Source of the DNA: Solidesulfovibrio magneticus RS-1
Lineage (GTDB): Bacteria > Desulfobacterota > Desulfovibrionia > Desulfovibrionales > Desulfovibrionaceae
NCBI RefSeq assembly: GCF_000010665.1
Contig: NC_012796.1
Span: forward strand, 558,001 to 622,000
Direction of reading: 5' to 3'
Length of the DNA stretch: 64,000 bases
Part shown: positions 1 to 64,000 of the stretch, piece by piece
Layout: each line of letters opens with the position of its first letter
How positions within the stretch are numbered: the stretch's first letter is position 1
The notes under the pieces: model-generated
Seen by the model: the letters and a program-made list of their open reading frames with translations, nothing else
What the model was told of the DNA's origin: nothing
Databases searched by the model: none
Made by a program: the position numbers and the translations under genes

Positions 1-386
1 CCCACGATCTGGCCGAGCTGTGGACGCGCATGACCGAGGCTCTGGACCATCTGCGCTTCGACCTGGCCGAGATGGTGCTGTCCGGCGACGGGGCCGGTTC
101 CTGCCGGCTGGACCCCGAGCCGCCCGGGGCGGCTCCCGTCGACGGCCCGCCGGTCTACCGCTGGCGGCGGGAAGGGTCGGCCGTGTCCGACCGGGAACTG
201 TTGTGTTCGCCGGCCGTGATGAAGCTCGAACTGCCGCTATTGGCCAAGGGCGGCCGGCCCCTGGGAGCCTTATGGCTGGTCAAGGACGTGGCCGCCGACC
301 CCATAAATGAATTCACCCTGCGCCGGGTCGAAAATCTGCGCCGCACCGTCACCGAAGCCCTGGAAGGGCTGTTGCCGCCGTCATGA
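1..386 (+). CDS. C-terminal end of a probable WecA/MraY-type polyprenyl-phosphate sugar-1-phosphate transferase (5' truncated)
   Basis: The reading frame is open from the left edge of the window and ends at a TGA that overlaps the ATG of the next gene (ATGA), so the two are translationally coupled. Only about 127 residues are visible. They form a soluble tail ending in a segment with LWLVKD and LRRVENLRRTV. This resembles from memory the cytoplasmic C-terminal extension seen in delta-proteobacterial glycosyl transferase 4 (WecA-like) proteins that start lipid-linked glycan synthesis. The catalytic membrane domain is outside the window, so the identity rests on this tail and on the glycosyltransferase that follows. 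It could instead be another enzyme with a similar regulatory tail. Confidence 0.45.
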   Translation, partial: HDLAELWTRMTEALDHLRFDLAEMVLSGDGAGSCRLDPEPPGAAPVDGPPVYRWRREGSAVSDRELLCSPAVMKLELPLLAKGGRPLGALWLVKDVAADPINEFTLRRVENLRRTVTEALEGLLPPS

Positions 387-1525
387 GGGTGTTGCAGGTC
401 GGTAAGTTCTATCCGCCCGACGCTGGCGGCGTGGAAACCGGCACCCGGCAGATGGTCGAGACCTTGACGCGGCTGGGCCACGAAAACGCCGTGCTGTGTT
501 TTGCCGGAGCCGGCCCCTACGACGACGGAGCAGAAACGGTTCCGGTCCTGCGGGCCGCGGCCTGGGCCACCATCGCCTCCCAGCCCCTTTCCACCGAGTA
601 TCTTTTGCGTCTGGCCGATCTGGCCCCGCGTTTCGAAGTGCTCCACGTCCATTGCCCCAACCCTTTGGCCGCCGTGGCTCTATGGCTGATCCGCCCCCAG
701 GCGAAGATCGTGCTCCACTGGCACAGCGACATCATCGGCAAGAAAGCGCTTCGGGCCCTGGTTTCGCCCTTTGAGGCCTGGCTGTGCCGTAGGGCCGATC
801 TGGTCATCGGCCCCACGGCAGTCCATTTGCAGGCTTCCAATAGGGCGGCGCTTTTTGTCGGCAAGGGGGCCGTGGTCCCGTTTTATGTCGAGCCGGGCAC
901 GGCCGATCCCGACCGCCTCGACCCGGCCGGCCTTGCCGCCGTGCGGGCGCGCGCGGGCGGGCGGCGGCTGGTGTTCGCCCTGGGGCGGCTTGTGCCCTAC
1001 AAGGGCTTTGCCGTGCTCATTGAGGCGGCGCGCTGGCTGCCGGACGACGCCGTGGCGGTCATCGGCGGCGGCGGACCCCTGGCCGGGGAACTGGCCCGGC
1101 AGATTCAGACGGCTGGCCTTGGCCATAAGGTGTTGCTGGCCGGACGCATCCCGGACAACGAGCTGCCGGCCTGGTTCGCGGCCTGCGACGTGTTTTGCCT
1201 GCCGTCGGTGACCCGGGCCGAGATGTTCGGCATCGTGCAGCTTGAAGCCATGGCCTGGGGCAAGCCGGTGGTTTCCACGGCCATTGCCGGTTCGGGCGTG
1301 GCGGCGGTCAACCGCCAGGGCGAAACGGGGCTGGTCGTAGCGCCGGGCGACGCCCCGGCCCTGGGCGATGCCCTGGCCACGCTTCTGGCAGACGAGGCCC
1401 TGGCCGCCCGGCTGGGACAGGGCGGACGGCAGGCCGTGGCGGCGCGCTACAGTCCGGCCGCCGTGGCCGATGCCCTTGGCGCGGCCTACGCCCGGCTGGA
1501 CATATGCGCGCCCCGGACGCTATAA
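383..1525 (+). CDS. Glycosyltransferase family 4 (GT-B fold)
   Basis: A protein of 380 residues. The N-terminus VLQVGKFYPPDAGGVETG is the classic start of GT4 enzymes, with the acceptor-side glycine loop. The C-terminal half has FALGRLVPYKGFAVLIEAA, then GIVQLEAMAWGKPVVST with the E-x7-E type nucleotide-sugar binding region. It should transfer a sugar from an activated nucleotide donor to a lipid-linked or polysaccharide acceptor at the cytoplasmic face of the membrane. The start overlaps the stop of the upstream transferase, and a small membrane protein and a WbuC-like cupin follow. Together these suggest a surface-polysaccharide or O-antigen type locus. The sugar specificity cannot be read from the sequence. 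Confidence 0.88.
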   Translation: MRVLQVGKFYPPDAGGVETGTRQMVETLTRLGHENAVLCFAGAGPYDDGAETVPVLRAAAWATIASQPLSTEYLLRLADLAPRFEVLHVHCPNPLAAVALWLIRPQAKIVLHWHSDIIGKKALRALVSPFEAWLCRRADLVIGPTAVHLQASNRAALFVGKGAVVPFYVEPGTADPDRLDPAGLAAVRARAGGRRLVFALGRLVPYKGFAVLIEAARWLPDDAVAVIGGGGPLAGELARQIQTAGLGHKVLLAGRIPDNELPAWFAACDVFCLPSVTRAEMFGIVQLEAMAWGKPVVSTAIAGSGVAAVNRQGETGLVVAPGDAPALGDALATLLADEALAARLGQGGRQAVAARYSPAAVADALGAAYARLDICAPRTL

Positions 1526-1554
1526 GCGGGCAAACCTTCAAAGGAGTCGCCCAC

Positions 1555-1878
1555 ATGTCCGACAACAAATGCGGTTGCCCGTGTTCGTGTTTCGCGCCCA
1601 TGACCTGGATCGCCGTGGCGCTTGGCGCGCTGTTCGTGCTTTTTATGTTCTTTGAAGCCGTCACCATCCGTTGGTGGATCATGCTGCCCATCGCCGCTGT
1701 GAGCCTCTATCTGTTCGGCGTGCAGCGCGGCCAGACCTCGGGCCGGGAAAAATGCATCTGTTCCTGGGGCTTCTGGCTGGTCATCGCCGCCCTGGTCCTG
1801 CGCGACATGTGCCTGTCGGGCCAGCTCACGGCCGCCTATTGCCGCATGATCGCCGCCGGTCTGCCCCTGCATGGCTAA
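1555..1878 (+). CDS. Small cysteine-containing inner-membrane protein
   Basis: A protein of 107 residues. The start at 1555 is preceded by AAGGAG at good spacing; an upstream in-frame ATG at 1504 overlaps the previous gene and has no such site. The N-terminus is a cysteine cluster (NKCGCPCSC). Two or three hydrophobic segments follow, near residues 16-33, 40-52 and 71-85. No family is recognised. Its 3' end overlaps the next gene by 8 bases, so it probably belongs to the same polysaccharide-related transcript. The clustered cysteines could bind metal or be lipid-modified, but no lipobox is evident. Confidence 0.65.
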   Translation: MSDNKCGCPCSCFAPMTWIAVALGALFVLFMFFEAVTIRWWIMLPIAAVSLYLFGVQRGQTSGREKCICSWGFWLVIAALVLRDMCLSGQLTAAYCRMIAAGLPLHG

Positions 1879-2446
1879 CACGCCTTCCGATTCCCTTTTT
1901 CGCCGCATCGGCCCCGGAGCCACCGAGTCCGGCCACGACCGGTTCGCCGTGGTCGATGCGGCTCTGCTTGCGGTCAAGGCCGCCGACGCCCGGGCCAACG
2001 CCCGGCTACGTGATATGCACCGCTTCCACGCCGCCAACGCCGAAAATCCCCAGCGCATGGTCAACGCGCTCCAGCCCGGGAGCTATGTGCGGCCGCACCG
2101 GCATTTGTCGCCGGCCAAGTCCGAATCCTTCGTGCTGCTCACCGGGAGTCTGGGGCATGTGGTTTTTGCCGATGACGGGAGTTTTACGGCGGCGGACTGC
2201 GTGGTGCTCGACCGGGAGCGGGGCGTGCTGGCCATCGACGTGCGGCCGGGGCTGTGGCATGGCATCGTGGCGTTGGCTGCGGACACGGCCGTGTTCGAGG
2301 TCAAGCCCGGGCCGTATGCGCCGCTTGACGACAAGGATTTCGCGCCGTTCGCGCCGGCCGAGGGAACGCCCGGGGCGGCGGCCTATCTGGCCGACTTGGA
2401 AGACCGTTTCCGGACGCTGACCGGCCTGCCCCCGCGCGCCTGGTAA
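1871..2446 (+). CDS. WbuC-type cupin-fold metalloprotein
   Basis: A protein of 191 residues. The central cupin segment reads NALQPGSYVRPHRHLSPAKSE, then GSLGHVVFADDG, then DVRPGLWHGIVAL. These are the His-rich first cupin motif and the later metal-binding His. WbuC proteins are small cupins found in O-antigen and surface-polysaccharide clusters; their exact reaction is not settled. Position after a GT4 enzyme fits that context. The gene starts 8 bases inside the preceding small membrane protein gene, implying coupling. A REP-like palindromic unit separates it from the convergent gene downstream. Confidence 0.8.
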   Translation: MANTPSDSLFRRIGPGATESGHDRFAVVDAALLAVKAADARANARLRDMHRFHAANAENPQRMVNALQPGSYVRPHRHLSPAKSESFVLLTGSLGHVVFADDGSFTAADCVVLDRERGVLAIDVRPGLWHGIVALAADTAVFEVKPGPYAPLDDKDFAPFAPAEGTPGAAAYLADLEDRFRTLTGLPPRAW

Positions 2447-2493
2447 TTTTCCCACTCCCTCGACAAGCTGACACTTTCCCCTTCACCCCTTTC

Positions 2494-2536
2494 GGGGGTC
2501 TGGGGGCCTGAGGCCCCCAGCCGCCGGAGGCATCTT
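2494..2536 (-). repeat. REP-like palindromic unit 1 (between convergent genes)
   Basis: Contains the 12-mer GCCGCCGGAGGC at 2520-2531, the reverse complement of the family head GCCTCCGGCGGC. Next to it is a GGGGGCCT/AGGCCCCC hairpin. It sits 17 bases 3' of the stop of the minus-strand diguanylate cyclase gene and may help end its transcripts. Confidence 0.8.
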
Positions 2537-2552
2537 AATTTATTCATAACGC

Positions 2553-3809
2553 TTACTCTGCCCACAACACGCGATTGCGGCCGGTGCGTTTGGCTTTGTA
2601 GAGGGCGGCGTCGGCGGCGGCCAGCATGGCGTCCACGGAGCCGTGGGGTTTGTCGCAGATGCCGATGGAGACGGTGACGCCGATGGCGGTTTTGCCGGCC
2701 TTGGCCTTGGAGCGTTCGATGCTGTTGCGCAGATCGTCGAAGGCGGCCATGGCCTGCTGGCCGGAGAGTCCCCGGGCCAGGACGCAGAATTCCTCGCCGC
2801 CCAGGCGCGCGGCCACGTCGTGGCCGCGGAAGCGGTTGCCAAGGCCCTGGGCCACGTGCTTGAGGACTTCGTCGCCGGCGGCGTGGCCGTAGGTGTCGTT
2901 GACCTTCTTGAAAAAATCGATGTCGATCATGGCCAGGGTCATGGGCGTGTCGCCCCGGGCCAGATCGGCGTGGAGGGTCTTGGCGGCCTCGAAGAAGTGG
3001 CGGCGGTTGTACAGGCCGGTCAGGGGGTCGCGGATGGCGGTCTCGCGCAGCTTTTGGATGTATTCGAGCATTTCCAGGTTCTGGGTGACCCGGCAGTAGA
3101 ACTCTTCGCTGGAAAAGGGTTTGTTCAAGAAATCGTTGGCGCCGTTCTTGATGAACCGGGCCGAGAGGATGGTGTTGCCGTAGGCGGAGATGCCGATGAC
3201 GGCCAGTTCGTCCTTGCGGCGCAGCCGGCGGATGCGGCGGGTGAGTTCCACGCCGTCCAGGCCCGGCATGAAGTAGTCGGCGATGACCACCTTGATTTCG
3301 GGGTGGCGCGAGATGGCGTCCAGGGCGGTTTCGCCGTTTTCGGCCTCATGGACGATGAATTCGTGGGCTTCGAGCAGGCGCATGAGATGGCGGCGCACGG
3401 TGGAGGAGTCGTCGACCACCAGGACGTGGACGTATTTGTTGAGCGACACCCGGCGCACCAGGGAGCACAGATAGTCCAGGCTGTCGGGGGAATCCTTGGC
3501 GACGTAGTCCACGACTTTTTTCGACCAGATGCGGTCGCGCACGGCGCAGTCGACGTCGCCGGTGAAGACGATGGACGGGATGCCCTTGCCGATGACATAA
3601 TCAACAATCCGGCCATCGGCGGCGTCGGGCAGGTGCAGGTCGAGCAGGGCCACGATGTAGTCGTGTTTGTCGGGGTTTTCCTCAATAAGATAGCGGGCTT
3701 CCTCGAAGTTCGAGGCCCAGCAGGCGTCGAAGAAGAGTTCATCCTCGATCTTGCGGATGAGGATGCGGGCAAAGACTTTGCTGTCTTCGACGATAAGGAC
3801 TTTTTCCAT
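2553..3809 (-). CDS. Dual-receiver diguanylate cyclase (REC-REC-GGDEF)
   Basis: The protein has 418 residues counted from ATG 3809, the first residue of the receiver fold (MEKVLIVEDSK). The open frame extends further upstream but only as a shadow over the divergent kinase gene. REC1 covers about 1-120 (VALLDLHLPDAADG). REC2 covers about 130-250 (VLVVDDSSTVRRHL, VVIADYFMPGLDG). A GGDEF domain follows, with RDPLTGLYNRRHF, an intact GGEEF at 337-341 and an RGHD I-site five residues before it. It should therefore make cyclic di-GMP and be product-inhibited. The divergent start opposite a sensor kinase suggests that kinase as partner; the phosphotransfer itself is inferred. Confidence 0.92.
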   Translation of the reverse strand: MEKVLIVEDSKVFARILIRKIEDELFFDACWASNFEEARYLIEENPDKHDYIVALLDLHLPDAADGRIVDYVIGKGIPSIVFTGDVDCAVRDRIWSKKVVDYVAKDSPDSLDYLCSLVRRVSLNKYVHVLVVDDSSTVRRHLMRLLEAHEFIVHEAENGETALDAISRHPEIKVVIADYFMPGLDGVELTRRIRRLRRKDELAVIGISAYGNTILSARFIKNGANDFLNKPFSSEEFYCRVTQNLEMLEYIQKLRETAIRDPLTGLYNRRHFFEAAKTLHADLARGDTPMTLAMIDIDFFKKVNDTYGHAAGDEVLKHVAQGLGNRFRGHDVAARLGGEEFCVLARGLSGQQAMAAFDDLRNSIERSKAKAGKTAIGVTVSIGICDKPHGSVDAMLAAADAALYKAKRTGRNRVLWAE

Positions 3810-3941
3810 GCGAAACGACCGATGGAAATGGGTGGATGGTTTGAAGGTAAACCGTTTCAGGCGAAAAGGCCAGCCCGGCCGGGCCATCTTTCCCTGGCGG
3901 CGAAACCAGCCGTCCGGAGCCGTTTCGGGCTCGGGCTGTTC
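3810..3941. promoter_or_regulatory. Divergent intergenic region between the GGDEF regulator and the PAS kinase
   Basis: 132 bases separate two divergently transcribed signalling genes and must hold both promoters unless transcription starts inside coding DNA. I see no convincing -35/-10 pair or extended operator in it. Confidence 0.4.
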
Positions 3942-6548
3942 ATGACCGGGCCGTCGCCGCGCCAATTGGCCGAGGCCCTGGCTGAGGAGGGCGCGTCGGC
4001 GCTTTCGGGCGAACCGTCGCGCAGCCTGGCCGAGGGGTTGTCCCTGGGCGTGGCCGTGCTGGACGGGCAGCGCCGCTTCGTGCGGGGCAACGCCCGGGCC
4101 AGGGAGTTTTTTGAAAGGCAGGGCGCGGCCTGCCATCGGGTACTTCGAGCCAGGGGGGAGGGCTGCGAGGCCTGTCCGACCCGGGGCGGGCCGGCCGTGA
4201 TCGCGCCTGGCGCAGCCTGCGTCGGCCTTGGGCCGGACGGGCGGGACGGGGTGGTGTGCGTTTTCGAGGCTGGCGTGTGGACGGTCCAGGAGGGGCTGTT
4301 GCCGGTGCTCGAACAGGCCCCGAATTCGATTTTTGCCGTGGACCGGGATTTTATCGTGCGTTACGTCAACCGGGCCTTTGTCTCGCTGCACGGGGGACAG
4401 GCCGGGGAGTACCTCGGCCGCCATTTGGCCCATATCATTGGGGCGGCCATCTTTTCTCGTTTCCATGCGGCGGCCCTGGCCGCCTTGGACAGCGGCACGC
4501 CCAACACGGAGGAAGTGACGCTGGTCCACGGCGGCCGGGAGCGCGAGTACCTGGCCACGCGCATTCCGCTTCTGCGCGACGGCTTGCCCTTGGGCGTGTG
4601 GGGCTTGCTCACGGACATCACCGACCGCAACATGGCCCAGCGGGAACTCGACGCCAGCCGACGGCGCTACCGGGCTCTCGTGGAGGATCAGACCGAGTTG
4701 GTGGTTCGCCTGGACCCGGCCTTGCGGCGCACTTTCGTCAACGCCAATCTGGCCGCCCTGCTGGGCGCGCCGGTGGAAGCCCTCATTGGCGGGTATTTCG
4801 GCGACCGGTTGCCCGAGGCCGAGACCCAGGCCTTGCGTCGGCGGCTGCTGGAACTGACGCCGCGCGCCTCAACCTGCGAGTTGGAACACGCCATTGTCCT
4901 GCCCTCGGGCGAAGAGCGCCGGCTGCACTGGTCGGTGCGGGCCATTTTCGACGAATCCGGCCGCATCGGCGAATACCAGGCCCTGGGGCGCGACGTCTCC
5001 ATCGTGCGCCGCATGGAACAGGAACTATCGCAAAGCGAAGCCAAATATCGTGACATCTTTGAGCATTCCGCCGAGGGCATTTTCCAGTTCGAGCCGAGCG
5101 GAGCCGTTGTCGCCTGCAATCCCGCCCTGGCCCGCATCCTCGGCTATGCCTCGCCGGAAGCGGTCCTGGCCGAGCCGGGCGACCTGTTCACCCGCATCCA
5201 GGCTCGGCAGGAGGACCGTCTGGAATTTTTGCGCCAGCTGGCCCGCCACAACCGGGTCTACGATTTCGAGATGCAGGTGGTGCGTCGCGACGGCCGGGCC
5301 GCCTGGCTGTCCGTCAACGCCCGGGCGGTGCTGGACGCCGACGGCCGGCTGGCCCGGGTGGAGGGGGCGGCCCGGGACATCACCGACCGCAAGCGGGCCG
5401 AGGGCGAGCGCATGTTGCTGGTTTCGGCCGTGGACCAGAGCGCCGAGGGGCTGGTCATCGTCAGTCGGGATTTTCGTCTGGAATACGCCAATCCGGCCTT
5501 TGCCCAGATCGTGGCCGGCGGCCAGGGGATGCTCGGCCGCGACGCCCTGGATGGGCTTTTGGCCCCGTTTCTGACCGAGTCCGTGCGCAAGATGCTGGGG
5601 CTGGGGCTGCGCTGGTCGGGCCGGCTGCGTCTGACCCGGCCGGGCGGCGAGGAAGCCGTGGCCGAGGCGCTTATTTCCCCGGTGCGCGACACGGCCGGCC
5701 AGGTGGTCAACCATATCCTGCTGGTGCGCGACATGACCTACGAACTCGACCTGGAACGCCGGCTGCGCCAGGCCGAGAAACTGGAAGCCATTGGCGTGCT
5801 GGCCGCCGGGGTGGCCCACGATTTCAACAACATCCTCACGCCCATTTTGCTCAATTCCGAGCTGGTGCTGTCCGATCTGCCGGTGCTGCATCCCCTGCGC
5901 AAGCCGTTGTCCGACGTGGTGCTGGCCTCGGAGCGGGCCCGCGATCTGGTGCGCCAGCTTTTGGCCTTCAGCCGCCAGGGCGAGATTTCGGTGTCCGATC
6001 TGCCCCTGGCCCCGCTGGTCAAGGAGACGGCCAAGCTGGTGCGCGGCATGGCCCCGGCCGGGGTGGAGCTGAAGTTGGAGATCGGCGGAGAACCGTATTG
6101 CGTGCGGGCCGATCCGGCCCAGATGCATCAGGTGCTGGTCAACCTGTGCCTCAACGGGGTGCAGTCCATGGTTGGCGGCGGCCGGCTGGAAGTGGGGCTG
6201 GCCCCGGTGGATGGGCCGCCGCGGCCGGAGGGCGGCGGCATCGCGGCCGGCGCACCCCTGGCGTCCTTGGCGGCGGGGCCGTATGTGCGGCTGTGGGTGG
6301 AAGACACCGGCCACGGCATGGCCCCGGAAGTGGCGGAGCGGGTGTTCGAACCTTTTTTCACCACCAAAAAGCCCGGCCAGGGCACGGGCATGGGCTTGGC
6401 CGTGGTCCATGGCATCGTCAAGAGCTGCGGCGGGGCGGTGCTTCTGACCACGGCCCAGGGCAAGGGCAGCCGGTTCGAGGTGTATCTGCCCCGGGCGGCC
6501 GCGCCCGACGCCTGTTCGGCCAAGCCGGCCGACGGCGCGTCGCGCTGA
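3942..6548 (+). CDS. Multi-PAS sensor histidine kinase
   Basis: A protein of 868 residues from ATG 3942; the frame is open far upstream, but that part lies antisense to the GGDEF gene. The N-terminal segment (about 1-110) carries cysteines in CHRVLRARGEGCEACP, a PAS-like cysteine motif possibly used for redox or metal sensing. Four PAS domains follow at about 115-230, 245-350, 365-485 and 495-600. HisKA contains the phosphoacceptor His626 in GVAHDFNNIL. The ATPase domain has EDTGHGMAPE and GTGMGLAVVHGIV. There is no receiver domain and no obvious membrane segment, so it is probably cytoplasmic. The divergent dual-receiver diguanylate cyclase is its likely output partner. Confidence 0.9.
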   Translation: MTGPSPRQLAEALAEEGASALSGEPSRSLAEGLSLGVAVLDGQRRFVRGNARAREFFERQGAACHRVLRARGEGCEACPTRGGPAVIAPGAACVGLGPDGRDGVVCVFEAGVWTVQEGLLPVLEQAPNSIFAVDRDFIVRYVNRAFVSLHGGQAGEYLGRHLAHIIGAAIFSRFHAAALAALDSGTPNTEEVTLVHGGREREYLATRIPLLRDGLPLGVWGLLTDITDRNMAQRELDASRRRYRALVEDQTELVVRLDPALRRTFVNANLAALLGAPVEALIGGYFGDRLPEAETQALRRRLLELTPRASTCELEHAIVLPSGEERRLHWSVRAIFDESGRIGEYQALGRDVSIVRRMEQELSQSEAKYRDIFEHSAEGIFQFEPSGAVVACNPALARILGYASPEAVLAEPGDLFTRIQARQEDRLEFLRQLARHNRVYDFEMQVVRRDGRAAWLSVNARAVLDADGRLARVEGAARDITDRKRAEGERMLLVSAVDQSAEGLVIVSRDFRLEYANPAFAQIVAGGQGMLGRDALDGLLAPFLTESVRKMLGLGLRWSGRLRLTRPGGEEAVAEALISPVRDTAGQVVNHILLVRDMTYELDLERRLRQAEKLEAIGVLAAGVAHDFNNILTPILLNSELVLSDLPVLHPLRKPLSDVVLASERARDLVRQLLAFSRQGEISVSDLPLAPLVKETAKLVRGMAPAGVELKLEIGGEPYCVRADPAQMHQVLVNLCLNGVQSMVGGGRLEVGLAPVDGPPRPEGGGIAAGAPLASLAAGPYVRLWVEDTGHGMAPEVAERVFEPFFTTKKPGQGTGMGLAVVHGIVKSCGGAVLLTTAQGKGSRFEVYLPRAAAPDACSAKPADGASR

Positions 6549-6602
6549 CCCCACGCCGCCTCGCCGCTCAACGCCAAGCCCCCTTTACCCTTTGTCTTCA
6601 TG

Positions 6603-6645
6603 CGGGGGGTCTGGGGGCCTCAGGCCCCCAGCCGCCGGAGGCCTC
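6603..6645 (-). repeat. REP-like palindromic unit 2 (between convergent genes)
   Basis: GCCGCCGGAGGC at 6631-6642 next to a GGGGGCCT/AGGCCCCC hairpin, nearly identical to the copy at 2494. It lies just 3' of the minus-strand dipeptidase gene and after the plus-strand kinase gene. Confidence 0.8.
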
Positions 6646-6657
6646 CCCCGTCTTCAA

Positions 6658-7320
6658 TTAATTAATCGGCACGTCCAGCAGTTCGAAGCTTTGCCAGCCC
6701 GGGCCGTCGAAGTGCCACCATTCCGAGGGCAGCGGATCGAAGCCGGCCTTTTGCATGGCCGCTTCCAGCCGTTTGGCATTGGCCCGGGCGGCCGGATCGC
6801 CGCCGGTGTAGTCGCGGCGGGCTTTTTCCGAGAAATCGTCGAACCCGGACGGCATGGGCAATTCCTGGCCGGCGGCGTCCACCAGGGTCAGGTCCACGGC
6901 CGCGCCCCGGTTGTGCTTGGAGCCGCTGGCCGGCTTGCCGTCCTTTTCCACGGGTTTGGCCACCCAGTCCTCGTTGGGGACCAGGGCCCAGAATTTCTTC
7001 TGGATGGCAAAGGGCCGGTAGCAGTCGTAGACTTTGAGGCTTAGGCCTTCTTTTTTGAGTTCAGCCTGGGCGCTGGCCAGGCGCTTGGCCACGTCGGCGC
7101 GCAGGAAGCAGCGCGGGGCGGGGTAGACGGCCACGCCGGTGAAATTGTTGGGCGTGGCGTAGCGGATGTCGAGAGCGATGTCCGGGGCCACGGTGGTGAT
7201 GTCCACCAGGCCGGCCTGGGCCGGGGTTTTCTGGGCCAGGGCCGGGGCAGCGGCCAGGAGGAGGGCGAGGGTGAAAGCGCACAGGGCCGTAAAGGGCGGG
7301 CAAAGGCGGCGAACGGGCAT
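6658..7320 (-). CDS. ddpX: D-alanyl-D-alanine dipeptidase (VanX/DdpX-like, peptidase M15D)
   Basis: A protein of 220 residues from ATG 7320, which has GGAG at proper spacing; a longer frame to 7386 has no such signal. A signal peptide of about 25 residues ends AAAPALAQ, so the enzyme is exported. Family signatures are DIRYATPNNFTG, KVYDCYRP, SKHNRGAAVDLTL and EWWHFDGPG; the last two hold the zinc-binding His/Asp/His set. It should hydrolyse D-Ala-D-Ala in the periplasm, more plausibly for peptidoglycan turnover than vancomycin resistance because no vanH/vanA partners are present. Confidence 0.9.
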   Translation of the reverse strand: MPVRRLCPPFTALCAFTLALLLAAAPALAQKTPAQAGLVDITTVAPDIALDIRYATPNNFTGVAVYPAPRCFLRADVAKRLASAQAELKKEGLSLKVYDCYRPFAIQKKFWALVPNEDWVAKPVEKDGKPASGSKHNRGAAVDLTLVDAAGQELPMPSGFDDFSEKARRDYTGGDPAARANAKRLEAAMQKAGFDPLPSEWWHFDGPGWQSFELLDVPIN

Positions 7321-7499
7321 GGGCGACTCCTTTGTTTCCGGCACAATGCCCGGCCGGGCGGCCTTGTCAATACGGGCGGCGGGCAAGCCCTGGGTCGGCG
7401 GCGCGGCCTCTTCTTGACGCCAAACCCCGCCGGGGGCATAAAGTCATAAGGTCGCCTTTTTTTCAGGGCGGCTTACTCACCCTCAGGAGGAACACGCCC

Positions 7500-8015
7500 A
7501 TGAGCGAGCGTACCGGACTTATCACGTTTCTTGGCGGCGGCTTGACCCTTGTCGGCAACCCGGTCGGCGTTGGCGACGCGGCCCCGGAATTTGCCGTACT
7601 CACCAACGAACTGGCCCCGGCCAAGTTGGCCGATTTCCCCGAAAAGGGCCTCATCCTTATTGCCGTGCCGTCCCTGGATACGGCCGTGTGCGATCTGGAA
7701 GCCCGCAAATTCAACAAGGAGATGGAGAGCCTTAGCGGCAAGGCCAAGGCGCTCGTCATCAGCATGGACCTGCCCTTTGCCCAGAAACGCTGGGCCGAAG
7801 CGGCCGGGGTCACCAACATCGTGACGCTGTCCGACCACCGCGACGCCTCCTTTGGCCAGGCGTATGGCCTGCTCATCAAGGAACTGCGCTTGCTCGCCCG
7901 GGCCGTGCTGGTCCTTGGCCCGGACCGCAAGGTGGCCTACCTGGAACTGGTCAAGGAAGTCACCAACGAGCCCGACTACGCCGCCGCCCTTGCGGCCTTG
8001 GGCAAGGTCTTGTAG
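7500..8015 (+). CDS. tpx: Thiol peroxidase, Tpx-type peroxiredoxin lacking the resolving cysteine
   Basis: A protein of 171 residues from ATG 7500, preceded by AGGAGG; the open frame upstream of it has no coding character. The Tpx fold is clear: GDAAPEFAVL, the peroxidatic loop PSLDTAVCDLEARKFN with Cys64, and MDLPFAQKRW followed by TLSDHRDASFGQAYG. Family members normally have a resolving cysteine right after the KR/F position (RFC). Here the residues are RWAEA, and Cys64 is the only cysteine in the protein. It is therefore predicted to reduce peroxides by a one-cysteine mechanism using an external thiol. Cytoplasmic, and consistent with oxygen defence in an anaerobe. Confidence 0.92.
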   Translation: MSERTGLITFLGGGLTLVGNPVGVGDAAPEFAVLTNELAPAKLADFPEKGLILIAVPSLDTAVCDLEARKFNKEMESLSGKAKALVISMDLPFAQKRWAEAAGVTNIVTLSDHRDASFGQAYGLLIKELRLLARAVLVLGPDRKVAYLELVKEVTNEPDYAAALAALGKVL

Positions 8016-8054
8016 AGACGGCCTGTCCGCCCTTGGGGCGGCGCAGGTGCGACC

Positions 8055-8684
8055 ATGAAAAACCATTCGTCTTCGCGCCGACGCCTTCGGGCGTCGGCCC
8101 TTTTTGCGGCCCTGGTTCTGATTTTGGCCCTTGGGGGCTGCGGCGGCCAGAAAGCGACGGTGACGCCGTCGGTGGTGGTCGAGCCCGAGGCCCTTGGACG
8201 CGGCGTGGACGTGTCCGTGGCCGTCAAGGACGCCCGGCCCAACGACGAAGTGGGGCTGTGCAATCCCCAGTCGTCGTTCGCCGGCAAGCTGCAAACGGCC
8301 TGCGATCCGTCGCCGGCCATCCACGCGGCTGTGGAGAAGGGCCTTCGCGACAAGGGGTTCACCCCGTCGCCGGCCCGGGAATCCGTGGTGCGCACGATCA
8401 CGGTGGAGCTCGTGGAGCTGGCCTACAAACCGAGCCACGAGGGCGTGCATCTGGCCGCCAAGGCCGTGTGCGCGGTCAAGGTCACGGCCGACAACAACGG
8501 CCAGATCCTGACCCGGCGCTATGAGGCCGACACGGTCTGGAAGCTGCCGGCCGAGGGCGTGGAGCCGGAGTTCGACAAGCTGCTCAGCATGACCGTGTCC
8601 AAGGCCCTCAGCCGCATGGCCTCGGATTACGAACTCATCGCGTTCATGCAAAAAACCGTGCTGCGTACCCGCGACATCAAGTAG
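8055..8684 (+). CDS. YajG-family outer-membrane lipoprotein
   Basis: A protein of 209 residues with a lipoprotein signal: basic N-terminus, hydrophobic core, then the lipobox LALGGC. The mature part has an early VTPSVVVEP strand, DARPNDEVGL, and a later segment about a protein that grows in AAVEKGLRDKGF, as in YajG/DUF4136-like lipoproteins. The function of the family is not established. It starts 39 bases after tpx, so it may share that transcript, and a strong terminator follows it. Confidence 0.7.
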   Translation: MKNHSSSRRRLRASALFAALVLILALGGCGGQKATVTPSVVVEPEALGRGVDVSVAVKDARPNDEVGLCNPQSSFAGKLQTACDPSPAIHAAVEKGLRDKGFTPSPARESVVRTITVELVELAYKPSHEGVHLAAKAVCAVKVTADNNGQILTRRYEADTVWKLPAEGVEPEFDKLLSMTVSKALSRMASDYELIAFMQKTVLRTRDIK

Positions 8685-8689
8685 CCCGG

Positions 8690-8720
8690 CCGGGCGGCCT
8701 GCCGCCGCCCGGTTTTTTTT
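8690..8720 (+). terminator. Rho-independent terminator after the YajG-like gene
   Basis: CCGGGCGG pairs with CCGCCCGG across a 7-base loop and is followed by eight T residues. Confidence 0.85.
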
Positions 8721-8784
8721 CCTGCCAACGGCCGTTTCCCGGCCCCGTCCGGCGGAGGCCCCGCCGCAAAAGGATCATCGCCCC

Positions 8785-9894
8785 ATGGCCCTCTCCGTCG
8801 GCATCGTGGGTCTGCCAAACGTCGGCAAATCCACGCTTTTCAACGCCCTGACCAAGGCCCAGAACGCCCAGGCCGCCAACTATCCGTTCTGCACCATCGA
8901 ACCCAACGTGGCCATCGTGCCGGTGCCGGACCCGCGCCTGACCGCCCTGGCCGAGTTGGTGCGGCCCCAGCAGGTGCTGCCGGCCACGGTGCGCTTCACC
9001 GACATCGCCGGCCTGGTCGCCGGGGCCAGCAAGGGTGAGGGGCTGGGCAACAAGTTTTTGGCCCACATCCGCGAAACCGAGGTCATCATTCACGTGGCCC
9101 GGGCCTTCGAGGACGACGACGTGGTCCATGTCTCGGGTTCGGTGGACCCGGCCCGGGACATCGCGGTCATCGACGCCGAGCTCATCCTGGCCGACGCCCA
9201 GGTGCTGGAAAACCGGCTCGACCGCATGGTGAAACAGACCAAGGGCAGCAAGGACCGCGATTTGCTCGACAAGGTCGAGGCCGGCAAGCGTCTGCTCGAC
9301 CATCTCATGACCGGCCAGCCGGCCAGTTCCGTGGACGGGGTCGATACGCCGGGCATGATCGCTCTTTTTGACGAGATCCGCCCGCTTTCGGCCAAGCGCG
9401 TCATCTACTGCGCCAACGTGGCCGAAGGGGACCTGGGCCAGCCCGACAACGCCTTGGTGGCCAAGGTCCGGGCCATCGCCGAGTCGCGCGGGGCCGAGAC
9501 GGTGGTGGTGTGCGCCCGCATGGAAGAGGATCTGGCCGGGCTGACCGACGAGGAGCGCCTGGAATTTTTGGCCTCCTACAATCTCGACGAGTCGGGCCTG
9601 GACAGTGTGGTGCGCCTGGCCTACCGGACCCTGGGGCTTTTGAGCTTTTTCACGGCCGGCCCCAAGGAAGTCCGGGCCTGGACCATCGCCGCCGGCACCA
9701 AGGCTCCGGCCGCCGCCGGGCAGATCCATTCCGACATCGAACGCGGGTTTATCCGGGCCGAGGTCATCGGTTTCGAGGACTACCTCAAGCACCAGACCGA
9801 GGCCAAATGCCGGGCCGCCGGCGTCCTGCGCCAGGAAGGCAAGGAATACGTCATGGCCGACGCCGACGTGGTGCATTTCCTGTTTAACGTCTAG
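8785..9894 (+). CDS. ychF: Redox-regulated ATPase YchF (Obg-family P-loop protein)
   Basis: A protein of 369 residues, the usual family length. The G domain has GLPNVGKSTLFNALT (P-loop), the Switch II region DIAGLVAGASKGEGLGNKFL, and NVAE in place of the canonical NKxD, which explains the ATP preference of the family. The C-terminal TGS domain has GPKEVRAWTI, then AGQIHSDIERGFIRAEV. YchF binds ATP and ribosomes and is linked to stress and translation control. The gene stands alone between two terminators. Confidence 0.96.
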   Translation: MALSVGIVGLPNVGKSTLFNALTKAQNAQAANYPFCTIEPNVAIVPVPDPRLTALAELVRPQQVLPATVRFTDIAGLVAGASKGEGLGNKFLAHIRETEVIIHVARAFEDDDVVHVSGSVDPARDIAVIDAELILADAQVLENRLDRMVKQTKGSKDRDLLDKVEAGKRLLDHLMTGQPASSVDGVDTPGMIALFDEIRPLSAKRVIYCANVAEGDLGQPDNALVAKVRAIAESRGAETVVVCARMEEDLAGLTDEERLEFLASYNLDESGLDSVVRLAYRTLGLLSFFTAGPKEVRAWTIAAGTKAPAAAGQIHSDIERGFIRAEVIGFEDYLKHQTEAKCRAAGVLRQEGKEYVMADADVVHFLFNV

Positions 9895-10216
9895 CCCGGC
9901 GACCCTGGCCGAAGCGACGGCATTTTTGGGGATAAGCCATGGTTGCAGGCCGCTTACGGCGAAAGCGCCAAGGCGTTTTCCAGGACGCGGCTTAAGGCGA
10001 AACGGACGCAACCGGGCGGGCGGCCGCCCTGTTGCGGATCGGGCCGGACCAACAATTGTTGGTCCGGCCCTTTTTCATGGCGGCCGGCCGTCACGGCCCG
10101 GGGCCGCAGAACCCGGGACATGGTCGTAACCCCGGTTGTTTGAATGCCTGCGGTTTTCCGTCGCGCCGCAGGCCCGTTTCCCGCCTCAAGCGAATCCGAT
10201 CTGCGGCATCGCGGTG
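9895..10216. other. Intergenic region after ychF
   Basis: 322 bases with a strong terminator at 10041-10075. Otherwise I see no convincing gene, promoter or riboswitch. In particular no cobalamin-riboswitch core is visible next to cbiC, which in any case is transcribed toward this region. Confidence 0.5.
10041..10075 (+). terminator. Strong terminator between ychF and cbiC
   Basis: A perfect 30-base palindrome at 10041-10070 with arm GGGCCGGACCAACAA, followed by five T. The convergent arrangement of ychF and cbiC means it may serve both, though only the plus strand shows a T-run. Confidence 0.9.
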
Positions 10217-10873
10217 CTAAGCCGTCTTGGCTCCGGCCAGGATGGCCAGGGCGTTTATGGTCGCTCCGGCCAGGGCCGAGCCGCCTTTGCGGCCGGCGAT
10301 GGCGATCCAGGCCAGGTCGGCCCGGGTCATGAGCAGGGCCTTGGACTGGGCGGCGTTGACAAACCCCACCGGCATCCCGACCACCAGGGCCGGGGCGGAC
10401 GCGCCGCCGTCGATGCGGGATAAAAGCCGCAGCAGGGCGGTGGGGGCGTTGCCGATGACGAAAATAAGCGGTCCGGGCAGGTCCAGGGCGAAATCCACGG
10501 CCAGGGCGGCCCGGGTGGAACCGGCGGCCTTGGCCGCGGCCGCCACCTCCGGGTCGTTCATGAAGCAGCGCACGGCGCAGCCAAAGGGGGCCAGCCGCCG
10601 GGGCGGTATGGCGCAGCGGGCCATTTCGGTGTCCGTGACAATGGTGGCCCCGGCCTCGATGGCCCGGATGCCCTCCCGGACCGAGCCTTCGGAAAAGCGG
10701 ACCAGATCAAGCAGCTCGAAGTCGGCAGTGGTGTGGATGAGCCGGCGCACGACGTCCCAGCGCGGGCCGTCGTAGGGACGCGGTTCGGGAACCTCGCTGT
10801 CGATGATGGCCAGGGAGGCTGCCTCGATGGCGTCCGGGGCGAAGATGGGCTGGATGGGCGAGGTATGCGGCAT
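10217..10873 (-). CDS. cbiC: Precorrin-8X methylmutase (cobalt-precorrin-8 methylmutase)
   Basis: A protein of 218 residues. It moves the C-11 methyl to C-12 in cobalt-precorrin-8 to give cobyrinate in the anaerobic cobalamin pathway. Family signatures are RRLIHTTADFE with the catalytic His, EAGATIVTDTEMA, GNAPTALLRL, and VGMPVGFVNAAQSK. An SD (AAGGAGG) precedes the ATG at 10873. It is isolated from other cob/cbi genes here. The divergent nickel/cobalt-uptake-like pair upstream suggests a link to metal supply. Confidence 0.93.
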   Translation of the reverse strand: MPHTSPIQPIFAPDAIEAASLAIIDSEVPEPRPYDGPRWDVVRRLIHTTADFELLDLVRFSEGSVREGIRAIEAGATIVTDTEMARCAIPPRRLAPFGCAVRCFMNDPEVAAAAKAAGSTRAALAVDFALDLPGPLIFVIGNAPTALLRLLSRIDGGASAPALVVGMPVGFVNAAQSKALLMTRADLAWIAIAGRKGGSALAGATINALAILAGAKTA

Positions 10874-10957
10874 GAGCGCCTCCTTTGGGCCATCCTAACC
10901 GGGTTTCGGGGCGGGGCCAAGGATCGTCTGGAGTGCGGGTGGAGAGGGAAAACGTTG

Positions 10958-10984
10958 TTGACACGTGTTACGAAAAAATATTTA
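10958..10984 (+). promoter_or_regulatory. Possible promoter for the NikK/NikL-like pair
   Basis: TTGACA at 10958-10963 is followed after 15 bases by TATTTA in an AT-rich island unlike the surroundings. Spacing is short, so the exact -10 is uncertain. The nearby CACGTG palindrome might be an operator. Confidence 0.4.
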
Positions 10985-11038
10985 AGACGAATGATCGCAT
11001 ATGAAATTTCTTCAAAAGCACTTGAGAGGGGGAGTTCC

Positions 11039-11818
11039 ATGCACAGCCTGATCAAAGGCCTGACGTTGTTCCTGGCTGGAGCGTTGCTGGCGGCCGGGCC
11101 GGCCCTGGCCCATGAGACCGTGGTCAAACCCGGGGCCGAAGCGGCCGCGCCGGGCAAGGCCCTGCCCTTTGGCGTCCATTCGGCCCACGTGTTTATTGAA
11201 AGCGAGGAGTTGGAAGCCGCGCCCGACGTCAAGGCCTTTGTGTTCGAAGGCGGCAAGCTGGCCGAGGTGGCCCTGGCCCTTAAGGCCAACGACAAGGGCT
11301 TAACCTATGACGGCCAAGCGGTCTTCTCCAAGCCCGGCACGGGCATCGTCTATGTCCACCGGCTGCCCCAGTTTTGGAGCCTGACCCCGGAGGGCATGAA
11401 AAAGGGGACCAAAAAGGAGCTGCCCGGCGCGACCAAGAGCAACCGCTACGAGAAGTTCGCCAAGGGACTCGTGGCCGTGGGCGGCGAGACGGCCGGCTTC
11501 GACGCCCTGGTCGGCGCGCGCCTGGAGCTCGTGCCCCTGACCGATCCGGCCAAGGCCAAGGTGGGCGAGGATCTGCCGGTCAAGGTGCTGTTGGACGGCC
11601 AGCCCATGCCGGCCACGGTGCTGGCTACCTATGACGGGTTTACCAAAAATCCCAACACCTACGCCTATTACACCGAAACCGACGACAGCGGCGTGGCCAA
11701 GGTTCGCCTGACCCATGCCGGCTTGTGGCTGGTGCGCACGGAAGCCAAGGCCGTGCCGGCCGACGGTTCGGCGGATCAGGAAGTGCTGCGTTCCACCCTG
11801 ACCTTTTTTGTGAAGTAA
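11039..11818 (+). CDS. DUF4198 periplasmic protein, NikK/CbiK-like nickel-cobalt uptake component
   Basis: A protein of 259 residues from ATG 11039 (GGGGGAG before it); the frame extends upstream without coding signal. A signal peptide ends AAGPALAH, leaving an N-terminal His on the mature protein, a feature useful for metal binding. The rest fits DUF4198: VYVHRLPQFWS, KVLLDGQPMPATVLATYDG, and KVRLTHAGLWLVR. Such proteins accompany ECF-type nickel/cobalt transporters as NikK. No NikMQO or CbiMQO genes are in the window, so the transporter must be elsewhere. The function is inferred from family context. Confidence 0.75.
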   Translation: MHSLIKGLTLFLAGALLAAGPALAHETVVKPGAEAAAPGKALPFGVHSAHVFIESEELEAAPDVKAFVFEGGKLAEVALALKANDKGLTYDGQAVFSKPGTGIVYVHRLPQFWSLTPEGMKKGTKKELPGATKSNRYEKFAKGLVAVGGETAGFDALVGARLELVPLTDPAKAKVGEDLPVKVLLDGQPMPATVLATYDGFTKNPNTYAYYTETDDSGVAKVRLTHAGLWLVRTEAKAVPADGSADQEVLRSTLTFFVK

Positions 11819-11820
11819 CG

Positions 11821-12429
11821 ATGTTCCGCCTCCCCCTCGCGCTTACGGCGCTGTGCCTTGTCGCAGCTGTCTGGCACCCGGCCGGGGCAATGGCCCACGG
11901 CGTCGGCTCGCGCGAGCTGGACCCGGGCGCGGCCCGGGCCATGGTCTTCCTCTACGCCGACGGGGAAGCCATGGCCTTTGCCCAGGTCCAGGTGACGGCC
12001 CCGGACGGGACCGTCCACCAAAGCGCCCGCACCGACGGCAAGGGAGGGTTCGCCTTCCTGCCGTCGGGCAGCGGCGTGTGGCGCGTGGCCGCCAGTGACG
12101 GCCAGGGCCATCGGGCCGAGCGGGAGGTCGCGGTTGGCGCGACGTCCGCGCTTGGCTCATCCGGCGGGGCGAAAGCTGCCGGAACGAACCCCGGCGTTTT
12201 CAGTCAGACGGCCGGCGGGGTTGGGGATGTTACAGGCCAACCCGGCCAGCCCGGGGCGCCGCAACAGTCCGGCGCGGCCACGATGACTGCGTCCGCCCTT
12301 GCAGCCATGCCCGCCCAGGCCGCTTCCACGGCCGGCATCGGGCCGAACTGGCGCGACGTGGCTTTGGGCTTGAGCCTGCTGGCCAACCTGGGCCTGGGGG
12401 CGGCCTGCCTGCGTCGTCGCGGCCGGTAG
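11821..12429 (+). CDS. NikL-like periplasmic protein with C-terminal membrane anchor
   Basis: A protein of 202 residues from ATG 11821, two bases after the preceding stop. The signal peptide ends AGAMAHG, again giving an N-terminal His on the mature protein. A small beta domain follows (MVFLYADGEAMAFAQVQVTA, then TDGKGGFAFLPS), a carboxypeptidase-regulatory-like fold. A low-complexity Gly/Ala/Gln linker comes next, and then a C-terminal transmembrane helix (VALGLSLLANLGLGAACL) capped by RRRGR. The order DUF4198 then this type of protein matches NikK-NikL. It probably tethers a periplasmic metal-handling complex to an ECF transporter encoded elsewhere. Confidence 0.65.
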   Translation: MFRLPLALTALCLVAAVWHPAGAMAHGVGSRELDPGAARAMVFLYADGEAMAFAQVQVTAPDGTVHQSARTDGKGGFAFLPSGSGVWRVAASDGQGHRAEREVAVGATSALGSSGGAKAAGTNPGVFSQTAGGVGDVTGQPGQPGAPQQSGAATMTASALAAMPAQAASTAGIGPNWRDVALGLSLLANLGLGAACLRRRGR

Positions 12430-12639
12430 CGTCACCTCAGGGCTTGCCGTTTCGAGCCTTCCGCGCCAGGGGCAGCCCTTCCTGTTTGGGTTCTCAAAAA
12501 GCGGGTTGCGGTTTTGAGGACGCTGGACGGTGTTCCGTTTTTCGACTCTTGCGGCCTGTGCGGAGCGTATGGCAACCGTCAGTTCGAGCGGGATATTTGT
12601 TGCCCTCGGGATTTCGTTAACAAAGGCTAATTTTTGATC
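12430..12639. other. Intergenic region downstream of the NikL-like gene
   Basis: About 210 bases. The only structure seen is a weak hairpin around AAAAAGCGGGTTGCGGTTTT. No convincing gene or terminator; reading frames here are unsupported. Confidence 0.4.
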
Positions 12640-12875
12640 TTGATTCTTAATCTCAATTGATCTAGAAATAATTCCAACGCGACGGGGCAACCCGGAGCCG
12701 GGCGGTCGCCTGTCCAGTGGCGTCTGGCGCAGGCGGCCCGGCCCGATACGAAAGCACAAGCAAACCGGACGACGCATGGTCCGGCAAGCCATACATCGCA
12801 TCCCACACAACCTCCAAAACCCTCCAACCCCACGACGGCGACCGGAACCCCCCACAGGTTCCGGTCGTTTGTTTT
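12640..12875 (+). ncRNA. Candidate small non-coding RNA gene
   Basis: TTGATT at 12640-12645 is separated by 17 bases from TAGAAA at 12663-12668, inside an AT-rich patch. About 170 bases later is a strong terminator (12839-12875). No credible ORF lies between and the next gene is convergent, so a transcript of about 200 nt with no protein would result. The interior can form a CCGGAC/GTCCGG hairpin. Whether it is expressed is unknown. Confidence 0.4.
12839..12875 (+). terminator. Rho-independent terminator
   Basis: CGACCGGAACC pairs perfectly with GGTTCCGGTCG over a 7-base loop, followed by TTTGTTTT. It ends plus-strand transcription just before a convergent gene. Confidence 0.9.
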
Positions 12876-12912
12876 GGGGGCGGGCACGTGGTTGTCCCGC
12901 ACGCGCGAAAAC

Positions 12913-13179
12913 CTATTTCGTCCAGCCCGATTCCTTGTCGCAGGCGGCCTGTTCGGTCGGATGCGTCTTTTCCCAGGCGGTGATGGACAGCGTTTCGTTG
13001 TCGTCCATCTTGTTGTTCATGCAGGTGCAGTACTTGGTGACGACTTCAATGGAGACCTTGGCATCCTTGTTGTCCGAGATGCATTTCGCCACCCATTTGG
13101 CGTCGTCGGAACCGGCGAAGGCCAAAGTGGCGGCGCAAAGCACGGACAGCAAGGCAGCGGCGGACAGCAGAACTTTCAT
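12913..13179 (-). CDS. Small exported four-cysteine protein of unknown function
   Basis: An 88-residue protein with a clear signal peptide ending ATLAFAG. The mature part is about 66 residues and has cysteines in WVAKC, KYCTCMNNKM and EQAACDKE, suited to two disulfides in the periplasm. No family is recognised. The ATG at 13179 has a purine-rich upstream stretch (GGAGACAATTACG). It is convergent with the candidate small RNA and otherwise isolated. Codon use and the export signal argue for a real gene. Confidence 0.7.
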   Translation of the reverse strand: MKVLLSAAALLSVLCAATLAFAGSDDAKWVAKCISDNKDAKVSIEVVTKYCTCMNNKMDDNETLSITAWEKTHPTEQAACDKESGWTK

Positions 13180-13575
13180 CGTAATTGTCTCCAGGGCGTT
13201 TGTCCTTGGGTTTTGTGCGTCACGCCGGCAGGTTTACGCCAAACAGCAAGGAACGTTTACGGCTTTTCAGTCTCGTGCAGACCATGTGTCGGCTCGGGAG
13301 CTGTTCGCCTATGGCCGGCAGTCACTTTTAGACTATTTTAATAATATAGAATTTATGGACCAGTGCAAGAGGTTGGTCGCAAAATAGGCAATTCCAAAAG
13401 TGTATAGTTGTCATGGCAATAGTCGCAGAGCGGCAGGCTGCCGTTCGGTCGGCCGGCTGCTGCAACTGGTCGGCGACAGCAACGGTTGGTCGCCGTCCTT
13501 GCGTCGCCTCGTCTCTAGTGGACTTTCGTAAGCCCCCATGGCACGGCGGGAAGCCGGTTCTTCTTACGAGGCCCC
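13180..13575. other. AT-rich intergenic stretch
   Basis: About 400 bases with a lower GC segment near 13325-13400. No gene is supported. It may hold the promoter of the exported protein (minus strand). Confidence 0.4.
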
Positions 13576-13786
13576 ATGCCCGATACGCCCACCTGTCTGG
13601 CCGCCGTGGCCGACTATCTGACGTTTCTCGCGCGCTATCCATCCTTTGACGCGCTCTATGGGGATTGCCGCCATGGCTGGCTCATGGTGCCCGTGGCCCT
13701 GGGGGAGGGGGAGCCGACGCGGCCGGGAGCGGGGGCTTATCGAAACGGCCGACCTGTTGGCCGCCGCTGTCGCCAAAACCCCTTGA
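13576..13786 (+). pseudogene. Small hypothetical ORF with an apparent frameshift in a G-rich run
   Basis: ATG 13576 follows GAGG. It opens a frame with good codon character for about 45 residues (AAVADYLTFLARYP, GDCRHGWLMVPVALGEGE). In the G-rich run near 13700-13712 the sensible frame changes by one base and continues as ERGLIETADLLAAAVAKTP to a TGA at 13784-13786. Removing one G joins the two into about 70 residues. Either this is a broken small gene or there is a sequence error in the G-run. No family is recognised. Confidence 0.35.
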
Positions 13787-13801
13787 ACTTTTCCTCCATG
13801 C

Positions 13802-13845
13802 GGGGGGTCCGGGGGCCTCAGGCCCCCGGCCGCCGGAGGCATCCC
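13802..13845 (-). repeat. REP-like palindromic unit 3
   Basis: GCCGCCGGAGGC at 13829-13840 plus a CGGGGGCCT/AGGCCCCCG hairpin. It lies 8 bases 3' of the stop of the minus-strand PH-like gene. Compared with units 1 and 2, the outer stem pair has changed on both sides. Confidence 0.8.
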
Positions 13846-13852
13846 CTCCGCC

Positions 13853-14389
13853 TCACGTCGCCGGGCCGGCCGCCGGCGGCGGGGCGTCCGACGCCCGGGG
13901 CGCGTCGGCGTCCTTGGCGGCGTCGTCGGCCGCCCGGCGCAGGGCGTTGAGAAACCCGTCCGGGTCGGCCGGGCTGGCCACCAGGGCGTAGCCCAGGCGC
14001 GTGGGCACGTAGACGGCCCGGGCCTTGTCCGTGACGAAGACCAGGGCCTTTTCGCCGCCGGTCAGCCGGTACCAGCCGGCGGCCAGCCCCGGCAGGCCCA
14101 CGCCGTTGGTGCGCCATTTGAGGCCCTTGGGGCCGCCCTGGCTGAGGTCCAGGCGATACGCGCCGGCCGCGTCCACGTCGGCAAGTGCGATGTCGCGGCC
14201 GTAGAAGCCGCCCTTGGCCGAAAGCACGCCGCCGGAAACGGCGATGCGCGCCGAGGCCGCGCCCTGGATCATGTGGGTGATGAAAAAGAACAGTCCCACC
14301 CACAGCACCAACATGCCCCCGAACAGCGCCGTCAACCAGCCGGTCTTGAGCGCCGCCGGGGCCAGCGGAAACACCTGCCCCCACTCCAT
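13853..14389 (-). CDS. Membrane-anchored protein, possible bacterial PH-like domain
   Basis: A protein of 178 residues from ATG 14389, chosen because AAGGAG lies six bases before it; the in-frame ATG at 14407 would put this site inside the gene. One strong membrane helix near the N-terminus (GWLTALFGGMLVLWVGLFFF). The remainder is a beta-rich region (ISGGVLSAKGGFYGRDIAL-like strands, ALVFVTDKARAVYVPTR) that resembles PH-like membrane proteins of the bPH type. The tail is Ala/Asp/Pro rich. No operon partner. The family call is tentative. Confidence 0.6.
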   Translation of the reverse strand: MEWGQVFPLAPAALKTGWLTALFGGMLVLWVGLFFFITHMIQGAASARIAVSGGVLSAKGGFYGRDIALADVDAAGAYRLDLSQGGPKGLKWRTNGVGLPGLAAGWYRLTGGEKALVFVTDKARAVYVPTRLGYALVASPADPDGFLNALRRAADDAAKDADAPRASDAPPPAAGPAT

Positions 14390-14581
14390 GCCGTTCTCCT
14401 TTGGCAACCGGGCATCCGCCCGGCGGCCGAAGTTCCTTGCCCTTGCCCGCCGGCCTCTGTACCGTGCCCGGCACGCGGCCCGCGCGGCCGGGCTATTCAG
14501 GCACGGCGGGCCGTGTTTCGGTTACGCTGCCATAGTGCAGCCGGAACCAGCCATATCCACGGATGCGTTTACATATTTTCA

Positions 14582-14601
14582 AACATAACATCCGTTATGT
14601 T
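14582..14601. promoter_or_regulatory. Inverted repeat just upstream of the EamA gene
   Basis: AACATAAC-ATCC-GTTATGTT, a perfect 8-base dyad, ends 14 bases before the ATG of the EamA transporter gene in an AT-rich patch. It looks like an operator for a dimeric repressor overlapping the transcription or translation start. Confidence 0.4.
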
Positions 14602-14615
14602 GGCAATTGGGCAAT

Positions 14616-15482
14616 ATGCACTGGTTCTGGCTTTCCCTCACCACTGCCGCCACCCAGGCGGTCAAGGACACCTTCCTCAAAGCCGCCATGGGCCGGACCG
14701 ATCCGACCCTGGCCATGTTTCTCTACAGCGCCGGCGCGGCCATGTTCCTGTGGCTTTTTGCCGCGCCCACGGCCGAGGTCGTTCTGGCCCCGTCCTTTTG
14801 GCCGCTTTTAGCCCTTGGCGGGGCGCTTGGCGGCCTGACCTACTGGCTTTACGGCCTGGCCCTGTCGCGCGGCGATTTGTCGCTGACCCTGCCCATGCTG
14901 GCCTTCACGCCGCTTTTTTTGCTCATCACCTCTCCCATAACCCTTGGGGAGTTTCCGCGTCCAGGCGGACTTGTGGGCATCGCCCTGGTGGTTGTCGGGG
15001 CTTACGTCCTTAATCTCCGGGAGCGCCGCCACGGGCTGCTCGGCCCGGTGCGGGCGCTTTTCACCAACGCCGGTTCGCGGCTGATGCTGGCCGTGGCCGT
15101 GGTTTGGAGCATCGGGGCCAACATCGACAAATTGGGGCTGCAAGCCTCGTCCCCGGCCCTGTGGGGAGCCAGCGTCTACACGGCTACGGCCCTGGGGCTG
15201 CTGCCGTTTCTGGGCCGAACCCTCAAGCATTCCCTGGCCGCCCTGCCGGGCTTTCCCTGGGCCATCCTCACGGCCGGCTTTCTGGAAGCCGTGGGCCTTT
15301 TCTGCCAGATGCACGCCCTGCCGCTTACGCAGGTGTCCTACGTTATTGCCGTCAAACGCCTGAGCATCATTTTCGGCGTGCTCCTTGGCGCGGCGGTTTT
15401 TCGCGAGCCCGACCTGGCCCACCGTCTGCCCGGCGCAGCGGTGATGGTGGTGGGCGTTTTCTTTATCGCGGTTTTCGGATAA
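14616..15482 (+). CDS. EamA/DMT-superfamily transporter
   Basis: A protein of 288 residues from ATG 14616; a TTG at 14607 is an alternative and neither has a strong ribosome site. About ten membrane helices form two EamA repeats, as usual for drug/metabolite transporters. Repeat 1 includes TFLKAAMGRTDPTLAMFLYSAG. Repeat 2 ends VSYVIAVKRLSIIFGVLLGAAVFRE, then PGAAVMVVGVFFIAVFG. The substrate is unknown. The CoA ligase gene starts 35 bases downstream and may be co-transcribed. A dyad just upstream could regulate it. Confidence 0.85.
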   Translation: MHWFWLSLTTAATQAVKDTFLKAAMGRTDPTLAMFLYSAGAAMFLWLFAAPTAEVVLAPSFWPLLALGGALGGLTYWLYGLALSRGDLSLTLPMLAFTPLFLLITSPITLGEFPRPGGLVGIALVVVGAYVLNLRERRHGLLGPVRALFTNAGSRLMLAVAVVWSIGANIDKLGLQASSPALWGASVYTATALGLLPFLGRTLKHSLAALPGFPWAILTAGFLEAVGLFCQMHALPLTQVSYVIAVKRLSIIFGVLLGAAVFREPDLAHRLPGAAVMVVGVFFIAVFG

Positions 15483-15517
15483 AAGCCCCCACCGATCCCG
15501 CCCACTCGGAGCCGTCC

Positions 15518-16819
15518 ATGTCTGCATACCGTTTTTTGCCCGATCTTTCCGCCGAAGCCATCGCCGACATTCAGGCCTCCGGCCTCAACTGGACCTGCCG
15601 CCATGCCTTTGCCGGCAGCCCGGTCTACCGGGAACGCCTGGCCGAGGCCGGCTACGAACCCGGCCAGAACCTGACCCTGGACGACCTGACCAGCCTGCCG
15701 CTGACCTCCGTCGAGGACCTGCGCCAGGGCTATCCCCTGCCGCTTCTGTCCGTGCCCGAGACCGAGGTGGTGCGCATCCACGCCTCGTCCGGCACCACCG
15801 GCAAGCGCAAGATCCTGGCCTATACCCAGCGCGACATCGATACCTGGAAGGAGATGTTCGCCCGCTGCTACGAGCTGGCCGGCCTGACCACCCTGGACCG
15901 GGTGCAGATCGCCGTGGGCTACGGCCTGTGGACGGCCGGGGCCGGCTTTCAGCTGGGCTGCGAACATTTCGGGGCCATGGCCCTGCCGGTGGGGCCGGGC
16001 AACATGGAAATCCACTTGCAGCTTCTGGAAGACATGGGCTCCACCTGCCTGTGCTCCACCGCCTCCATGGCCCTGCTTTTGGCCGAGGAGGTCCACAAGC
16101 GCGACCTGCGCAAGCGCGTGAAGCTCAAAAAGGTGATTTTCGGGGCCGAGACCCACACCGACAAGATGCGGCGGCGCTTCGAGAAGTGGCTGGGCATCGA
16201 GGAGAGCTTCGACATCACCGGCATGACCGAGCTTTACGGTCCCGGCGCGGGCCTGGAATGCACGGCCCACCAGGGCATCCATTATTGGGCCGACAAGTTC
16301 ATCCTGGAAGTCCTTGATCCGGTGACGCTCACCCCGGTGGCCCCGGGCGAGGTGGGCGAGATGGTGGTCACTTCGCTGTGCAAGGAAGCCGCGCCGCTGA
16401 TTCGCTACCGCACCCGCGACCTCACCCGCCAGTTGCCCGAGCCGTGCCCGTGCGGCCTGTCCATGCCGCGCCACGACCGGATTCTCGGCCGTTCCGACGA
16501 CATGTTCGTGTTTCGCGGGGTCAACATCTACCCCGGCCAGATCGCCAGCGTGCTGGAGCATTTCAAGGACGTGGACAGCGAGTTCCAGATTCGCCTGCTG
16601 CGCCGCGACGGCCGCGACCAGATGGTGGTCAAGGTGGAGCGCAAGCCCGGCACCGGGCCCGAGCTGGACCAGAACCTGTCCGAGGCCATTTCCATCGAAA
16701 TGCGCAAGCACCTCTTCGTGCGCGGCTGGGTGGAGATCATGGCTCCGGGCACGCTGCCGCGCACCTTCGGCAAGACCAAGCGCGTGGTGGACGACCGCAA
16801 CGGCATCGAGGAAGAATAG
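15518..16819 (+). CDS. Phenylacetate-CoA ligase family AMP-forming enzyme
   Basis: A protein of 433 residues from ATG 15518, matching the PaaK length. The AMP-binding motif is HASSGTTGKRKILAYT. GAETHTDKMRRRFE, then DITGMTELYGPG, ILGRSDDMFVFRGVNIYP and the C-terminal GKTKRVVDDRN are all conserved in this family. It should activate an aryl- or indole-acetate type acid to its CoA thioester through an acyl-adenylate. In sulfate reducers such genes are usually annotated as phenylacetate or indoleacetate CoA ligases, but the actual acid is not known here. A terminator follows. Confidence 0.88.
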   Translation: MSAYRFLPDLSAEAIADIQASGLNWTCRHAFAGSPVYRERLAEAGYEPGQNLTLDDLTSLPLTSVEDLRQGYPLPLLSVPETEVVRIHASSGTTGKRKILAYTQRDIDTWKEMFARCYELAGLTTLDRVQIAVGYGLWTAGAGFQLGCEHFGAMALPVGPGNMEIHLQLLEDMGSTCLCSTASMALLLAEEVHKRDLRKRVKLKKVIFGAETHTDKMRRRFEKWLGIEESFDITGMTELYGPGAGLECTAHQGIHYWADKFILEVLDPVTLTPVAPGEVGEMVVTSLCKEAAPLIRYRTRDLTRQLPEPCPCGLSMPRHDRILGRSDDMFVFRGVNIYPGQIASVLEHFKDVDSEFQIRLLRRDGRDQMVVKVERKPGTGPELDQNLSEAISIEMRKHLFVRGWVEIMAPGTLPRTFGKTKRVVDDRNGIEEE

Positions 16820-16849
16820 CCGACCGGCCTTCGGGTCCGCGTTTTTACC

Positions 16850-16884
16850 AAGCCCCTGTCGCTGGCCGCGACTGGGGCTTTTTT
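16850..16884 (+). terminator. Terminator after the CoA ligase gene
   Basis: AAGCCCC-T-GTCGC pairs with GCGAC-T-GGGGCTT around a short loop, followed by a run of T. Confidence 0.85.
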
Positions 16885-17267
16885 GCGTTCGCCGTCCCAG
16901 GGGCGGCCAAGCGGCGCGTGGAGTTTTCGGCCATGGCGCAAGGGGGACGGCCTGCCGTGCCACCCTGGCCGGCCGCCGCCGGTCGGCCCCGGTCGTCGGT
17001 GACGCGTCGGGCATCGTCGCCGACATCCGCCTTCTGTTGCTTTTCCTTGTGAACAAGTCGGCCTGCGTGCTAGCTTCCTTCCAAAACCTTTTCCGCTTTC
17101 GCCAGCAATGGCCGGCCAAGGGCGGCTGGGCGGCTGTTGCACCCAGGAGGCCTAGCCGTGGGGAAACGGACAAGACGCGATGGATGCAGGGCGCAATCGT
17201 GTTGTTGCGGCCCCAGAGCTTTCACCGGCCGGGCCGTGCGCGGCCGAGAAACGACAAGGAGCAAGTC
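16885..17267. other. Leader region of the flavoprotein gene
   Basis: About 380 bases with no supported gene. A promoter for the FprA-type gene is expected here; a TTGCTT/TAGCTT-like pair around 17036-17077 is too weak to call. Confidence 0.35.
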
Positions 17268-18458
17268 ATGCAAAAAAAACTGATGGCCCCGGGCGTTTAT
17301 TGGCTTGGCGCGGTGGACTGGGACCGGCGGCTTTTCGACGACCTCGTGCCCCTGCCCGACGGCACCTCGTATAACGCCTATCTCGTGCAGGGCACGGACA
17401 AGACGGCCCTTCTCGACGCCGTGGAACCGGCCATGACCGATACGCTTTTAGCCCAGTTGGCCGACGTGCCGCGCCTGGACTACATCATCAGCCAGCACGC
17501 GGAGCAGGACCATTCCGGGGCCATCGGCTTGCTCCTTGAGCGCTATCCCGAAGCCAGGGTGATGGCCACGGCCAAGGGCAAGGCCATGCTCCATGATCTG
17601 CTGCGACTCCCCGAGGACCGGGTGGAGGCCGTGGCAGACGGGGACCGGCTGGAGCTTGGCGGCAAGACGTTGACCTTCCTGCATCTGCCTTGGGTGCACT
17701 GGCCCGAGACCATGGCCAGCTACCTGGCCGAGGACCGCATCCTTTTTAGCTGCGACTTCTTTGGTTCCCACATCGCCGCCTCGGAGCTGTTCGTCACCGA
17801 CCCGTGCCGGGTGCGCGAGGCGGCCAAACGCTACTTCGCCGAGATCATGGCCCCGTTTCGGCCCATGATCGAAAAGAACCTGGACAAGCTGGCCGGCCTG
17901 CCCATGGCCATGATCGCCCCCAGCCACGGCCAGGTCTACGACAAGCCCGACTGGATCGTGGCCGCCACCCGGCAGTGGGCCACGGCTGCGCCGGCCAATC
18001 TGGTCGCCTTGCCCTTCGTGTCCATGCACGGCAGCACCCGGCGCATGGTCGAGCATCTGACGGCCGCCTTGGTCGCCCGGGGGACGGCGGTGGAACTGTT
18101 CAATCTGGCCGTGGCCGACGTCGGCAAGCTGGCTATGGCCCTTTTGGATGCCGGAACCATCGTGGTCGGCGCGCCCACGGTCCTGGCCGGGCCGCATCCC
18201 CTGGCCGCCCATGCCGCCTTTTTGGCCAACGCCCTGCGGCCCAAGGCCAAGTTCCTGTCCATCATCGGCTCGTATGGCTGGGGCGGGCGCACGGTGGAGG
18301 TCCTGGCCGGCATGGTGCCCAACATTAAGGCCGAGGTGCTGGAGCCGGTCCTGTGCAAGGGCCTGCCCACCCCGGAGACGTATGCCGCCCTGGACCGGCT
18401 GGCCGAGGCCATCGTGGCCGGCCACGCCGCCCAGGGATTCGCGGCCCGGGTTGATTGA
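17268..18458 (+). CDS. FprA-family A-type flavoprotein (diiron oxygen/NO reductase)
   Basis: A protein of 396 residues; ATG 17268 follows AAGGAGCA. N-terminal metallo-beta-lactamase-like domain (about 1-250) with diiron ligands in QHAEQDHSG (His77, Glu79, Asp81), the following HLPWVHWPETM, SCDFFGSH and PSHGQVY. C-terminal flavodoxin domain starts with PFVSMHGSTRRMVEHL (FMN phosphate loop) and includes GAPTVLAGPHP and GSYGWGG. These proteins reduce O2 to water or NO to N2O using electrons from rubredoxin or coenzyme; in Desulfovibrio the homologue is rubredoxin:oxygen oxidoreductase. No rubredoxin gene is adjacent. Cytoplasmic oxygen or NO detoxification is the expected role. Confidence 0.92.
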   Translation: MQKKLMAPGVYWLGAVDWDRRLFDDLVPLPDGTSYNAYLVQGTDKTALLDAVEPAMTDTLLAQLADVPRLDYIISQHAEQDHSGAIGLLLERYPEARVMATAKGKAMLHDLLRLPEDRVEAVADGDRLELGGKTLTFLHLPWVHWPETMASYLAEDRILFSCDFFGSHIAASELFVTDPCRVREAAKRYFAEIMAPFRPMIEKNLDKLAGLPMAMIAPSHGQVYDKPDWIVAATRQWATAAPANLVALPFVSMHGSTRRMVEHLTAALVARGTAVELFNLAVADVGKLAMALLDAGTIVVGAPTVLAGPHPLAAHAAFLANALRPKAKFLSIIGSYGWGGRTVEVLAGMVPNIKAEVLEPVLCKGLPTPETYAALDRLAEAIVAGHAAQGFAARVD

Positions 18459-18522
18459 AGCGCCGGCCGGTTCGGGGAAATCGCCCGGGCCGGCCGGCTG
18501 TCGGCCGTCAGGCGGCGTGGCC

Positions 18523-19296
18523 TTATGGCCTTGGCAGCCCGGCCAGTTCGCTGACGCGTTTGAGGGCGTAGTCGAAAAACGACGTGTCGATGTTCACAAT
18601 GCCCACGAACGGCGTGTTGAGGTCCTCAATGACCGTGATGACCAGGATGATCATGGCGAACATGGGCAGCTCGAAGACGAGCTGGGTCTTGCGGTTGCCC
18701 ACGCGGGTGAGCCAGGTCTTGATGAGCATGACGTAATAGCCGGCCACGATGAGCCCGAAGATCATGGGGTGCAGGTTTTCCTTGGCCTTGATGCGGCGGG
18801 TCAGGCGGCATTTGGTGATGTCGGCGAGGTCTTGCAGCAAAAGGCGGGTGAGGGATTCCTGGGCTTTGGTCGTGGGTTGCAGCTTGTAGGCCTGGTTCCA
18901 GAGCCCGTCGATGGCGGCGTGGGCCTCGGGCGACATTTCCCCTTGGGCCATGGCCGGCAGATCGTAGCGGACCACGGCCGTCGCGTAATCGACCAGGGCC
19001 CGCTTGGCCCCGGCGGCGTCGTCCAGGCCGTTGAGCAGTCGGGCCATGGAGACCATGGCTTCCGATTCCCGGCGCGTGTCGTCCTGGACGTTGTTGAAAT
19101 TGACGAGCAGGGTGACCAGGGCCATGCTCAGGAAGATGGAGTAGAGGGAGTTGAAGAGATTGAAGTTGGCGATGGTTTCCGACAGGTTCTGGATGGGCGG
19201 CGCGTTGCGCCAATAGGCGATGACCAGGTAGGCTACGGTCGGCAGGCCGAGAAGCAGCATGACCGAGGTTTCGCTGGTCCAAAACAGGTTGGTCAC
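18523..19296 (-). CDS. DUF4239 membrane protein
   Basis: A protein of 257 residues with a GTG start at 19296 preceded by GGAG. Membrane helices lie near residues 10-28, 50-68, 175-192 and 205-222. The middle is a soluble helical region with RRESEAMVSMARLLNGL. The pattern and the motif PFVGIVNIDTSFFDYAL at the end fit DUF4239, a bestrophin-like family sometimes proposed to be a channel. The exact role is unknown. It is convergent with the flavoprotein gene and separate from the next minus-strand genes. Confidence 0.75.
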   Translation of the reverse strand: MTNLFWTSETSVMLLLGLPTVAYLVIAYWRNAPPIQNLSETIANFNLFNSLYSIFLSMALVTLLVNFNNVQDDTRRESEAMVSMARLLNGLDDAAGAKRALVDYATAVVRYDLPAMAQGEMSPEAHAAIDGLWNQAYKLQPTTKAQESLTRLLLQDLADITKCRLTRRIKAKENLHPMIFGLIVAGYYVMLIKTWLTRVGNRKTQLVFELPMFAMIILVITVIEDLNTPFVGIVNIDTSFFDYALKRVSELAGLPRP

Positions 19297-19415
19297 GACA
19301 TGCTCCGCTGCGTTTCGTGTCCTTGAAGCTCACGAAGACGAAGCGCAAGGACAACAGTTGCTTCTTTCAGGCCTGCTTGTTGTGTGGGCTACGAGAGCGC
19401 TTTGGCAGGGGAACT

Positions 19416-20117
19416 TCAATCGGGCAAGGGATTCTTGAGATACCGATAGTAGGTGTCGTATTGGTAGATCGCGGCCAGGGGATTGTGGCCAAACACCCGG
19501 TCCTTGACGGCCAGCACCGTGCCCATGGCCTCGGCGTGCTTGAAAAAGAGCGAATCGTGGCCAACGCATAGGCCGAGCAGCACGTTGAAGTCGGTGCGGG
19601 CCTCGTTGAGGGCCAAGGCCTGGAACACCGGGTTGCACATGGTTTCGTGGGCGGCGGTGGGATCGACCTGCTCGGCCGGGCCGATGCCCAAAAGCGCCTT
19701 GGCCTTGCCGCCGGCCTTGCAGCCCACCGAGGCCACGGCAAAGCCATTGGTCGTGAGGATCTCGTGGACCACCTTGGCCTCGAAACGTAGGCCGATGCAA
19801 AAGGCCAGCCCGAGCCGTTGGTAGCCCATGCGCCGGGCGAATTCCACGATCTCCACGATGCGGGGCTTTATCGCCCGCACGGCGGCGTAGCCATCTTCGC
19901 CTCCGGCGTAGCAGGCCGCTTCCTGGAGAGAGGCCTGCTTGGCGAAGGCGGCGCAGGCCCCTTCGGTCATGCAGGCCACCGACGCGCCGGCCAGATCGCG
20001 CAGCCGAAGCGACGGGCAGTCGGCCGGGGCCTTGCCCTTGGCCGCCCGGCACCAGCGCTCGGACCAGTCGTAAGGGCACACGGCGCACTGGGACAGGGGG
20101 ACTTGTTGTTCGTCCAT
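19416..20117 (-). CDS. DUF1847 cysteine-rich metal-binding protein
   Basis: A protein of 233 residues with cysteines in SQCAVCPYDWSERWC near the N-terminus and further ones in GLAFCIGL, VGCKAGGKAK, TMCNPVFQA and LGLCVGHDSLFF. These are typical of DUF1847, annotated as metal-binding and of unknown function. The later region KDRVFGHNPLAAIY is also conserved. It starts three bases after the Nif11-like gene, whose 3' end supplies the GGAGAAG ribosome site, so the two are co-translated. A redox or metal-handling role is a guess from the cysteines. Confidence 0.8.
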   Translation of the reverse strand: MDEQQVPLSQCAVCPYDWSERWCRAAKGKAPADCPSLRLRDLAGASVACMTEGACAAFAKQASLQEAACYAGGEDGYAAVRAIKPRIVEIVEFARRMGYQRLGLAFCIGLRFEAKVVHEILTTNGFAVASVGCKAGGKAKALLGIGPAEQVDPTAAHETMCNPVFQALALNEARTDFNVLLGLCVGHDSLFFKHAEAMGTVLAVKDRVFGHNPLAAIYQYDTYYRYLKNPLPD

Positions 20118-20120
20118 GGT

Positions 20121-20366
20121 CTAACTTCTCCGAAGCATGTCCCACCAGTTGCGGAATTCGAAAAACCGCTCGGCCTCTTCCACGGTCTGGCATTTGACGT
20201 GGAGCGGATCAATCATCTCGTCGAACTCGGCGTCGGTGAAAAAAAGCCCGGCCTCGCGCAGGGCCGCCTCGCGGGCGTCCTTGCCTTCGGCCATGTAGAG
20301 CTTCTTACGCAGCTCCTTGTCGGTCTCGAAGCGCTCGTAGAGCCGGCGCACGTTGTCCATGGTCAT
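20121..20366 (-). CDS. Nif11-like small protein
   Basis: An 81-residue protein. ATG 20366 is chosen because GGAGG lies five bases before it; a longer frame to 20429 lacks one. DNVRRLYERFETDKELRKKL followed by an acidic AlaGlu-rich segment (EAALREAGLFFTDAEFDEM) is the Nif11 pattern. Nif11 proteins occur with nitrogen-fixation genes and as leader parts of some peptide precursors. There is no double-glycine site or variable core here and no modification enzymes nearby, so a free-standing Nif11-like protein is more likely. Coupled to the DUF1847 gene. Confidence 0.7.
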   Translation of the reverse strand: MTMDNVRRLYERFETDKELRKKLYMAEGKDAREAALREAGLFFTDAEFDEMIDPLHVKCQTVEEAERFFEFRNWWDMLRRS

Positions 20367-20461
20367 GGCAGACCTCCGCCGTGGCAACCATTGCAGGTTT
20401 GGGGAAAAGGCAGGGGTGTGGGGCGGCAACCGCGGTTTTGGAAGCGGTTGCCGCCCCGCCT

Positions 20462-21514
20462 TTACGGCATCATGGGCGCGAGATTAAGCCCGGCATTGAC
20501 CGGCAGGCCGGACATGAGGTTGGCGCAGGCCACCGCCTGGCCCGACGCGCCCCGGCAGAGGTTGTCGATGGCCGAGACGACGATGAGCCGGCCCGTGCGC
20601 GGATCAACCACCAGCCCGATGTCGCAAAACATCGTGCCGCGAACGAAGCGCGTCTCGGGCAGCTTGCCGACCGGCAGCACGCGCACCCAGGGGGCGTTGG
20701 CGTAGTGTTTGGCGTACAGCTCCCGGACCTCTTCCACGCTCATGGGCGCGGCGAGCTTGGTGTAGATCGTCGAGAGGATGCCCCGGTCGATGGGCAGCAG
20801 GTGCGGATTAAACGACACGGTGATGGCCGCGCCGCAAAGCTTGGACAGCTCCTGCTCGATCTCCGGGGTGTGGCGGTGCTTGCCCAGATTGTAGGCCCGA
20901 AACGAGTCGTGGACCTCGCAGAAAAGCATGGGCGCGGCGGCCTTGCGTCCGGCCCCGGACGCGCCGGATTTGCTGTCGCAGACGATGTCGTCGGTGGCGA
21001 CCAGACCGTTTTGCAGCGCCGGAGCCAGACCCAGGATGACCGAGGTCGGGTAGCAGCCCGGGTTGGCCGTGAGCTTGGCTGTATGCAACTGCTCGCCGTA
21101 AAGTTCGGGCAGGCCGTAGACCGCCTCGGGCAAAAGCGTCGGGTGGCGGTGGTCCAGGCCGTACCAGGCGGCGTAGATGCCGGCGTCCAGCAGGCGGAAA
21201 TCGGCCGAAAGATCAACGACTTTCAGGCCGGCGGCCAGCAGTTCGGCGGCGTAGTCCATGGCCGCGCCGTGGGGGACGGCCAGGAAGACGAGCCGGCAGG
21301 AGGCGGCCAGATCGGCGGCGTCGGGGGCGGTGATGGCCACCTCGCCGGCCGGGAAGCCTTCCAGGAACGGGTAGATGGCTTTGAGCGGCTTTCCGGCCTC
21401 GGCCCGGGAGGTGGCGCGCGTCAGGGTCAGGGACGGGTGGACGGCCAGGATGCGGGCCAGTTCCATGCCGGTGTAGCCGGTGACGCCGACAAGTCCCACG
21501 GGGATGGTCTGCAT
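20462..21514 (-). CDS. argC: N-acetyl-gamma-glutamyl-phosphate reductase
   Basis: A protein of 350 residues, the expected length. It reduces N-acetylglutamyl-5-phosphate to the semialdehyde with NADPH, third step of arginine synthesis. The NADP fold begins VGLVGVTGYTGMELARIL. The catalytic cysteine is in LTANPGCYPTS, and a conserved His lies in FNPHLLPIDRGILSTIY. ATG 21514. The DUF1844 gene ends 14 bases before this start; no other arg gene is near. Confidence 0.97.
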   Translation of the reverse strand: MQTIPVGLVGVTGYTGMELARILAVHPSLTLTRATSRAEAGKPLKAIYPFLEGFPAGEVAITAPDAADLAASCRLVFLAVPHGAAMDYAAELLAAGLKVVDLSADFRLLDAGIYAAWYGLDHRHPTLLPEAVYGLPELYGEQLHTAKLTANPGCYPTSVILGLAPALQNGLVATDDIVCDSKSGASGAGRKAAAPMLFCEVHDSFRAYNLGKHRHTPEIEQELSKLCGAAITVSFNPHLLPIDRGILSTIYTKLAAPMSVEEVRELYAKHYANAPWVRVLPVGKLPETRFVRGTMFCDIGLVVDPRTGRLIVVSAIDNLCRGASGQAVACANLMSGLPVNAGLNLAPMMP

Positions 21515-21527
21515 GGCGGTTTCCTCG

Positions 21528-21833
21528 TTACTGCTTTTTGACGTAGAGCATGCGCAGATCGCACAAGAGGCTGCCGAGCACTTCTTTTTCCTCGCTCGTC
21601 AGGTTGCCGCGCGTCTTGCAGTCGAGCATGGCCAGGATGTCGATGGTGTGCTTGGCCTCGGGCAGATTGCTCAGGGTGCGGCCGGATTCCGGGTCCGGGG
21701 CTTCGCCCATGAGCACCATGGCCGACTGGGCCAGGGACAAAATGAAGGTGATAAAGGAGACCGGCGGCATGCACGGTTCCTGGCCGGAGCGCTGCCCGCA
21801 GCAGCCCCCGGTCTTGTCGGATTCGCTGGCCAT
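21528..21833 (-). CDS. DUF1844 protein
   Basis: A 101-residue protein from ATG 21833 with AAGGAGGAATT before it. The N-terminus is polar with CCGQRSG, then PPVSFITFILSLAQSAMVLMGEAPDP, the signature of DUF1844. A conserved stretch, AKHTIDILAMLDCKTRGNLT, and a helical tail follow. Its function is unknown. It directly precedes argC on the same strand with 13 bases between, so the two are likely co-transcribed. Confidence 0.85.
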   Translation of the reverse strand: MASESDKTGGCCGQRSGQEPCMPPVSFITFILSLAQSAMVLMGEAPDPESGRTLSNLPEAKHTIDILAMLDCKTRGNLTSEEKEVLGSLLCDLRMLYVKKQ

Positions 21834-22016
21834 GGGACGAATTCCTCCTTGAGTGCGCGGCATTGGGCCTTGTCCTGCGTCCCGCTCCCTATTACAGAAG
21901 CCTATGACGCAAAACGGCAACCAGCCGGGGGTAGTCTTACCCCAAACCCGTCCGGCTTGCATCCGCTTTTTCCCGGCGACCCCGGGCGGATGCGGCCCCT
22001 TAAACGGAGGCAAACC

Positions 22017-23444
22017 ATGCTGACCAAGATCGTGGCCACGCTCGGCCCCGCGTCGCTGTCCCCGGATGTCATGCTGGAGATGGCCCGCCATGGCGTGCGC
22101 ATTTTCCGCCTCAACTTCTCCCATGCCGACGCGGCCTATTTCGCGCCCATCATCAAAACCATCCGGGCCATCGAAAGCGAACTCGGCGTGCCGCTGACGG
22201 CCATGGCCGACCTGTGCGGCCCCAAGACCCGCATCGGCGAGGTGGCGGGTTCGCCGCGCACCGTGGCCAAGGGCGAGGCCCTGCTCCTGGGCTTGCCCGA
22301 CGAGCGCCCGGACCCGGACCGCGACGAGCGCGTGTTCGTCTCCCTGGACGTGCCGCCGCTTCTGGCCGGCCTGCGGGTGGGCATGCCGGTCAACCTGAGC
22401 GACGGGCTGCTCCAGTTCCACGTCACCCGGGAGATCAAGGCCGACCGGCTCTATGAGATCGAGGCCCAGAACGCCGGCCTGCTCTCGTCCAACAAGGGCA
22501 TCGCTTTTCCGGGCAAGCACCATCCCCTGCCGGCGCTGACCAAAAAGGACATCAAGGACCTCCACGAGGGCCTCGACGTCGGCGTGGACGCCGTGGCCAT
22601 CTCTTTTGTGCAAAATGCTGAGGATGTCATCCAGACCAAGGAAGAGATCAAGCGCCACGGGGTGTGGGTGCCGGTGGTGTCGAAGCTTGAGCGGCAAAAC
22701 GCCGTGGACAACCTCGACGCCATCCTGGCCGTCACCGACGCGGTGATGGTGGCGCGCGGCGACCTGGGCCTGGAATGCCCCATGTCCGAGCTGCCCATCA
22801 TCCAGAAAAAGATCATCCGGGCCTGCCGCCATGCCCAGCGGCCGGTCATCGTGGCCACCCAGATGCTCCTTTCCATGGTCAAAAACCCCATCCCGACCCG
22901 GGCCGAGTGCACCGACGTGGCCAACGCCATTTTGGACGGCGCGGACTGCGTCATGCTTTCGGAAGAGACGGCCGTGGGCGACCATGTGGTGGACACGGTC
23001 AAGGTGATGCAGGAAATCTCCCAGAACGCCCTGGAATACTATCTGGAGCGCATCGCCTCGCCCTACGCCCCCAAGCGGGAGAAAAACCCGCGCAAGTTCG
23101 TGGCCTACTCGGCCTGCCTCATGGCCGACAACCTGGAGAGCAAGGCCATCCTGTGCCACACGGTGAGCGGGGCCAACGCGCGCCTGACCTCCACCCGCCG
23201 GCCGCGCCAGAACATCTACGCCATGACGCCCGATCCCCGCGTCATGCGGTTTCTCAACTTCGCCTGGGGCGTAAAGCCCCGACTGCTCGACTGCGCCGAT
23301 TGCGGCTACATGGAGCAGGTGGAGAACTTCGTGAACGAGTGTCCGGATTTCGAGAAGGGCGAACCGGTGGTCATCACCGCCGGCCGCCCCACGCCCGGCA
23401 ACGACATGCCCGGCACCAACGAGATCAAGATCTACTACAAATAG
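22017..23444 (+). CDS. pyk: Pyruvate kinase
   Basis: A protein of 475 residues from ATG 22017 with GGAGG before it; the frame is open upstream only as a shadow of DUF1844. Converts phosphoenolpyruvate and ADP to pyruvate and ATP. Visible motifs are KIVATLGPAS, FRLNFSHAD, the active-site Lys in VSKLERQNAV, and MVARGDLGLECP, followed by ATQMLLSMVKNPIPTRAECTDVANAI and MLSEETAVGDH. The C-terminal regulatory domain is present (VSGANARLTSTRRPRQ). The acidic replacement positions suggest a normal bacterial enzyme. Confidence 0.97.
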   Translation: MLTKIVATLGPASLSPDVMLEMARHGVRIFRLNFSHADAAYFAPIIKTIRAIESELGVPLTAMADLCGPKTRIGEVAGSPRTVAKGEALLLGLPDERPDPDRDERVFVSLDVPPLLAGLRVGMPVNLSDGLLQFHVTREIKADRLYEIEAQNAGLLSSNKGIAFPGKHHPLPALTKKDIKDLHEGLDVGVDAVAISFVQNAEDVIQTKEEIKRHGVWVPVVSKLERQNAVDNLDAILAVTDAVMVARGDLGLECPMSELPIIQKKIIRACRHAQRPVIVATQMLLSMVKNPIPTRAECTDVANAILDGADCVMLSEETAVGDHVVDTVKVMQEISQNALEYYLERIASPYAPKREKNPRKFVAYSACLMADNLESKAILCHTVSGANARLTSTRRPRQNIYAMTPDPRVMRFLNFAWGVKPRLLDCADCGYMEQVENFVNECPDFEKGEPVVITAGRPTPGNDMPGTNEIKIYYK

Positions 23445-23449
23445 TTGGG

Positions 23450-23484
23450 AGTGCGGAGGGAGATGGAGTTTTTCCCTCCGCACT
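23450..23484 (+). other. Hairpin between pyk and the AT-rich orphan
   Basis: GTGCGGAGGGA at 23451-23461 pairs perfectly with TCCCTCCGCAC at 23473-23483 around an 11-base loop, extended by an A-T pair. There is no T-run after it, so it is a weak terminator candidate or an mRNA stabiliser at the end of pyk. Confidence 0.6.
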
Positions 23485-23499
23485 TCACGGAGGAATTGA

Positions 23500-24228
23500 A
23501 TGTATGAGTATACTCTTTATTTTAAAGCAGTTGCTCCAAGCTTAGCGATTAAAGATTGTCTGCATCGTCCTGAAGATGGATTGGGTTTTTCTTATAAAAT
23601 TTATTGTCGAGAAGGAATTTTGCATGTTGATGCTTTTTTTTGTTGTGAGGATAGAAATTACGCCAGAAAGGCTCAGGTGGTTTGTGAAGATTTTTGCAAA
23701 AAAATTATCGACGTATTGTTTTTTGAATTCGAAATACGTATTTCAGATTTTGAATTCTGCGGGGGTGATTTTTCTGGAGACAATACAGTCGGGGTAGTTG
23801 TCCCGACAATAAATATTTCAATTGACAGAGATATGTGTAGAGCTGTGTATGTTGGAGATTCTTGTTTGTTTGGAGGTGCTGACAGACCTTTGTTTGCGGC
23901 TTATAGCGCAATGTATAGAGCTGCGTTAGATTCGTCTGATGAGATAACAAAGTTTATGTTGTTGTATAATATACTATGTTCTCTTGTCAAAGGTGAGTCG
24001 CAGGGTGGTGTCGATAGATTAATTGCTTCTGTTTGTCCTGGTGTTGAAGTCTTGATCTCTCCGCATGGATGCAATAAGCGTGAAACTGTTTTTACAAGGC
24101 TGAGGAATGAAATTAGTCATCACAGGAGTGGTTCGATATTTAGAACTGAAAGATATGATGTTTACAAGGTGGTGTCGGTGTTTAAGAAGATAGTAAAGAG
24201 AGTGATTCAAGAATACTGTAACGCATAG
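23500..24228 (+). CDS. AT-rich orphan protein with C-terminal HEPN-like segment
   Basis: A protein of 242 residues from ATG 23500, with GGAGGAATTGA before it. Base composition is strikingly AT-rich against its GC-rich neighbours and codons such as TTT, GAT, AGA and ATA dominate, so it was probably acquired by transfer. The N-terminal half is beta-rich without recognised motif. The C-terminal half is helical with the sequence RLRNEISHHR near 201-209. R202-N203-x3-H207 matches the R-x4-6-H motif of HEPN RNase-like domains. From memory it resembles the C-terminus of proteins labelled MauJ-like. A defence or toxin role is possible but inferred. It sits alone between pyk and marC. Confidence 0.7.
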   Translation: MYEYTLYFKAVAPSLAIKDCLHRPEDGLGFSYKIYCREGILHVDAFFCCEDRNYARKAQVVCEDFCKKIIDVLFFEFEIRISDFEFCGGDFSGDNTVGVVVPTINISIDRDMCRAVYVGDSCLFGGADRPLFAAYSAMYRAALDSSDEITKFMLLYNILCSLVKGESQGGVDRLIASVCPGVEVLISPHGCNKRETVFTRLRNEISHHRSGSIFRTERYDVYKVVSVFKKIVKRVIQEYCNA

Positions 24229-24246
24229 AGAGAGTGCTTCTTGGAC

Positions 24247-24861
24247 ATGACCTTCCAGCATTATCTGCTCGGCCTTTTCGCCGTGGCCAACAACATCCCG
24301 GCCTTGCCGCTGTTCATGAACCTGTGCCGGGGGGCGCAGACCCCGGTGCAGCATCGGCTGTGCGGCGTGGCCACGGCCAGTTCGCTGGCCACCATGGCCA
24401 TATCCCTTTTCATCGGCGCGGCGGTGCTCGACTTTTTCGGCATCTCCATCGCCGCCTTTCGCATCGCCGGCGGGCTGCTTTTGGTCTCCAGCGGCCTGTC
24501 CATGCTCAAAAGCAGCTGCGACGAGGCCGACGGACTCCCGCCGGTGAGCGTGTCGCGGATGATCCCCATGGCCGTGGTGCCCATCGCCATACCCCTGACC
24601 ACCGGGGCCGGCACCATTTCGACCATCGTGCTGTTCGCCGAATCCGCCCACACCATGGCCGGGCTTTTGCGCATCGGCGGAGCCATCTGCGTCATGAGCG
24701 TGGTCAACTATCTGGCGTTTTATTATTCGCCGGCCATCGTGCGGTTTCTTGGCCGCACCGGCATGGACATCTTCACCAAGATTTTTGGGCTGATTACCCT
24801 GGCCCTGGGCATCCAGTTCATCATCACGGGACTTACCGCCGCTTTCCCGGTGCTGCATTAG
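24247..24861 (+). CDS. MarC-family integral membrane protein
   Basis: A protein of 204 residues from ATG 24247; TTG 24241 is an alternative and neither has a strong ribosome site. Six membrane helices with the family features NNIPALPLFMNL, RIAGGLLLVSSGLSML and MAVVPIAIPLTTGAGTISTIVLFAE. The role of MarC proteins is not established, and the old link with multiple antibiotic resistance has not held. The AT-rich orphan ends 18 bases before the start, so that insertion may have removed or replaced the native leader of this gene. Confidence 0.85.
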   Translation: MTFQHYLLGLFAVANNIPALPLFMNLCRGAQTPVQHRLCGVATASSLATMAISLFIGAAVLDFFGISIAAFRIAGGLLLVSSGLSMLKSSCDEADGLPPVSVSRMIPMAVVPIAIPLTTGAGTISTIVLFAESAHTMAGLLRIGGAICVMSVVNYLAFYYSPAIVRFLGRTGMDIFTKIFGLITLALGIQFIITGLTAAFPVLH

Positions 24862-24881
24862 GGCCGGGTTTCCCCACGCCG

Positions 24882-26264
24882 TCAGCGCGTTTTCCCCCGC
24901 AGAAACGACAGGATGACCCCCAGGCAGGAATAGGCGGCAAAGGCGGTCAGCCCGATGCGCATGCTGGTCAGAAAGGCCGGCAGCGTGTCCGGGCCGATGG
25001 CCGCTTCGCCCATGAGCAGGGCGAAAATGAGCGTCACGCTGGTCATGGACACGGCCATGCCGAGCGTGCGCATGCTGGCCACCATGCCCGAGGCCAGGCC
25101 GAACTGGCGCTTTTGCACGCTGCCCATGATGGCCGTGGAATTGGGCGTGATGAAAAGCCCGAATCCCGTGCCGATGACGGCCAGTTCCAGGCCGAGCAGC
25201 CACAGCGGCGTGTCCTGGCCGATGCCGGCGGCGCAGGCGAGCAGTCCGGCCGAACTGACGAGCATGCCGACGGTGGCCAGCTTGGCCGGAGCGAACCGCT
25301 CGGCCAGCCGGCCGGCCACGGGCGAGGCGATGACCTGCATGACCGGCTGGCACAAAAGCGCCAGCCCGGCCAGACGGGGCGGCAACCCCTTGGCGTATTG
25401 CAGATACAGGCTCATGAGAAAGGTGATGCCAAACGTGGCGGCGTAGTTGCCCAGGGCCGCCAGACAGCTCAGGGTGAAAAACCGGTTTTGGCGTAAAAGC
25501 GACACGTCCAGCAGCGGACAGGGTGTGTTGGCCTGCAGGCGCAGGAAACAGGCCAGCCCGATGAGTCCGCCGCCGATCATGGCCGGTCCCAGAGGCAGCT
25601 CCCGGGCGTGGGCCGCGCCGAGCATGATAAGGCCCACGCTTGCCGCGTAGGCCATAGCACCCGGCCAGTCCATGCCCTCGCCCGAGGCGGCGGCTTTACC
25701 CTGGCGCACCCCGAACAGGCACATGGCCGTGGCGCAAAGCCCCAGGGGCACGGACATGAGAAACACGTAGCGCCAGCCGAAATGGCCGGCGACCCAGCCG
25801 CCGATGACCGGTCCCACGGACAGCCCGGCATAGGTGCAGGCCGAAACCAGCCCGATCTTGCGGCCGCGAATCTCCGGCGGATAGGCCGCCGCCACCATGG
25901 CCAGGGACCCGGACAGCACCATGGCCGCGCCCAGGCCCTGGAAAAACCGCTGCACGAGCACCATCTCCACCGAGCCGGCAAAGCCCAGGGAGCAGGTCAG
26001 CCCGGTGAATAGGGCCAGGCCCGGGAGCAGCACCTTGCGCTGGCCTACGATGTCGCCCAGGCGGCCAAAGGCCAGCATGGCCATGGCCAGGGACACGACA
26101 TAAAGCTGTTCGATAAGCCCCAGCTGCATGGCCGAGGCCCCGAGATCGCGGCCCAGCGACGGCAGGGCCACGCCCACGGCGGTCAGCATGAACGGGGCCA
26201 TGAACTGGGCGATGCAGACGGTGACCAGGGTCAAAACCGGCGCGCCGGCGGCGGGGAAAGGCAT
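24882..26264 (-). CDS. MFS multidrug-type exporter (DHA2, EmrB/QacA-like)
   Basis: A protein of 460 residues. ATG 26264 is preferred over 26282 because AGGGAC precedes it at proper spacing. About 14 membrane helices. Helix 1 and loop read QFMAPFMLTAVGVALPSLGRDLG. MFS motif A is GRLGDIVGQRKVLLPG, and motif C follows as YAGLSVGPVIGGWVAG. It is a proton-driven exporter of unknown substrate. No regulator lies next to it. Convergent with marC. Confidence 0.88.
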   Translation of the reverse strand: MPFPAAGAPVLTLVTVCIAQFMAPFMLTAVGVALPSLGRDLGASAMQLGLIEQLYVVSLAMAMLAFGRLGDIVGQRKVLLPGLALFTGLTCSLGFAGSVEMVLVQRFFQGLGAAMVLSGSLAMVAAAYPPEIRGRKIGLVSACTYAGLSVGPVIGGWVAGHFGWRYVFLMSVPLGLCATAMCLFGVRQGKAAASGEGMDWPGAMAYAASVGLIMLGAAHARELPLGPAMIGGGLIGLACFLRLQANTPCPLLDVSLLRQNRFFTLSCLAALGNYAATFGITFLMSLYLQYAKGLPPRLAGLALLCQPVMQVIASPVAGRLAERFAPAKLATVGMLVSSAGLLACAAGIGQDTPLWLLGLELAVIGTGFGLFITPNSTAIMGSVQKRQFGLASGMVASMRTLGMAVSMTSVTLIFALLMGEAAIGPDTLPAFLTSMRIGLTAFAAYSCLGVILSFLRGKTR

Positions 26265-26544
26265 AACGACGTCCCTATGCATTTTTGGGCGGGTGTGGGC
26301 TTTTCGGCCGGCCCCGTCAAGGCCGGGCCGGCGGGAGGGCCCCTCGTGTCGCGTCCACGATACGTGCCTATGGAGTTGCCGGGGGCAATGGGGTAGCCCA
26401 ATGATTTTTTTTAAAAAAGGCTTTCGTATGTTTTGAGGGCGGGCCGGCCGGCCAATGTGACATTTTGGCGCGCCCCTTGTCAGGCCTGACGCCGCCGGTT
26501 ACGGTTTGCATTCGGCATATAACCAGACCAGCCCCGGGGGAATC
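26265..26544. other. Intergenic region between the MFS and phoU genes
   Basis: 280 bases. It includes an A/T run around 26402-26422 (TTTTTTTT then AAAAAA), weakly like the AAAAACTTTTT tail of the repeat family. I found no clear Pho box. Promoters of the divergent genes should lie here. Confidence 0.35.
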
Positions 26545-27201
26545 GTGGAACGCCTCATCGAAGCCGATTTGCAGCGCCTGAAGACCGAAACCCTGACCGC
26601 CTTCCGCTTGGCCCAGGCGGCCGTGGACACGGCCGTGCGCTCGGTGTTCGAGCGCGACCCGGCCCTGGCCGACGCGGTCATTTCCGGCGACGCCGCCATC
26701 GACGCCCTGGAATGCTCGCTGGACGCCGAGGTGCTGCGGATACTGGCCCTGCACCAGCCCGTGGCCGGCGATCTGCGGGCCATCGTCGGCTGCATGCGCT
26801 GCGCCGGCGACATCGAACGCATCGGCGACCAGGCCGTCAACATCGCCGAGCGCGGGCTTATTCTCATGGAGCTGGCCCCGCAAGCCCCGCCGCCCAAGCT
26901 CGTGGAGCTGGCCGAGGCCACCCGGGACTTCCTGGCCCATACCGCCGACTGCTTCACCAATCTCGACCTGACCATGGCCCGGCGGTTGTGCGAGGAATCC
27001 GACGAGATTCTGGAGCTCAACGTCACCATTCTCAAGGAGATGGCCGAGCTCATGCGCGACGCGGCCCGGCCGGTGGAGCGGGCGGTGCAGGTCTGTTTCA
27101 TCGCCCATGGCTTAAAGCGCGTGTGCGACCAGTGCACCAACATCGCCGAGTCCGTGGTCTTCACCCGCGAAGGGGCTTGCAGCCGCCACCGCTGCGACTG
27201 A
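26545..27201 (+). CDS. phoU: PhoU-like phosphate regulatory protein
   Basis: A protein of 218 residues with a GTG start at 26545 preceded by GGGGGA; an upstream TTG at 26506 has none. It contains two PhoU three-helix repeats. Each has the metal-binding pattern: DAAIDALE, later RCAGDIERIGDQAVNIAE in the first, and DEILELN then HGLKRVCDQCTNIAESVVF in the second. PhoU binds metal ions and links the PstSCAB phosphate transporter to its sensor kinase. No pst or phoRB genes are in the window, but a receiver gene and a receiver-kinase follow directly. Confidence 0.9.
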   Translation: MERLIEADLQRLKTETLTAFRLAQAAVDTAVRSVFERDPALADAVISGDAAIDALECSLDAEVLRILALHQPVAGDLRAIVGCMRCAGDIERIGDQAVNIAERGLILMELAPQAPPPKLVELAEATRDFLAHTADCFTNLDLTMARRLCEESDEILELNVTILKEMAELMRDAARPVERAVQVCFIAHGLKRVCDQCTNIAESVVFTREGACSRHRCD

Positions 27202-27263
27202 TTTTGCGCCAAACGGCTTGGCCGGGCGTGGCTTTTTGGCGGCCGGCGTCGTAGGGTGGCTCC

Positions 27264-27706
27264 ATGACGCCGCAGGAACATGCCGCCGTACGCCTGCCTC
27301 CCGCCATGAGCATCCTCATCGTGGACGACCAGCACCCATGCGCAAGACCATTGCCTTCATCCTGCGCCAGTTGGGACTCAAAAACGTCCAGTTCGCCGAA
27401 GACGGGGACGAGGCCTGGGGCATCATCAACACCGGGCGCATCGATCTGGTGCTGCTCGACTGGAACATGCCCCGCCTGTCCGGGCTGTCGCTTCTGGAGC
27501 GCATCCGCAAAAGCGAGCGCCACGGGCAGTTGCCGGTCATCATGGTGACGGCCGAGGCCCATGCCGACCATGTGGTCACGGCCGCCCAGGCCGGGGTCAC
27601 GGACTACGTGGTCAAACCGTTTTCCCCGGACACCCTGGCCAAAAAGCTCCACGCCGTGTGCGACCGCTGCCCGAGCCTGGTCAGGCTGCGGGCAGGGATA
27701 CGGTAA
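27264..27706 (+). pseudogene. CheY-like receiver gene interrupted by a one-base frameshift
   Basis: The first frame gives the N-terminal strand MSILIVDDQHP (ATG 27306, possible start 27264). At 27336-27340 it leaves frame. The remainder continues one frame over from MRKTIAFILRQLGLKNVQFAEDGDEAWG through VLLDWNMPRLSGLSLLERI, VIMVTAEA and DYVVKPFSPDTL to the stop at 27706. Adding one base in the CACCC run restores a single receiver of about 134 residues with the acidic pair, phosphoacceptor Asp, Thr and Lys all present. Either a real knockout, programmed shift or sequence error. It overlaps the convergent kinase gene by 26 bases. Confidence 0.7.
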
Positions 27707-28790
27707 GGGTCGTTTCGCCCCCGCCCGTTTCCATGACGATGTCTCCGCCGTGGGCCAGGGCCACGCGCCGGGCCGAATAGGCCCCAAGTCCGGTCCCCTT
27801 GGGTTTGCCGGCCGTGACGTACTTCTCGAAAAACCGATCCCGAATGCTCTGCGGCACCTCGCCCTGATTGGCGATGGCGACGCGCACCGTTTCCCCTTCC
27901 CGACGCAGTTCCACCGACACCGTCCCGCCCTGGGGCGAGGCTTCCATGGCGTTGGCCATGAGGTTGGCCAGCATGGAACAGCACAGGAGTGATTCGCCGC
28001 GCACGAGGCAGGCGGCTTCGGGGCTGTCGGGCCGGCCGTCGAGGCTTAGGGTCAGGGCGAGTTCCCGGCGTCTGGCCGTGTCGGCGTGGCTGGCGAAGAG
28101 CTTGCGCAGCATGGGCACTAGATCGACCTCGGCCGGCTCCAGCTGGTACTGGCCACGCTCCATTTTATACAGCGCCGCCGACAGGTTGACCATGCCGAGG
28201 ATGGTGTAGCCGGCGTCCTCGATGAGCGAAAGCATCTCGCGCTGGTCGCTGGTCAGGTTTTCGTCCTCGGCCATGACCTGGGGCAGGCTGACGATGGTGG
28301 TCAGGGGCGTCTTGAGGTCGTGGCGCAGGATGCGCTCCACGTCCTCCTTGAGGCGGGCGTTTTCCAGGGTGACGCGCAGCAGTTCCCGGTCGGCGGCGGC
28401 CAGCCGGTACTGGGCCAGGGCGGCGTCCAGGGAGCGGGCCAGGATGTCGGGCGGGCAGGGCTTGGTCAAAAACCGGAAGATGCGGCCTTCGTTGACGGCG
28501 GCCATGGCCGCGTCGAGGTCGCCGTGGCCGGTGAGCATGAGCGGCACGGCCTCGGGGGCGAGTTCCCGGGCCTTGGCCAAAAAGGCCACGCCGTCCATGC
28601 CGGGCATGCGCAGATCGGAGACGATGACGGCGAACGGGCCGGCCGTTTCCAGCCGGCGCAGGCCTTCTTCCGGCCCGACAGCGGTCTCCATGTCATAACA
28701 GCGGCCGAGGTTGCGGCGCAGGGAATCAAGCACCGCGCCCTCGTCGTCGACAAAGAGGATTTTGGCGCATTGGGGCATGGCTGTATTCAT
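27681..28790 (-). CDS. Receiver-histidine kinase hybrid (REC-HisKA-HATPase)
   Basis: A protein of 369 residues from ATG 28790. The N-terminal receiver (about 10-125) has ILFVDDEGAV, VIVSDLRMPGMDGVAF and FLTKPCPPDIL. A short linker leads to HisKA with ERILRHDLKTPLTTIVSLPQ. The ATPase domain has NLMANAMEASPQGG and GTGLGAYSARRVALAHGG. There is no membrane segment, so it is soluble and driven by phosphorylation of its own receiver or by a partner. Its 3' end overlaps the frameshifted receiver gene by 26 bases in convergent orientation; a functional pairing with that receiver is plausible. Confidence 0.9.
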   Translation of the reverse strand: MNTAMPQCAKILFVDDEGAVLDSLRRNLGRCYDMETAVGPEEGLRRLETAGPFAVIVSDLRMPGMDGVAFLAKARELAPEAVPLMLTGHGDLDAAMAAVNEGRIFRFLTKPCPPDILARSLDAALAQYRLAAADRELLRVTLENARLKEDVERILRHDLKTPLTTIVSLPQVMAEDENLTSDQREMLSLIEDAGYTILGMVNLSAALYKMERGQYQLEPAEVDLVPMLRKLFASHADTARRRELALTLSLDGRPDSPEAACLVRGESLLCCSMLANLMANAMEASPQGGTVSVELRREGETVRVAIANQGEVPQSIRDRFFEKYVTAGKPKGTGLGAYSARRVALAHGGDIVMETGGGETTLTVSLPAA

Positions 28791-28805
28791 ATCGCAAACC
28801 CGGTT

Positions 28806-29420
28806 TCAGGGGAATCGGGCGGCGGCGAAAAAGCCGGCGCAGGCCCAGATGACCACGGCCATGATCCGAAAAACCCGGCGCAGGGCGGCCGGCGAGGCCA
28901 GCCGGCTGGCCAGCCAGGCCCCGAAACGGGCGTAGGCCATCATGCCGCCGAATCCCAGCAGGCACACCGGGCCGGCGGTCAGGGCCAGGGTGGCGGCGTC
29001 AACCGCGCCCGAGGCGGCGAAACGCGGCAGCATGGCGGCCAGAAATCCCCAGGCCTTGGGGTTGCAAGCGGCCACGCCCAGCCCCTGGGCAAAAAGGCCG
29101 GTGAGGCTGGCCCGGGAGGCCTCGGGCAGGGCAAGCCTGGCCGGGGCGCGCCACAGACACAGCCCCAGCCAACCGAGATAGGCCGCGCCGGCCAGGGAGA
29201 TAAGGCGCAGGAGCAGCGGTTCCCGGGCCAGGAAGGCCAGGCCGGCCAGCACGGCCGCCACCTGGGCGAGGGTGGCGCAGACGTTGCCCAGGGCGGCGGC
29301 GGCCACGGGCCGCGCGCCGTGGCGCAGGCCCAGGCTCAGGGCTTGGAGCATGGCCGGGCCGGGGGTGAGCATGCCGGCGGTGAGGGCCAGCAGATAGGCA
29401 GGGTAGGAAAGGGTGTCCAT
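28806..29420 (-). CDS. LysE/RhtB-family amino acid exporter
   Basis: A protein of 204 residues from ATG 29420 with GGAAG before it; a TTG/longer start upstream lacks support. About six helices. Family features are LTAGMLTPGPAMLQALSLGLRHG near the N-terminus and GVAACNPKAWGFLAAMLPRF in the middle. It likely exports amino acids or related amines. It ends the run of minus-strand genes before the trp operon but is transcribed separately (134 bases from trpA's stop). Confidence 0.85.
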   Translation of the reverse strand: MDTLSYPAYLLALTAGMLTPGPAMLQALSLGLRHGARPVAAAALGNVCATLAQVAAVLAGLAFLAREPLLLRLISLAGAAYLGWLGLCLWRAPARLALPEASRASLTGLFAQGLGVAACNPKAWGFLAAMLPRFAASGAVDAATLALTAGPVCLLGFGGMMAYARFGAWLASRLASPAALRRVFRIMAVVIWACAGFFAAARFP

Positions 29421-29554
29421 GGCGGCTTCCCGCGACAGGGGAGCTGCCCGGCCGGGTCGCATGGCCGGCCGGGAGCCTTTGACCGCTTGCCGCGCCGCTT
29501 CCGTCCCATGGACAGGTCGCGGCGGCGGCAGGCGGTCGCCCGTATCAGATGCGG

Positions 29555-30325
29555 TCAGCCGCGCCAGCGGGCCATGAACTCGGCGGCCGTGCCGCCGGCC
29601 TTGATGTGGGCGATGAGCGCCGACCCAAAGACCACGCCGTCCACGAGGTCGCCAAAGGCGTAGAGCTGCTCGGGGGATTTGATGCCGAACCCGAGCGCCA
29701 CCGGGACGTTGAAAATGCGGCGCACGGCGGTCAGGCGTTCCTTGACCTCGGTGGGCAGCGATTCCCGCATGCCGGTGGTGCCCAGCACGGACACGAAGTA
29801 GACGTAGCCCCGGGCGTTTTGGGCGTAGGCGGCCAGCCGCTCCTCGGAGGTGTTGAGCCCCACCAGGGGGATGAGGTCCAGGCCGTGCTTGTCCAGGGCC
29901 TCGCGCAGCGGGCCGGACTCCTCAAGGGGCACGTCCGGGACAATAAAGCCCGACACCCCGGCGTCGGCCGCGTCGGCGGCCAACTGCTCCAGGCCGTACT
30001 GCAAAAACGGGTTGTAGTAGCCCATGAGCACAAGCCCGGCCCGGTACTGGCCCTTGCGCTTGCCCAACTCGTAAAAAAGCCACGACAAACAGGTGCCGTT
30101 GAGCAGGCAATCCAGGCTGGCCTGCTCCACCACCGGCCCATCGGCCACGGGGTCGGAGAAGGGCACGCCGATCTCGATGATGTCGGCCCCGCCGGCGTCC
30201 AGGGCGGCCAGTTCGTCGAAAAAGCGCTCCTTGTCCGGGAAACCGCCGGGCAGGAAGGGGATGAGCGCCTTGCGCCCGGCGGCCAGGGCTTCCATGATGC
30301 GGGTGGTCAGGATGGACTGGCTCAT
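29555..30325 (-). CDS. trpA: Tryptophan synthase alpha subunit
   Basis: A protein of 256 residues; ATG 30325 overlaps the trpB stop (ATGA). Cleaves indole-3-glycerol phosphate to indole and glyceraldehyde-3-phosphate. [20 protein letters not shown] contains catalytic Glu51 and Asp62. [25 protein letters not shown] and [12 protein letters not shown] bind substrate phosphate. Last gene of the supraoperon that begins near 42270. Any longer frame upstream is a shadow of trpB. Confidence 0.97.
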
Positions 30326-31515
30326 TTCGCGCCTCCAAGCTTGGCTTCGTGGGCCTCGATGATGCCGAGGTCCTTGTCGCCGCGTCCCGACAAACAGACG
30401 ACGACTTGGGAACCTTTGGGTATCTCGGCGGCGTGATTGAGGACCCAGGCCACGGCATGGCAGCTCTCCAGGGCCGGGATGATGCCCTCGCGGCGGCACA
30501 GCGCCTCGAAGGCGGCCAGGGCCTGATCGTCCACGGCGATGTCGTAGCGCACCCGGCCGCTGGCCCCGTAGTGGGCGTGCTCCGGGCCGACGCCGGGATA
30601 ATCCAGGCCGGCCGACACGGAATGGGACGGTTCGATCTGGCCTTCGCTGGTTTGCAGCAGCATGGTGCGCATGCCGTGGAGCACCCCGGGCGTGCCAAGG
30701 CTTATGGGCGCGCTGTGGTAGCAGCCCGGCTCGCCCGTGCCGCCGGCCTCGACGCCGATGAGCTTGACCGTTTCGTCGGGCACGAAATGGTGGAACATGC
30801 CGATGGCGTTGGAGCCGCCGCCCACGCAGGCCACCACGTAGTCCGGCAGCCGGCCCATCTTGTCCAGGCACTGGGCGCGGGCTTCCAGGGAAATGACGGC
30901 CTGGAACTCGCGCACGAGCAGGGGAAACGGATGCGGTCCGGCGGCCGTGCCGAAACAGTAATGCGTCGTGGCCTGCTCGGCGATCCAATAGCGCAGGGCC
31001 GCGTTGATGGCGTCCTTGAGGGTCTTGGTGCCGGACTCGATGGGCACGACCTCGGCCCCCAGCAGCTTCATGCGCTTGACGTTGTGCGCCTGGCGCACCA
31101 CGTCCTCGGCTCCCATATAGACGATGCAGTCCAGGCCCAACATGGCGGCGGCCGTGGCCGTGGCCACGCCGTGCTGGCCGGCCCCGGTCTCGGCCAAAAG
31201 CGCCGTCTTGCCCATGTACTTGGTCAAAAGCCCCTGGCCCATGGTGTTGTTGATCTTGTGCGCGCCGGTGTGGTTCAAATCCTCGCGCTTGAGCCACAAA
31301 TCAAAGCCCAGTTCCTTGGACAGGTTGGGACAGCGATACAGCGGCGACGGCCGGCCCACGTAATCGGCCAGCAGCGCATTGAGCTCCTTCTTGAACGGCT
31401 CGCTGGGCACGATGGTGCGCATGGCCTCTTCCAGTTCCAACAGCGGCGGCATGAGCAGCTCCGGCACGAACTGCCCGCCAAAGTCGCCGTAGTAGCCTTT
31501 TTTATGCATGGTCAT
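30322..31515 (-). CDS. trpB: Tryptophan synthase beta subunit
   Basis: A protein of 397 residues. Condenses indole with serine using PLP. Lys87 in [11 protein letters not shown] forms the Schiff base, and [13 protein letters not shown] binds the cofactor phosphate; [14 protein letters not shown] is the substrate region. The start at 31515 is unusual: its GGAGG ribosome site is part of a REP-like unit (head complement at 31525-31536). A 200-base element lies between trpF and trpB, so this is the only large gap in the trp part of the operon. Confidence 0.97.
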
Positions 31516-31524
31516 GAGTAGGAT

Positions 31525-31710
31525 GCCTCCGGCGGCCGGGGAAACCTTTTTTGCAAAAAAGGTTTCCCCGGACCCCTTCCCAAAAACTTTTCATGGGTGG
31601 CGCATGGGTGCGCGCAAATTTCCGACGTCGGCGGCGGTGAACGCCGCACCCCCAAGTGGGGGGTCTGGGGGCCTCAGGCCCCCAGCGGGGCTCGGGGCAG
31701 CGCCCCGATT
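31525..31710. repeat. Composite REP-like element between trpF and trpB (two inward-facing units)
   Basis: The plus-strand unit has head GCCTCCGGCGGC at 31525-31536. Then comes a perfect palindrome at 31536-31571 with arm CCGGGGAAACCTTTTTTG, followed by GGACCCC and an AAAAACTTTT tail to about 31592. The minus-strand unit is at about 31658-31690 (GGGGGTCTGGGGG...CCCCCAG), followed by GGGGCTCGGGGCAGCGCCCCG. The spacer holds a GGCGGCG/CGCCGC hairpin. The element directly precedes trpB and provides its ribosome site. In RNA it could act as a processing or attenuation point. Confidence 0.75.
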
Positions 31711-31716
31711 AAAAAA

Positions 31717-32340
31717 CTACACGCCCTTCACGGACCAAAGGGACCTCCGGACTTTTTGGAGGTCTTTGAGGCCCGGCGAGGATTCCACGCCGGAGTTGAG
31801 GTCCACGCCGTGGGGCTTGGCGATGCGCAGCGCTTCGGCCACGTTGTCCGGCCCCAGGCCCCCGGCCAAAAGCCACGGCATGGGCGGGGCGAGTTCGGCC
31901 AGGGCGCTGAAATCCAGGGATGTGCCGTGGCCGCCGCCCGAGGTGCCGGCGTCAAGCAGCGCGTAGCGGACCGCGCCGTCAAAGGCGGCCATCTCGGCGG
32001 CGAGGCTGCCTATGGTCGGGTGCTTCTGGGGCCAGAAGGCCCGGATGACCCGGTGCGGCCCCACGGCCCGGCAGAACTCCGGGTCCTGGCCGCCGTGGAG
32101 CTGGGCCAGATCGAGTTCTGCCTCGGCCATGATGCTGAGCACTTCTTCGAGGGTTTGCTCCACGAAAACGCCCACGCGTTTGGCCGCGACGCGCGGCAGG
32201 GCCGCCGCCTGGGCCGGGGTCAGGCGGCGCGGGCTTTTGGCGGCGAAGATGAAGCCGAGCAGGTCGGCTCCGGCCTCGGCGCAGCCGACGACGTCTTCGG
32301 CCCGGGTCATGCCGCAGACCTTGGCCAGGGGCGCGCTCAT
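31717..32340 (-). CDS. trpF: Phosphoribosylanthranilate isomerase
   Basis: A protein of 207 residues from ATG 32340, which overlaps the trpC stop (ATGA). Isomerises phosphoribosylanthranilate to the 1-deoxyribulose form. KVCGMTRAEDV holds the catalytic Cys, and GFIFAAKSPRRL, LAQLHGGQD, LLDAG and LLAGGLGPDNV are family signatures; VDLNSGVESSPGLKD ends the barrel. The longer open frame upstream is a shadow of trpC. Confidence 0.96.
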   Translation of the reverse strand: MSAPLAKVCGMTRAEDVVGCAEAGADLLGFIFAAKSPRRLTPAQAAALPRVAAKRVGVFVEQTLEEVLSIMAEAELDLAQLHGGQDPEFCRAVGPHRVIRAFWPQKHPTIGSLAAEMAAFDGAVRYALLDAGTSGGGHGTSLDFSALAELAPPMPWLLAGGLGPDNVAEALRIAKPHGVDLNSGVESSPGLKDLQKVRRSLWSVKGV

Positions 32341-33107
32341 GCCGCGCTCCCGGCCAGCCGGGCCAGGGCCGCGCCGGGGTCGGCCTCGGCCATGATGGAG
32401 GTGCCGACCAGCACGGCGTCGAAGCCGAGGGCCTGCATGGCCTCCACGTCGGCCCGGGTCTTGATGCCGCTGGCGGCGATCCACAGCCGGCCGGGGCGTT
32501 TGTAGGCGGCCAGCCGGGTGGCCACGGCGAAGTCGGTTTTGAGCGTATCCAGGTCGCGGTTGTTGACCTGGATGATGTGCGCGCCGGCGGCTTCGGCGCG
32601 TTCCAGGTCGCGCTCGTCAAAGACCTCGACCACGGCTTCCAGGCCCGCGTCGTAGGTCAGGCGCAGCATTTCGTTTAATTCCACATCGGTGAGCATCCGC
32701 ACGATGAGCAGCAAGGCCGAGGCCTTGGTGGCCGCCGTCTGCACCACCTGCAAGGGATGGAGCAGGAAGTCCTTGCGCAGAAGTGGCAGACCGCAACGGC
32801 TCATGGTTTCGAGGTAGTCCAGGGACCCCTTGAAGTAGGTCTCCTCGGTCAAGACCGAGATGGCGGCGGCTCCCGAGGCGGCGTACATGGCGGCCACGTC
32901 GTGGGGGCCAAGGCCGAGGTTGATGTCGCCCATGGAAGGCGACGCCCGCTTGTACTCGGCGATGACGGCCATGGGAGCCTTGGCGATGAGCGCGTCGGAA
33001 AACGACGGCCGTTTGCCCTTGTAGGGCTCGGGCAGCTGCTGGGCCGCCTCAAGGCCGACCAGTCGGCGCACTTCGGCCGCCTTGGCGGCCCGAAACTTCT
33101 CAAGCAT
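32337..33107 (-). CDS. trpC: Indole-3-glycerol phosphate synthase
   Basis: A protein of 256 residues; its start lies 8 bases inside trpD. Closes the indole ring of the carboxyphenylamino-deoxyribulose phosphate. VIAEYKRASPSMGDI contains the catalytic Lys, followed by VLTEETYFKGSLDYL, LLRKDFLLHPLQV, VVEVFDERDL, QVNNRDLDTLKTD and ASGIKTRADVE. Tightly packed with neighbours and co-translated. Confidence 0.97.
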   Translation of the reverse strand: MLEKFRAAKAAEVRRLVGLEAAQQLPEPYKGKRPSFSDALIAKAPMAVIAEYKRASPSMGDINLGLGPHDVAAMYAASGAAAISVLTEETYFKGSLDYLETMSRCGLPLLRKDFLLHPLQVVQTAATKASALLLIVRMLTDVELNEMLRLTYDAGLEAVVEVFDERDLERAEAAGAHIIQVNNRDLDTLKTDFAVATRLAAYKRPGRLWIAASGIKTRADVEAMQALGFDAVLVGTSIMAEADPGAALARLAGSAA

Positions 33108-34110
33108 GGAACACGTCCTTGAAAAACGCGGCCGCCGCGCCCTGGGCGATGGCGTCCTTGGCCTTGTCCACGCCCTGGCGCAGGGTCAGGCCGTCTTCGA
33201 GCAGATGCAGGGCGCAGCCGAGGTTTAAGGCCACCATGTCGAGCATGGCTTGGGGGCCTTTGCCGGAGAGCACGCCCTGCAGCACGGCCACGGCCTCGTC
33301 GCGGCCCGAGACCACCACGTCGCCGAGTTTGCTTTCGGACACGCCCAGGGTGGCCGGGTCGATGCGCTCCTTTTTGAGCCAGCCGTCTTTCACCCAACAC
33401 ACGTCGGCCGGGCCGAACGGGGTCAGCTCGTCAAAGCCGCCGGCTCCGTGGACGACCACGCCGCGCGACAGGCCGGTGAGCGCCAGCACCTCGGCCATGA
33501 GCGGCACGTGGCGCGAGGTGGGTACGCCGAGAATCTGGTGCGTGGGCCGGGCGGGGTTCAAAAGCGGCCCCATGAGGTTGAACAGCGTGCGCGCGCCGAG
33601 TTCCTTGCGGATGGGGCCGATGCGCTTGAAGGCCGGATGGTAGTTGGGGGCGAAGAGGAACACGAAATTGTGCTTATCCAGTTCGGCGGCCACGGCGTCG
33701 GGTTCGACGACCAGGGGGAAGCCCAGGGATTCCACGGCGTCGGCGCTGCCGCAGGCGCTGGACACGGCGCGGTTGCCGTGTTTGACGACCTTGTGGCCCA
33801 TGGCGGCGAGGTACAGCGCCACGGCGGTGGAGCAGTTAAACGAGCAAGTGTTGTCGCCGCCGGTGCCGCAGGTGTCGATGCGCGGGCCGGTGAGGCCTTC
33901 GACCAGCCGGGCCTGTTCCAGGGCGGTGGTGACGCCGGCGGCGATTTCCACGGCGGCCTCGCCCTTGGTCTTGAGGCCCATGAGGAAGGCGCCCACGCAC
34001 GAGGCGGGCATTTCGCCGGTGTACATGGCCCGGAAGGCGTAAGTGGCGAGATCGGGGGGCAGGTTCTTGCCGATGGCGAGCAGTTCGAGGCATTCAACGT
34101 GTTTTTCCAC
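33100..34110 (-). CDS. trpD: Anthranilate phosphoribosyltransferase
   Basis: A protein of 336 residues with a GTG start at 34110 and GGAG before it. Joins anthranilate to PRPP. DTCGTGGDNTCSFNCSTAVAL is the PRPP-binding loop; KHGNRAVSSACGSADAVESLG, NYHPAFKRIGPIRKELGARTLFNLMGPLLNP and HGAGGFDELT are also conserved. Separate from the glutamine amidotransferase trpG. Between trpG and trpD lies an extra HEPN gene. Confidence 0.97.
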   Translation of the reverse strand: MEKHVECLELLAIGKNLPPDLATYAFRAMYTGEMPASCVGAFLMGLKTKGEAAVEIAAGVTTALEQARLVEGLTGPRIDTCGTGGDNTCSFNCSTAVALYLAAMGHKVVKHGNRAVSSACGSADAVESLGFPLVVEPDAVAAELDKHNFVFLFAPNYHPAFKRIGPIRKELGARTLFNLMGPLLNPARPTHQILGVPTSRHVPLMAEVLALTGLSRGVVVHGAGGFDELTPFGPADVCWVKDGWLKKERIDPATLGVSESKLGDVVVSGRDEAVAVLQGVLSGKGPQAMLDMVALNLGCALHLLEDGLTLRQGVDKAKDAIAQGAAAAFFKDVFHA

Positions 34111-34121
34111 GGTGGGACTCC

Positions 34122-34526
34122 TTATGCGGCGGCGTGCGGGGGTGATTTGGGCGTGTCGGCGAGTTCTTCCCGGGCGAGGTAGAGGAAGGCCTTGGCCCGT
34201 TCGATCTGTTCGGACACGTCTTCGGCGGTTATGCCGGTATCGGTTTCGTTTTCGGCCCGGTCGCGCAGCCGGGCGGCTTCGGTGAGGAATCGGTTGAAGG
34301 TTTCGGGCAGGTAGCCGGTGGCGGTCAGGTGCAGGGCAAAGGCCGAGGGGATGTTGGCGGCATCGGCCACGGGGTAGCCGTGGCGGATGAGGAAGGCCTC
34401 GGCCACGTAGCGCATGACGGCGTGGAGGCGACCCACGGCGAAATCGAGGTAGCCCTCGCTGCCAAGCAGCCGCGCGGCGCGAAGGCTGGCCTCGGCCTTG
34501 TCGATGAGGGCGGGGATGGTGTTCAC
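34122..34526 (-). CDS. HEPN-domain protein embedded in the trp operon
   Basis: A 134-residue protein with a GTG start at 34526 after AAGGA, in a slot 12 bases after trpG and 11 bases before trpD. It is all-helical: ALIDKAEASLRAARLLGSE, YLDFAVGRLHAVMRYVAEAFL, and FNRFLTEAARLRDRAENETD then EDVSEQIERAKAFLYLAREE. This is the substrate-binding-like HEPN pattern of COG1895/COG2250 type proteins. The usual R-x4-6-H nuclease motif is absent (RLRDRAEN), so it is probably a binding or scaffolding HEPN. No MNT nucleotidyltransferase partner is adjacent. Its presence in a trp operon is unexpected. Confidence 0.75.
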   Translation of the reverse strand: MNTIPALIDKAEASLRAARLLGSEGYLDFAVGRLHAVMRYVAEAFLIRHGYPVADAANIPSAFALHLTATGYLPETFNRFLTEAARLRDRAENETDTGITAEDVSEQIERAKAFLYLAREELADTPKSPPHAAA

Positions 34527-34538
34527 GTCTGGCCGTCC

Positions 34539-35111
34539 TTACAGAATCTTATCCGGGAAATTGCCGATCAGCTTCATGCCGTCGGGTGTAAACACCGACT
34601 CCGGGTGAAACTGTACGCCGACCCACGGTCTATCCCGATACCGCATCCCCATGACTTCGTTTTGTTCGGTCCAGGCCGTGATTTCGAGCTTGTCCGGAGC
34701 CTTGGAGGCCAGCACCAAAAGCGAATGGTAGCGGCAGCACTCCATGGGGTTGGGCAGGCCCTCGAAAAGCCCGGTTTCGCGGTGGTACACGTCGGAGGTC
34801 TTGCCGTGCATGATGCGGTCGGCGACGACGACCGGCGCGCCGGCGAAATGGCCCAGAATCTGATGGCCCAGGCAGACGCCGAACACCGGGGTCGTGGCCG
34901 GCAACAGCTCCAGAAATTGCAGGCACAGCCCGGCGTTGGTGGGGTTGCTCGGGCCGGGGGAGATGCAGACCTTCTCCAGCTTGCCCGAGGCGGCCAGCTC
35001 CAGAATCTTGGGGTCGTCGTTTTTGAGCACCAACGGATCGTGGCCGCACTGCTGGAAGGCCTGCACCACGTTGAAGGTGAACGAGTCGAAGTTATCAATA
35101 AGTAAAAACAT
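34539..35111 (-). CDS. trpG: Anthranilate synthase glutamine amidotransferase component
   Basis: A protein of 190 residues; ATG 35111 lies inside the end of trpE. Releases ammonia from glutamine for TrpE. Class I amidotransferase with LLIDNFDSFTFNV, the nucleophile in FGVCLGHQILG, and the His-Glu pair in GVQFHPESV; SPGPSNPTNAG is the oxyanion strand. Separate from trpD rather than fused. Confidence 0.96.
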   Translation of the reverse strand: MFLLIDNFDSFTFNVVQAFQQCGHDPLVLKNDDPKILELAASGKLEKVCISPGPSNPTNAGLCLQFLELLPATTPVFGVCLGHQILGHFAGAPVVVADRIMHGKTSDVYHRETGLFEGLPNPMECCRYHSLLVLASKAPDKLEITAWTEQNEVMGMRYRDRPWVGVQFHPESVFTPDGMKLIGNFPDKIL

Positions 35112-36513
35112 CGCCTTCCTCCTTGGCGGCCAGCACTTCGGCGATGACCCGGGCCTTGTTTTGACACTCCTTCCATTCCGAAGCCGGGTCCGAGTCGTAG
35201 ACGATGCCGGCGCCGGCCTGCCACGAGGCCATGCCGTCGCGTATCCACATGCTGCGGATGGTGATGCCCGTGTCGAGGTTGACGCGGCCTTCGTCCAGGC
35301 CGATCCAGCCGATGCAGCCGGCGTAGGGGCCGCGCGGCAGCCGGTTTTCGAGGTCCGCGATCATCTCCATGGCCCGCACCTTGGGCGCGCCCGAAAGCGT
35401 GCCGGCCGGGAAGGCGCATTGCAGCACGTCCAGGGCGTCGAGGCCCTTTTTGAGCTTGGCCGTGACGTAGGAGACGATGTGCATGACGTGGGAAAACCGC
35501 TCCACGGCCATGAACTTCTCGACCTTCACCGTGCCCTTTTCGGCCATGCGGCCAAGGTCGTTGCGGCCAAGGTCCACCAGCATGACATGCTCGGCGCGTT
35601 CCTTGGGATCGGCCAGCAGTTCCTCGGCCAGACGGTCGTCCTCGACGGGATCGGCGCTGCGGTGGCGGGTGCCGGCGATGGGGCAGGTGGTCAGCTCGCC
35701 GTCGCGGCAGCGGATGAGCAGCTCCGGCGACGACCCCAGCAGCGTCACGCGCGGCAGGCGCATGAAAAACATGTAGGGCGAAGGGTTCACCTGCCGCAGC
35801 CGCCGGTAGACCACAAACGGGTCGCCGGAAAACGGCGCGGCAAAGCGCGTCGAAAGCACGGTCTGGATGCACTCGCCGGCCCGGATCATCTCCTTGCACT
35901 GGGCCACCGCGTCCATGTAGCCCTCGGCGTCCGGGGTGTTGACCACCTTGCCCAGCACCGGCCGATTCATGGGCGCGAAGATGTTGGCGTGCTCGATCTT
36001 GGCCTTCTTGCCCTCGTCCAGGGACAGATGCAGGCAGCGGTGCTTGACGTGGTCGAAAAGCACCACCCGGCCGGGCAGCACCAGACAAAACTCGGCCTCA
36101 TCGGGCGGCAACACCTTGGCCAGCTTGGGTTCGAACACCCCGGCCACGCCGTAGCCGAAGTAGCCCACCAGGGAGCGGGTGATGGGCGGCACGTCGTCAA
36201 AACCCTCGGGGGCCAAGATGTTGAGGTCGGCCAAGACGGCCCGAAGTCCCTCCATCATGCCCCGGCCGGAATGCTTTTCCAGGCCGGCCAGCCGCTGGTC
36301 CCGGGCGTTGACGTCGAGCTTGCCGTCCTTCAAACGGATGCGCAGGCGGAAATCCCAGGCGATGAGGCTGTAACGGCCCAGGCGGCCGTCGACTTCGGCG
36401 CTTTCGAGAAGGATTCCGGGCCGTTCGCCCACAAGCCCGAGGAATAGGCTGATGGGCGTCTGGACGTCGGCCGGCAGCCACGTCCCTTCCTGGCGGAGCT
36501 TGATCGCACTCAT
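35095..36513 (-). CDS. trpE: Anthranilate synthase component I
   Basis: A protein of 472 residues from ATG 36513, which overlaps the tyrA stop (ATGA); an upstream start at 36546 lies in tyrA. Converts chorismate and ammonia to anthranilate. The N-terminal LLES at 35-38 is the tryptophan feedback motif. The catalytic part has IPIAGTRHRS-like CPIAGTRHRSADP, DLGRNDLGRMAEKGTV, FPAGTLSGAPKVRAMEMI, and the final AGAGIVYDSDPASEWKE. Feedback control by Trp is therefore expected in addition to the leader attenuator. Confidence 0.97.
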   Translation of the reverse strand: MSAIKLRQEGTWLPADVQTPISLFLGLVGERPGILLESAEVDGRLGRYSLIAWDFRLRIRLKDGKLDVNARDQRLAGLEKHSGRGMMEGLRAVLADLNILAPEGFDDVPPITRSLVGYFGYGVAGVFEPKLAKVLPPDEAEFCLVLPGRVVLFDHVKHRCLHLSLDEGKKAKIEHANIFAPMNRPVLGKVVNTPDAEGYMDAVAQCKEMIRAGECIQTVLSTRFAAPFSGDPFVVYRRLRQVNPSPYMFFMRLPRVTLLGSSPELLIRCRDGELTTCPIAGTRHRSADPVEDDRLAEELLADPKERAEHVMLVDLGRNDLGRMAEKGTVKVEKFMAVERFSHVMHIVSYVTAKLKKGLDALDVLQCAFPAGTLSGAPKVRAMEMIADLENRLPRGPYAGCIGWIGLDEGRVNLDTGITIRSMWIRDGMASWQAGAGIVYDSDPASEWKECQNKARVIAEVLAAKEEGDVFTY

Positions 36514-37412
36514 GGGTTGTCCTTTTTTTCCGTCTTCTCGGTCCACCAGGCCTCGGCCCGGCGAACCAGCAGGTCGATGTCGCCGCCTGCGGCGATATTG
36601 AGGAAATTCCGGTAGTTTCGCACGGCCTCATGGCTGTGCGGATTGGCCTCGAAAAGCGCCGTGAAAAGGGCCGCGTCCTTGGTGATGAGCTTTTCCGCCG
36701 CCGCCAGCCGCCGCTCGAAGGAGGGCGTTAAGTACTTGCGCACCTCGCCGCCGGCCGCCTGGGCGGCAAGATAGGCCACGGTGGTGACGAAATTGAGGCC
36801 CTGGACATAGGCCGCCGCCTTGTCGTGCTCCTTGGCCGTGGACGGGAAGGGGGCAAAGCCGATGCGGCGGCACCAGTCGGCCACAAGCTCCGTCGCCCAG
36901 ACGTCCTGCCCGGGCCGGCCGTCCATGACCGCCACCCGCAGCCCGTCATCCTGGGCCGGAGCCGGGCCAAAAAGCGGATGCGTGCCCACCACCGGCCCGC
37001 CGTACCCTTCGACCATGGCGGCGATAGGCAGCGTCTTCACCGACCCGACGTCGGCCAGAATCTGCGGCGCGGCCAGATGCGGCGCGAGCCTGGCCGTCAC
37101 CTCGGCCGTGGCGTAGACCGGCACCGAAACCAGCACCATGTCCGCCCCGGCCAACGCCGCCGCGATGCCGTCAGGCGTCAGCGGCCGGTCAAGCTCCCGA
37201 ACAGCCACGCCCGCCGCCCGGCATTTGGCCGCGACAAGCTGGCCCATGCCCCCCCGCGCCCCGACCAGGGCGATAGTGGAAATGGCGCGCGGCGCGCCCG
37301 GGGGAGGAAACCCCTTTTTGAAAAAAGGGGTTTCCTCCCCCGGACCCCCTCCTTCCCCAAAAACTTTTTCCTGGGGTTGGGTGGATGGTTTGTTGCTGTT
37401 CGTGTTGGGCAT
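36510..37412 (-). CDS. tyrA: Prephenate dehydrogenase with repeat-derived N-terminus
   Basis: A protein of 300 residues from ATG 37412. Oxidises prephenate to 4-hydroxyphenylpyruvate. The Rossmann fold starts only at about residue 43 (TIALVGARGGMGQLVA). DVGSVKTLPI and GTHPLFGPAPA are family motifs, as is AYVQGLNFVTT. The preceding 40 residues (including GPGEETPFFKKGF) are encoded by a perfect 46-base palindromic REP-like unit and have no counterpart in the fold. No ATG, GTG or TTG lies between the palindrome and the fold, so either the repeat is translated or an unusual start is used. The ribosome site at 37412 is weak. Confidence 0.9.
   Translation of the reverse strand: MPNTNSNKPSTQPQEKVFGEGGGPGEETPFFKKGFPPPGAPRAISTIALVGARGGMGQLVAAKCRAAGVAVRELDRPLTPDGIAAALAGADMVLVSVPVYATAEVTARLAPHLAAPQILADVGSVKTLPIAAMVEGYGGPVVGTHPLFGPAPAQDDGLRVAVMDGRPGQDVWATELVADWCRRIGFAPFPSTAKEHDKAAAYVQGLNFVTTVAYLAAQAAGGEVRKYLTPSFERRLAAAEKLITKDAALFTALFEANPHSHEAVRNYRNFLNIAAGGDIDLLVRRAEAWWTEKTEKKDNP
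37298..37343. repeat. Perfect palindrome of the REP-like family inside tyrA
   Basis: Arms of 22 bases at 37298-37319 and 37322-37343 are perfectly complementary around a two-base loop (core GGAAACCCCTTTTT). GGACCCCC and AAAAACTTTTT follow at 37341-37370, as in the copy at 31536. Both lie in the same orientation, and here the sequence is in frame with the predicted tyrA start. Confidence 0.85.
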
Positions 37413-37444
37413 AATATGCTGTACTTCCTGAAATTTATTTTCTG

Positions 37445-37555
37445 CTTCGGTGCTGCTGCCTGTTGCGCCGTCCGCGGCGCAACAGGCAGCAGCACCGAAG
37501 CCCTCTCCATGTGAGGGGTCCGGGGGGCTCAGCCCCCCGGCGGGTGCGGGCAGAG
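37445..37555. repeat. Long perfect hairpin and REP-like unit 3' of aroA
   Basis: 26-base arms at 37445-37470 and 37475-37500 are perfectly complementary (start CTTCGGTGCTGCTGCC) around TCCG. A unit of the GGGGTCCGGGGGGCT/AGCCCCCC type follows at about 37514-37545, just 3' of the aroA stop. With the tyrA palindrome this forms a composite element of about 260 bases. Confidence 0.85.
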
Positions 37556-37588
37556 CCCGCTCTTGCCTCTTCTCTCTTCCCGCTTCGT

Positions 37589-38926
37589 CTACTCTTCGTC
37601 CTGCATCGCTTCGCGTATGGCTTCCCATTTGTCCCAGAAGGTGGGGAACGATTTGGCGACGCAGCCGGGGTTGTCGATGACCACGTCGATGCCGGCCAGT
37701 TCGAAGATGGCGGCGGACATGGCTAAGCGGTGGTCGTCGAAGGCAGAGAATTCCACGCGCTGGTCGGTGCGCAGGGCTTTGGGTTTGATGCGCAGGCCGT
37801 CGGGCAGGGTGGTGACCACGGCTCCGGCCTGGGTGCAGTTTTCGGCCACGGCCTCGATGCGGTCGGACTCCTTGAGGCGCAGGTGGGCGACGTTTTTGAT
37901 GATGGTCTCGCCCGAGGCGAAGCAGGCGGCGGCAGCCACGGTGGGCACGAGGTCGGGGCAGCGGCCCATGTCGAGTTCCTGGCCGTGCAGTTCGGACGGG
38001 AAGACGGTGAGTCCCTCGGCCGTTTCCTCGATGCGCGCGCCCATGCGGGCGAGGATGTCGCGGATGGCCCGGTCGCCTTGGAGCGAATCCTGGCGCAGGC
38101 CGGCCACGGTGACCGGGGCCGGTCCCACGGCTCCGGCGGCCAGGAAGTAGGAGGCGCTGGACCAGTCGGCTTCCACGGCGTACTCGCGCGGCCTGTAGCG
38201 GGCGGGCTGCATGGCGAAGCGGATCTGGCCGGGCACGACGTCGGTGATGGCGCGCCAGTCGGCCTCGACCCAGGCGTCGCCTTGGCGGGTCTGGACGGTG
38301 AACGGCACGCCGAAATCGGCCAGGGCGGACAGGGTGATGGCGACGTAGGGCCAGGATACGGTTTTTTTGCCGGTGATCTCGATGGTCAGCGGCCCGGCGG
38401 CCATGGGTGCGGCCAGCAGCAGCCCGGAGAGGTACTGGGAGCTGTCTTCCAAGGATATGGAGGTGGTTCCGCCGGCAAGCCCTTGGGTGACGACGGCCAG
38501 GGGCGGGCAGCCGGATTTTTCGAGGTACAGGCATTCCGGGCCAAGGGGCAGCAGGGCGTTGACGAGTTCGCCGATGGGGCGGTCGTGCATCCGGCCGTGG
38601 CCGCGCACCAGGAAATGGCCGCGTCCGGCGGCGGCCACGGCCACGAGCAGGCGGCAGGTGGTGCCGGATTCGCCGACGTCGAGGGCGACGGAATGTTCTT
38701 CTTCGTCTTCGCCGCCCAGGGGCCGGCCGGCGGTGCCGGAGACGACCACGGAGCCGTCGCTTTGGGGATGCATGGCCGCGCCCATGGCGATCATGCAGTC
38801 CCGGGTGCGGGAAATGTCCTGGCTATCGAGCAACCCCGTGAGGCGGCTGGTGCCGGCGGCCAGGCTGGCGGCGATGACGGCCCGGTGGGACACGGACTTG
38901 GAAGGCGGCGCGGTGATGATCGGCAT
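37589..38926 (-). CDS. aroA: 3-phosphoshikimate 1-carboxyvinyltransferase (EPSP synthase)
   Basis: A protein of 445 residues from ATG 38926. Transfers enolpyruvyl from PEP to shikimate-3-phosphate. PPSKSVSHRAVIAA and DVGESGTTCRLLVAVAAAG bind substrates; EYAVEADWSSASYFLAAGA, LRLKESDRIEAVA and DDHRLAMSAAI are family motifs. Upstream codons to 38980 are shadow. REP-like elements flank the gene on both sides. Confidence 0.96.
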   Translation of the reverse strand: MPIITAPPSKSVSHRAVIAASLAAGTSRLTGLLDSQDISRTRDCMIAMGAAMHPQSDGSVVVSGTAGRPLGGEDEEEHSVALDVGESGTTCRLLVAVAAAGRGHFLVRGHGRMHDRPIGELVNALLPLGPECLYLEKSGCPPLAVVTQGLAGGTTSISLEDSSQYLSGLLLAAPMAAGPLTIEITGKKTVSWPYVAITLSALADFGVPFTVQTRQGDAWVEADWRAITDVVPGQIRFAMQPARYRPREYAVEADWSSASYFLAAGAVGPAPVTVAGLRQDSLQGDRAIRDILARMGARIEETAEGLTVFPSELHGQELDMGRCPDLVPTVAAAACFASGETIIKNVAHLRLKESDRIEAVAENCTQAGAVVTTLPDGLRIKPKALRTDQRVEFSAFDDHRLAMSAAIFELAGIDVVIDNPGCVAKSFPTFWDKWEAIREAMQDEE

Positions 38927-38965
38927 AGGGTCCTCGTTGGGGTATGCAAAAGGGGTAGGGAAAAA

Positions 38966-39003
38966 GCCTCCGGCGGCCAAAGGGCTGCCGCCCTTTGGAA
39001 TCC
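38966..39003 (+). repeat. REP-like unit upstream of aroA
   Basis: Head GCCTCCGGCGGC at 38966-38977, then CCAAAGGGC pairing with GCCCTTTGG, then AATCCC. It faces the minus-strand unit at 39095. Confidence 0.75.
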
Positions 39004-39094
39004 CGTGATGCTGTTCGCCTATAGCATAAACCTGTCGATGTTGCTTCCGGCGAATGCGTCCTTGCGCATGAACCCCTCCATAAATTTTCCATCC

Positions 39095-39130
39095 AGGGGG
39101 TCCGGGGGGGATGATCCCCCCCGGATTTCT
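39095..39130 (-). repeat. REP-like unit 3' of pheA
   Basis: GGGGGTCCGGGGGGGAT pairs with ATCCCCCCCGG. It lacks the 12-mer head but keeps the GGACCCCC side, and lies 11 bases 3' of the pheA stop. Paired with the unit at 38966. Confidence 0.65.
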
Positions 39131-39140
39131 TCTTTTCCTC

Positions 39141-40292
39141 TCACTCCGCCTTGTCCGTCGCGCCTTCGGCCAGGTCCACCTGGGGACCGGCCGGGTAGCA
39201 GCCGAGGATGCGCAGGCTGTGGGTGTTTTCGGTCAGGGTGGCCAGGAGCTTCTTGTATTCCTCGCGGGTGAGGTCGCATTGCAGGTCGGCGAAAAAGAAG
39301 TACTGCCACTTTTCGCCCCGGATGGGCCGCGATTCGAGCTTGGTCAGGTTGATGCCCTCGCCGGCCAGATGGGCCAGCACCTGATGCAGGGAGCCGGGCT
39401 TGTTGGGCACGGTGAAAAGCAGCGAGGTCTTGTCCCGGGTCTGCTGTTTGGTGTCCTCGGGGCCGATGATGAAAAACCGCGTCCAGTTGTCGGGCAGGTC
39501 CTCGATGGGGCTGGCCAGCACATTAAGGTGGTGCATGGCGGCCAGGCGCAGGTGGCCGATGGCGGCGGCGTTCGGCTCTCCGGCCAGTCGCGCGGCGGCG
39601 GCGGCGGTGGAGTCGGTGGGGATGACCTTGGCCCGGGGCAGATGGGTCTTGAGCCAGCCGGCGCACTGGGCCAGGGGCTGGGGGTGCGAGTAGACGATTT
39701 CCACGGCGTCCAGGCTCGTTGCCGTGGAGAGCAGGGCGTGGCTGACCCGGCAGGTGATCTCGGCCTGGATAAAGACGTTGTAGCGCTGGAAGTTGTCCAG
39801 GCTCTGGCCGATGGTGCCTTGGAGGGAATTTTCCAGCGGCACGACGCCCAGGTCGGCCTGCTTGCCGGCCACGGCGGCGAACACGTCGCCGATGGTGGTC
39901 TGGGGCAGGAAATCCGGGGAATGGCCCAGGGCGGCCATGGCGGCGAAGTGGGAAAAGGTGCCTTCGGGGCCGAGGTAGGCCACCCGTTCGGGGCGCTGGA
40001 GACGGCGCGAGGAGGACAGGATTTCGCGGTAGACGGCGATAAGATGGTTGTTGGGCAGCGGTCCGGGATTGGCGGCGGTGAGGCGGGCCAGCACTTCCTG
40101 TTCGCGGAAGGGCTTGAAGATGGCGCTGGCCCGGCCGTCCTTGCGCCGCCCGACCTCCAGGCTCAGGGCGGCGCGTTTGTTGAGCAGGGCCACGATCTCG
40201 TCGTCCACGGCGTCGATGCCGTGGCGAATTTCGAGCAGCGCCTCCTCCAGGGAACCCGGGGCGACGGCAGGCTGGGTCGTGTCCGGGTTCAT
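39141..40292 (-). CDS. pheA: Bifunctional chorismate mutase / prephenate dehydratase
   Basis: A protein of 383 residues from ATG 40292, one base after the aroB' stop. The AroQ-type mutase (about 18-100) has IRHGIDAVDDEIVALLNKRAALSLEVGRRK. The dehydratase domain starts VAYLGPEGTFSHFAA and includes VVPLENSLQGTIGQSLD and the catalytic TRFFIIG. The C-terminal ACT domain has the phenylalanine-binding KLESRPIRGEKWQYFFFAD, with GSLH in place of GALV. Feedback inhibition by Phe is expected. Confidence 0.96.
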   Translation of the reverse strand: MNPDTTQPAVAPGSLEEALLEIRHGIDAVDDEIVALLNKRAALSLEVGRRKDGRASAIFKPFREQEVLARLTAANPGPLPNNHLIAVYREILSSSRRLQRPERVAYLGPEGTFSHFAAMAALGHSPDFLPQTTIGDVFAAVAGKQADLGVVPLENSLQGTIGQSLDNFQRYNVFIQAEITCRVSHALLSTATSLDAVEIVYSHPQPLAQCAGWLKTHLPRAKVIPTDSTAAAAARLAGEPNAAAIGHLRLAAMHHLNVLASPIEDLPDNWTRFFIIGPEDTKQQTRDKTSLLFTVPNKPGSLHQVLAHLAGEGINLTKLESRPIRGEKWQYFFFADLQCDLTREEYKKLLATLTENTHSLRILGCYPAGPQVDLAEGATDKAE

Positions 40293-40293
40293 G

Positions 40294-41268
40294 TCATCCT
40301 TCCTTGATCTCTTCGGCGATGCGCATGCCGAAGTGGCGGCCGGCCACGTCGGTGGAAACGAGCACCGTGTCGCCTTCCTTAAGGGCCACCACGCTGACGG
40401 GCTTGCCCTCGGGGGTGACCAGCCGGATGGTTTCGGCGTTTTGCAGGAACACCTTGCCTTCCTTGCCGCCGACTTCCGCAGTGATGAGCAGCATGGGCCG
40501 GATTTCGGTCTTGATCCGGCCGACCACGGCGGTCTTGGTGGCGCCCTTGTGGGAGACGATGAGCACTTCCGAGCCCGAGGCCAGCTCTTCGAGGTAGCGG
40601 GTCTTGTCCCCGGGCATCTGGCAATAGGCGTGGACCGCGCCGGCGTTGATGCGGAAGGGGCGGGCGGCGACGTAGGGATTGGACTCGGTTTCGGCGTTGA
40701 CCAGGAAGGTGAAGGCCGAGCTGTTGCCCACAAGCATCCCTTCGCCGGTTTTTAAGATGCTCGTGGTGTCCACACAGACCCGGTGGCCAAGGCCGGCGTG
40801 TTCGATCTTGGTGATGGTGGCCGGCACGAGTTCCATGGTTCCCTGGGAGAGCTTGAGTTCATTGACGATGGTCTTGAGGTCGCACACGGCTTCGGGGGTG
40901 ATGAGCAGCTTGTCCGCGCCGCGCTCCAGGACTCCGGCGGCCAGTCGCGCCCGGTCCAGGCTTTCGCACTCAAGCCCCAGGCCCTCGGTGCAGGCCAGGA
41001 TGTTTTCCACCGGGATGATCTCCCAGCCCTGGGCCAGGAAGACCGGACGACAGGCCTTCAAGGAATCGATGGCCGTTCCCTCGTCATCTTTGCAGCAGAT
41101 GGGGATCAGTTCGAACTGATCCGGCGTCATCACCTGGGTGCGGCCCAGGGCCAGCACCTTGTCGGCGTCGGCCGCTTCGACCACGAATCCGTCCACGCCG
41201 GATTCCAGGCCGAGGGTGATGACGTTTTTGTCGAAGGGAACGACCTTGAGCCATATTTCTTTGGTCAT
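40294..41268 (-). CDS. aroB': 3-dehydroquinate synthase II (archaeal type)
   Basis: A protein of 324 residues. Together with the next gene upstream it replaces the AroG/AroB route: it oxidatively deaminates and cyclises 2-amino-3,7-dideoxy-D-threo-hept-6-ulosonate to 3-dehydroquinate. It is unrelated to classical AroB. Family features include ELIPICCKDDEGTAIDSLKA-like regions, VPATITKIEHAGLGHRVCVDTTS, GMLVGNSSAFTFLVNAE, RPFRINAGAVHAYCQMPGDKT and GRIKTEIRPMLLI. Same order as in other Desulfovibrio aro/trp operons known to me. Confidence 0.93.
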   Translation of the reverse strand: MTKEIWLKVVPFDKNVITLGLESGVDGFVVEAADADKVLALGRTQVMTPDQFELIPICCKDDEGTAIDSLKACRPVFLAQGWEIIPVENILACTEGLGLECESLDRARLAAGVLERGADKLLITPEAVCDLKTIVNELKLSQGTMELVPATITKIEHAGLGHRVCVDTTSILKTGEGMLVGNSSAFTFLVNAETESNPYVAARPFRINAGAVHAYCQMPGDKTRYLEELASGSEVLIVSHKGATKTAVVGRIKTEIRPMLLITAEVGGKEGKVFLQNAETIRLVTPEGKPVSVVALKEGDTVLVSTDVAGRHFGMRIAEEIKEG

Positions 41269-41271
41269 GAT

Positions 41272-42069
41272 TTAATCCTTGAGGAGTTCGAGGGCCTGAT
41301 CGACTTCCCAGTCGAGGTGGACGATGCCGTGCAGGGCCTGGACGATGCGGGCGGGCTGGGCGTGCTGGAAGATGTTGCGGCCAATGGACAGGCCCGAGCC
41401 GCCGGCCTGGACCGAGTCGTGGGCCATCTGCAGCAGGTCGCGGTCGTTGTCCATCTTGGGGCCGCCGGCGATGACGACGGGGATGCAGCAGGCGTCGGTG
41501 ACCTTGGAGAAGGATTCGATGTCGCCGGTGTAGGGCACCTTGACCACGTCCGCGCCGAGTTCGGTGCCGACCCGGGCGCAGTGGGCCACCACGTCCACGT
41601 CGTACTCGTTTTTGACCTTGGGGCCTCGGGCGTAAACCATGGCCAGCACCGGCATCCCCCAGTCGGCGGCCCGGGAGGTGGTTTCGCCGAGGTGGGCCAG
41701 CATGTCGCGTTCGGTCTCGTCGCCGAGGTTGATGTGCAGGGACACGGCGTCGGCCCCGAGCTTGATGGCGTCCTCGACGGTGCCGACCAGGGTCTTGGCG
41801 TTGGGGAAGGGCGACAGGCTGGTGGACGCGGACAGGTGGATGATCAGTCCGACGTCGCGGCCGCGTCCGCGATGGGAGCAGCGGGGCAGGCCCTTGTGCA
41901 TGAGCACGGCGTTGGCCCCGCCTTCGGCGACCTGGTTGACGGCGTCGCGCATGTCGATGAGTCCCGAGATGGGGCCGACGGTGACGCCGTGGTCCATGGG
42001 GACGATGATGGCGCGGTGGGTGTTGCGATTGAAAATGCGTTCGAGGCGGACGGCTTTCCCAAGCAGCAT
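41272..42069 (-). CDS. aroA': 2-amino-3,7-dideoxy-D-threo-hept-6-ulosonate synthase
   Basis: A protein of 265 residues, a class I aldolase of the FbaB/DhnA type. Condenses aspartate semialdehyde with 6-deoxy-5-ketofructose-1-phosphate, the first step of the alternative route to 3-dehydroquinate. [19 protein letters not shown] (proton-donor Tyr), [10 protein letters not shown] (Schiff-base Lys) and [15 protein letters not shown] are visible. First structural gene of the supraoperon, starting 54 bases after the attenuator T-run. Confidence 0.93.
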
Positions 42070-42123
42070 GGCGTATCTCCTTGCGTTTGGCCCAACCGGC
42101 CGAGGCCGCCGGCGACTGGTAAT

Positions 42124-42157
42124 AAAAAAGGGCCGCCGGCGTAATGCCCGCGGCCCT
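42124..42157 (-). terminator. Attenuator terminator of the aro/trp supraoperon
   Basis: On the minus strand GGGCCGCGGGC pairs with GCCGGCGGCCC (one mismatch) and is followed by TTTTTT. It stands between the aromatic leader ORF and the first structural gene, the expected place for an attenuator. Confidence 0.85.
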
Positions 42158-42180
42158 GGAGAGGCTCGTTTGCGGTTGAC

Positions 42181-42270
42181 CTAGTTCGACCGCACCCCCC
42201 CCAGACCACGGGCGTGGCTAAACCAGTACCAAAAGTAAAAGCCGGTGGTGGGGGTGTGGAGGGTCTGCAT
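42181..42270 (-). CDS. Aromatic amino acid leader peptide
   Basis: A 29-residue ORF (ATG 42270 to TAG) just before a terminator and the aro/trp supraoperon. Residues 11-17 are FYFWYWF, seven consecutive aromatic residues with three Phe, two Tyr and two Trp codons. Ribosome stalling here upon lack of any aromatic aminoacyl-tRNA would favour an antiterminator, as in pheA and trp attenuators. There is no good ribosome site. The nearest promoter would start the RNA only about two bases before the ATG, so leaderless translation is likely. Not tested; the codon run is hard to explain otherwise. Confidence 0.85.
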   Translation of the reverse strand: MQTLHTPTTGFYFWYWFSHARGLGGVRSN

Positions 42271-42278
42271 GGGCAATA

Positions 42279-42308
42279 CGGGTACGTGGGGCGGCGGGAG
42301 ATTGTCAA
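42279..42308 (-). promoter_or_regulatory. Promoter of the aro/trp supraoperon
   Basis: Minus-strand TTGACA (42308-42303), then 18 bases, then TACCCG (42284-42279). The predicted start near 42272 is almost at the leader ATG. Confidence 0.55.
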
Positions 42309-42568
42309 GGGTTTTTTCGTTTTCGGTAAAATGGGGGGCGCGACAGGCTTGCTTGACGCATCTGGGCCGGAAGGCCGAGAGTGGTTAAGGTCAATAACCA
42401 AGGCATGGCAAGGTGTGGAACTTGGGGGAGAGATGAACCCTGGCGACTGGGTCCCCATGCCGAGACTCGGGCAATATTTGTCAGTTGACGCCATGAGATG
42501 CTGGCTGTATCAACCCAACGTGTTTATTTATTAAGAAGCTCTCTAGGCCAAAGGGTCCTTGTAATTGA
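42309..42568. other. Intergenic region before the acyltransferase
   Basis: 260 bases between divergent genes. An AT-rich patch near 42520-42560 may contain the acyltransferase promoter; no clear boxes are seen. No supported gene. Confidence 0.35.
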
Positions 42569-44146
42569 ATGGGATTTTTGCGAATAATACTTGCTCTTTC
42601 CGTAGTCATCGGCCATAGTGACCACTCGTTCGGACTGCCAGGGCTCAATACGACCCTGGCAGTGCGTTCATTTTACGTTGTGTCAGGATTCTATATGGCC
42701 ATGGTGCTTTCCACGAAGTACAATGGAAAGCCTTATTATGTATTCATTAAGAGTCGTTATCTACGTATATTCCCTCTCTACCTTGCGGTTTTGTTGCTGA
42801 CTCTGGTTTATGGCTGCGTTACGTGGGCGATCATCGGCTCAGTGCAGTGGCCCCTCGCTGGCTGGGCCAATACCCTGACCAGACTCGACGACCTGTCTAT
42901 CGTCTACTACGCCCTGGCCAACGTGTTTATCTTCGGTCAAGATGTCCTCGGCTTTTTCCATGTGTCCGAGAACGGGGGGCTGGTCTTTGATTATCTCAAT
43001 CGCCTGTCCAACAGTTCTTTGGGCGGCTACATGCTTGTGCCCCAAGCCTGGACGCTTGGCCTCGAATTGGCCTTCTATCTTGTCGCACCCTTGTTCGTCG
43101 CAGGTTCGTCAATAGTTATTTTGGGGGTCATCCTGGGGAGTTGCCTGTTGCGCTTCGTCGCCCTCCCCGCATGGGGAGTCGAGGCCAACGCGTTCACCTA
43201 CCGCTTTTTTCCTTTTGAGATCGCCTTTTTTGGTTGTGGTGCGCTGGCGTACAAACTCTACGCTCGCTACCGAATCCTTGACAAGGGCAGGACGTTCCAC
43301 GTCGTCGCCGTGCTGGCTCTGGCTCCGCTTTTTCTTGCCTTTGACTGGAATATTCCGGACCTGACGCGCTACGCGGCCCTGGCCCTGGCCATCCCTTCGC
43401 TGTTTCTCCTGACCAAAAACAGCCGCCTTGATCGTTTTGTCGGTGAACTGTCCTACCCAATTTACATTAGCCATATTCTCGTACTCTACGCCATTACGCA
43501 GTACACCCAAGTGGGCTATGAACTCCCCGGCGTCCTCGTCACGCTGGCCCTTTCTTTGTTGCTGTATCTCGCCGTTGAGCGCAGGGTCGAAACGTGGCGA
43601 GGACGGGTGGTGGCAGGGACCAATCGCCGCTTTCCCTCCGCCAAGGGCCTGGCCGCAGCCGCGGTCTGTGCCCTGGCGATTGTAGCTGTGCTTCTGACTG
43701 GCAAGGCATTGTTAGAGAGCAAGCATCTCTCCCAAAGCGCTGCCATGGTGGATTACGATTTTATCAAAGACACGCCACGGAATATGATTCTGATCGGCTT
43801 CGAGCCCCCCGAAAATAATGCTTCGAGCGCTTGGCGCTGGGGCTTGGGCGAGAAGTCCGAAATACTCTTCTCTCTGCCAAAAGCGACAAACTGCAACCTC
43901 GTCTTTCAGTTCTTTCCCGTGGCCGACGGCCAGACGGTGTCTGTCTATTTTAACGATCTCCTCCTTGAGACGTTCCGCCTGAGAAAAAACGATGCGATCT
44001 ACAGGCAATATGCCCTGCCTGCCAAGAAGTCTGGCAATGTCGTGCGTTTCGTCTATGATGACTGGAATGGTCGAGTTGTCCGCTATATTCCGGAAGACTC
44101 CCGCCCGTTAGCCGTTAATTTCAATAAATTCGAACTCACCTTCTGA
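42569..44146 (+). CDS. Membrane O-acyltransferase (acyltransferase-3 family) with C-terminal extracytoplasmic domain
   Basis: A protein of 525 residues from ATG 42569. About ten membrane helices, with the family signs RIILALSVVIGHSDHSFG (catalytic-type His), FYVVSGFYMAMVLS, SRYLRIFPLYLAV and GELSYPIYISHILVL. After about residue 365 (AAAVCALAIVAVLL is the last helix) there is a soluble extension of about 140 residues with beta character (CNLVFQFFPVADGQTVSVYFND). It likely acetylates or acylates a surface glycan. Base composition is a little lower in GC than neighbours, suggesting acquisition. No ribosome site is obvious. Confidence 0.85.
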   Translation: MGFLRIILALSVVIGHSDHSFGLPGLNTTLAVRSFYVVSGFYMAMVLSTKYNGKPYYVFIKSRYLRIFPLYLAVLLLTLVYGCVTWAIIGSVQWPLAGWANTLTRLDDLSIVYYALANVFIFGQDVLGFFHVSENGGLVFDYLNRLSNSSLGGYMLVPQAWTLGLELAFYLVAPLFVAGSSIVILGVILGSCLLRFVALPAWGVEANAFTYRFFPFEIAFFGCGALAYKLYARYRILDKGRTFHVVAVLALAPLFLAFDWNIPDLTRYAALALAIPSLFLLTKNSRLDRFVGELSYPIYISHILVLYAITQYTQVGYELPGVLVTLALSLLLYLAVERRVETWRGRVVAGTNRRFPSAKGLAAAAVCALAIVAVLLTGKALLESKHLSQSAAMVDYDFIKDTPRNMILIGFEPPENNASSAWRWGLGEKSEILFSLPKATNCNLVFQFFPVADGQTVSVYFNDLLLETFRLRKNDAIYRQYALPAKKSGNVVRFVYDDWNGRVVRYIPEDSRPLAVNFNKFELTF

Positions 44147-44631
44147 CGCCCGCCGGAAAGTTCCCCCTGCAGCCTGGACAGGCATTGGAGGGCGCCGGCG
44201 GGCTTTGACCTAGTTGATCGCTTCTTCGGCCAGAGTCGGTTTGCCGGCGTTGTCGCGGGAGGCGGGAGGCGGGAGGCCTCTTGGCGTGGCACGGCCGACG
44301 GCGGAGTCGTCGGGGCTGGCGCGTGTCACGGATGCAGCCGCGCATCGACCGAAAGATTGTTGTTGCATGAACTTGTCCGGGGGTGGTGCTTCGGCTGGAA
44401 TGTCCATGGTTTTGGTGGGAAAACGGGTTTTGTTTAAAAAGTCACAAGAGGCGGGGGGTTGTGATGAGGTACCGGGGAAAACCGGGAAAAGGTCTTGCGG
44501 GGGTGGGTGGTGTCTGCTAGCTTGGACGGTGCAACCACTTCCGTGCATCGTCCGTGACCGGGGTCCCGTCGGGGTCTTCGGGGCCGATTTGTCGGCGCTT
44601 TTGGACGGACGTGAAAAAAAGAACATTACCC
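44147..44631. other. Intergenic region between the acyltransferase and apr genes
   Basis: About 485 bases. GCCCGCCGG (44149) and CCGGCGGGC (44194) could pair as a loose terminator followed by TTT. A triple GCGGGAG direct repeat occurs near 44259-44279. No gene is supported. Confidence 0.4.
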
Positions 44632-44660
44632 TTGACTGGGGTTGCGGCGCTTGTTAAACC
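44632..44660 (+). promoter_or_regulatory. Promoter of aprBA
   Basis: TTGACT at 44632-44637, 17-base spacer, TAAACC at 44655-44660. A 5' leader of about 260 bases to aprB follows. The -10 region is covered by a Rex-like operator. Confidence 0.6.
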
Positions 44661-44668
44661 GATCACAA
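44651..44668. promoter_or_regulatory. Rex-like operator over the apr -10 region
   Basis: TTGTTAAACCGATCACAA matches the Rex consensus TTGTGAA-N4-TTCACAA at most positions. Rex is an NADH-responsive repressor with predicted sites at sulfate-reduction genes of Desulfovibrionales. Overlap with the -10 box fits repression. Confidence 0.6.
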
Positions 44669-44928
44669 GCTAACCGCAGGCAGTTCACAAACGGAAGCGA
44701 TTCCGGGGTTTTGTTGTCGAGAGGCGGTGGGGATGACAAAAATCCCCAAGCCCGGCGGTTGCATAGAACGTCGGCACCAAGCGACGCCGACGCATGAGGG
44801 CAAGCCGGAGCCAGGCGCACAATGCGCCACATGGCGACGGCGCGCGGATGTCCCAGGCGTCCAGGCGTTCAGCTCTTTAATGGATTGGGCGCTGGGTGTA
44901 CAACAACTAAACGTTTGGAGGACTACTT

Positions 44929-45420
44929 ATGCCTACCTTTGTGGATCCGAGCAAGTGTGACGGATGCAAAGGCGGTGAGAAGACCGCGTGCATGTACATT
45001 TGCCCCAATGACCTGATGATTCTGGATCCTCAGGAAATGAAGGCCTTCAATCAGGAGCCTTCCGCTTGCTGGGAATGCTACTCTTGCGTGAAGATCTGCC
45101 CCCAGGGCGCTATCTCCGCTCGCCCCTACGCTGACTTCGCTCCCATGGGCGGCACCTCGATCCCCATGCGTTCCGCCGACTCCATCATGTGGACCGTGAA
45201 GTTCCGCAACGGCAACATCAAGCGCTTCAAGTTCCCCATCCGCACCACCCCCGAAGGTTCGATCAAGCCCTTCGAAGGCAAGCCGGAGCCGGGCGATCTG
45301 GAAAGCGAACTGCTTTTCACCGAGACCGCTCTGGTCGCCCCCAAGGAAGCCCTTGGCAAGAAGTTCGACGTCACCGGCGCCGACACCGTGCAGTGCTGGT
45401 TGGACGGCTTCTGCAAGTAG
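44929..45420 (+). CDS. aprB: Adenylylsulfate reductase beta subunit
   Basis: A protein of 163 residues; GGAGG precedes ATG 44929. Carries two [4Fe-4S] clusters: one bound by SKCDGCKGGEKTACMYICP, the other by CWECYSCVKICPQGAI. These pass electrons to the FAD in AprA for the two-electron reduction of APS to sulfite and AMP. The tail wraps the alpha subunit in known structures. First gene of the apr unit, 48 bases before aprA, with codon use biased as in highly expressed genes. Confidence 0.98.
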   Translation: MPTFVDPSKCDGCKGGEKTACMYICPNDLMILDPQEMKAFNQEPSACWECYSCVKICPQGAISARPYADFAPMGGTSIPMRSADSIMWTVKFRNGNIKRFKFPIRTTPEGSIKPFEGKPEPGDLESELLFTETALVAPKEALGKKFDVTGADTVQCWLDGFCK

Positions 45421-45468
45421 TCCGTTTCGCCAACTGAATAGCCATCCACCCTACGGAGGACATATATT

Positions 45469-47466
45469 ATGCCGACCATTCCCGTGAAGGACGAGCCCAA
45501 AGGCGTTGCCCTTGCCGAGCCGGAACTGATTGAAAAAGATGTCGACATCCTCTTTGTCGGCGGCGGCATGGGCTGCTGCGGCGCGGCTTTCGAAGCCGTT
45601 CGCTGGGCCGACAAAGTCGGTGGCATCAGCATGATGCTGCTGGACAAGGCCTCGCTCGAGCGCTCCGGCGCCGTTGCCCAGGGCCTGTCCGCCATCAACA
45701 CCTACCTCGGCAAGAACGATGCTGACGACTACGTCCGCATGGTCCGCACCGACCTGATGGGCCTGGTTCGCGAAGACCTGATCTTCGACCTTGGCCGTCA
45801 CGTCGACGATTCCGTTCACCTGTTCGAAGAGTGGGGCCTGCCCTGCTGGACCAAGGACGCCCACGGTCACAACCTCGACGGCGCCCAGTCCAAGGCCGCC
45901 GGCGTCTCCCTGCGCACCGGCGCCGACCCCGTCCGCTCCGGCCGTTGGCAGATCATGATCAACGGTGAGTCCTACAAGTGCATCGTGGCCGAAGCTGCCA
46001 AGAATGCCCTGGGCCAGGACCGCTACCTGGAGCGCATCTTCATCGTGAAGCTGCTCCTGGACGCCAAGCAGCCCAACCGCATCGCCGGTGCTGTCGGCTT
46101 CTCCACCCGCGAAAACAAAGTCTATGTCTTCAAGGCCAACGCCATCCTGGTGGCCTGCGGCGGCGCGGTCAACGTGTACCGTCCCCGCTCCACTGGTGAA
46201 GGCATGGGCCGCGCTTGGTACCCCGTGTGGAACTCCGGCTCCACCTACACCATGTGCGCTCAGGTCGGCGCTGAGATGACCATGATGGAAAACCGCTTCG
46301 TCCCCGCCCGCTTCAAGGACGGTTACGGCCCGGTCGGCGCTTGGTTCCTGCTCTTCAAGGCCAAAGCCACCAACGCCAAGGGCGAAGACTACTGCGTCAC
46401 CAACCGCGCCATGCTGAAGCCCTACGAGGATCGCGGCTACGCCAAGGGTCACATCATCCCGACCTGCCTGCGTAACCACATGATGCTGCGCGAAATGCGC
46501 GAAGGCCGCGGCCCCATCTACATGGACACCGCCGGCGCCCTCCAGGCCACCTTCGCCAACCTGAACGCTGAGCAGCAGAAGCACCTCGAGTCCGAAGCTT
46601 GGGAAGACTTCCTCGACATGTGCGTCGGCCAGGCCAACCTGTGGGCCTGCACCGACACCGAGCCCGAGAAGAAGGGCTCCGAGATCATGCCGACCGAGCC
46701 GTACCTGCTCGGCTCCCACTCCGGCTGCTGCGGCATCTGGGTCTCCGGCCCGGACGAAGCCTGGGTTCCCGAAGAGTACAAGATCAAGGCCGACAACGGC
46801 AAAGTCTACAACCGCATGACCACGGTCAACGGCCTGTGGACCTGCGCTGACGGCGTCGGCGCCTCCGGCCACAAGTTCTCCTCCGGCTCCCACGCTGAAG
46901 GCCGTATCTGCGGCAAGCAGATGGTCCGTTGGGTTGTCGACCACAAGGACTTCAAGCCCACCCTGTCCGTCACCGCCGCCGAGCTGGCCAAAGAGATCTA
47001 CCAGCCCTGGCACACCTTCAAGGACAACGTCGGCGTCTCCACCGACCCGATTGTCAACCCGAACTTCATCAGCCCGCATAACTTCATGATGCGCCTGGTC
47101 AAGTGCACGGACGAGTACGGCGGAGGCTGCGCCACCCTGTACACGACCTCCAAGACCCTGCTCGACACCGGCTTCCAGCTGCTGCAGTACCTGGAAGAGG
47201 ACAGCAAGAAGCTGGCCGCCCGCGACCTGCACGAGCTTATGCGCTGCTGGGAACAGTACCACCGCCTGTGGACCGTCCGCCTGCACATGACCCACATCAT
47301 GTTCCGCGAAGAGACCCGTTACCCGGGCTTCTACTACCGCGGCGACTTCCTGGGCCTGGACGACTCCAAATGGAAGTGCTTCGTCAACTCGAAGTACGAT
47401 CCGGCCACCAAGGAAACCAAGGTCTTCAAGAAGACCTACTACCAGATCATTCCCGACGCTCAGTAG
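45469..47466 (+). CDS. aprA: Adenylylsulfate reductase alpha subunit
   Basis: A protein of 665 residues with GGAGG before ATG 45469. FAD-binding flavoprotein of the fumarate reductase type: FVGGGMGCCGAAFEAV near the N-terminus, GAVAQGLSAINTYLG and NAILVACGGAVNVYRP later. It binds APS and performs reduction in the cytoplasm. GWWCCGIWVSG-like SHSGCCGIWVSGPDE and the TRYPGFYYRGDF region are conserved in Apr. It receives electrons from QmoABC. A strong terminator separates it from qmoA. Confidence 0.98.
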   Translation: MPTIPVKDEPKGVALAEPELIEKDVDILFVGGGMGCCGAAFEAVRWADKVGGISMMLLDKASLERSGAVAQGLSAINTYLGKNDADDYVRMVRTDLMGLVREDLIFDLGRHVDDSVHLFEEWGLPCWTKDAHGHNLDGAQSKAAGVSLRTGADPVRSGRWQIMINGESYKCIVAEAAKNALGQDRYLERIFIVKLLLDAKQPNRIAGAVGFSTRENKVYVFKANAILVACGGAVNVYRPRSTGEGMGRAWYPVWNSGSTYTMCAQVGAEMTMMENRFVPARFKDGYGPVGAWFLLFKAKATNAKGEDYCVTNRAMLKPYEDRGYAKGHIIPTCLRNHMMLREMREGRGPIYMDTAGALQATFANLNAEQQKHLESEAWEDFLDMCVGQANLWACTDTEPEKKGSEIMPTEPYLLGSHSGCCGIWVSGPDEAWVPEEYKIKADNGKVYNRMTTVNGLWTCADGVGASGHKFSSGSHAEGRICGKQMVRWVVDHKDFKPTLSVTAAELAKEIYQPWHTFKDNVGVSTDPIVNPNFISPHNFMMRLVKCTDEYGGGCATLYTTSKTLLDTGFQLLQYLEEDSKKLAARDLHELMRCWEQYHRLWTVRLHMTHIMFREETRYPGFYYRGDFLGLDDSKWKCFVNSKYDPATKETKVFKKTYYQIIPDAQ

Positions 47467-47476
47467 GAATGACCAG

Positions 47477-47510
47477 AGCGGCCGCCGGGTTAGCCCGGCG
47501 GCCGCTTTTT
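47477..47510 (+). terminator. Terminator after aprA
   Basis: AGCGGCCGCCGGG pairs with CCCGGCGGCCGCT over a short loop, followed by T residues. It isolates the abundant apr transcript from qmo. Confidence 0.92.
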
Positions 47511-47622
47511 AACGGTCTTACCCGGGCGGATGGACCGTGCTTGTACGCCTACGGCGGGGGCGGTCTATCCTCGCGGATCAGGCCGTTTTCTTGCTGGCCT
47601 TAACCATTGCCGGGAGGTTGCG

Positions 47623-48864
47623 ATGTCGAGCAACGCGATACTGGTCGTCGGCGGCGGCTTCAGCGGCATCACCGCCGCGCTGGAAGCCGCGGAGGTCGGC
47701 CACGAAGTCTACATCGTCGAGAAAAACCCCTTTCTCGGCGGCCGGGTGATGCAGCTCAACAAATATTTCCCCAAGCTGTGCCCCCCGTCCTGCGGGCTGG
47801 AAATTCAGTTCCAGCGCATCAAGAACAATAAAAACGTCAAGTTTTTCACCCTCGCCGAAGTGACCAAGGTCACGGGCAAGGCCGGTGACTACGAAGTCAC
47901 GGTGAAAATCAAGCCCCGCTTCGTCGAGCCCGGCAGCGTCGATCTCTCGGATGCCGCGAAAAAGCTGTCCAAGGACGTCAAAAGCGATTTCGAACTCGGC
48001 CTGGGCGACCGCAAGGCCCTGTACATGGACGTCCCCTTTGCCTTCCCCAACCGCTACGTTCTGGACAAGGAACGCTGCACCAAGGAAGACCTGGAAGTCC
48101 TGTCCGGCTCCGATGTCATCAATCTCGACGACGCTCCCAAGGAAATCGTCCTCAAGGTCGGCAGCATCGTCTACGCCACCGGCTGGAAGCCCTACGACGT
48201 CACCCGCCTGACCAACCTCGGCGCGGGCGAGATCGCCAACTGCGTGACCAACATGCAATTGGAGCGGTTGGCCTCCCCCAACGGCCCGACCTGCGGCAAC
48301 ATCGTGCGTCCCTCGGACGGCAAGGCCCCGCGCAGCGTGGCTTTCGTCCAGTGCGCCGGTTCCCGCGACGAGAACCACCTCAACTACTGTTCCTACATCT
48401 GCTGCATGGCGTCGCTCAAGCAGGCCGCCTACGTCCGGGAAGCCTTCCCCGATGCGCGCGTGACCATCTACTACATCGATCTGCGCACCCCCGGCCGTTA
48501 CGACAACTTCGCCAAGCGCATCCTGGATGATGACCGCATCAACGCGGTCAAGGGCAAAGTGGCCGCCGTGGCCGAGGACGCCGGCACCGGCGACGTCATC
48601 CTCACCGTGGAAGACGCCGTCACCGGCATCAAGTCCGACAACCGGTTCGAACTGGTCGTCCTGGCCACGGGCATGCAGCCGAGCATCGCCGGCGAACGCC
48701 TGCCTGTGGACGTTCCCGTCGATGAGATGGGATTTATCGTGGGCGGCGAGGAGAAGGGCATTTTTGCCGCCGGTTGCGCCGCCACGCCCCTTGACGTCAT
48801 GAAGTCGGCCCAGTCGGCCACCGGCGCGGCCATGAAAGCAATCGCTTCGGTGCGAGGGAGGTAG
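47623..48864 (+). CDS. qmoA: Quinone-interacting membrane-bound oxidoreductase subunit QmoA
   Basis: A protein of 413 residues from ATG 47623 with GGGAGG before it; a longer frame to 47530 overlaps the terminator region. HdrA-like flavoprotein with AILVVGGGFSGITAALEAAE, LNKYFPKLCPPSCGLEIQFQRI, AFVQCAGSRDENHLNYCSYICCMASLKQA and FAAGCAATPLDVMKSAQSA. It binds FAD and with QmoB and QmoC passes electrons from menaquinol to AprBA. Five bases separate it from qmoB. Confidence 0.97.
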   Translation: MSSNAILVVGGGFSGITAALEAAEVGHEVYIVEKNPFLGGRVMQLNKYFPKLCPPSCGLEIQFQRIKNNKNVKFFTLAEVTKVTGKAGDYEVTVKIKPRFVEPGSVDLSDAAKKLSKDVKSDFELGLGDRKALYMDVPFAFPNRYVLDKERCTKEDLEVLSGSDVINLDDAPKEIVLKVGSIVYATGWKPYDVTRLTNLGAGEIANCVTNMQLERLASPNGPTCGNIVRPSDGKAPRSVAFVQCAGSRDENHLNYCSYICCMASLKQAAYVREAFPDARVTIYYIDLRTPGRYDNFAKRILDDDRINAVKGKVAAVAEDAGTGDVILTVEDAVTGIKSDNRFELVVLATGMQPSIAGERLPVDVPVDEMGFIVGGEEKGIFAAGCAATPLDVMKSAQSATGAAMKAIASVRGR

Positions 48865-48869
48865 CGGCG

Positions 48870-51161
48870 ATGGCCGAAAAAATCGGTGTGTATATCGACG
48901 AATCCAGCGTCGCCCCGCTTCTGTCCGCCGAGGAGTTGGTCGCGTTCGTCAAGGCAAAATGCGCTGGGGCCTGCCCCATCGTCAAGTCGCACAAGCGTCT
49001 GTCCAGCCCCGACGGCGTGGCTATGATCAAGGCCGACATCGAGGGCGGCGAGATCGACGCGGTCATGCTGGCCGGCACCTCGCCCCGCGTGGACTGGGAA
49101 GTCTTCGACTTCGGCGACAAGGTCATCGTTGACCGGGTCAACCTGCGCGAGTTCGTGACCCTGTCCTATAAAAACCCGGACGGTTCGGCCCCAGTGGCCG
49201 GGCAGCCCGTGCCCCGCGAGCTGACCTCCATGGTGCAGGATTACCTGCGCATGGGCGTGGTCAAGCTCCAGAAGATGGCCAAGCCCAACCCCGAGATCCC
49301 CGAGACCAACAAGACCATCCTGGTGCTCGGCGGCGGCTGGACCGGCATCAACGCCGCCCTGGCCGCGGCCGGCGCCGGCTACTCCGTGGTCCTCGTGGAA
49401 AAGGAAGCGGCCCTGGGCGGCAAGGCGGCCAACCTCTACAAGACCTTCCCCCTGGCCTATCCCTACCTTGAAGCTACCGACACCGGCATCGACCGCCTCA
49501 TCGGCCTGGTTGCCGGCAACAGCAAGATCACGGTCAAGCTGTCCACGTCGCTCAAGCTCCTGGCCGGCGCGCCGGGCCTCTACGAGGCCACCCTGGCAAG
49601 CGGCGGCAAGGAAGAGACCCTGCCCATCGGCTCCGTGGTCCTGGCCGCCGGCTGGCAGCCCATGGACGGCGAGGCCCTGGCCCCCTACGGCTACGGCACG
49701 CTCAAGAACGTCGTGACCTCGGCCGAGTTCGAAGCCATGGTCAAGGCCGGCTCCATCAAGCGGCCCTCCGACGGCAAGGCCCCCAAGACCGTGGCCTTCA
49801 TCGTGGACGTGACCAAGGCCCTGGAAGCCAAGCCGGCCGCTGTCGTCGAGGAAGCCCCGGCCGAAGCCGCCAAGCCCGCCGAGGCCAAGGAAGGCGAGGA
49901 AGCCGGACCGGTCTTTAGTCCCATCAAGACCCCCAAGCACCTGGCCTACTCCTCGGAGCTCACCAGCCTCGTGGCGCTCAAGCAGGCCAACTACGTGCGC
50001 GAAAAGCTCGACGACGCCGTGGCCATGATCATCTATGACAACATGATGGTCCCCGGCATCAACGAGCGCTACTACCGCGCCGCCCAGGATAACCCCGGCG
50101 TCATGCTCACCAAGGGCACCGTTACCGGCGTTGCCGAGGAAGGCATCAGTCTGGTGGTCTCGGCCAAGGACACGCTCCTTGGCGGCGACATCTCCCTGGC
50201 CGCCGATCTTGTTGTCGTGCCCACCGGCATCGTGCCGGCCACGGCCCTGGATCCGACCATCAACCTGCTCTATCGCCAGGGGCCGGCCTTCCCGGATCTG
50301 CAGCTCTTCGACGGCTTTGCCGATTCGAACTACATCTGCTTCCCCTACGAGACCCGCCGCACCGGCGTTTACGCCGCCGGCTGCGTGCGCCAGCCCATGA
50401 CCATGGCCCAGGCCAAGGAAGACGCGGCCGGCGCGGCCCTCAAGGCCATTCAGTGCATCGAATCCGCCAGCCGGGGCGTGGCCGTCCATCCCCGTTCGGG
50501 CGACCTGTCCTACCCGGTGTTCAACTTCGTGCGCTGCACCCAGTGCAAACGCTGCACCGAGGAATGTCCGTTCGGCGCCCTGGACGACGACGAAAAGGGA
50601 ACGCCCAAGCCCAATCCCACGCGTTGCCGCCGCTGCGGTACCTGCATGGGCGCTTGTCCGGAACGCGTTATCTCCTTTGACAACTACAACGTCGACATGA
50701 TCGGCTCCCAGATCCGCGAATGCGAGATCCCGCCGAAAATCGAAGACGGCGGACCGCGCGTCTTCATCCTGGCCTGCGAAAACGACGCCTATCCGGCTCT
50801 GGACATGGCGGCTCTTCGCGGCAAGAAGTGGAGCCCCTACGTGCGCATCATCCCGGTGCGCTGCCTGGGTTCGGTCAACGCCATCTGGGTTGCCGACGCC
50901 ATGAGCAAGGGTGTTGACGGCGTCATGATGCTTGGCTGCAAGTATGGCGACGACTACCAGTGTCACTTCGTCAAGGGTTCCGAGATCTGCAACCGCCGCA
51001 AGGAAAACATCGCCGAGTCGCTCAAGCGTCTGGGCGTCGAACCTGAGCGCGTCGAGCAGTATCAGGTGGCCATCGACGAATATGACAAGATTCCCGACAT
51101 GATCGACCAGTTCATGGACATGGTCCTCAAGATCGGGCCGAACCCGTTCAAAGGCTATTAG
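48870..51161 (+). CDS. qmoB: Quinone-interacting oxidoreductase subunit QmoB
   Basis: A protein of 763 residues. An HdrA-like FAD domain begins at about 148 (TILVLGGGWTGINAALAAAG). An Ala/Glu/Pro-rich insertion lies near 320-345. Two [4Fe-4S] sites follow at CTQCKRCTEECPFGAL and CRRCGTCMGACPERVI. The last part is an MvhD-like domain (FILACENDAYPALDMA, MLGCKYGDDYQCHFVKGS). This combination is typical of QmoB. It may take part in electron confurcation proposed for the complex; that remains a hypothesis. Confidence 0.97.
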   Translation: MAEKIGVYIDESSVAPLLSAEELVAFVKAKCAGACPIVKSHKRLSSPDGVAMIKADIEGGEIDAVMLAGTSPRVDWEVFDFGDKVIVDRVNLREFVTLSYKNPDGSAPVAGQPVPRELTSMVQDYLRMGVVKLQKMAKPNPEIPETNKTILVLGGGWTGINAALAAAGAGYSVVLVEKEAALGGKAANLYKTFPLAYPYLEATDTGIDRLIGLVAGNSKITVKLSTSLKLLAGAPGLYEATLASGGKEETLPIGSVVLAAGWQPMDGEALAPYGYGTLKNVVTSAEFEAMVKAGSIKRPSDGKAPKTVAFIVDVTKALEAKPAAVVEEAPAEAAKPAEAKEGEEAGPVFSPIKTPKHLAYSSELTSLVALKQANYVREKLDDAVAMIIYDNMMVPGINERYYRAAQDNPGVMLTKGTVTGVAEEGISLVVSAKDTLLGGDISLAADLVVVPTGIVPATALDPTINLLYRQGPAFPDLQLFDGFADSNYICFPYETRRTGVYAAGCVRQPMTMAQAKEDAAGAALKAIQCIESASRGVAVHPRSGDLSYPVFNFVRCTQCKRCTEECPFGALDDDEKGTPKPNPTRCRRCGTCMGACPERVISFDNYNVDMIGSQIRECEIPPKIEDGGPRVFILACENDAYPALDMAALRGKKWSPYVRIIPVRCLGSVNAIWVADAMSKGVDGVMMLGCKYGDDYQCHFVKGSEICNRRKENIAESLKRLGVEPERVEQYQVAIDEYDKIPDMIDQFMDMVLKIGPNPFKGY

Positions 51162-51174
51162 GAGGGAAGGCTCC

Positions 51175-52374
51175 ATGGCAAACGAGCAGCGTATCAAGCC
51201 CGATCTGCAGTTCGTCAAGGACGTGCAGGCGGCCGGTGGCGAAGCCGTCAAGAAGTGCTACCAGTGCGCCACCTGCAGCGTGGCCTGCCCTCTGGCTCCG
51301 CCCGAGACCCCCTTTCCCCGCAAGGAAATGGTCTGGGCGCAGTGGGGACTCAAGGACCGTTTCGAGGGCGACATCGACATCTGGCTGTGCCATAACTGCC
51401 AGACCTGTTCCGACCTGTGCCCCCGGGGCGCGCGTCCCGGCGACCTCGTCTCGGCCATCCGCAACATCACCTACCGGGATCTGGTCACGCCGACCATCAT
51501 CGGCAAATGGATGAGCTCGCCCAAGCATTTGCCCAAGCTCATCGCCATCCCGGCCGTGCTGTTCATGCTCATTTGGCTCATCACCACCGGGTTCAAGCTG
51601 CCCCAGGGCGAGATCGTCTTCGGCAAGCTCTACCCCGGCGATTACACCATCGACCCCATCTTCATGCTGGTCTCGGCTTTCGTGGCCTTCACGTTCTACA
51701 AGGGCGTGACGAAGTTGTGGAAGAGCTTTGAAAAGTCCACGCCCACGACCTTGCAGATCGGGACCAAGGCCAAGAAGCCGACCCTGATCGAATCGCTCAA
51801 GGCCGTCATCGTGGACGAGATCGGCACCCACTCCAAGTTCAACGAGTGTGGCAACGACAATACCGAGCGGTACAAGGGCCACCTGTCGCTGTTCTACGGT
51901 TTCGTGGCCCTGGCCATCGTCACCGGCGTCGTGGCCGTTTCCCACTGGGGCGGCAAGATCATCACCTTCATCGCGCCGTTGGGGCACACCCCCATGCCGC
52001 TGTGGAGTCCGGTGAAGATTCTTGCCAACGTCGGCGCCGTGGCCCTGGTCTACGGCTTGGTCATGCTGACCCGGCGTCGGATCAATGTCGACCCGGCCAA
52101 GTCCACGTCGTCCTACTACGACTGGTACCTGCTCGGCGTCATCTGGGCCGTGGGCCTTACCGGCCTTGGGGCGGAAATCTTCCGCCTGGCTGGTGTGCCC
52201 TCCCTGGCTTATCCGACCTACTACCTGCATCTGATTTCGGTGTTCATGCTGTTCGCCTATCTGCCCTGGTCCAAGCTCGGGCACTTGGTCTACAGAACCA
52301 CGGCGTTGGTGTACGCCCATCAGGCTGGGCGTCTCCCCCTCAAACGTGAAGAAGAAAAAACTTTCTTGGTCTAA
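51175..52374 (+). CDS. qmoC: Quinone-interacting oxidoreductase membrane subunit QmoC
   Basis: A protein of 399 residues; AGGAGG lies before ATG 51175. The N-terminal HdrC-like part has two cluster motifs, CYQCATCSVACPLAP and CHNCQTCSDLCPRG. The C-terminal HdrE/NarI-like part has about six helices with His residues suited to two haem b groups (for instance GFVALAIVTGVVAVSHWGG and YYLHLISVFMLFAYLPWSKLGHL). It links the complex to the menaquinone pool in the membrane. Confidence 0.97.
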   Translation: MANEQRIKPDLQFVKDVQAAGGEAVKKCYQCATCSVACPLAPPETPFPRKEMVWAQWGLKDRFEGDIDIWLCHNCQTCSDLCPRGARPGDLVSAIRNITYRDLVTPTIIGKWMSSPKHLPKLIAIPAVLFMLIWLITTGFKLPQGEIVFGKLYPGDYTIDPIFMLVSAFVAFTFYKGVTKLWKSFEKSTPTTLQIGTKAKKPTLIESLKAVIVDEIGTHSKFNECGNDNTERYKGHLSLFYGFVALAIVTGVVAVSHWGGKIITFIAPLGHTPMPLWSPVKILANVGAVALVYGLVMLTRRRINVDPAKSTSSYYDWYLLGVIWAVGLTGLGAEIFRLAGVPSLAYPTYYLHLISVFMLFAYLPWSKLGHLVYRTTALVYAHQAGRLPLKREEEKTFLV

Positions 52375-52388
52375 TTTAGGAGGGTACC

Positions 52389-53078
52389 ATGGCTGAAGCG
52401 CGCAAAGTGTTCCCCATGAATGCGTTCGTGTCGTATCTCAAGGGCGTCGACAAAGAAGGCAACAAGAAGGGCGTGGCCGAGATGGTCGGTTTCATGACCG
52501 GCATGGAAATCGACGCCGAGCTGGCGCCGTTCGCCGCCGCCCTCGCCAAGGCCTGGATCTACGAGCAGCATCCGGAACTCGTCCGGATGAGCTCGGGCGA
52601 GCTGGGCGCCACCGCCCAGAACGTCTCCGTGGCCGTGCTGCCCCCGGATGTCGTGGCCGAGGTCAACGCGATTTTCGCCAAGCTGACCGATTCCAAGAAG
52701 ACCATCGACGAGCAGGCCGCCAAGCTCGCCAAGGTCGAAGCGGAACTGGCCGAAAAGACCGCCATCTTGAAGGACGTCGAAGTCCGCATGAAGGCCGCCG
52801 AAGACAAGGCCAAGCGCCTTGAAGAGTCCGCCAAGGACGCCGGCGAGAAGGTCATCGTGGCTTCCGAGGCCAAGGTTGTCGAGTACATCGGCAAGGTCGA
52901 CGAGCTGCTCAAGATGATCGAGGACGTCAAGAAGCACGGCGTGGTCACCGTTTCCGGCGGCGGCGCTGCCGCGGCTGACGGCGGCGCTTCCGGCGGCACC
53001 GGCGAACCGGTTGTGGGCGGCGAGCCCGCTGCCGACTTCGGCTTCGGTTCCGACGCCTTTGCCACCGACAAGTGGTAG
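52389..53078 (+). CDS. qmoD: QmoD, conserved fourth gene of the qmo operon
   Basis: A protein of 229 residues, starting 14 bases after qmoC with AGGAGG. The N-terminal half is a helical domain (MNAFVSYLKGVDKEGNKKG). The middle (about 100-165) is a strongly charged coiled coil with heptads of Ala/Lys/Glu. The tail is Gly/Ala rich. No cofactor motif is present. The homologue in D. vulgaris (promoter-distal gene of qmoABC) is needed for full sulfate reduction in published deletion work; its exact role is not known. The operon ends with a terminator. Confidence 0.88.
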   Translation: MAEARKVFPMNAFVSYLKGVDKEGNKKGVAEMVGFMTGMEIDAELAPFAAALAKAWIYEQHPELVRMSSGELGATAQNVSVAVLPPDVVAEVNAIFAKLTDSKKTIDEQAAKLAKVEAELAEKTAILKDVEVRMKAAEDKAKRLEESAKDAGEKVIVASEAKVVEYIGKVDELLKMIEDVKKHGVVTVSGGGAAAADGGASGGTGEPVVGGEPAADFGFGSDAFATDKW

Positions 53079-53103
53079 AAAAATCTACTCCGGTCGATTG
53101 ACG

Positions 53104-53132
53104 GGGAGGCCCTTAGGGGCCTCCCTTTTTTT
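53104..53132 (+). terminator. Terminator of the qmo operon
   Basis: GGGAGGCCC pairs with GGGCCTCCC across a short loop, then seven T. Confidence 0.93.
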
Positions 53133-53181
53133 GTTGATGCCAGTGTAGGGGTTTTGAGAAAGCTTTGAATATCTGAGAGAG

Positions 53182-53409
53182 CTAGTCGAAATGAGTTGCA
53201 ATAATTTCTTTTAATTGCGAGATGGCAGCTGTAGAGAATCGTATGGATTGACTTTTTTTGCCATGGATTTGGCGGTTTGGTGATCCATATGTGTCGATCT
53301 GTAAAAACTTCTCTTTGGCATTTGAGACCACGGTGAAAGTCGCATTGACTTCAGTGTGGTTCGTGTCCTTTTCAAGAGATATTGGTTCAAGATTTCGAAC
53401 AATTGCCAT
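53182..53409 (-). CDS. Small conserved protein of the LQIDTYGS type
   Basis: A 75-residue protein from ATG 53409 with GGGAGG before it; the longer frame to 53511 is unsupported. The motif FLQIDTYGSPNRQIHGKKSQSIRF resembles small proteins often labelled methionyl-tRNA formyltransferase-like, though too short for that activity. They may fold like PC4 single-strand-binding proteins; this is from memory. Composition is AT-rich against the surroundings, so it may be acquired. It is convergent with qmoD. Confidence 0.55.
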   Translation of the reverse strand: MAIVRNLEPISLEKDTNHTEVNATFTVVSNAKEKFLQIDTYGSPNRQIHGKKSQSIRFSTAAISQLKEIIATHFD

Positions 53410-53440
53410 TGTGCCTCCCTTTGTTCGTGTGTGAGTGAAA

Positions 53441-53710
53441 TTAGTCTTCAGGTAAAGTCCCCTCCCGCCGTGCCGCCGCCTCCTCGCGCAACCGCGACAG
53501 AATCTCGTCATAGCCCTCGGGCCGGTGGGGCCGCAGGCAGGGCGTGCAGTCCTTTATCCCTTTGATCATCTGATGGTCGCCGCCGCAGTTCTCCAGGAAA
53601 TACAGCGGACAAAAACAGAACAGGCAGTTGAATGCCTCGGGATCGGCCCCGGGGTGGCAGGGGAAATACCGGCAGGGGGCGTTGCGAAAGAAACGATGGC
53701 TGTTTTCCAC
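53441..53710 (-). CDS. Cysteine-rich small metal-binding protein
   Basis: An 89-residue protein with a GTG start at 53710, chosen for GGAG five bases before it; a frame reaching 53905 overlaps the divergent gene. Eight or more cysteines in APCRYFPCHPG, FNCLFCFCPLYFLENCGG and KDCTPCLRPHRPEGYDEI fit the Cysteine-rich small domain family. It probably binds zinc or an iron-sulfur cluster. The function is unknown. It and the lysozyme-like gene start divergently. Confidence 0.75.
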   Translation of the reverse strand: MENSHRFFRNAPCRYFPCHPGADPEAFNCLFCFCPLYFLENCGGDHQMIKGIKDCTPCLRPHRPEGYDEILSRLREEAAARREGTLPED

Positions 53711-53788
53711 GAAGGCTCCGGTTCGTCGGCACAAGGGTTGCAACAACCCGATCGCGTCAACGGATTGATCGAACCACGGGATAGCGCC

Positions 53789-55126
53789 ATGGCCATAGCG
53801 ACAACCAACACTACCGCTCAGGATTTCCTGAAGAAAGCGGCTGCAAGCACGCCGGGATCGGGCAAGGCCAGGCTTGATCCCAAACTTTTCCAGAATATGC
53901 TGCAAAGCGGCTACGGGATCAACGGGGAAGTCGGCAAGAACAGCAAGCTGTCGATTCCCAAGGAAAATATGATCACCGGCCTGGAGATGCTGTCCTCGGG
54001 CGAAGGCACGGGCAAGGACGCGGCTCTGTCCATGCTTGGCTACCAGACCGACGCCAAGGCTTTGACGGCCATGGAGCAGGGCATGAACCAGGGCAAGAGT
54101 CCGGGCCTCAGTCCGGGGTTGAGTCAGGGCATGGCCAGTTTCCAGGGCAGCGCCCTGGCCACGCTGTCGCGCATGGCCATGGAACAGGCGGCCACTGGGC
54201 AGACGTCGGCTCCGGGGGCGGCGGCCGCCGCCTCGGTCGAGGCCGATGGATCAAGCATCCGTCGGGCCGTGGACAAGTCGGCCGTGCGCATGGCTGTCAG
54301 CGCCTCGGCCCGCCATCCCGACGACCTCGGCCATTTGGGCCGGGTCAACCAGGCATCGGGCCGGGGCGGCTTCACCAAGCGCGAGGAAGAGCTTCTCCTG
54401 GCCGTGGCCGGCGCGGAAAACATCCTGGCCGAGACGACCCGGGTGGAACAGGCCAAGGAGACGGCCGCCGTCTCCCGCAAGGTGCTGCCCTCGACCCTGG
54501 AGCATAAGGCTGGCCGGCTGTCCGCCCAGTACGAATCCAATTCCGAGATTGACTATATCGGCTACGACAGCCGGGGCGGCACGTCCTACGGCCAGTACCA
54601 GATCGCTTCCAAGACCGGGACCATGGACTATTTCCTGCGCTTCCTCGACGACAAGGCCCCGGACATCGCGGGCAAGTTGCGCGCGGCCGGCCCGGCCGAC
54701 ACCGGCGGTCGGGCCGGGCGGATGCCGGCGGCCTGGAAGGCCGTGGCCGCCTCGGACCCCAGGCGCTTCGAGGCCTTGCAGCACGAGTTCATCCGCTCCA
54801 ACAACTACTCACCGGCCGCCAAGTCCATCGTGCTGACCACGGGCGTGGACGTCACCAAGCGCTCCTACGCTCTGCGCGAGGTCTTGTGGAGCACAGCCGT
54901 GCAGCACGGTCCGGGTGGAGCCGAGCGCATCTTCACCCAGGCCATCGAAAAAGCCGAAGCCCTGCCGCCGGGTCAGGATTTTGACAAGGCGGTCATCGAA
55001 GAGGTTTACCGCGTCCGGGGCCAAAAGTTTTTCCGCCACAACAAGCGTATCCGTGAAGCCGTCCTGTCGCGGTTCCAGGACGAGAAGACCACGGCCATAG
55101 CGTTGTTGGACAGCCCGTCCGTCTAG
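53789..55126 (+). CDS. Lysozyme-like peptidoglycan hydrolase domain protein
   Basis: A protein of 445 residues from ATG 53789. Residues 1-220 are Ala/Ser/Gly-rich and look disordered or repetitive (KSPGLSPGLSQGMA). The C-terminal half contains YESNSEIDYIGYDSRGGTSYGQYQIASKTGTMDYFLRFL. This matches proteins called VgrG-related in other bacteria and resembles the lysozyme/transglycosylase fold, where the Glu in YESNSE could be catalytic. There is no signal peptide. A role in cell-wall opening for a secretion, phage or flagellar structure is possible but not shown. Confidence 0.6.
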   Translation: MAIATTNTTAQDFLKKAAASTPGSGKARLDPKLFQNMLQSGYGINGEVGKNSKLSIPKENMITGLEMLSSGEGTGKDAALSMLGYQTDAKALTAMEQGMNQGKSPGLSPGLSQGMASFQGSALATLSRMAMEQAATGQTSAPGAAAAASVEADGSSIRRAVDKSAVRMAVSASARHPDDLGHLGRVNQASGRGGFTKREEELLLAVAGAENILAETTRVEQAKETAAVSRKVLPSTLEHKAGRLSAQYESNSEIDYIGYDSRGGTSYGQYQIASKTGTMDYFLRFLDDKAPDIAGKLRAAGPADTGGRAGRMPAAWKAVAASDPRRFEALQHEFIRSNNYSPAAKSIVLTTGVDVTKRSYALREVLWSTAVQHGPGGAERIFTQAIEKAEALPPGQDFDKAVIEEVYRVRGQKFFRHNKRIREAVLSRFQDEKTTAIALLDSPSV

Positions 55127-55159
55127 TTTCCCCCGGGAAGCGGCTTGCATCGCAACCTC

Positions 55160-55192
55160 TCGCCGCGCGGGTTTGCCCTCGCGGCGATTTGT
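55160..55192 (+). terminator. Terminator after the lysozyme-like gene
   Basis: TCGCCGCG pairs with CGCGGCGA over a 12-base loop, followed by TTTGTTGT. Confidence 0.75.
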
Positions 55193-55206
55193 TGTAGCAT
55201 GGGGCC

Positions 55207-56568
55207 ATGACGCCGACGGACGCCAAGCCCGCCGAGGCCGGGGACGCGGTCAGCTTATCGCGCAAGATCGATGGGTTGCGGAGGTGTTTTGCCCTGTCGC
55301 GGCTTGTGGCTGAATCCCTGGACCTTTCCGAGGTGCTTGAGCGCATCATGACCACCTCGCGCCAAGCCCTTTGTGCCGAGGCGGCCAGCCTGCTGCTGGT
55401 GGACGACACGCCCGGCCCCGGCCAGGGCGAGCTGGTCTTCACCGTGGCCCAGGGGCCGGCTTGTATGCCGCTCAAGTCCGGTTTCCGCCTGGCTCCGGGC
55501 CAGGGCGTGGCCGGATGGGTGGCTGCGTCCGGCGAGCCCGTGCTCTTGGCCGACGCTTACGCCGATCCGCGTTTCAACCGCGAGGTGGACCGTCAGACCG
55601 GTTATCGCACCCGCTCCATGCTGTGCGTGCCGCTGACGTACCGCGAACGGGTCATCGGCGTGGTGCAGTGCATCAACAAAGCCGGCGGCGGAGAGTTTTG
55701 CGCCGACGACCTGGAGACCTTTTCCCTGCTGGCCGCTCAGGCCGCCGTAGCCATCGTCAACGCCCGGCTACACGGCGAGGCCCTGGCCAAACAGCGCATG
55801 GATTTTGACATGGAGGTGGCGGCCAGCGTCCAGCAGGGCTTTTGGCCCAAGGGCGCGCCGACTTTGACCGGCTTTGACGTGGCCGGGGTGAGCCGGCCCT
55901 GCGACGCCACCGGCGGCGATTATTACGACTACCTCATGCGCCCGGGCGAACATGGGGAGCGGCATTTTCTGGTGGCCGTGGGCGACGTCACCGGCCATGG
56001 CATCCAGGCCGCCCTGCTCATGGCCAGCGTGCGGGCCTTTTTACGTTCACGCCTGCTGTCCCCGGGCGGCCCGGCCGCCATCGTCGGCGACGTCAACCGC
56101 TTGCTGGCCGAGGACATGGGCGTTTCGGGGCGGTTTATAACTCTTTTTCTGCTGGAACTGTGCCCGGAAACCGGGCAGTTGCGCTATGTGCGGGCCGGCC
56201 ACGATCCGGCTCTGCTCTACGATCCGGCCACGGACGAGTTCCAGGAACTCGGCGGCCGGGGTATCCCCCTGGGCATCGACGCCGACTGGCGTTATGAAGA
56301 GAATCTGGTCAAGGGCCTGCCGCCCGGGGCCGTGCTGGCCCTTGGCACCGACGGCATATGGGAGGCCAGGGACGCGCACGGGGAGATGTACGGCAAAACC
56401 CGTTTGCGCCATGCCCTGCGCCGGGCCGCGTCCCTGGACGCGGCCGGCGTCGCCCGCGAGGCGCTGGCCGATCTGGAAGCCTTCCGCCAGGGAGAACCCA
56501 GCCGCGACGACGTGACGCTGGTTGTGGTCAAGGCCTGGGCGGGGGCGAAACACACGGAGGCGGCATGA
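55207..56568 (+). CDS. GAF domain PP2C-type phosphatase (SpoIIE/RsbU-like)
   Basis: A protein of 453 residues from ATG 55207. The GAF domain covers about 25-200 (VLERIMTTSRQALCAEAASLLLVDD, then LAPGQGVAGWVAASGEPVLLAD and SMLCVPLTYRERVIGVVQ). A helical linker leads to the PP2C domain from about 205, with CDATGGDYYDYL, VGDVTGHGIQAALLMAS, and LALGTDGIWEARD; these Asp residues bind the Mn ions. It should dephosphorylate an anti-sigma-antagonist or similar partner; no such partner gene is here. ATGA overlap couples it with an EF-hand/LysM lipoprotein. Confidence 0.9.
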   Translation: MTPTDAKPAEAGDAVSLSRKIDGLRRCFALSRLVAESLDLSEVLERIMTTSRQALCAEAASLLLVDDTPGPGQGELVFTVAQGPACMPLKSGFRLAPGQGVAGWVAASGEPVLLADAYADPRFNREVDRQTGYRTRSMLCVPLTYRERVIGVVQCINKAGGGEFCADDLETFSLLAAQAAVAIVNARLHGEALAKQRMDFDMEVAASVQQGFWPKGAPTLTGFDVAGVSRPCDATGGDYYDYLMRPGEHGERHFLVAVGDVTGHGIQAALLMASVRAFLRSRLLSPGGPAAIVGDVNRLLAEDMGVSGRFITLFLLELCPETGQLRYVRAGHDPALLYDPATDEFQELGGRGIPLGIDADWRYEENLVKGLPPGAVLALGTDGIWEARDAHGEMYGKTRLRHALRRAASLDAAGVAREALADLEAFRQGEPSRDDVTLVVVKAWAGAKHTEAA

Positions 56569-57278
56569 AGTCGCGCATTGCCACGACAATGGTTCTGGCG
56601 GCCGGGCTTGCCCTGGCCGGCTGCAGCAAGGAAGACCCCACGGGATTCCCCAAAGTGGATTACAACAAAGACGGCCGGGTCATCTTCGAGGAGCTGATCG
56701 TCATCTTCCCGGATCTCACTGTCGAGGAGTTCCTGGCCGCCGACGCCGACGGCAACGGGACGCTCAGCGACCGGGAATACGGCCGTTTCCGCGACGCCCG
56801 GACGGCCGGCAAGAAGCTTGACGCCGCCGCCGTTCCGGCTGCCCCGGCAGCCAAACCGGCCGAGGCCCCGGCGGCCAAACCGGCCGAGCCGACGGCTCCT
56901 GCGCCAGCCAAGGCCGCCGAACCGGCGCCGGCGGCTGCCATCCCGGCTCCGGCCGCGCCGGTCACCGAAGTCGTGGAAACCGTGGTCGCCGAACCGCCTG
57001 CCCCGGCTCCGGCTCCCGCGCCGACTGCCCCTGCAGCGGCCAAGCCAGCCCCCGCAGCGGAAAAGCCGGCTTCCACGGCGACCAAGCCGGCCGTTGGTGC
57101 AGATAAGCCGGTCGCAGCCGGCGGCGCGACCCACACCGTGGCGCGCGGCGATACCCTCACGCGCCTGGCCAAGAAGTACGGCGTTTCGGCCCAGGCCATC
57201 ATGGAGGCCAACGGCATGAAAAACGCCGATCAGCTGCAGCTCGGCAAGACGTTGACCATCCCGGCTCCGGCCCAATAG
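56565..57278 (+). CDS. EF-hand and LysM lipoprotein
   Basis: A protein of 237 residues whose ATG overlaps the phosphatase stop. The lipobox is in LALAGC after a short signal. Two EF-hand loops follow: DYNKDGRVIFEE and DADGNGTLSDRE, both with the Asp/Asn/Gly pattern for Ca binding. The middle is a long Ala/Pro/Lys low-complexity linker. The C-terminus (about 188-233) is one LysM domain (HTVARGDTLTRLAKKYGV) for peptidoglycan. It thus spans membrane and wall with a Ca-binding base. Coupling to a PP2C phosphatase suggests envelope-signal relay. Confidence 0.85.
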   Translation: MKSRIATTMVLAAGLALAGCSKEDPTGFPKVDYNKDGRVIFEELIVIFPDLTVEEFLAADADGNGTLSDREYGRFRDARTAGKKLDAAAVPAAPAAKPAEAPAAKPAEPTAPAPAKAAEPAPAAAIPAPAAPVTEVVETVVAEPPAPAPAPAPTAPAAAKPAPAAEKPASTATKPAVGADKPVAAGGATHTVARGDTLTRLAKKYGVSAQAIMEANGMKNADQLQLGKTLTIPAPAQ

Positions 57279-57303
57279 GCCAACCCGGGTTCCGATCCTT
57301 CCT

Positions 57304-57336
57304 CCGCCCCGTCGTCCTCTCGGCGGGGCGGCCTTT
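57304..57336 (+). terminator. Probable terminator after the LysM lipoprotein gene
   Basis: CCGCCCCG pairs with CGGGGCGG, followed only by TTT. Confidence 0.5.
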
Positions 57337-57626
57337 CCCCTTCGACTGCTCTTTTGAGAGACTTGTCTTTTGCAAATGTTTATTGCATGACTATATTGGA
57401 ATTGTCGGCGAAGTTCGTTTGCGGGCGGCGTCTGGCATCTCAAGTGAAATGGCCTGTAGGAGCAGTATAGTCTATAGGGGTTGGTCGCTTTATTGGGGGC
57501 GTATTAAGGATAAGTATCGGCCAATCTTTTGCTCTCTGTGTATTAACGGCATTTTTAGCACTGGCAGCGGCGTAAAGCAGCACGGCGAATGTCTTCGCCA
57601 CCGCGCGTTGCCTGTAGTGGACGGTC
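57337..57626. other. Intergenic region before the HD-GYP gene
   Basis: 290 bases, AT-rich between 57355 and 57560. It probably holds the HD-GYP promoter, but I could not choose a clear pair of boxes. No gene is supported. Confidence 0.4.
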
Positions 57627-58829
57627 ATGCTGCGGAAAATATCCGTCGCCGAGCTTTCGCCCGGCATGTTTGTCGTCGATTCCGGCCTGTCCTGGTTGGA
57701 ACATCCCTATCTTTTTGGTCAAGAAGGCGAAATCAAGAGTTTGGCCGCCGTGCGCGAGATCGCCGAAGCCGGCTACACCGAAGCCTTCATCGACACCGAG
57801 CGCGGGACCTATGCCCAGGGGCGGTCGGCCGAGCCGACCCTGGCCGAGCTGCTGGCCAGGGAGACCGACCGTCCGGCCGAGCCGGCCGTGCCCCTGGAAG
57901 AGGAGCTTGTGGCGGCCACGGCCGTCTACCAGGACTGCCTGTGCATCGCCCGCAACGTGTTGGAGACGGTTAAGGCCGGCGGCGAACTGGACATGGACGA
58001 GCCGACGAGCCTCGTCGACGACGTCATCGCCAGCGCCGTGCGCAATCCCGACGCCCTTGTCGCCCTGTGCAAGCTGCGCCGACACGACGCCTACACCTTC
58101 ACTCACGGGGTCAACGTGGCCGCGCTGTCCGTGGCCTTCGGCACGGCCCTTGGCCTCGACACCCTGGGGCTGCGCGACCTGGGGCTGGCCGGGCTTTTTC
58201 ACGACATCGGCAAGACCGGCGTGCCCGACGCCATCCTCAACAAGCCGGCCCGGCTCTCGCCCGGGGAATTCGAGCAGGTCAAAAACCATCCAGGCTACGG
58301 CCGCCAGATTCTTGAGGGCCGGGGGCTGCCCGAGGCGGTGCTGCGCGGCGTGGCCGAGCACCACGAGAAGTGGGGCGGCACGGGCTACCCCCACGGCCTG
58401 GCCGGCGAGGACGTGCACCCTTACGGCCGCATCATCGGCGTGGCCGACGTGTTCGACGCCCTGACGTCCAGGCGGGCCTACAAGGACGGCATCCTGCCCA
58501 CCAAGGCCCTGGGCGTGCTGTATGGGATGCGGGAGCGCGACTATCCGCCCGGACTCGTCGAACGCTTCATCAAGTTCATGGGCCCCTACCCCGTGGGCAG
58601 CTTCGTGCGCTTGGCCAGCGGTCACCATGCCTTTGTCAGCAAGTCCAATCCCGGCCGGCCGCTTTTCCCGGAGCTGCTCCTGACCTTTGATCCGGCCATG
58701 GCCCGCCTGAAACCTCGCAAGATCGAGGCCAAGCCCGACGCCGCCGGGAAATCGCCGATTATCGAGGTGGTGGATCCGGCCCGCCACGGTATTGATCCCC
58801 TGGAATTTCTCTGCCCGACGGGGCGGTGA
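57627..58829 (+). CDS. HD-GYP domain cyclic di-GMP phosphodiesterase
   Basis: A protein of 400 residues from ATG 57627. The N-terminal DUF3391 domain (about 1-125) begins KISVAELSPGMFVVDSGLSW. The HD-GYP domain has HGVNVAALSVAFGTALGL, GLFHDIGKTGVPDAILNKPARL (HD), EQVKNHPGYGRQIL, HHEKWGGTGYPHGL (GYP) and GVADVFDALTSRRAYK. All metal-binding positions look intact, so it should degrade c-di-GMP to GMP. The C-terminus has a small extra domain. Opposes the GGDEF enzyme near 2.5 kb. Confidence 0.93.
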   Translation: MLRKISVAELSPGMFVVDSGLSWLEHPYLFGQEGEIKSLAAVREIAEAGYTEAFIDTERGTYAQGRSAEPTLAELLARETDRPAEPAVPLEEELVAATAVYQDCLCIARNVLETVKAGGELDMDEPTSLVDDVIASAVRNPDALVALCKLRRHDAYTFTHGVNVAALSVAFGTALGLDTLGLRDLGLAGLFHDIGKTGVPDAILNKPARLSPGEFEQVKNHPGYGRQILEGRGLPEAVLRGVAEHHEKWGGTGYPHGLAGEDVHPYGRIIGVADVFDALTSRRAYKDGILPTKALGVLYGMRERDYPPGLVERFIKFMGPYPVGSFVRLASGHHAFVSKSNPGRPLFPELLLTFDPAMARLKPRKIEAKPDAAGKSPIIEVVDPARHGIDPLEFLCPTGR

Positions 58830-58862
58830 GGCGGGGGGAAATCGGCCTGGTCGGGGCTGTGG

Positions 58863-58893
58863 CTCTGGGGCCGCGCGTCGGGCGGCCCCAGAG
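58863..58893. terminator. GC-rich hairpin between convergent HD-GYP and MCP genes
   Basis: CTCTGGGGCCG pairs perfectly with CGGCCCCAGAG. No T-run on either strand, but its position between convergent genes suggests a bidirectional stop. Confidence 0.5.
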
Positions 58894-58931
58894 GGTTGCG
58901 GCAATTGGCGGCGTGACGGCCGGGGCGTCCG

Positions 58932-60773
58932 TTATTGCCTGTAGCGTTCGGCCTTGGGCTGCCCCAGCATCGGCAGGGCCTGGCGTCCGGCCGGGACGGC
59001 CGTCTCTTCGGACTTCATGGCTTCGATCAAATCCTTGAGGGCCTGGGCTTGGCTGGCCAGATTGCTGACGGCCAGGGTCGAGTGGCGCATGGTCTCGGAC
59101 GTTTCCAGGGAGACGCGGTTGACGTCTTCCAGGCTGCGATTGATTTCCTCGCTGGCCGAGGATTGTTCCTCCGAGGCCGTGGCGATGGAACGGACCTGGT
59201 CGGTGGTGGTGTCGGCCAACGTCACGATCTGGCGCAGGGCCTCACCGGACAAGGTGGCCAGTTGGGTGGCTTTGCCGATGGTTTTGCCGGAGCGTTCCAC
59301 GTTGTCGATGTTTTTACGCGTTCCTTCCTGAATCCCCCGGACGGCCTGGCCCACTTCCTTGGTGGCGGTCATGGTCTTTTCCGCGAGTTTTCTGACCTCG
59401 TCGGCGACCACGGCAAAGCCGCGCCCGGCTTCGCCGGCCCGGGCGGCCTCGATGGCGGCGTTAAGGGCCAGCAGGTTGGTCTGGTCGGCGATGTCCGAGA
59501 TGACGTTGATGATCTGGCCAATGCCTTCCGCCTGGGTACCCAGGCTGCTGATGTCGTGCATCATTTCCTGGGATTGGGCCTGGACCTGGGCAATGGCGGC
59601 CACGACCTGGCCGACGACGTCGGCCCCTTGGGCGGCTTTCGCCTTGGTCTGGTCGGCAGTGGCGGCGGCGCTGGAGGCGTTTTGGGCGACTTCCAGGACC
59701 GAGGCGTTCATCTGTTCCATGGAGGTCGCGGTCTCGCCGATGCGCTGGGCCTGTTCCCTTGCGCCGTTGCTCGACTGGTCAACCTGGGTGGAAAGGTCCT
59801 CGGAAGCCGTATGGAGGACCTCGACTATGGCTTCGAGCTGGCCGGCCGCCTGGAGCATGCCCTCGGTCTTGGCTGTTTCGGCGAGCTTCTTGGCCTCCAG
59901 CGCCTCCTGCATGGCCTGCCCGGCCCGCTCGGATTCCTTCGCGGCCCGCTCGGACTGCTCAAACGCCTCGTCGATCTTGTCCTTGAGCCTGACGAGCATG
60001 TCGCGCAGCGCTTCGGCCAGTTGGCCGATTTCGTCGCGCCGGTGCACCGGACAGGAAGCGTCCAGATTGCCCTTGGTCACTTCCTGGGCGAACTGCATGG
60101 TCTGGTTGAGCGGTTTGCTGATGGATCGGGCGATGACCAGGCCAAGGCCGATGCCGAGGAGGATGCTTGTGAGGGTGATGCCAAGGAGGTAGTCGCGGTT
60201 GGTGGTATAGGTGTCTTGGATTTGTTGGGCGAATTTGTGCGCGTTGGCATCCTTGAGGGCGCTTGAGGTGTTGATGGCCTCGTTTATGGCGTCGGTTTCT
60301 TCGGCCAACTGTCCCATGGACAGCACCGTGGATTCCCGGTGCGCGGCAGGGGCTTCGCTTTTGTTGAGTGCAATAAGTTTGGCAAGCGAGATGTTGTAGG
60401 TCCGCCACAGGTCGTCGAGGCGCTTGAGGCTTTGCTTGCCAACTTCGGTCCAAAACAAGGGCAGTGCCTCGTTGTAGTTTTTGAGGAAATCGATTTTGTA
60501 TTGGTCTATTCGTTTGATATATATCTCTCTCGCTTCCTGGGAGTCGGCCAAGAGCATATTTTTTGAAGCTCTGTCGATGTGCCCAAGCGCAATACCCGCT
60601 TCCTTGATAGCGGACAGGCCAAGCAGTTCTTTTGCATACATGGACTCAGCAAGACTGTTGATGTCTCTCATGCTTTGAAAGCCGATCTGGCCGACGACGA
60701 CAGTAAGACAGGCCATGGCAAGGAAGGAAAGAAGGAGCTTCTTGCCCACGCGCATGTCGTTAAACAACTGCAT
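58932..60773 (-). CDS. Methyl-accepting chemotaxis protein
   Basis: A protein of 613 residues from ATG 60773; the open frame beyond is unsupported. One helix at about 12-32, a periplasmic four-helix-bundle sensor domain (about 35-190), then a second helix ([21 protein letters not shown]). HAMP follows ([22 protein letters not shown]). The signalling hairpin tip is [47 protein letters not shown]. No C-terminal CheR-binding pentapeptide. The N-terminal coding part is lower in GC than the rest, consistent with a swapped sensor domain. Ligand unknown. Confidence 0.95.
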
Positions 60774-61160
60774 AATACTGTCCTCTTGCGTATGTTGTGT
60801 GATCGCTGACGAGCCGGCGACGTGCCGGTTGTCCTCACCGCTTGAGGCGCAGAAGGATATGGGGTGGTTACGGTGGCGGTTGAAGATGAACGACTTTTCA
60901 TATTGCGCTTGCGTCGGCTGTCGTTGGATCGGCGAACAAGAAGGCAAGAGCACGGCATTGCGGCGGCGGTTTCGTGAAGGTGTCGCCGCGCGCTGTGCCT
61001 GCCTGTTCGCCGGGCGCGGCTGGGGGGGAGGCGGGTTGGCCGGCCTACGGGGCGCGTCCGGCGAGAGGGGGTGTTCGCCGACGGGGGGCGAAATCGGCAA
61101 GCCTTGCCGGGCATCGTCCTTGCATGAACTCCCTGGGGAACAGTCCCCCGGGAGCGTGCC
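60774..61160. other. Intergenic region upstream of the MCP and the hypothetical gene
   Basis: About 390 bases between divergent genes. It contains GGGGGGAGGCGGG and other G-runs near 61022-61036. No supported gene, and no clear promoter could be chosen. Confidence 0.35.
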
Positions 61161-61718
61161 ATGGACATCAACACCACTTACGACAAGCTCAGCGGACAGC
61201 TGACCATCCGGTCAGGCTTAAGCGACGGCCAGGCCAAAACCGCCGGCACGACCACGGCCACAAGCGCCAAGGCATCGACAACCGGCCAATCCGCCACGCA
61301 AAATCTCAATCTCGACAGCGCCTATATCAGCCCCGTGCTCCAGGCCAAGCTGCAAACCGAGGCGCTGCAGACCCAGTTCACCAAGACCCTGGCCGCCAAG
61401 TTCGAGGAACTGGACATCGACGTCAGCCGCCCCATCACCCTGACCCAGGGGGCCGACGGAAAGGTGACGGTCTCCGGCGACCACCCGGACAAGGCCGCCA
61501 TCGAAAAGCTGTTCACCGACGTGCCGACCCTGACCGAAGCCTTCACCGCCCTGTCCAAGACCAGCTCGGATCTGGCGTCCATGACCTCAAGTCAGTCGGC
61601 CTCGCTGGTGCGCACCAACGGCTACGCCGCCTACCTCAAGCAGATTCAAAGCTCCGCCTCCTCCGGCGATTTTTTCTACAGCTACATGGACGGCGCGGCT
61701 TCAACGTACTTCGGGTAA
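61161..61718 (+). CDS. Hypothetical protein, possibly surface or flagellum-associated
   Basis: A 185-residue protein from ATG 61161 with GGGAG before it. The first 50 residues are polar and Thr/Ser/Ala-rich. The rest is helical, with [36 protein letters not shown], then [21 protein letters not shown]. No signal peptide, no cysteine, and no family recognised. The N-terminal style resembles export through flagellar or type III routes, which is only an impression. An IS110 element follows directly. Confidence 0.6.
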
Positions 61719-61754
61719 CAGGGGCGAGGGAAAAGAAAGAGGCCTTGTATGTTT

Positions 61755-62865
<1,111 letters not shown>

Positions 62866-62898
62866 ATCCCTGATTATCGGTTGACTCAGAACACCGTT

Positions 62899-63098
62899 GC
62901 TCCGGCGGCCGGAAGGGGGTAACCCCCTCCCGGACCCTCCCTAAATGGGGGCGCTTCGTGCTGCAGGCAGAGCCTGCAGCACGAAGCGCCCCCAAAAAGC
63001 GTGGTTTCGCGAAGCGCGAACGAACATCCAAAGCCCCCACCCCCTTTCCCCAATTGGGGGGTCCGGGGGCCTCAGGCCCCCGGCCGCCGGAGGCATTC
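62899..63098. repeat. Composite REP-like element after the IS110 transposase
   Basis: A plus-strand unit (CTCCGGCGGC head at 62900, GGGGG/CCCCC stem, CGGACCCT) is followed by a perfect hairpin with 22-base arms at 62947-62968 and 62972-62993. A minus-strand unit lies at 63056-63094 with GCCGCCGGAGGC at 63083-63094. It is the same inward-facing layout as at 31525 and sits 27 bases 3' of the acyltransferase stop. Confidence 0.8.
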
Positions 63099-63124
63099 TT
63101 CTCTTCCCCGAACCGCCTCTCCCG

Positions 63125-64000
63125 TCACCGCTTGATGCCGAACAGGAAGCGCGTCAGCGCCAGGCGGCGGCAGGCTTCGTAGCTGACCAGGCTGCAGGCC
63201 AGGCAAAGGCCCAGGATCGTGGGGGCCTGGAGCCAGGGGGAGGCGATGGACCTGATGGCGTAAAAGGCGATCATCACCAGCCAGGCCTGGTGGAAGATGT
63301 ACAGGGCAAAGGACGAGGCCGACAGATACCGCGTGACCGGATTGGTGAAGTTTACATACCGTCTGCCCAGGCCCATCAGCGCCAATATGCCCATCCACAT
63401 GACCAGGGCCTGCAGGTACGGGGACCACCAGCCCGGACCCAGGCGGCCGGTCAGGGCGACCCCGGCCAGCAGGAGCGCGGCGAAGGGGAAGGACAGCCGC
63501 CAGGCCTGGCGGGCCAGTTTCTCCTGGAGCGCGTCCGTGTGGAAGAACAAGCCGCCGAGCAGGAACAGGGCAAAGCAGCCGGCCAGGCTTTGCGGGGGGC
63601 CGGGCATCAGGTCCCAGACGCAGCCCAGGGGGACGAACAGCAAGGCTATGGCCCACAGCGGCCACAGTTCCAGGCGCAGACGGCCGCAACCTTCCCGGGC
63701 CAGCTTCAGGATGGGCAGCGCCGCCAGGGATATGGCGAACAGGTAGAGCAGAAACCACATCTGTCCCACTTCATAGGGCGGAACACCCTTGGACCCGGTG
63801 GTCCAGTGGCGGAAAAACAGGATGTAGTTTTCCCATACGCCGCCGGCATAGCCCTCGTAATGCTTTCTGGCATAGTAGGCCATGAGCGGCGTCAGCAGAA
63901 TGGCTCCTGCCAAAAAGGGAATGAGGAGTTTTCCCAGGCGCTCTGCCAGGTATTGGCGATTGGTCCGTTTTCCCAAGGCGTAGGTCGTGCTGATGCCGGA
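63125..64000 (-). CDS. Membrane acyltransferase (acyltransferase-3 family), 5' end beyond the window
   Basis: The frame is open through the right edge, so the N-terminus is missing; 292 residues are visible. It begins SGISTTYALGKRTNRQYLAERLGKLLIPFLAG, the usual region after the first helices of acyltransferase-3 enzymes (compare SGxST...RL..L). Eight or so helices follow, ending LSASSFALYIFHQAWLVMIAFYAIRS and a final helix. It likely acylates a glycan such as an exopolysaccharide or osmoregulated glucan. It differs from the acyltransferase at 42569 in lacking a soluble tail. Confidence 0.85.
   Translation of the reverse strand, partial: SGISTTYALGKRTNRQYLAERLGKLLIPFLAGAILLTPLMAYYARKHYEGYAGGVWENYILFFRHWTTGSKGVPPYEVGQMWFLLYLFAISLAALPILKLAREGCGRLRLELWPLWAIALLFVPLGCVWDLMPGPPQSLAGCFALFLLGGLFFHTDALQEKLARQAWRLSFPFAALLLAGVALTGRLGPGWWSPYLQALVMWMGILALMGLGRRYVNFTNPVTRYLSASSFALYIFHQAWLVMIAFYAIRSIASPWLQAPTILGLCLACSLVSYEACRRLALTRFLFGIKR

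Follow-up and report, generated by a model that had tools for sequence, protein, structure and literature searches.

A putative three-aromatic attenuator, conserved and probably leaderless, at the head of an aro/phe/tyr/trp supraoperon in Solidesulfovibrio magneticus

In a 64,000-nt stretch of the Solidesulfovibrio magneticus RS-1 genome (NC_012796.1, positions 558,001 to 622,000; hereafter the window), a 12-gene aro/phe/tyr/trp supraoperon on the minus strand (aroA', aroB', pheA, aroA, tyrA, trpEGDCFBA) is preceded by what is very probably a ribosome-mediated transcription attenuator with three inputs, Phe, Tyr and Trp. A conserved, three-aromatic and probably leaderless attenuator of this type was well supported by comparison of sequences among relatives. 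It is the best explanation they offer for the leader ORF, its run of aromatic codons, the terminator, the covarying strands S1 and S2, their fixed geometry and the match between leader codons and gene content.

The leader ORF has 29 codons on the minus strand (42181..42270), from an ATG at 42270 to a TAG stop codon at 42183-42181, encodes the peptide MQTLHTPTTGFYFWYWFSHARGLGGVRSN and is probably leaderless. Its sensing run, Phe-Tyr-Phe-Trp-Tyr-Trp-Phe (FYFWYWF, 42220..42240), was recognised in the sequence, by genome pattern search and in relatives. Stretches with seven aromatic residues out of seven occurred in the window once per 113,904 six-frame seven-codon windows, and the single one must therefore be this run, whose degenerate codon pattern occurred only once in the 5.3 Mb genome. 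Upstream, a -35-like hexamer TTGACA (42303..42308), whose spacing to the ATG is kept in relatives, is followed 18 nt 3' by a weak -10-like hexamer TACCCG (42279..42284), located 8 nt 5' of the ATG. Downstream, an intrinsic terminator (42156-42124, minus strand) consists of a GC stem formed by 42156-42146 with 42140-42130 and a U tract of six T (42124..42129); its folding energy was -25.2 kcal/mol (z = -4.15). The aroA' gene has its own Shine-Dalgarno-like sequence, AAGGAGA (42076..42082), and such motifs were present at 127 of 140 aroA' starts. The 29-codon ORF with FYFWYWF, the GC stem and the six T before aroA', which the initial annotation had described, were thus all confirmed, on the minus strand; the -35-like TTGACA is precisely where the annotated range (42124-42308) stops. 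Simple promoter and terminator scans of the window called nothing at this locus, because TACCCG is a weak -10 and the stem, with its mismatch, misfits the terminator pattern. The divergent gene 5' of the attenuator (42569-44146, plus strand) encodes an acyltransferase (PF01757) and is apparently unrelated.

The first two genes behind the leader (all on the minus strand) are aroA' (41272..42069), for 2-amino-3,7-dideoxy-D-threo-hept-6-ulosonate synthase (TIGR01949, 400 bits, cut-off 299), and aroB' (40294..41268), for 3-dehydroquinate synthase II (NF002628, 582 bits, cut-off 508). With both scores above their cut-offs, the predicted products match the alternative dehydroquinate route. They are followed by pheA (39141..40292), for chorismate mutase / prephenate dehydratase, which scored above the cut-off of NF008865 and just below that of TIGR01807 (chorismate mutase domain); by aroA (37589..38926), for EPSP synthase, above the cut-off of TIGR01356; and by tyrA (36510..37445, start approximate), which is prephenate dehydrogenase-like in that its best matches are prephenate dehydrogenases, at scores below their cut-offs. 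The remaining ORFs, trpE, trpG, trpD, trpC, trpF, trpB and trpA (29555..36510), have homologues in the same order in relatives. Family matches of trpE were below cut-off, and trpG was above that of TIGR00566; the names trpD to trpA are our assumption, from general knowledge and gene order.

In the mechanism that we propose, whose start site, initiation mode, ribosome stalling, termination and folding order we infer, RNA polymerase would start on the leader ATG or no more than two or so bases away from it, and the leader would consequently be translated, probably, without a Shine-Dalgarno site. When charged tRNA-Phe, tRNA-Tyr or tRNA-Trp is short, the ribosome would stall in FYFWYWF, leaving strand S1, 6 nt downstream, free to pair with S2 before S3 is made. 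The resulting antiterminator, its helix lengthened by S1b:S2b, would block the terminator and the 12-gene operon would be read. When all three amino acids are ample, the ribosome would run through S1 to the stop codon and mask at least the 3' part of S1, upon which S2 would pair with S3 and transcription would end at the U tract.

Leaders of this kind are widely distributed. Searching with the aroA' protein gave 80 named loci. In 67 of them, the 400 nt upstream of aroA' contain an ORF in which four or more of seven consecutive residues are aromatic; one of the 13 misses had just 116 nt of upstream sequence. Widening the search to 700 nt gained the leaders of L077 and L082, plus a false one at L061, where a tRNA-Ser gene lies between the ORF and aroA'. 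L061 was classed as 'alone, no W' in the enlarged set and as 'other' in the initiation set of 176, and was removed from the sets used for promoter motifs, S1:S2 pairing and distinct aroA' proteins. With L061 excluded, a leader was found ahead of 140 of 156 aroA' genes in the enlarged set; five of the other 16 are the second gene of a tandem pair, and the stand-alone copies lacking a leader number seven besides L061. Stand-alone aroA' genes with no recognisable leader include L054, L059, L066, L074, L078, L083 and L061. In the set that yielded 176 leaders, the search around aroA' returned 21 occurrences of the gene with no leader. All 20 further regions, which came from 20 of 28 genomes in genera and families of the order that had been sampled less, had one, as did 11 of 18 regions from other families of the phylum. 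An aroA' match was present in 31 of 118 phylum genomes, 27 of them outside the family, and the 18 regions come from 18 of these 27. Within the family, aroA' is present in 269 of 288 genomes, in part of which leaders were examined. Start codons were placed by a fixed rule that takes, among ORFs of the required length, the shortest one opening with ATG; it puts some in the wrong place, such as that of L025, and underlies the leader, initiation and gene-content counts given here. Two variations were observed along the way. In L224 and L225, two tandem aroA' genes each have their own aromatic leader, with a Trp codon in both first leaders and in neither second. In L077, L082 and L183, the leader lies about 400 nt before aroA', instead of 200, with extra sequence between.

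Comparison of the upstream regions indicated that the ORF, the aromatic run and the terminator are kept in relatives, with a canonical terminator in 131 of 140 leaders. Rfam covariance models gave no family, T-box leaders included, at the gathering threshold in the window and five relatives, and only chance-level matches up to E = 10. Our own model R1, run on the genome of the window, gave two strong full-length matches, which are this attenuator and the one ahead of a stand-alone aroA'; the other matches were one weak full-length (E 0.38) and 12 partial at the terminator end.

Strand S1 (GCCCGTGGTCT, 42203..42213) lies within the leader codons just past the run, starting 6 nt after the last aromatic codon, and is complementary to the 5' arm of the terminator, S2 (GGGCCGCGGGC, 42146..42156). 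S2 is therefore common to the terminator, in which it pairs with S3 (GCCGGCGGCCC, 42130..42140, defined by alignment and folding), and to a predicted antiterminator with S1 as its 5' side. Folding and the comparison of native with reassigned strands add a flanking helix, in which S1b (42195..42201) extends the 5' side of the antiterminator and pairs with S2b (42158..42164). Of the 141 leaders examined, every one of the 132 whose terminator was recognised had a stretch of 7 to 14 bases able to pair in this way, in one case (L098) at an off-register place; the nine misses were L061 and eight leaders with a different terminator sequence. Four leaders (L012, L098, L099 and L163) had the wrong S1 register in the S1:S2 pairing run, which inflates the 'supra without W' class of that run (14), and were omitted from the reference list.

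Two alignments were made from 93 distinct leader regions, A1 with the window and 43 leaders and A2 with the window and 39, hand-chosen for spread and containing no leader classed as stand-alone. Across 44 aligned leaders, 91.9% of S1:S2 cells were paired, compared to 36-44% when the strands were slid against each other. Double-change cells numbered 18, against 6.7 +/- 2.2 in shuffles (reached in 0 of 500), whereas the number of pairs with double changes (2 of 11, versus 1.7; reached in 283 of 500) and of further pair types (11 versus 10.6; reached in 269 of 500) did not stand out; since the shuffles keep relatedness, these results are supports and not probabilities. The covariation signal comes mainly from one column pair, 120:197, which is paired in 43 of 44 leaders (UA 24, CG 14, UG 4, AU 1). 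Inside the terminator, column 197 is an unpaired mismatch in 38 of 44, and so the terminator does not explain its variation, which follows S1. The last S1:S2 pair is missing in 17 of the 44 sequences, and RNAalifold on the same alignment reported the terminator alone. Native S1 and S2 formed 10.08 pairs, compared to 9.73 +/- 0.04 when reassigned among leaders and 9.32 +/- 0.07 upon synonymous resampling, and reassignment, codon shuffling and synonymous resampling all lowered the pairing. For S1b:S2b, the native energy of -9.77 kcal/mol was reached by none of 1000 reassignments (-8.10 +/- 0.33). These sequences thus contain a predicted, mutually exclusive antiterminator that uses the 5' arm of the terminator, with covariation. 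The alignment of upstream regions that the initial annotation had proposed thereby bore out its reading of a putative attenuator leader at the supraoperon head, as the aromatic run, the terminator and an alternative, covarying stem are all kept in relatives.

The geometry is fixed in most leaders: S1 starts 6 nt past the last aromatic codon in 32 of 44 leaders, the stop codon lies 13 or 16 nt past S1 in 36, and the distance from ATG to S1 is in frame in 42. Masking was judged with a general figure for the size of the ribosome footprint. On that figure, a ribosome stalled in the run would leave S1 free or nearly so, and S1 would be wholly or partly masked once the ribosome advanced across it to the stop codon; a ribosome standing at the stop codon would mask just part of S1, which counts against the model. 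In the minimum-energy fold of the whole region, the terminator was kept in 41 of 44 leaders with S1 free and in all 44 with S1 masked, and in the full fold of the window the terminator was present and S1 was paired upstream. Folded alone, the segment from S1 to S2 averaged -32.1 kcal/mol and the terminator -24.2 kcal/mol. Since the terminator survives equilibrium folding with S1 free, the antiterminator would have to win by forming first. In the absence of translation it could form first and give constitutive read-through, a further point against the model.

To what extent the sensing codons follow the genes downstream was examined in 55 leaders with enough downstream sequence, with Trp scored in the nine-residue core of the run. 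Where the operon had three or more trp genes, all 21 leaders contained a Trp codon; of the 34 leaders before other operons or stand-alone genes, 12 did (Fisher p = 5e-7, with related genomes counted as independent). The trp genes were sought by tblastn with the window's own proteins, so that very distant ones could be missed. L115 and L254 are one region counted twice, and the use of distinct proteins with L085 added gives the same numbers. Leaders of stand-alone aroA' paralogs have mostly Phe and/or Tyr codons, and 30 of 32 distinct proteins had no Trp in the run; of 140 aroA' proteins with aroB' or pheA next, 32 had none. The genome of the window itself has a second, stand-alone aroA' (L085; attenuator 14726-14565, aroA' 14512-13712, minus strand), which resembles an end-product-specific isozyme and has its own Phe/Tyr leader MNARQTALRTVSFGPYYYYGLRARGLAGGAAD, with FGPYYYY and no Trp in the run. 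The expectation of the initial annotation that a leader with codons for all three aromatics would match an operon serving all three pathways fits the gene content, with Trp codons in the run before all 21 trp-containing operons.

This match may also be read as descent rather than tuning, with the run sensing mainly one or two amino acids and the others carried along because common-pathway genes need just a general aromatic signal. We regard this as the most serious of the alternatives, possible if rather unlikely. It would account for the Trp codons in those 12 of 34 leaders with no trp genes downstream, for the mixed state before aroA'-aroB'-pheA-aroA-tyrA operons without trp genes, of which 6 of 14 have Trp in the run and 8 do not (L254 not recounted; L115, MKSFVSTQNPRVFAYGYYQHGSCGPEALP, is one of the eight), and for the dominance of Phe among codons within 13 codons of S1 (F 170, Y 111, W 62). 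The number of independent pairs that back the correlation is also small. While the stand-alone state changes at least nine times on the aroA' tree, supported branches gave 3 independent pairs for the stand-alone state and 2 for trp genes, and sign tests on these were not significant; on average 1.9 of 3 and 1.7 of 2 pairs, respectively, went in the predicted direction, and a few pairings of the stand-alone test contain one opposing pair. Against this reading stand the invariable Trp codon ahead of trp genes and its rarity in leaders of stand-alone aroA', including that of L085. Altogether, leader codons tend to match the genes that follow, in a correlation that rests on related genomes.

We then consider the start of transcription and translation. 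In 129 of 176 leaders (L061 among the 176), the -35 ends 27-35 nt before the ATG, and where these near-promoter leaders have an exact TTGACA box, the distance is 29-34 nt. A Shine-Dalgarno-like four-base motif was present in only 16 of the 129, and C or T at position -1 in 127; in a largely overlapping set of 131 leaders, 16 such motifs compared to 13.9 by shuffling. In the latter set, 50% of leaders had T at -14 and 48% had A at -13, and the best -10 match was spread over 9-22 nt upstream with a peak at 14, which is also the distance of the first T of TACCCG here from the start codon. Leaderless genes have been described as recognisable by a -10-like signal some 10-12 bp ahead of the start codon (PMC3160421). 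The leader here is probably leaderless, its predicted +1 lying on the A of the ATG or no more than about 2 nt away.

Ordinary translation of a real attenuator, from an RNA whose 5' end lies some 15-25 nt before the ATG, is in our judgement unlikely. It would be consistent with the poor -10, with the silence of the promoter scan and with the spread of the best -10 matches, and homologous leaders in other genera are indeed of that kind: in 33 far-promoter leaders, with the -35 at 40-60 nt, Shine-Dalgarno-like motifs were present in 25 and position -1 had no clear base preference. The five leaders fetched from g18 also have a far promoter and are Shine-Dalgarno-like, and the far-promoter kind prevails among outer-family leaders. 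The near-promoter leaders argue otherwise, by their motif count close to that of shuffled sequences, the narrow placing of exact TTGACA boxes and the pyrimidine before the ATG. The suggestion of the initial annotation that translation may be leaderless fits 129 of 176 leaders, in which the promoter stands at a suitable distance from the ATG and Shine-Dalgarno motifs are scarce, and is weakened by a -10 that is poor here and spread in relatives. Exceptions to the near-promoter arrangement also occur. A strong -35 is lacking in 9 of 140 leaders, among them L028 (Halodesulfovibrio) and its relatives L096 and L164, as well as L077, L082 and L183, which are presumably close to Desulfovibrio vulgaris and all of which lack a near -35. 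In L028, L096 and L164, an inverted repeat like GATCC-N5/6-GGATC, seen by eye, replaces the -35 and is perhaps an operator. One genome, G290, has both architectures: L117, before aroA'-aroB', has a -35 56 nt away and a Shine-Dalgarno-like motif, while L105, before aroA'-pheA, has a -35 at 31 nt and also GGAG near the start.

A primary role of the peptide as a small protein, or of the terminated RNA as an sRNA acting in trans, with attenuation secondary, seems improbable to us. There is precedent in peTrpL and rnTrpL of Sinorhizobium meliloti, where rnTrpL begins at the trpL ATG and acts in trans (PMC7298713), and the terminated RNA predicted here would likewise be short with a strong 3' hairpin. 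However, the peptide varies considerably among relatives outside the aromatic run and the S1 codons, and the choice of S1 codons fits RNA pairing better than synonymous resampling does. A chance ORF above a simple terminator with no regulatory role can practically be dismissed, for although intergenic terminators are common and 12 of 15 model matches in the genome cover the terminator end alone, start, frame, run, spacing and the covarying antiterminator are kept in many genera.

Taken more broadly, we lean towards a single RNA switch across much of the phylum that would be re-programmed by its codons. Its S1/S2/S3 core is kept, while the run has Phe, Tyr and Trp before trp-containing supraoperons, Phe or Tyr where aroA' is a duplicated stand-alone gene, and mostly Phe/Tyr ahead of aroA'-pheA pairs; one large subset would be leaderless where homologues elsewhere are Shine-Dalgarno-led. 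For sulfate reducers, the attenuator predicts that one short RNA controls aromatic synthesis, starting with the enzyme that opens the alternative dehydroquinate route and reaching as far as tryptophan. It also offers a natural series of more than 100 related switches that have the core in common and vary in sensor codons, gene content and initiation mode. Two questions become testable with it: how one leader reads several tRNAs, and whether leaderless initiation has an advantage for a leader that needs a ribosome on it from the moment of its synthesis.

Enterobacterial multivalent attenuators of branched-chain synthesis, such as that of ilvGMEDA, have one leader peptide with codons for several end products, and the leader proposed here is similar in serving several end products of a shared pathway with one peptide. 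It differs from them in having three aromatics, in the position of S1 within the leader codons right after the run, and in the likely lack of a Shine-Dalgarno site. The initial annotation knew of no described attenuator of this mixed type in sulfate reducers. Our literature search, covering open-access papers, found no three-aromatic leader, but a putative attenuator was listed in 2005 ahead of D. vulgaris aroA'>aroB'>aroQ-pheA>aroF>tyrA>[trp operon] (Song et al. 2005, PMC1173090, Table 7). That entry, taken from Merino's attenuator website, concerns a supraoperon called novel for its first two genes, and it agrees with ours in operon type, position and predicted transcription attenuation; in the available text of the paper, no leader peptide, sensing codons or initiation mode are given, nor is the term leader used anywhere. 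The D. vulgaris gene DVU0460 had no match in open-access papers. In the accessible parts of PMC2659441, PMC5343134 and PMC8632094, other attenuators are described, including a Phe-coding uORF before aroF in Acholeplasma, with none of the three-aromatic kind, and that of PMC545781 had no match for aromatic, tryptophan or leader peptide.

Leader families in Rfam such as Trp_leader RF00513 (named in PMC4046766) would be comparable in function by analogy, with none at threshold here. The aroF leader of Corynebacterium glutamicum is akin in its Phe-Tyr-Phe, and differs in having two aromatics, in an actinobacterium, with no supraoperon mentioned in the portion of the paper available (PMC4046766). 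The ilvBNC leader of the same species is akin in being made without a ribosome binding site, according to a title in the reference list of PMC4046766. The trpL leader of S. meliloti is similar in that its transcript starts at the leader ATG, a start that is predicted here, and in ribosome-mediated attenuation; unlike the leader in S. magneticus, it has Trp codons in a peptide of 14 amino acids, belongs to an alphaproteobacterium and, as far as the available text describes it, serves trpE(G) only (PMC7298713).
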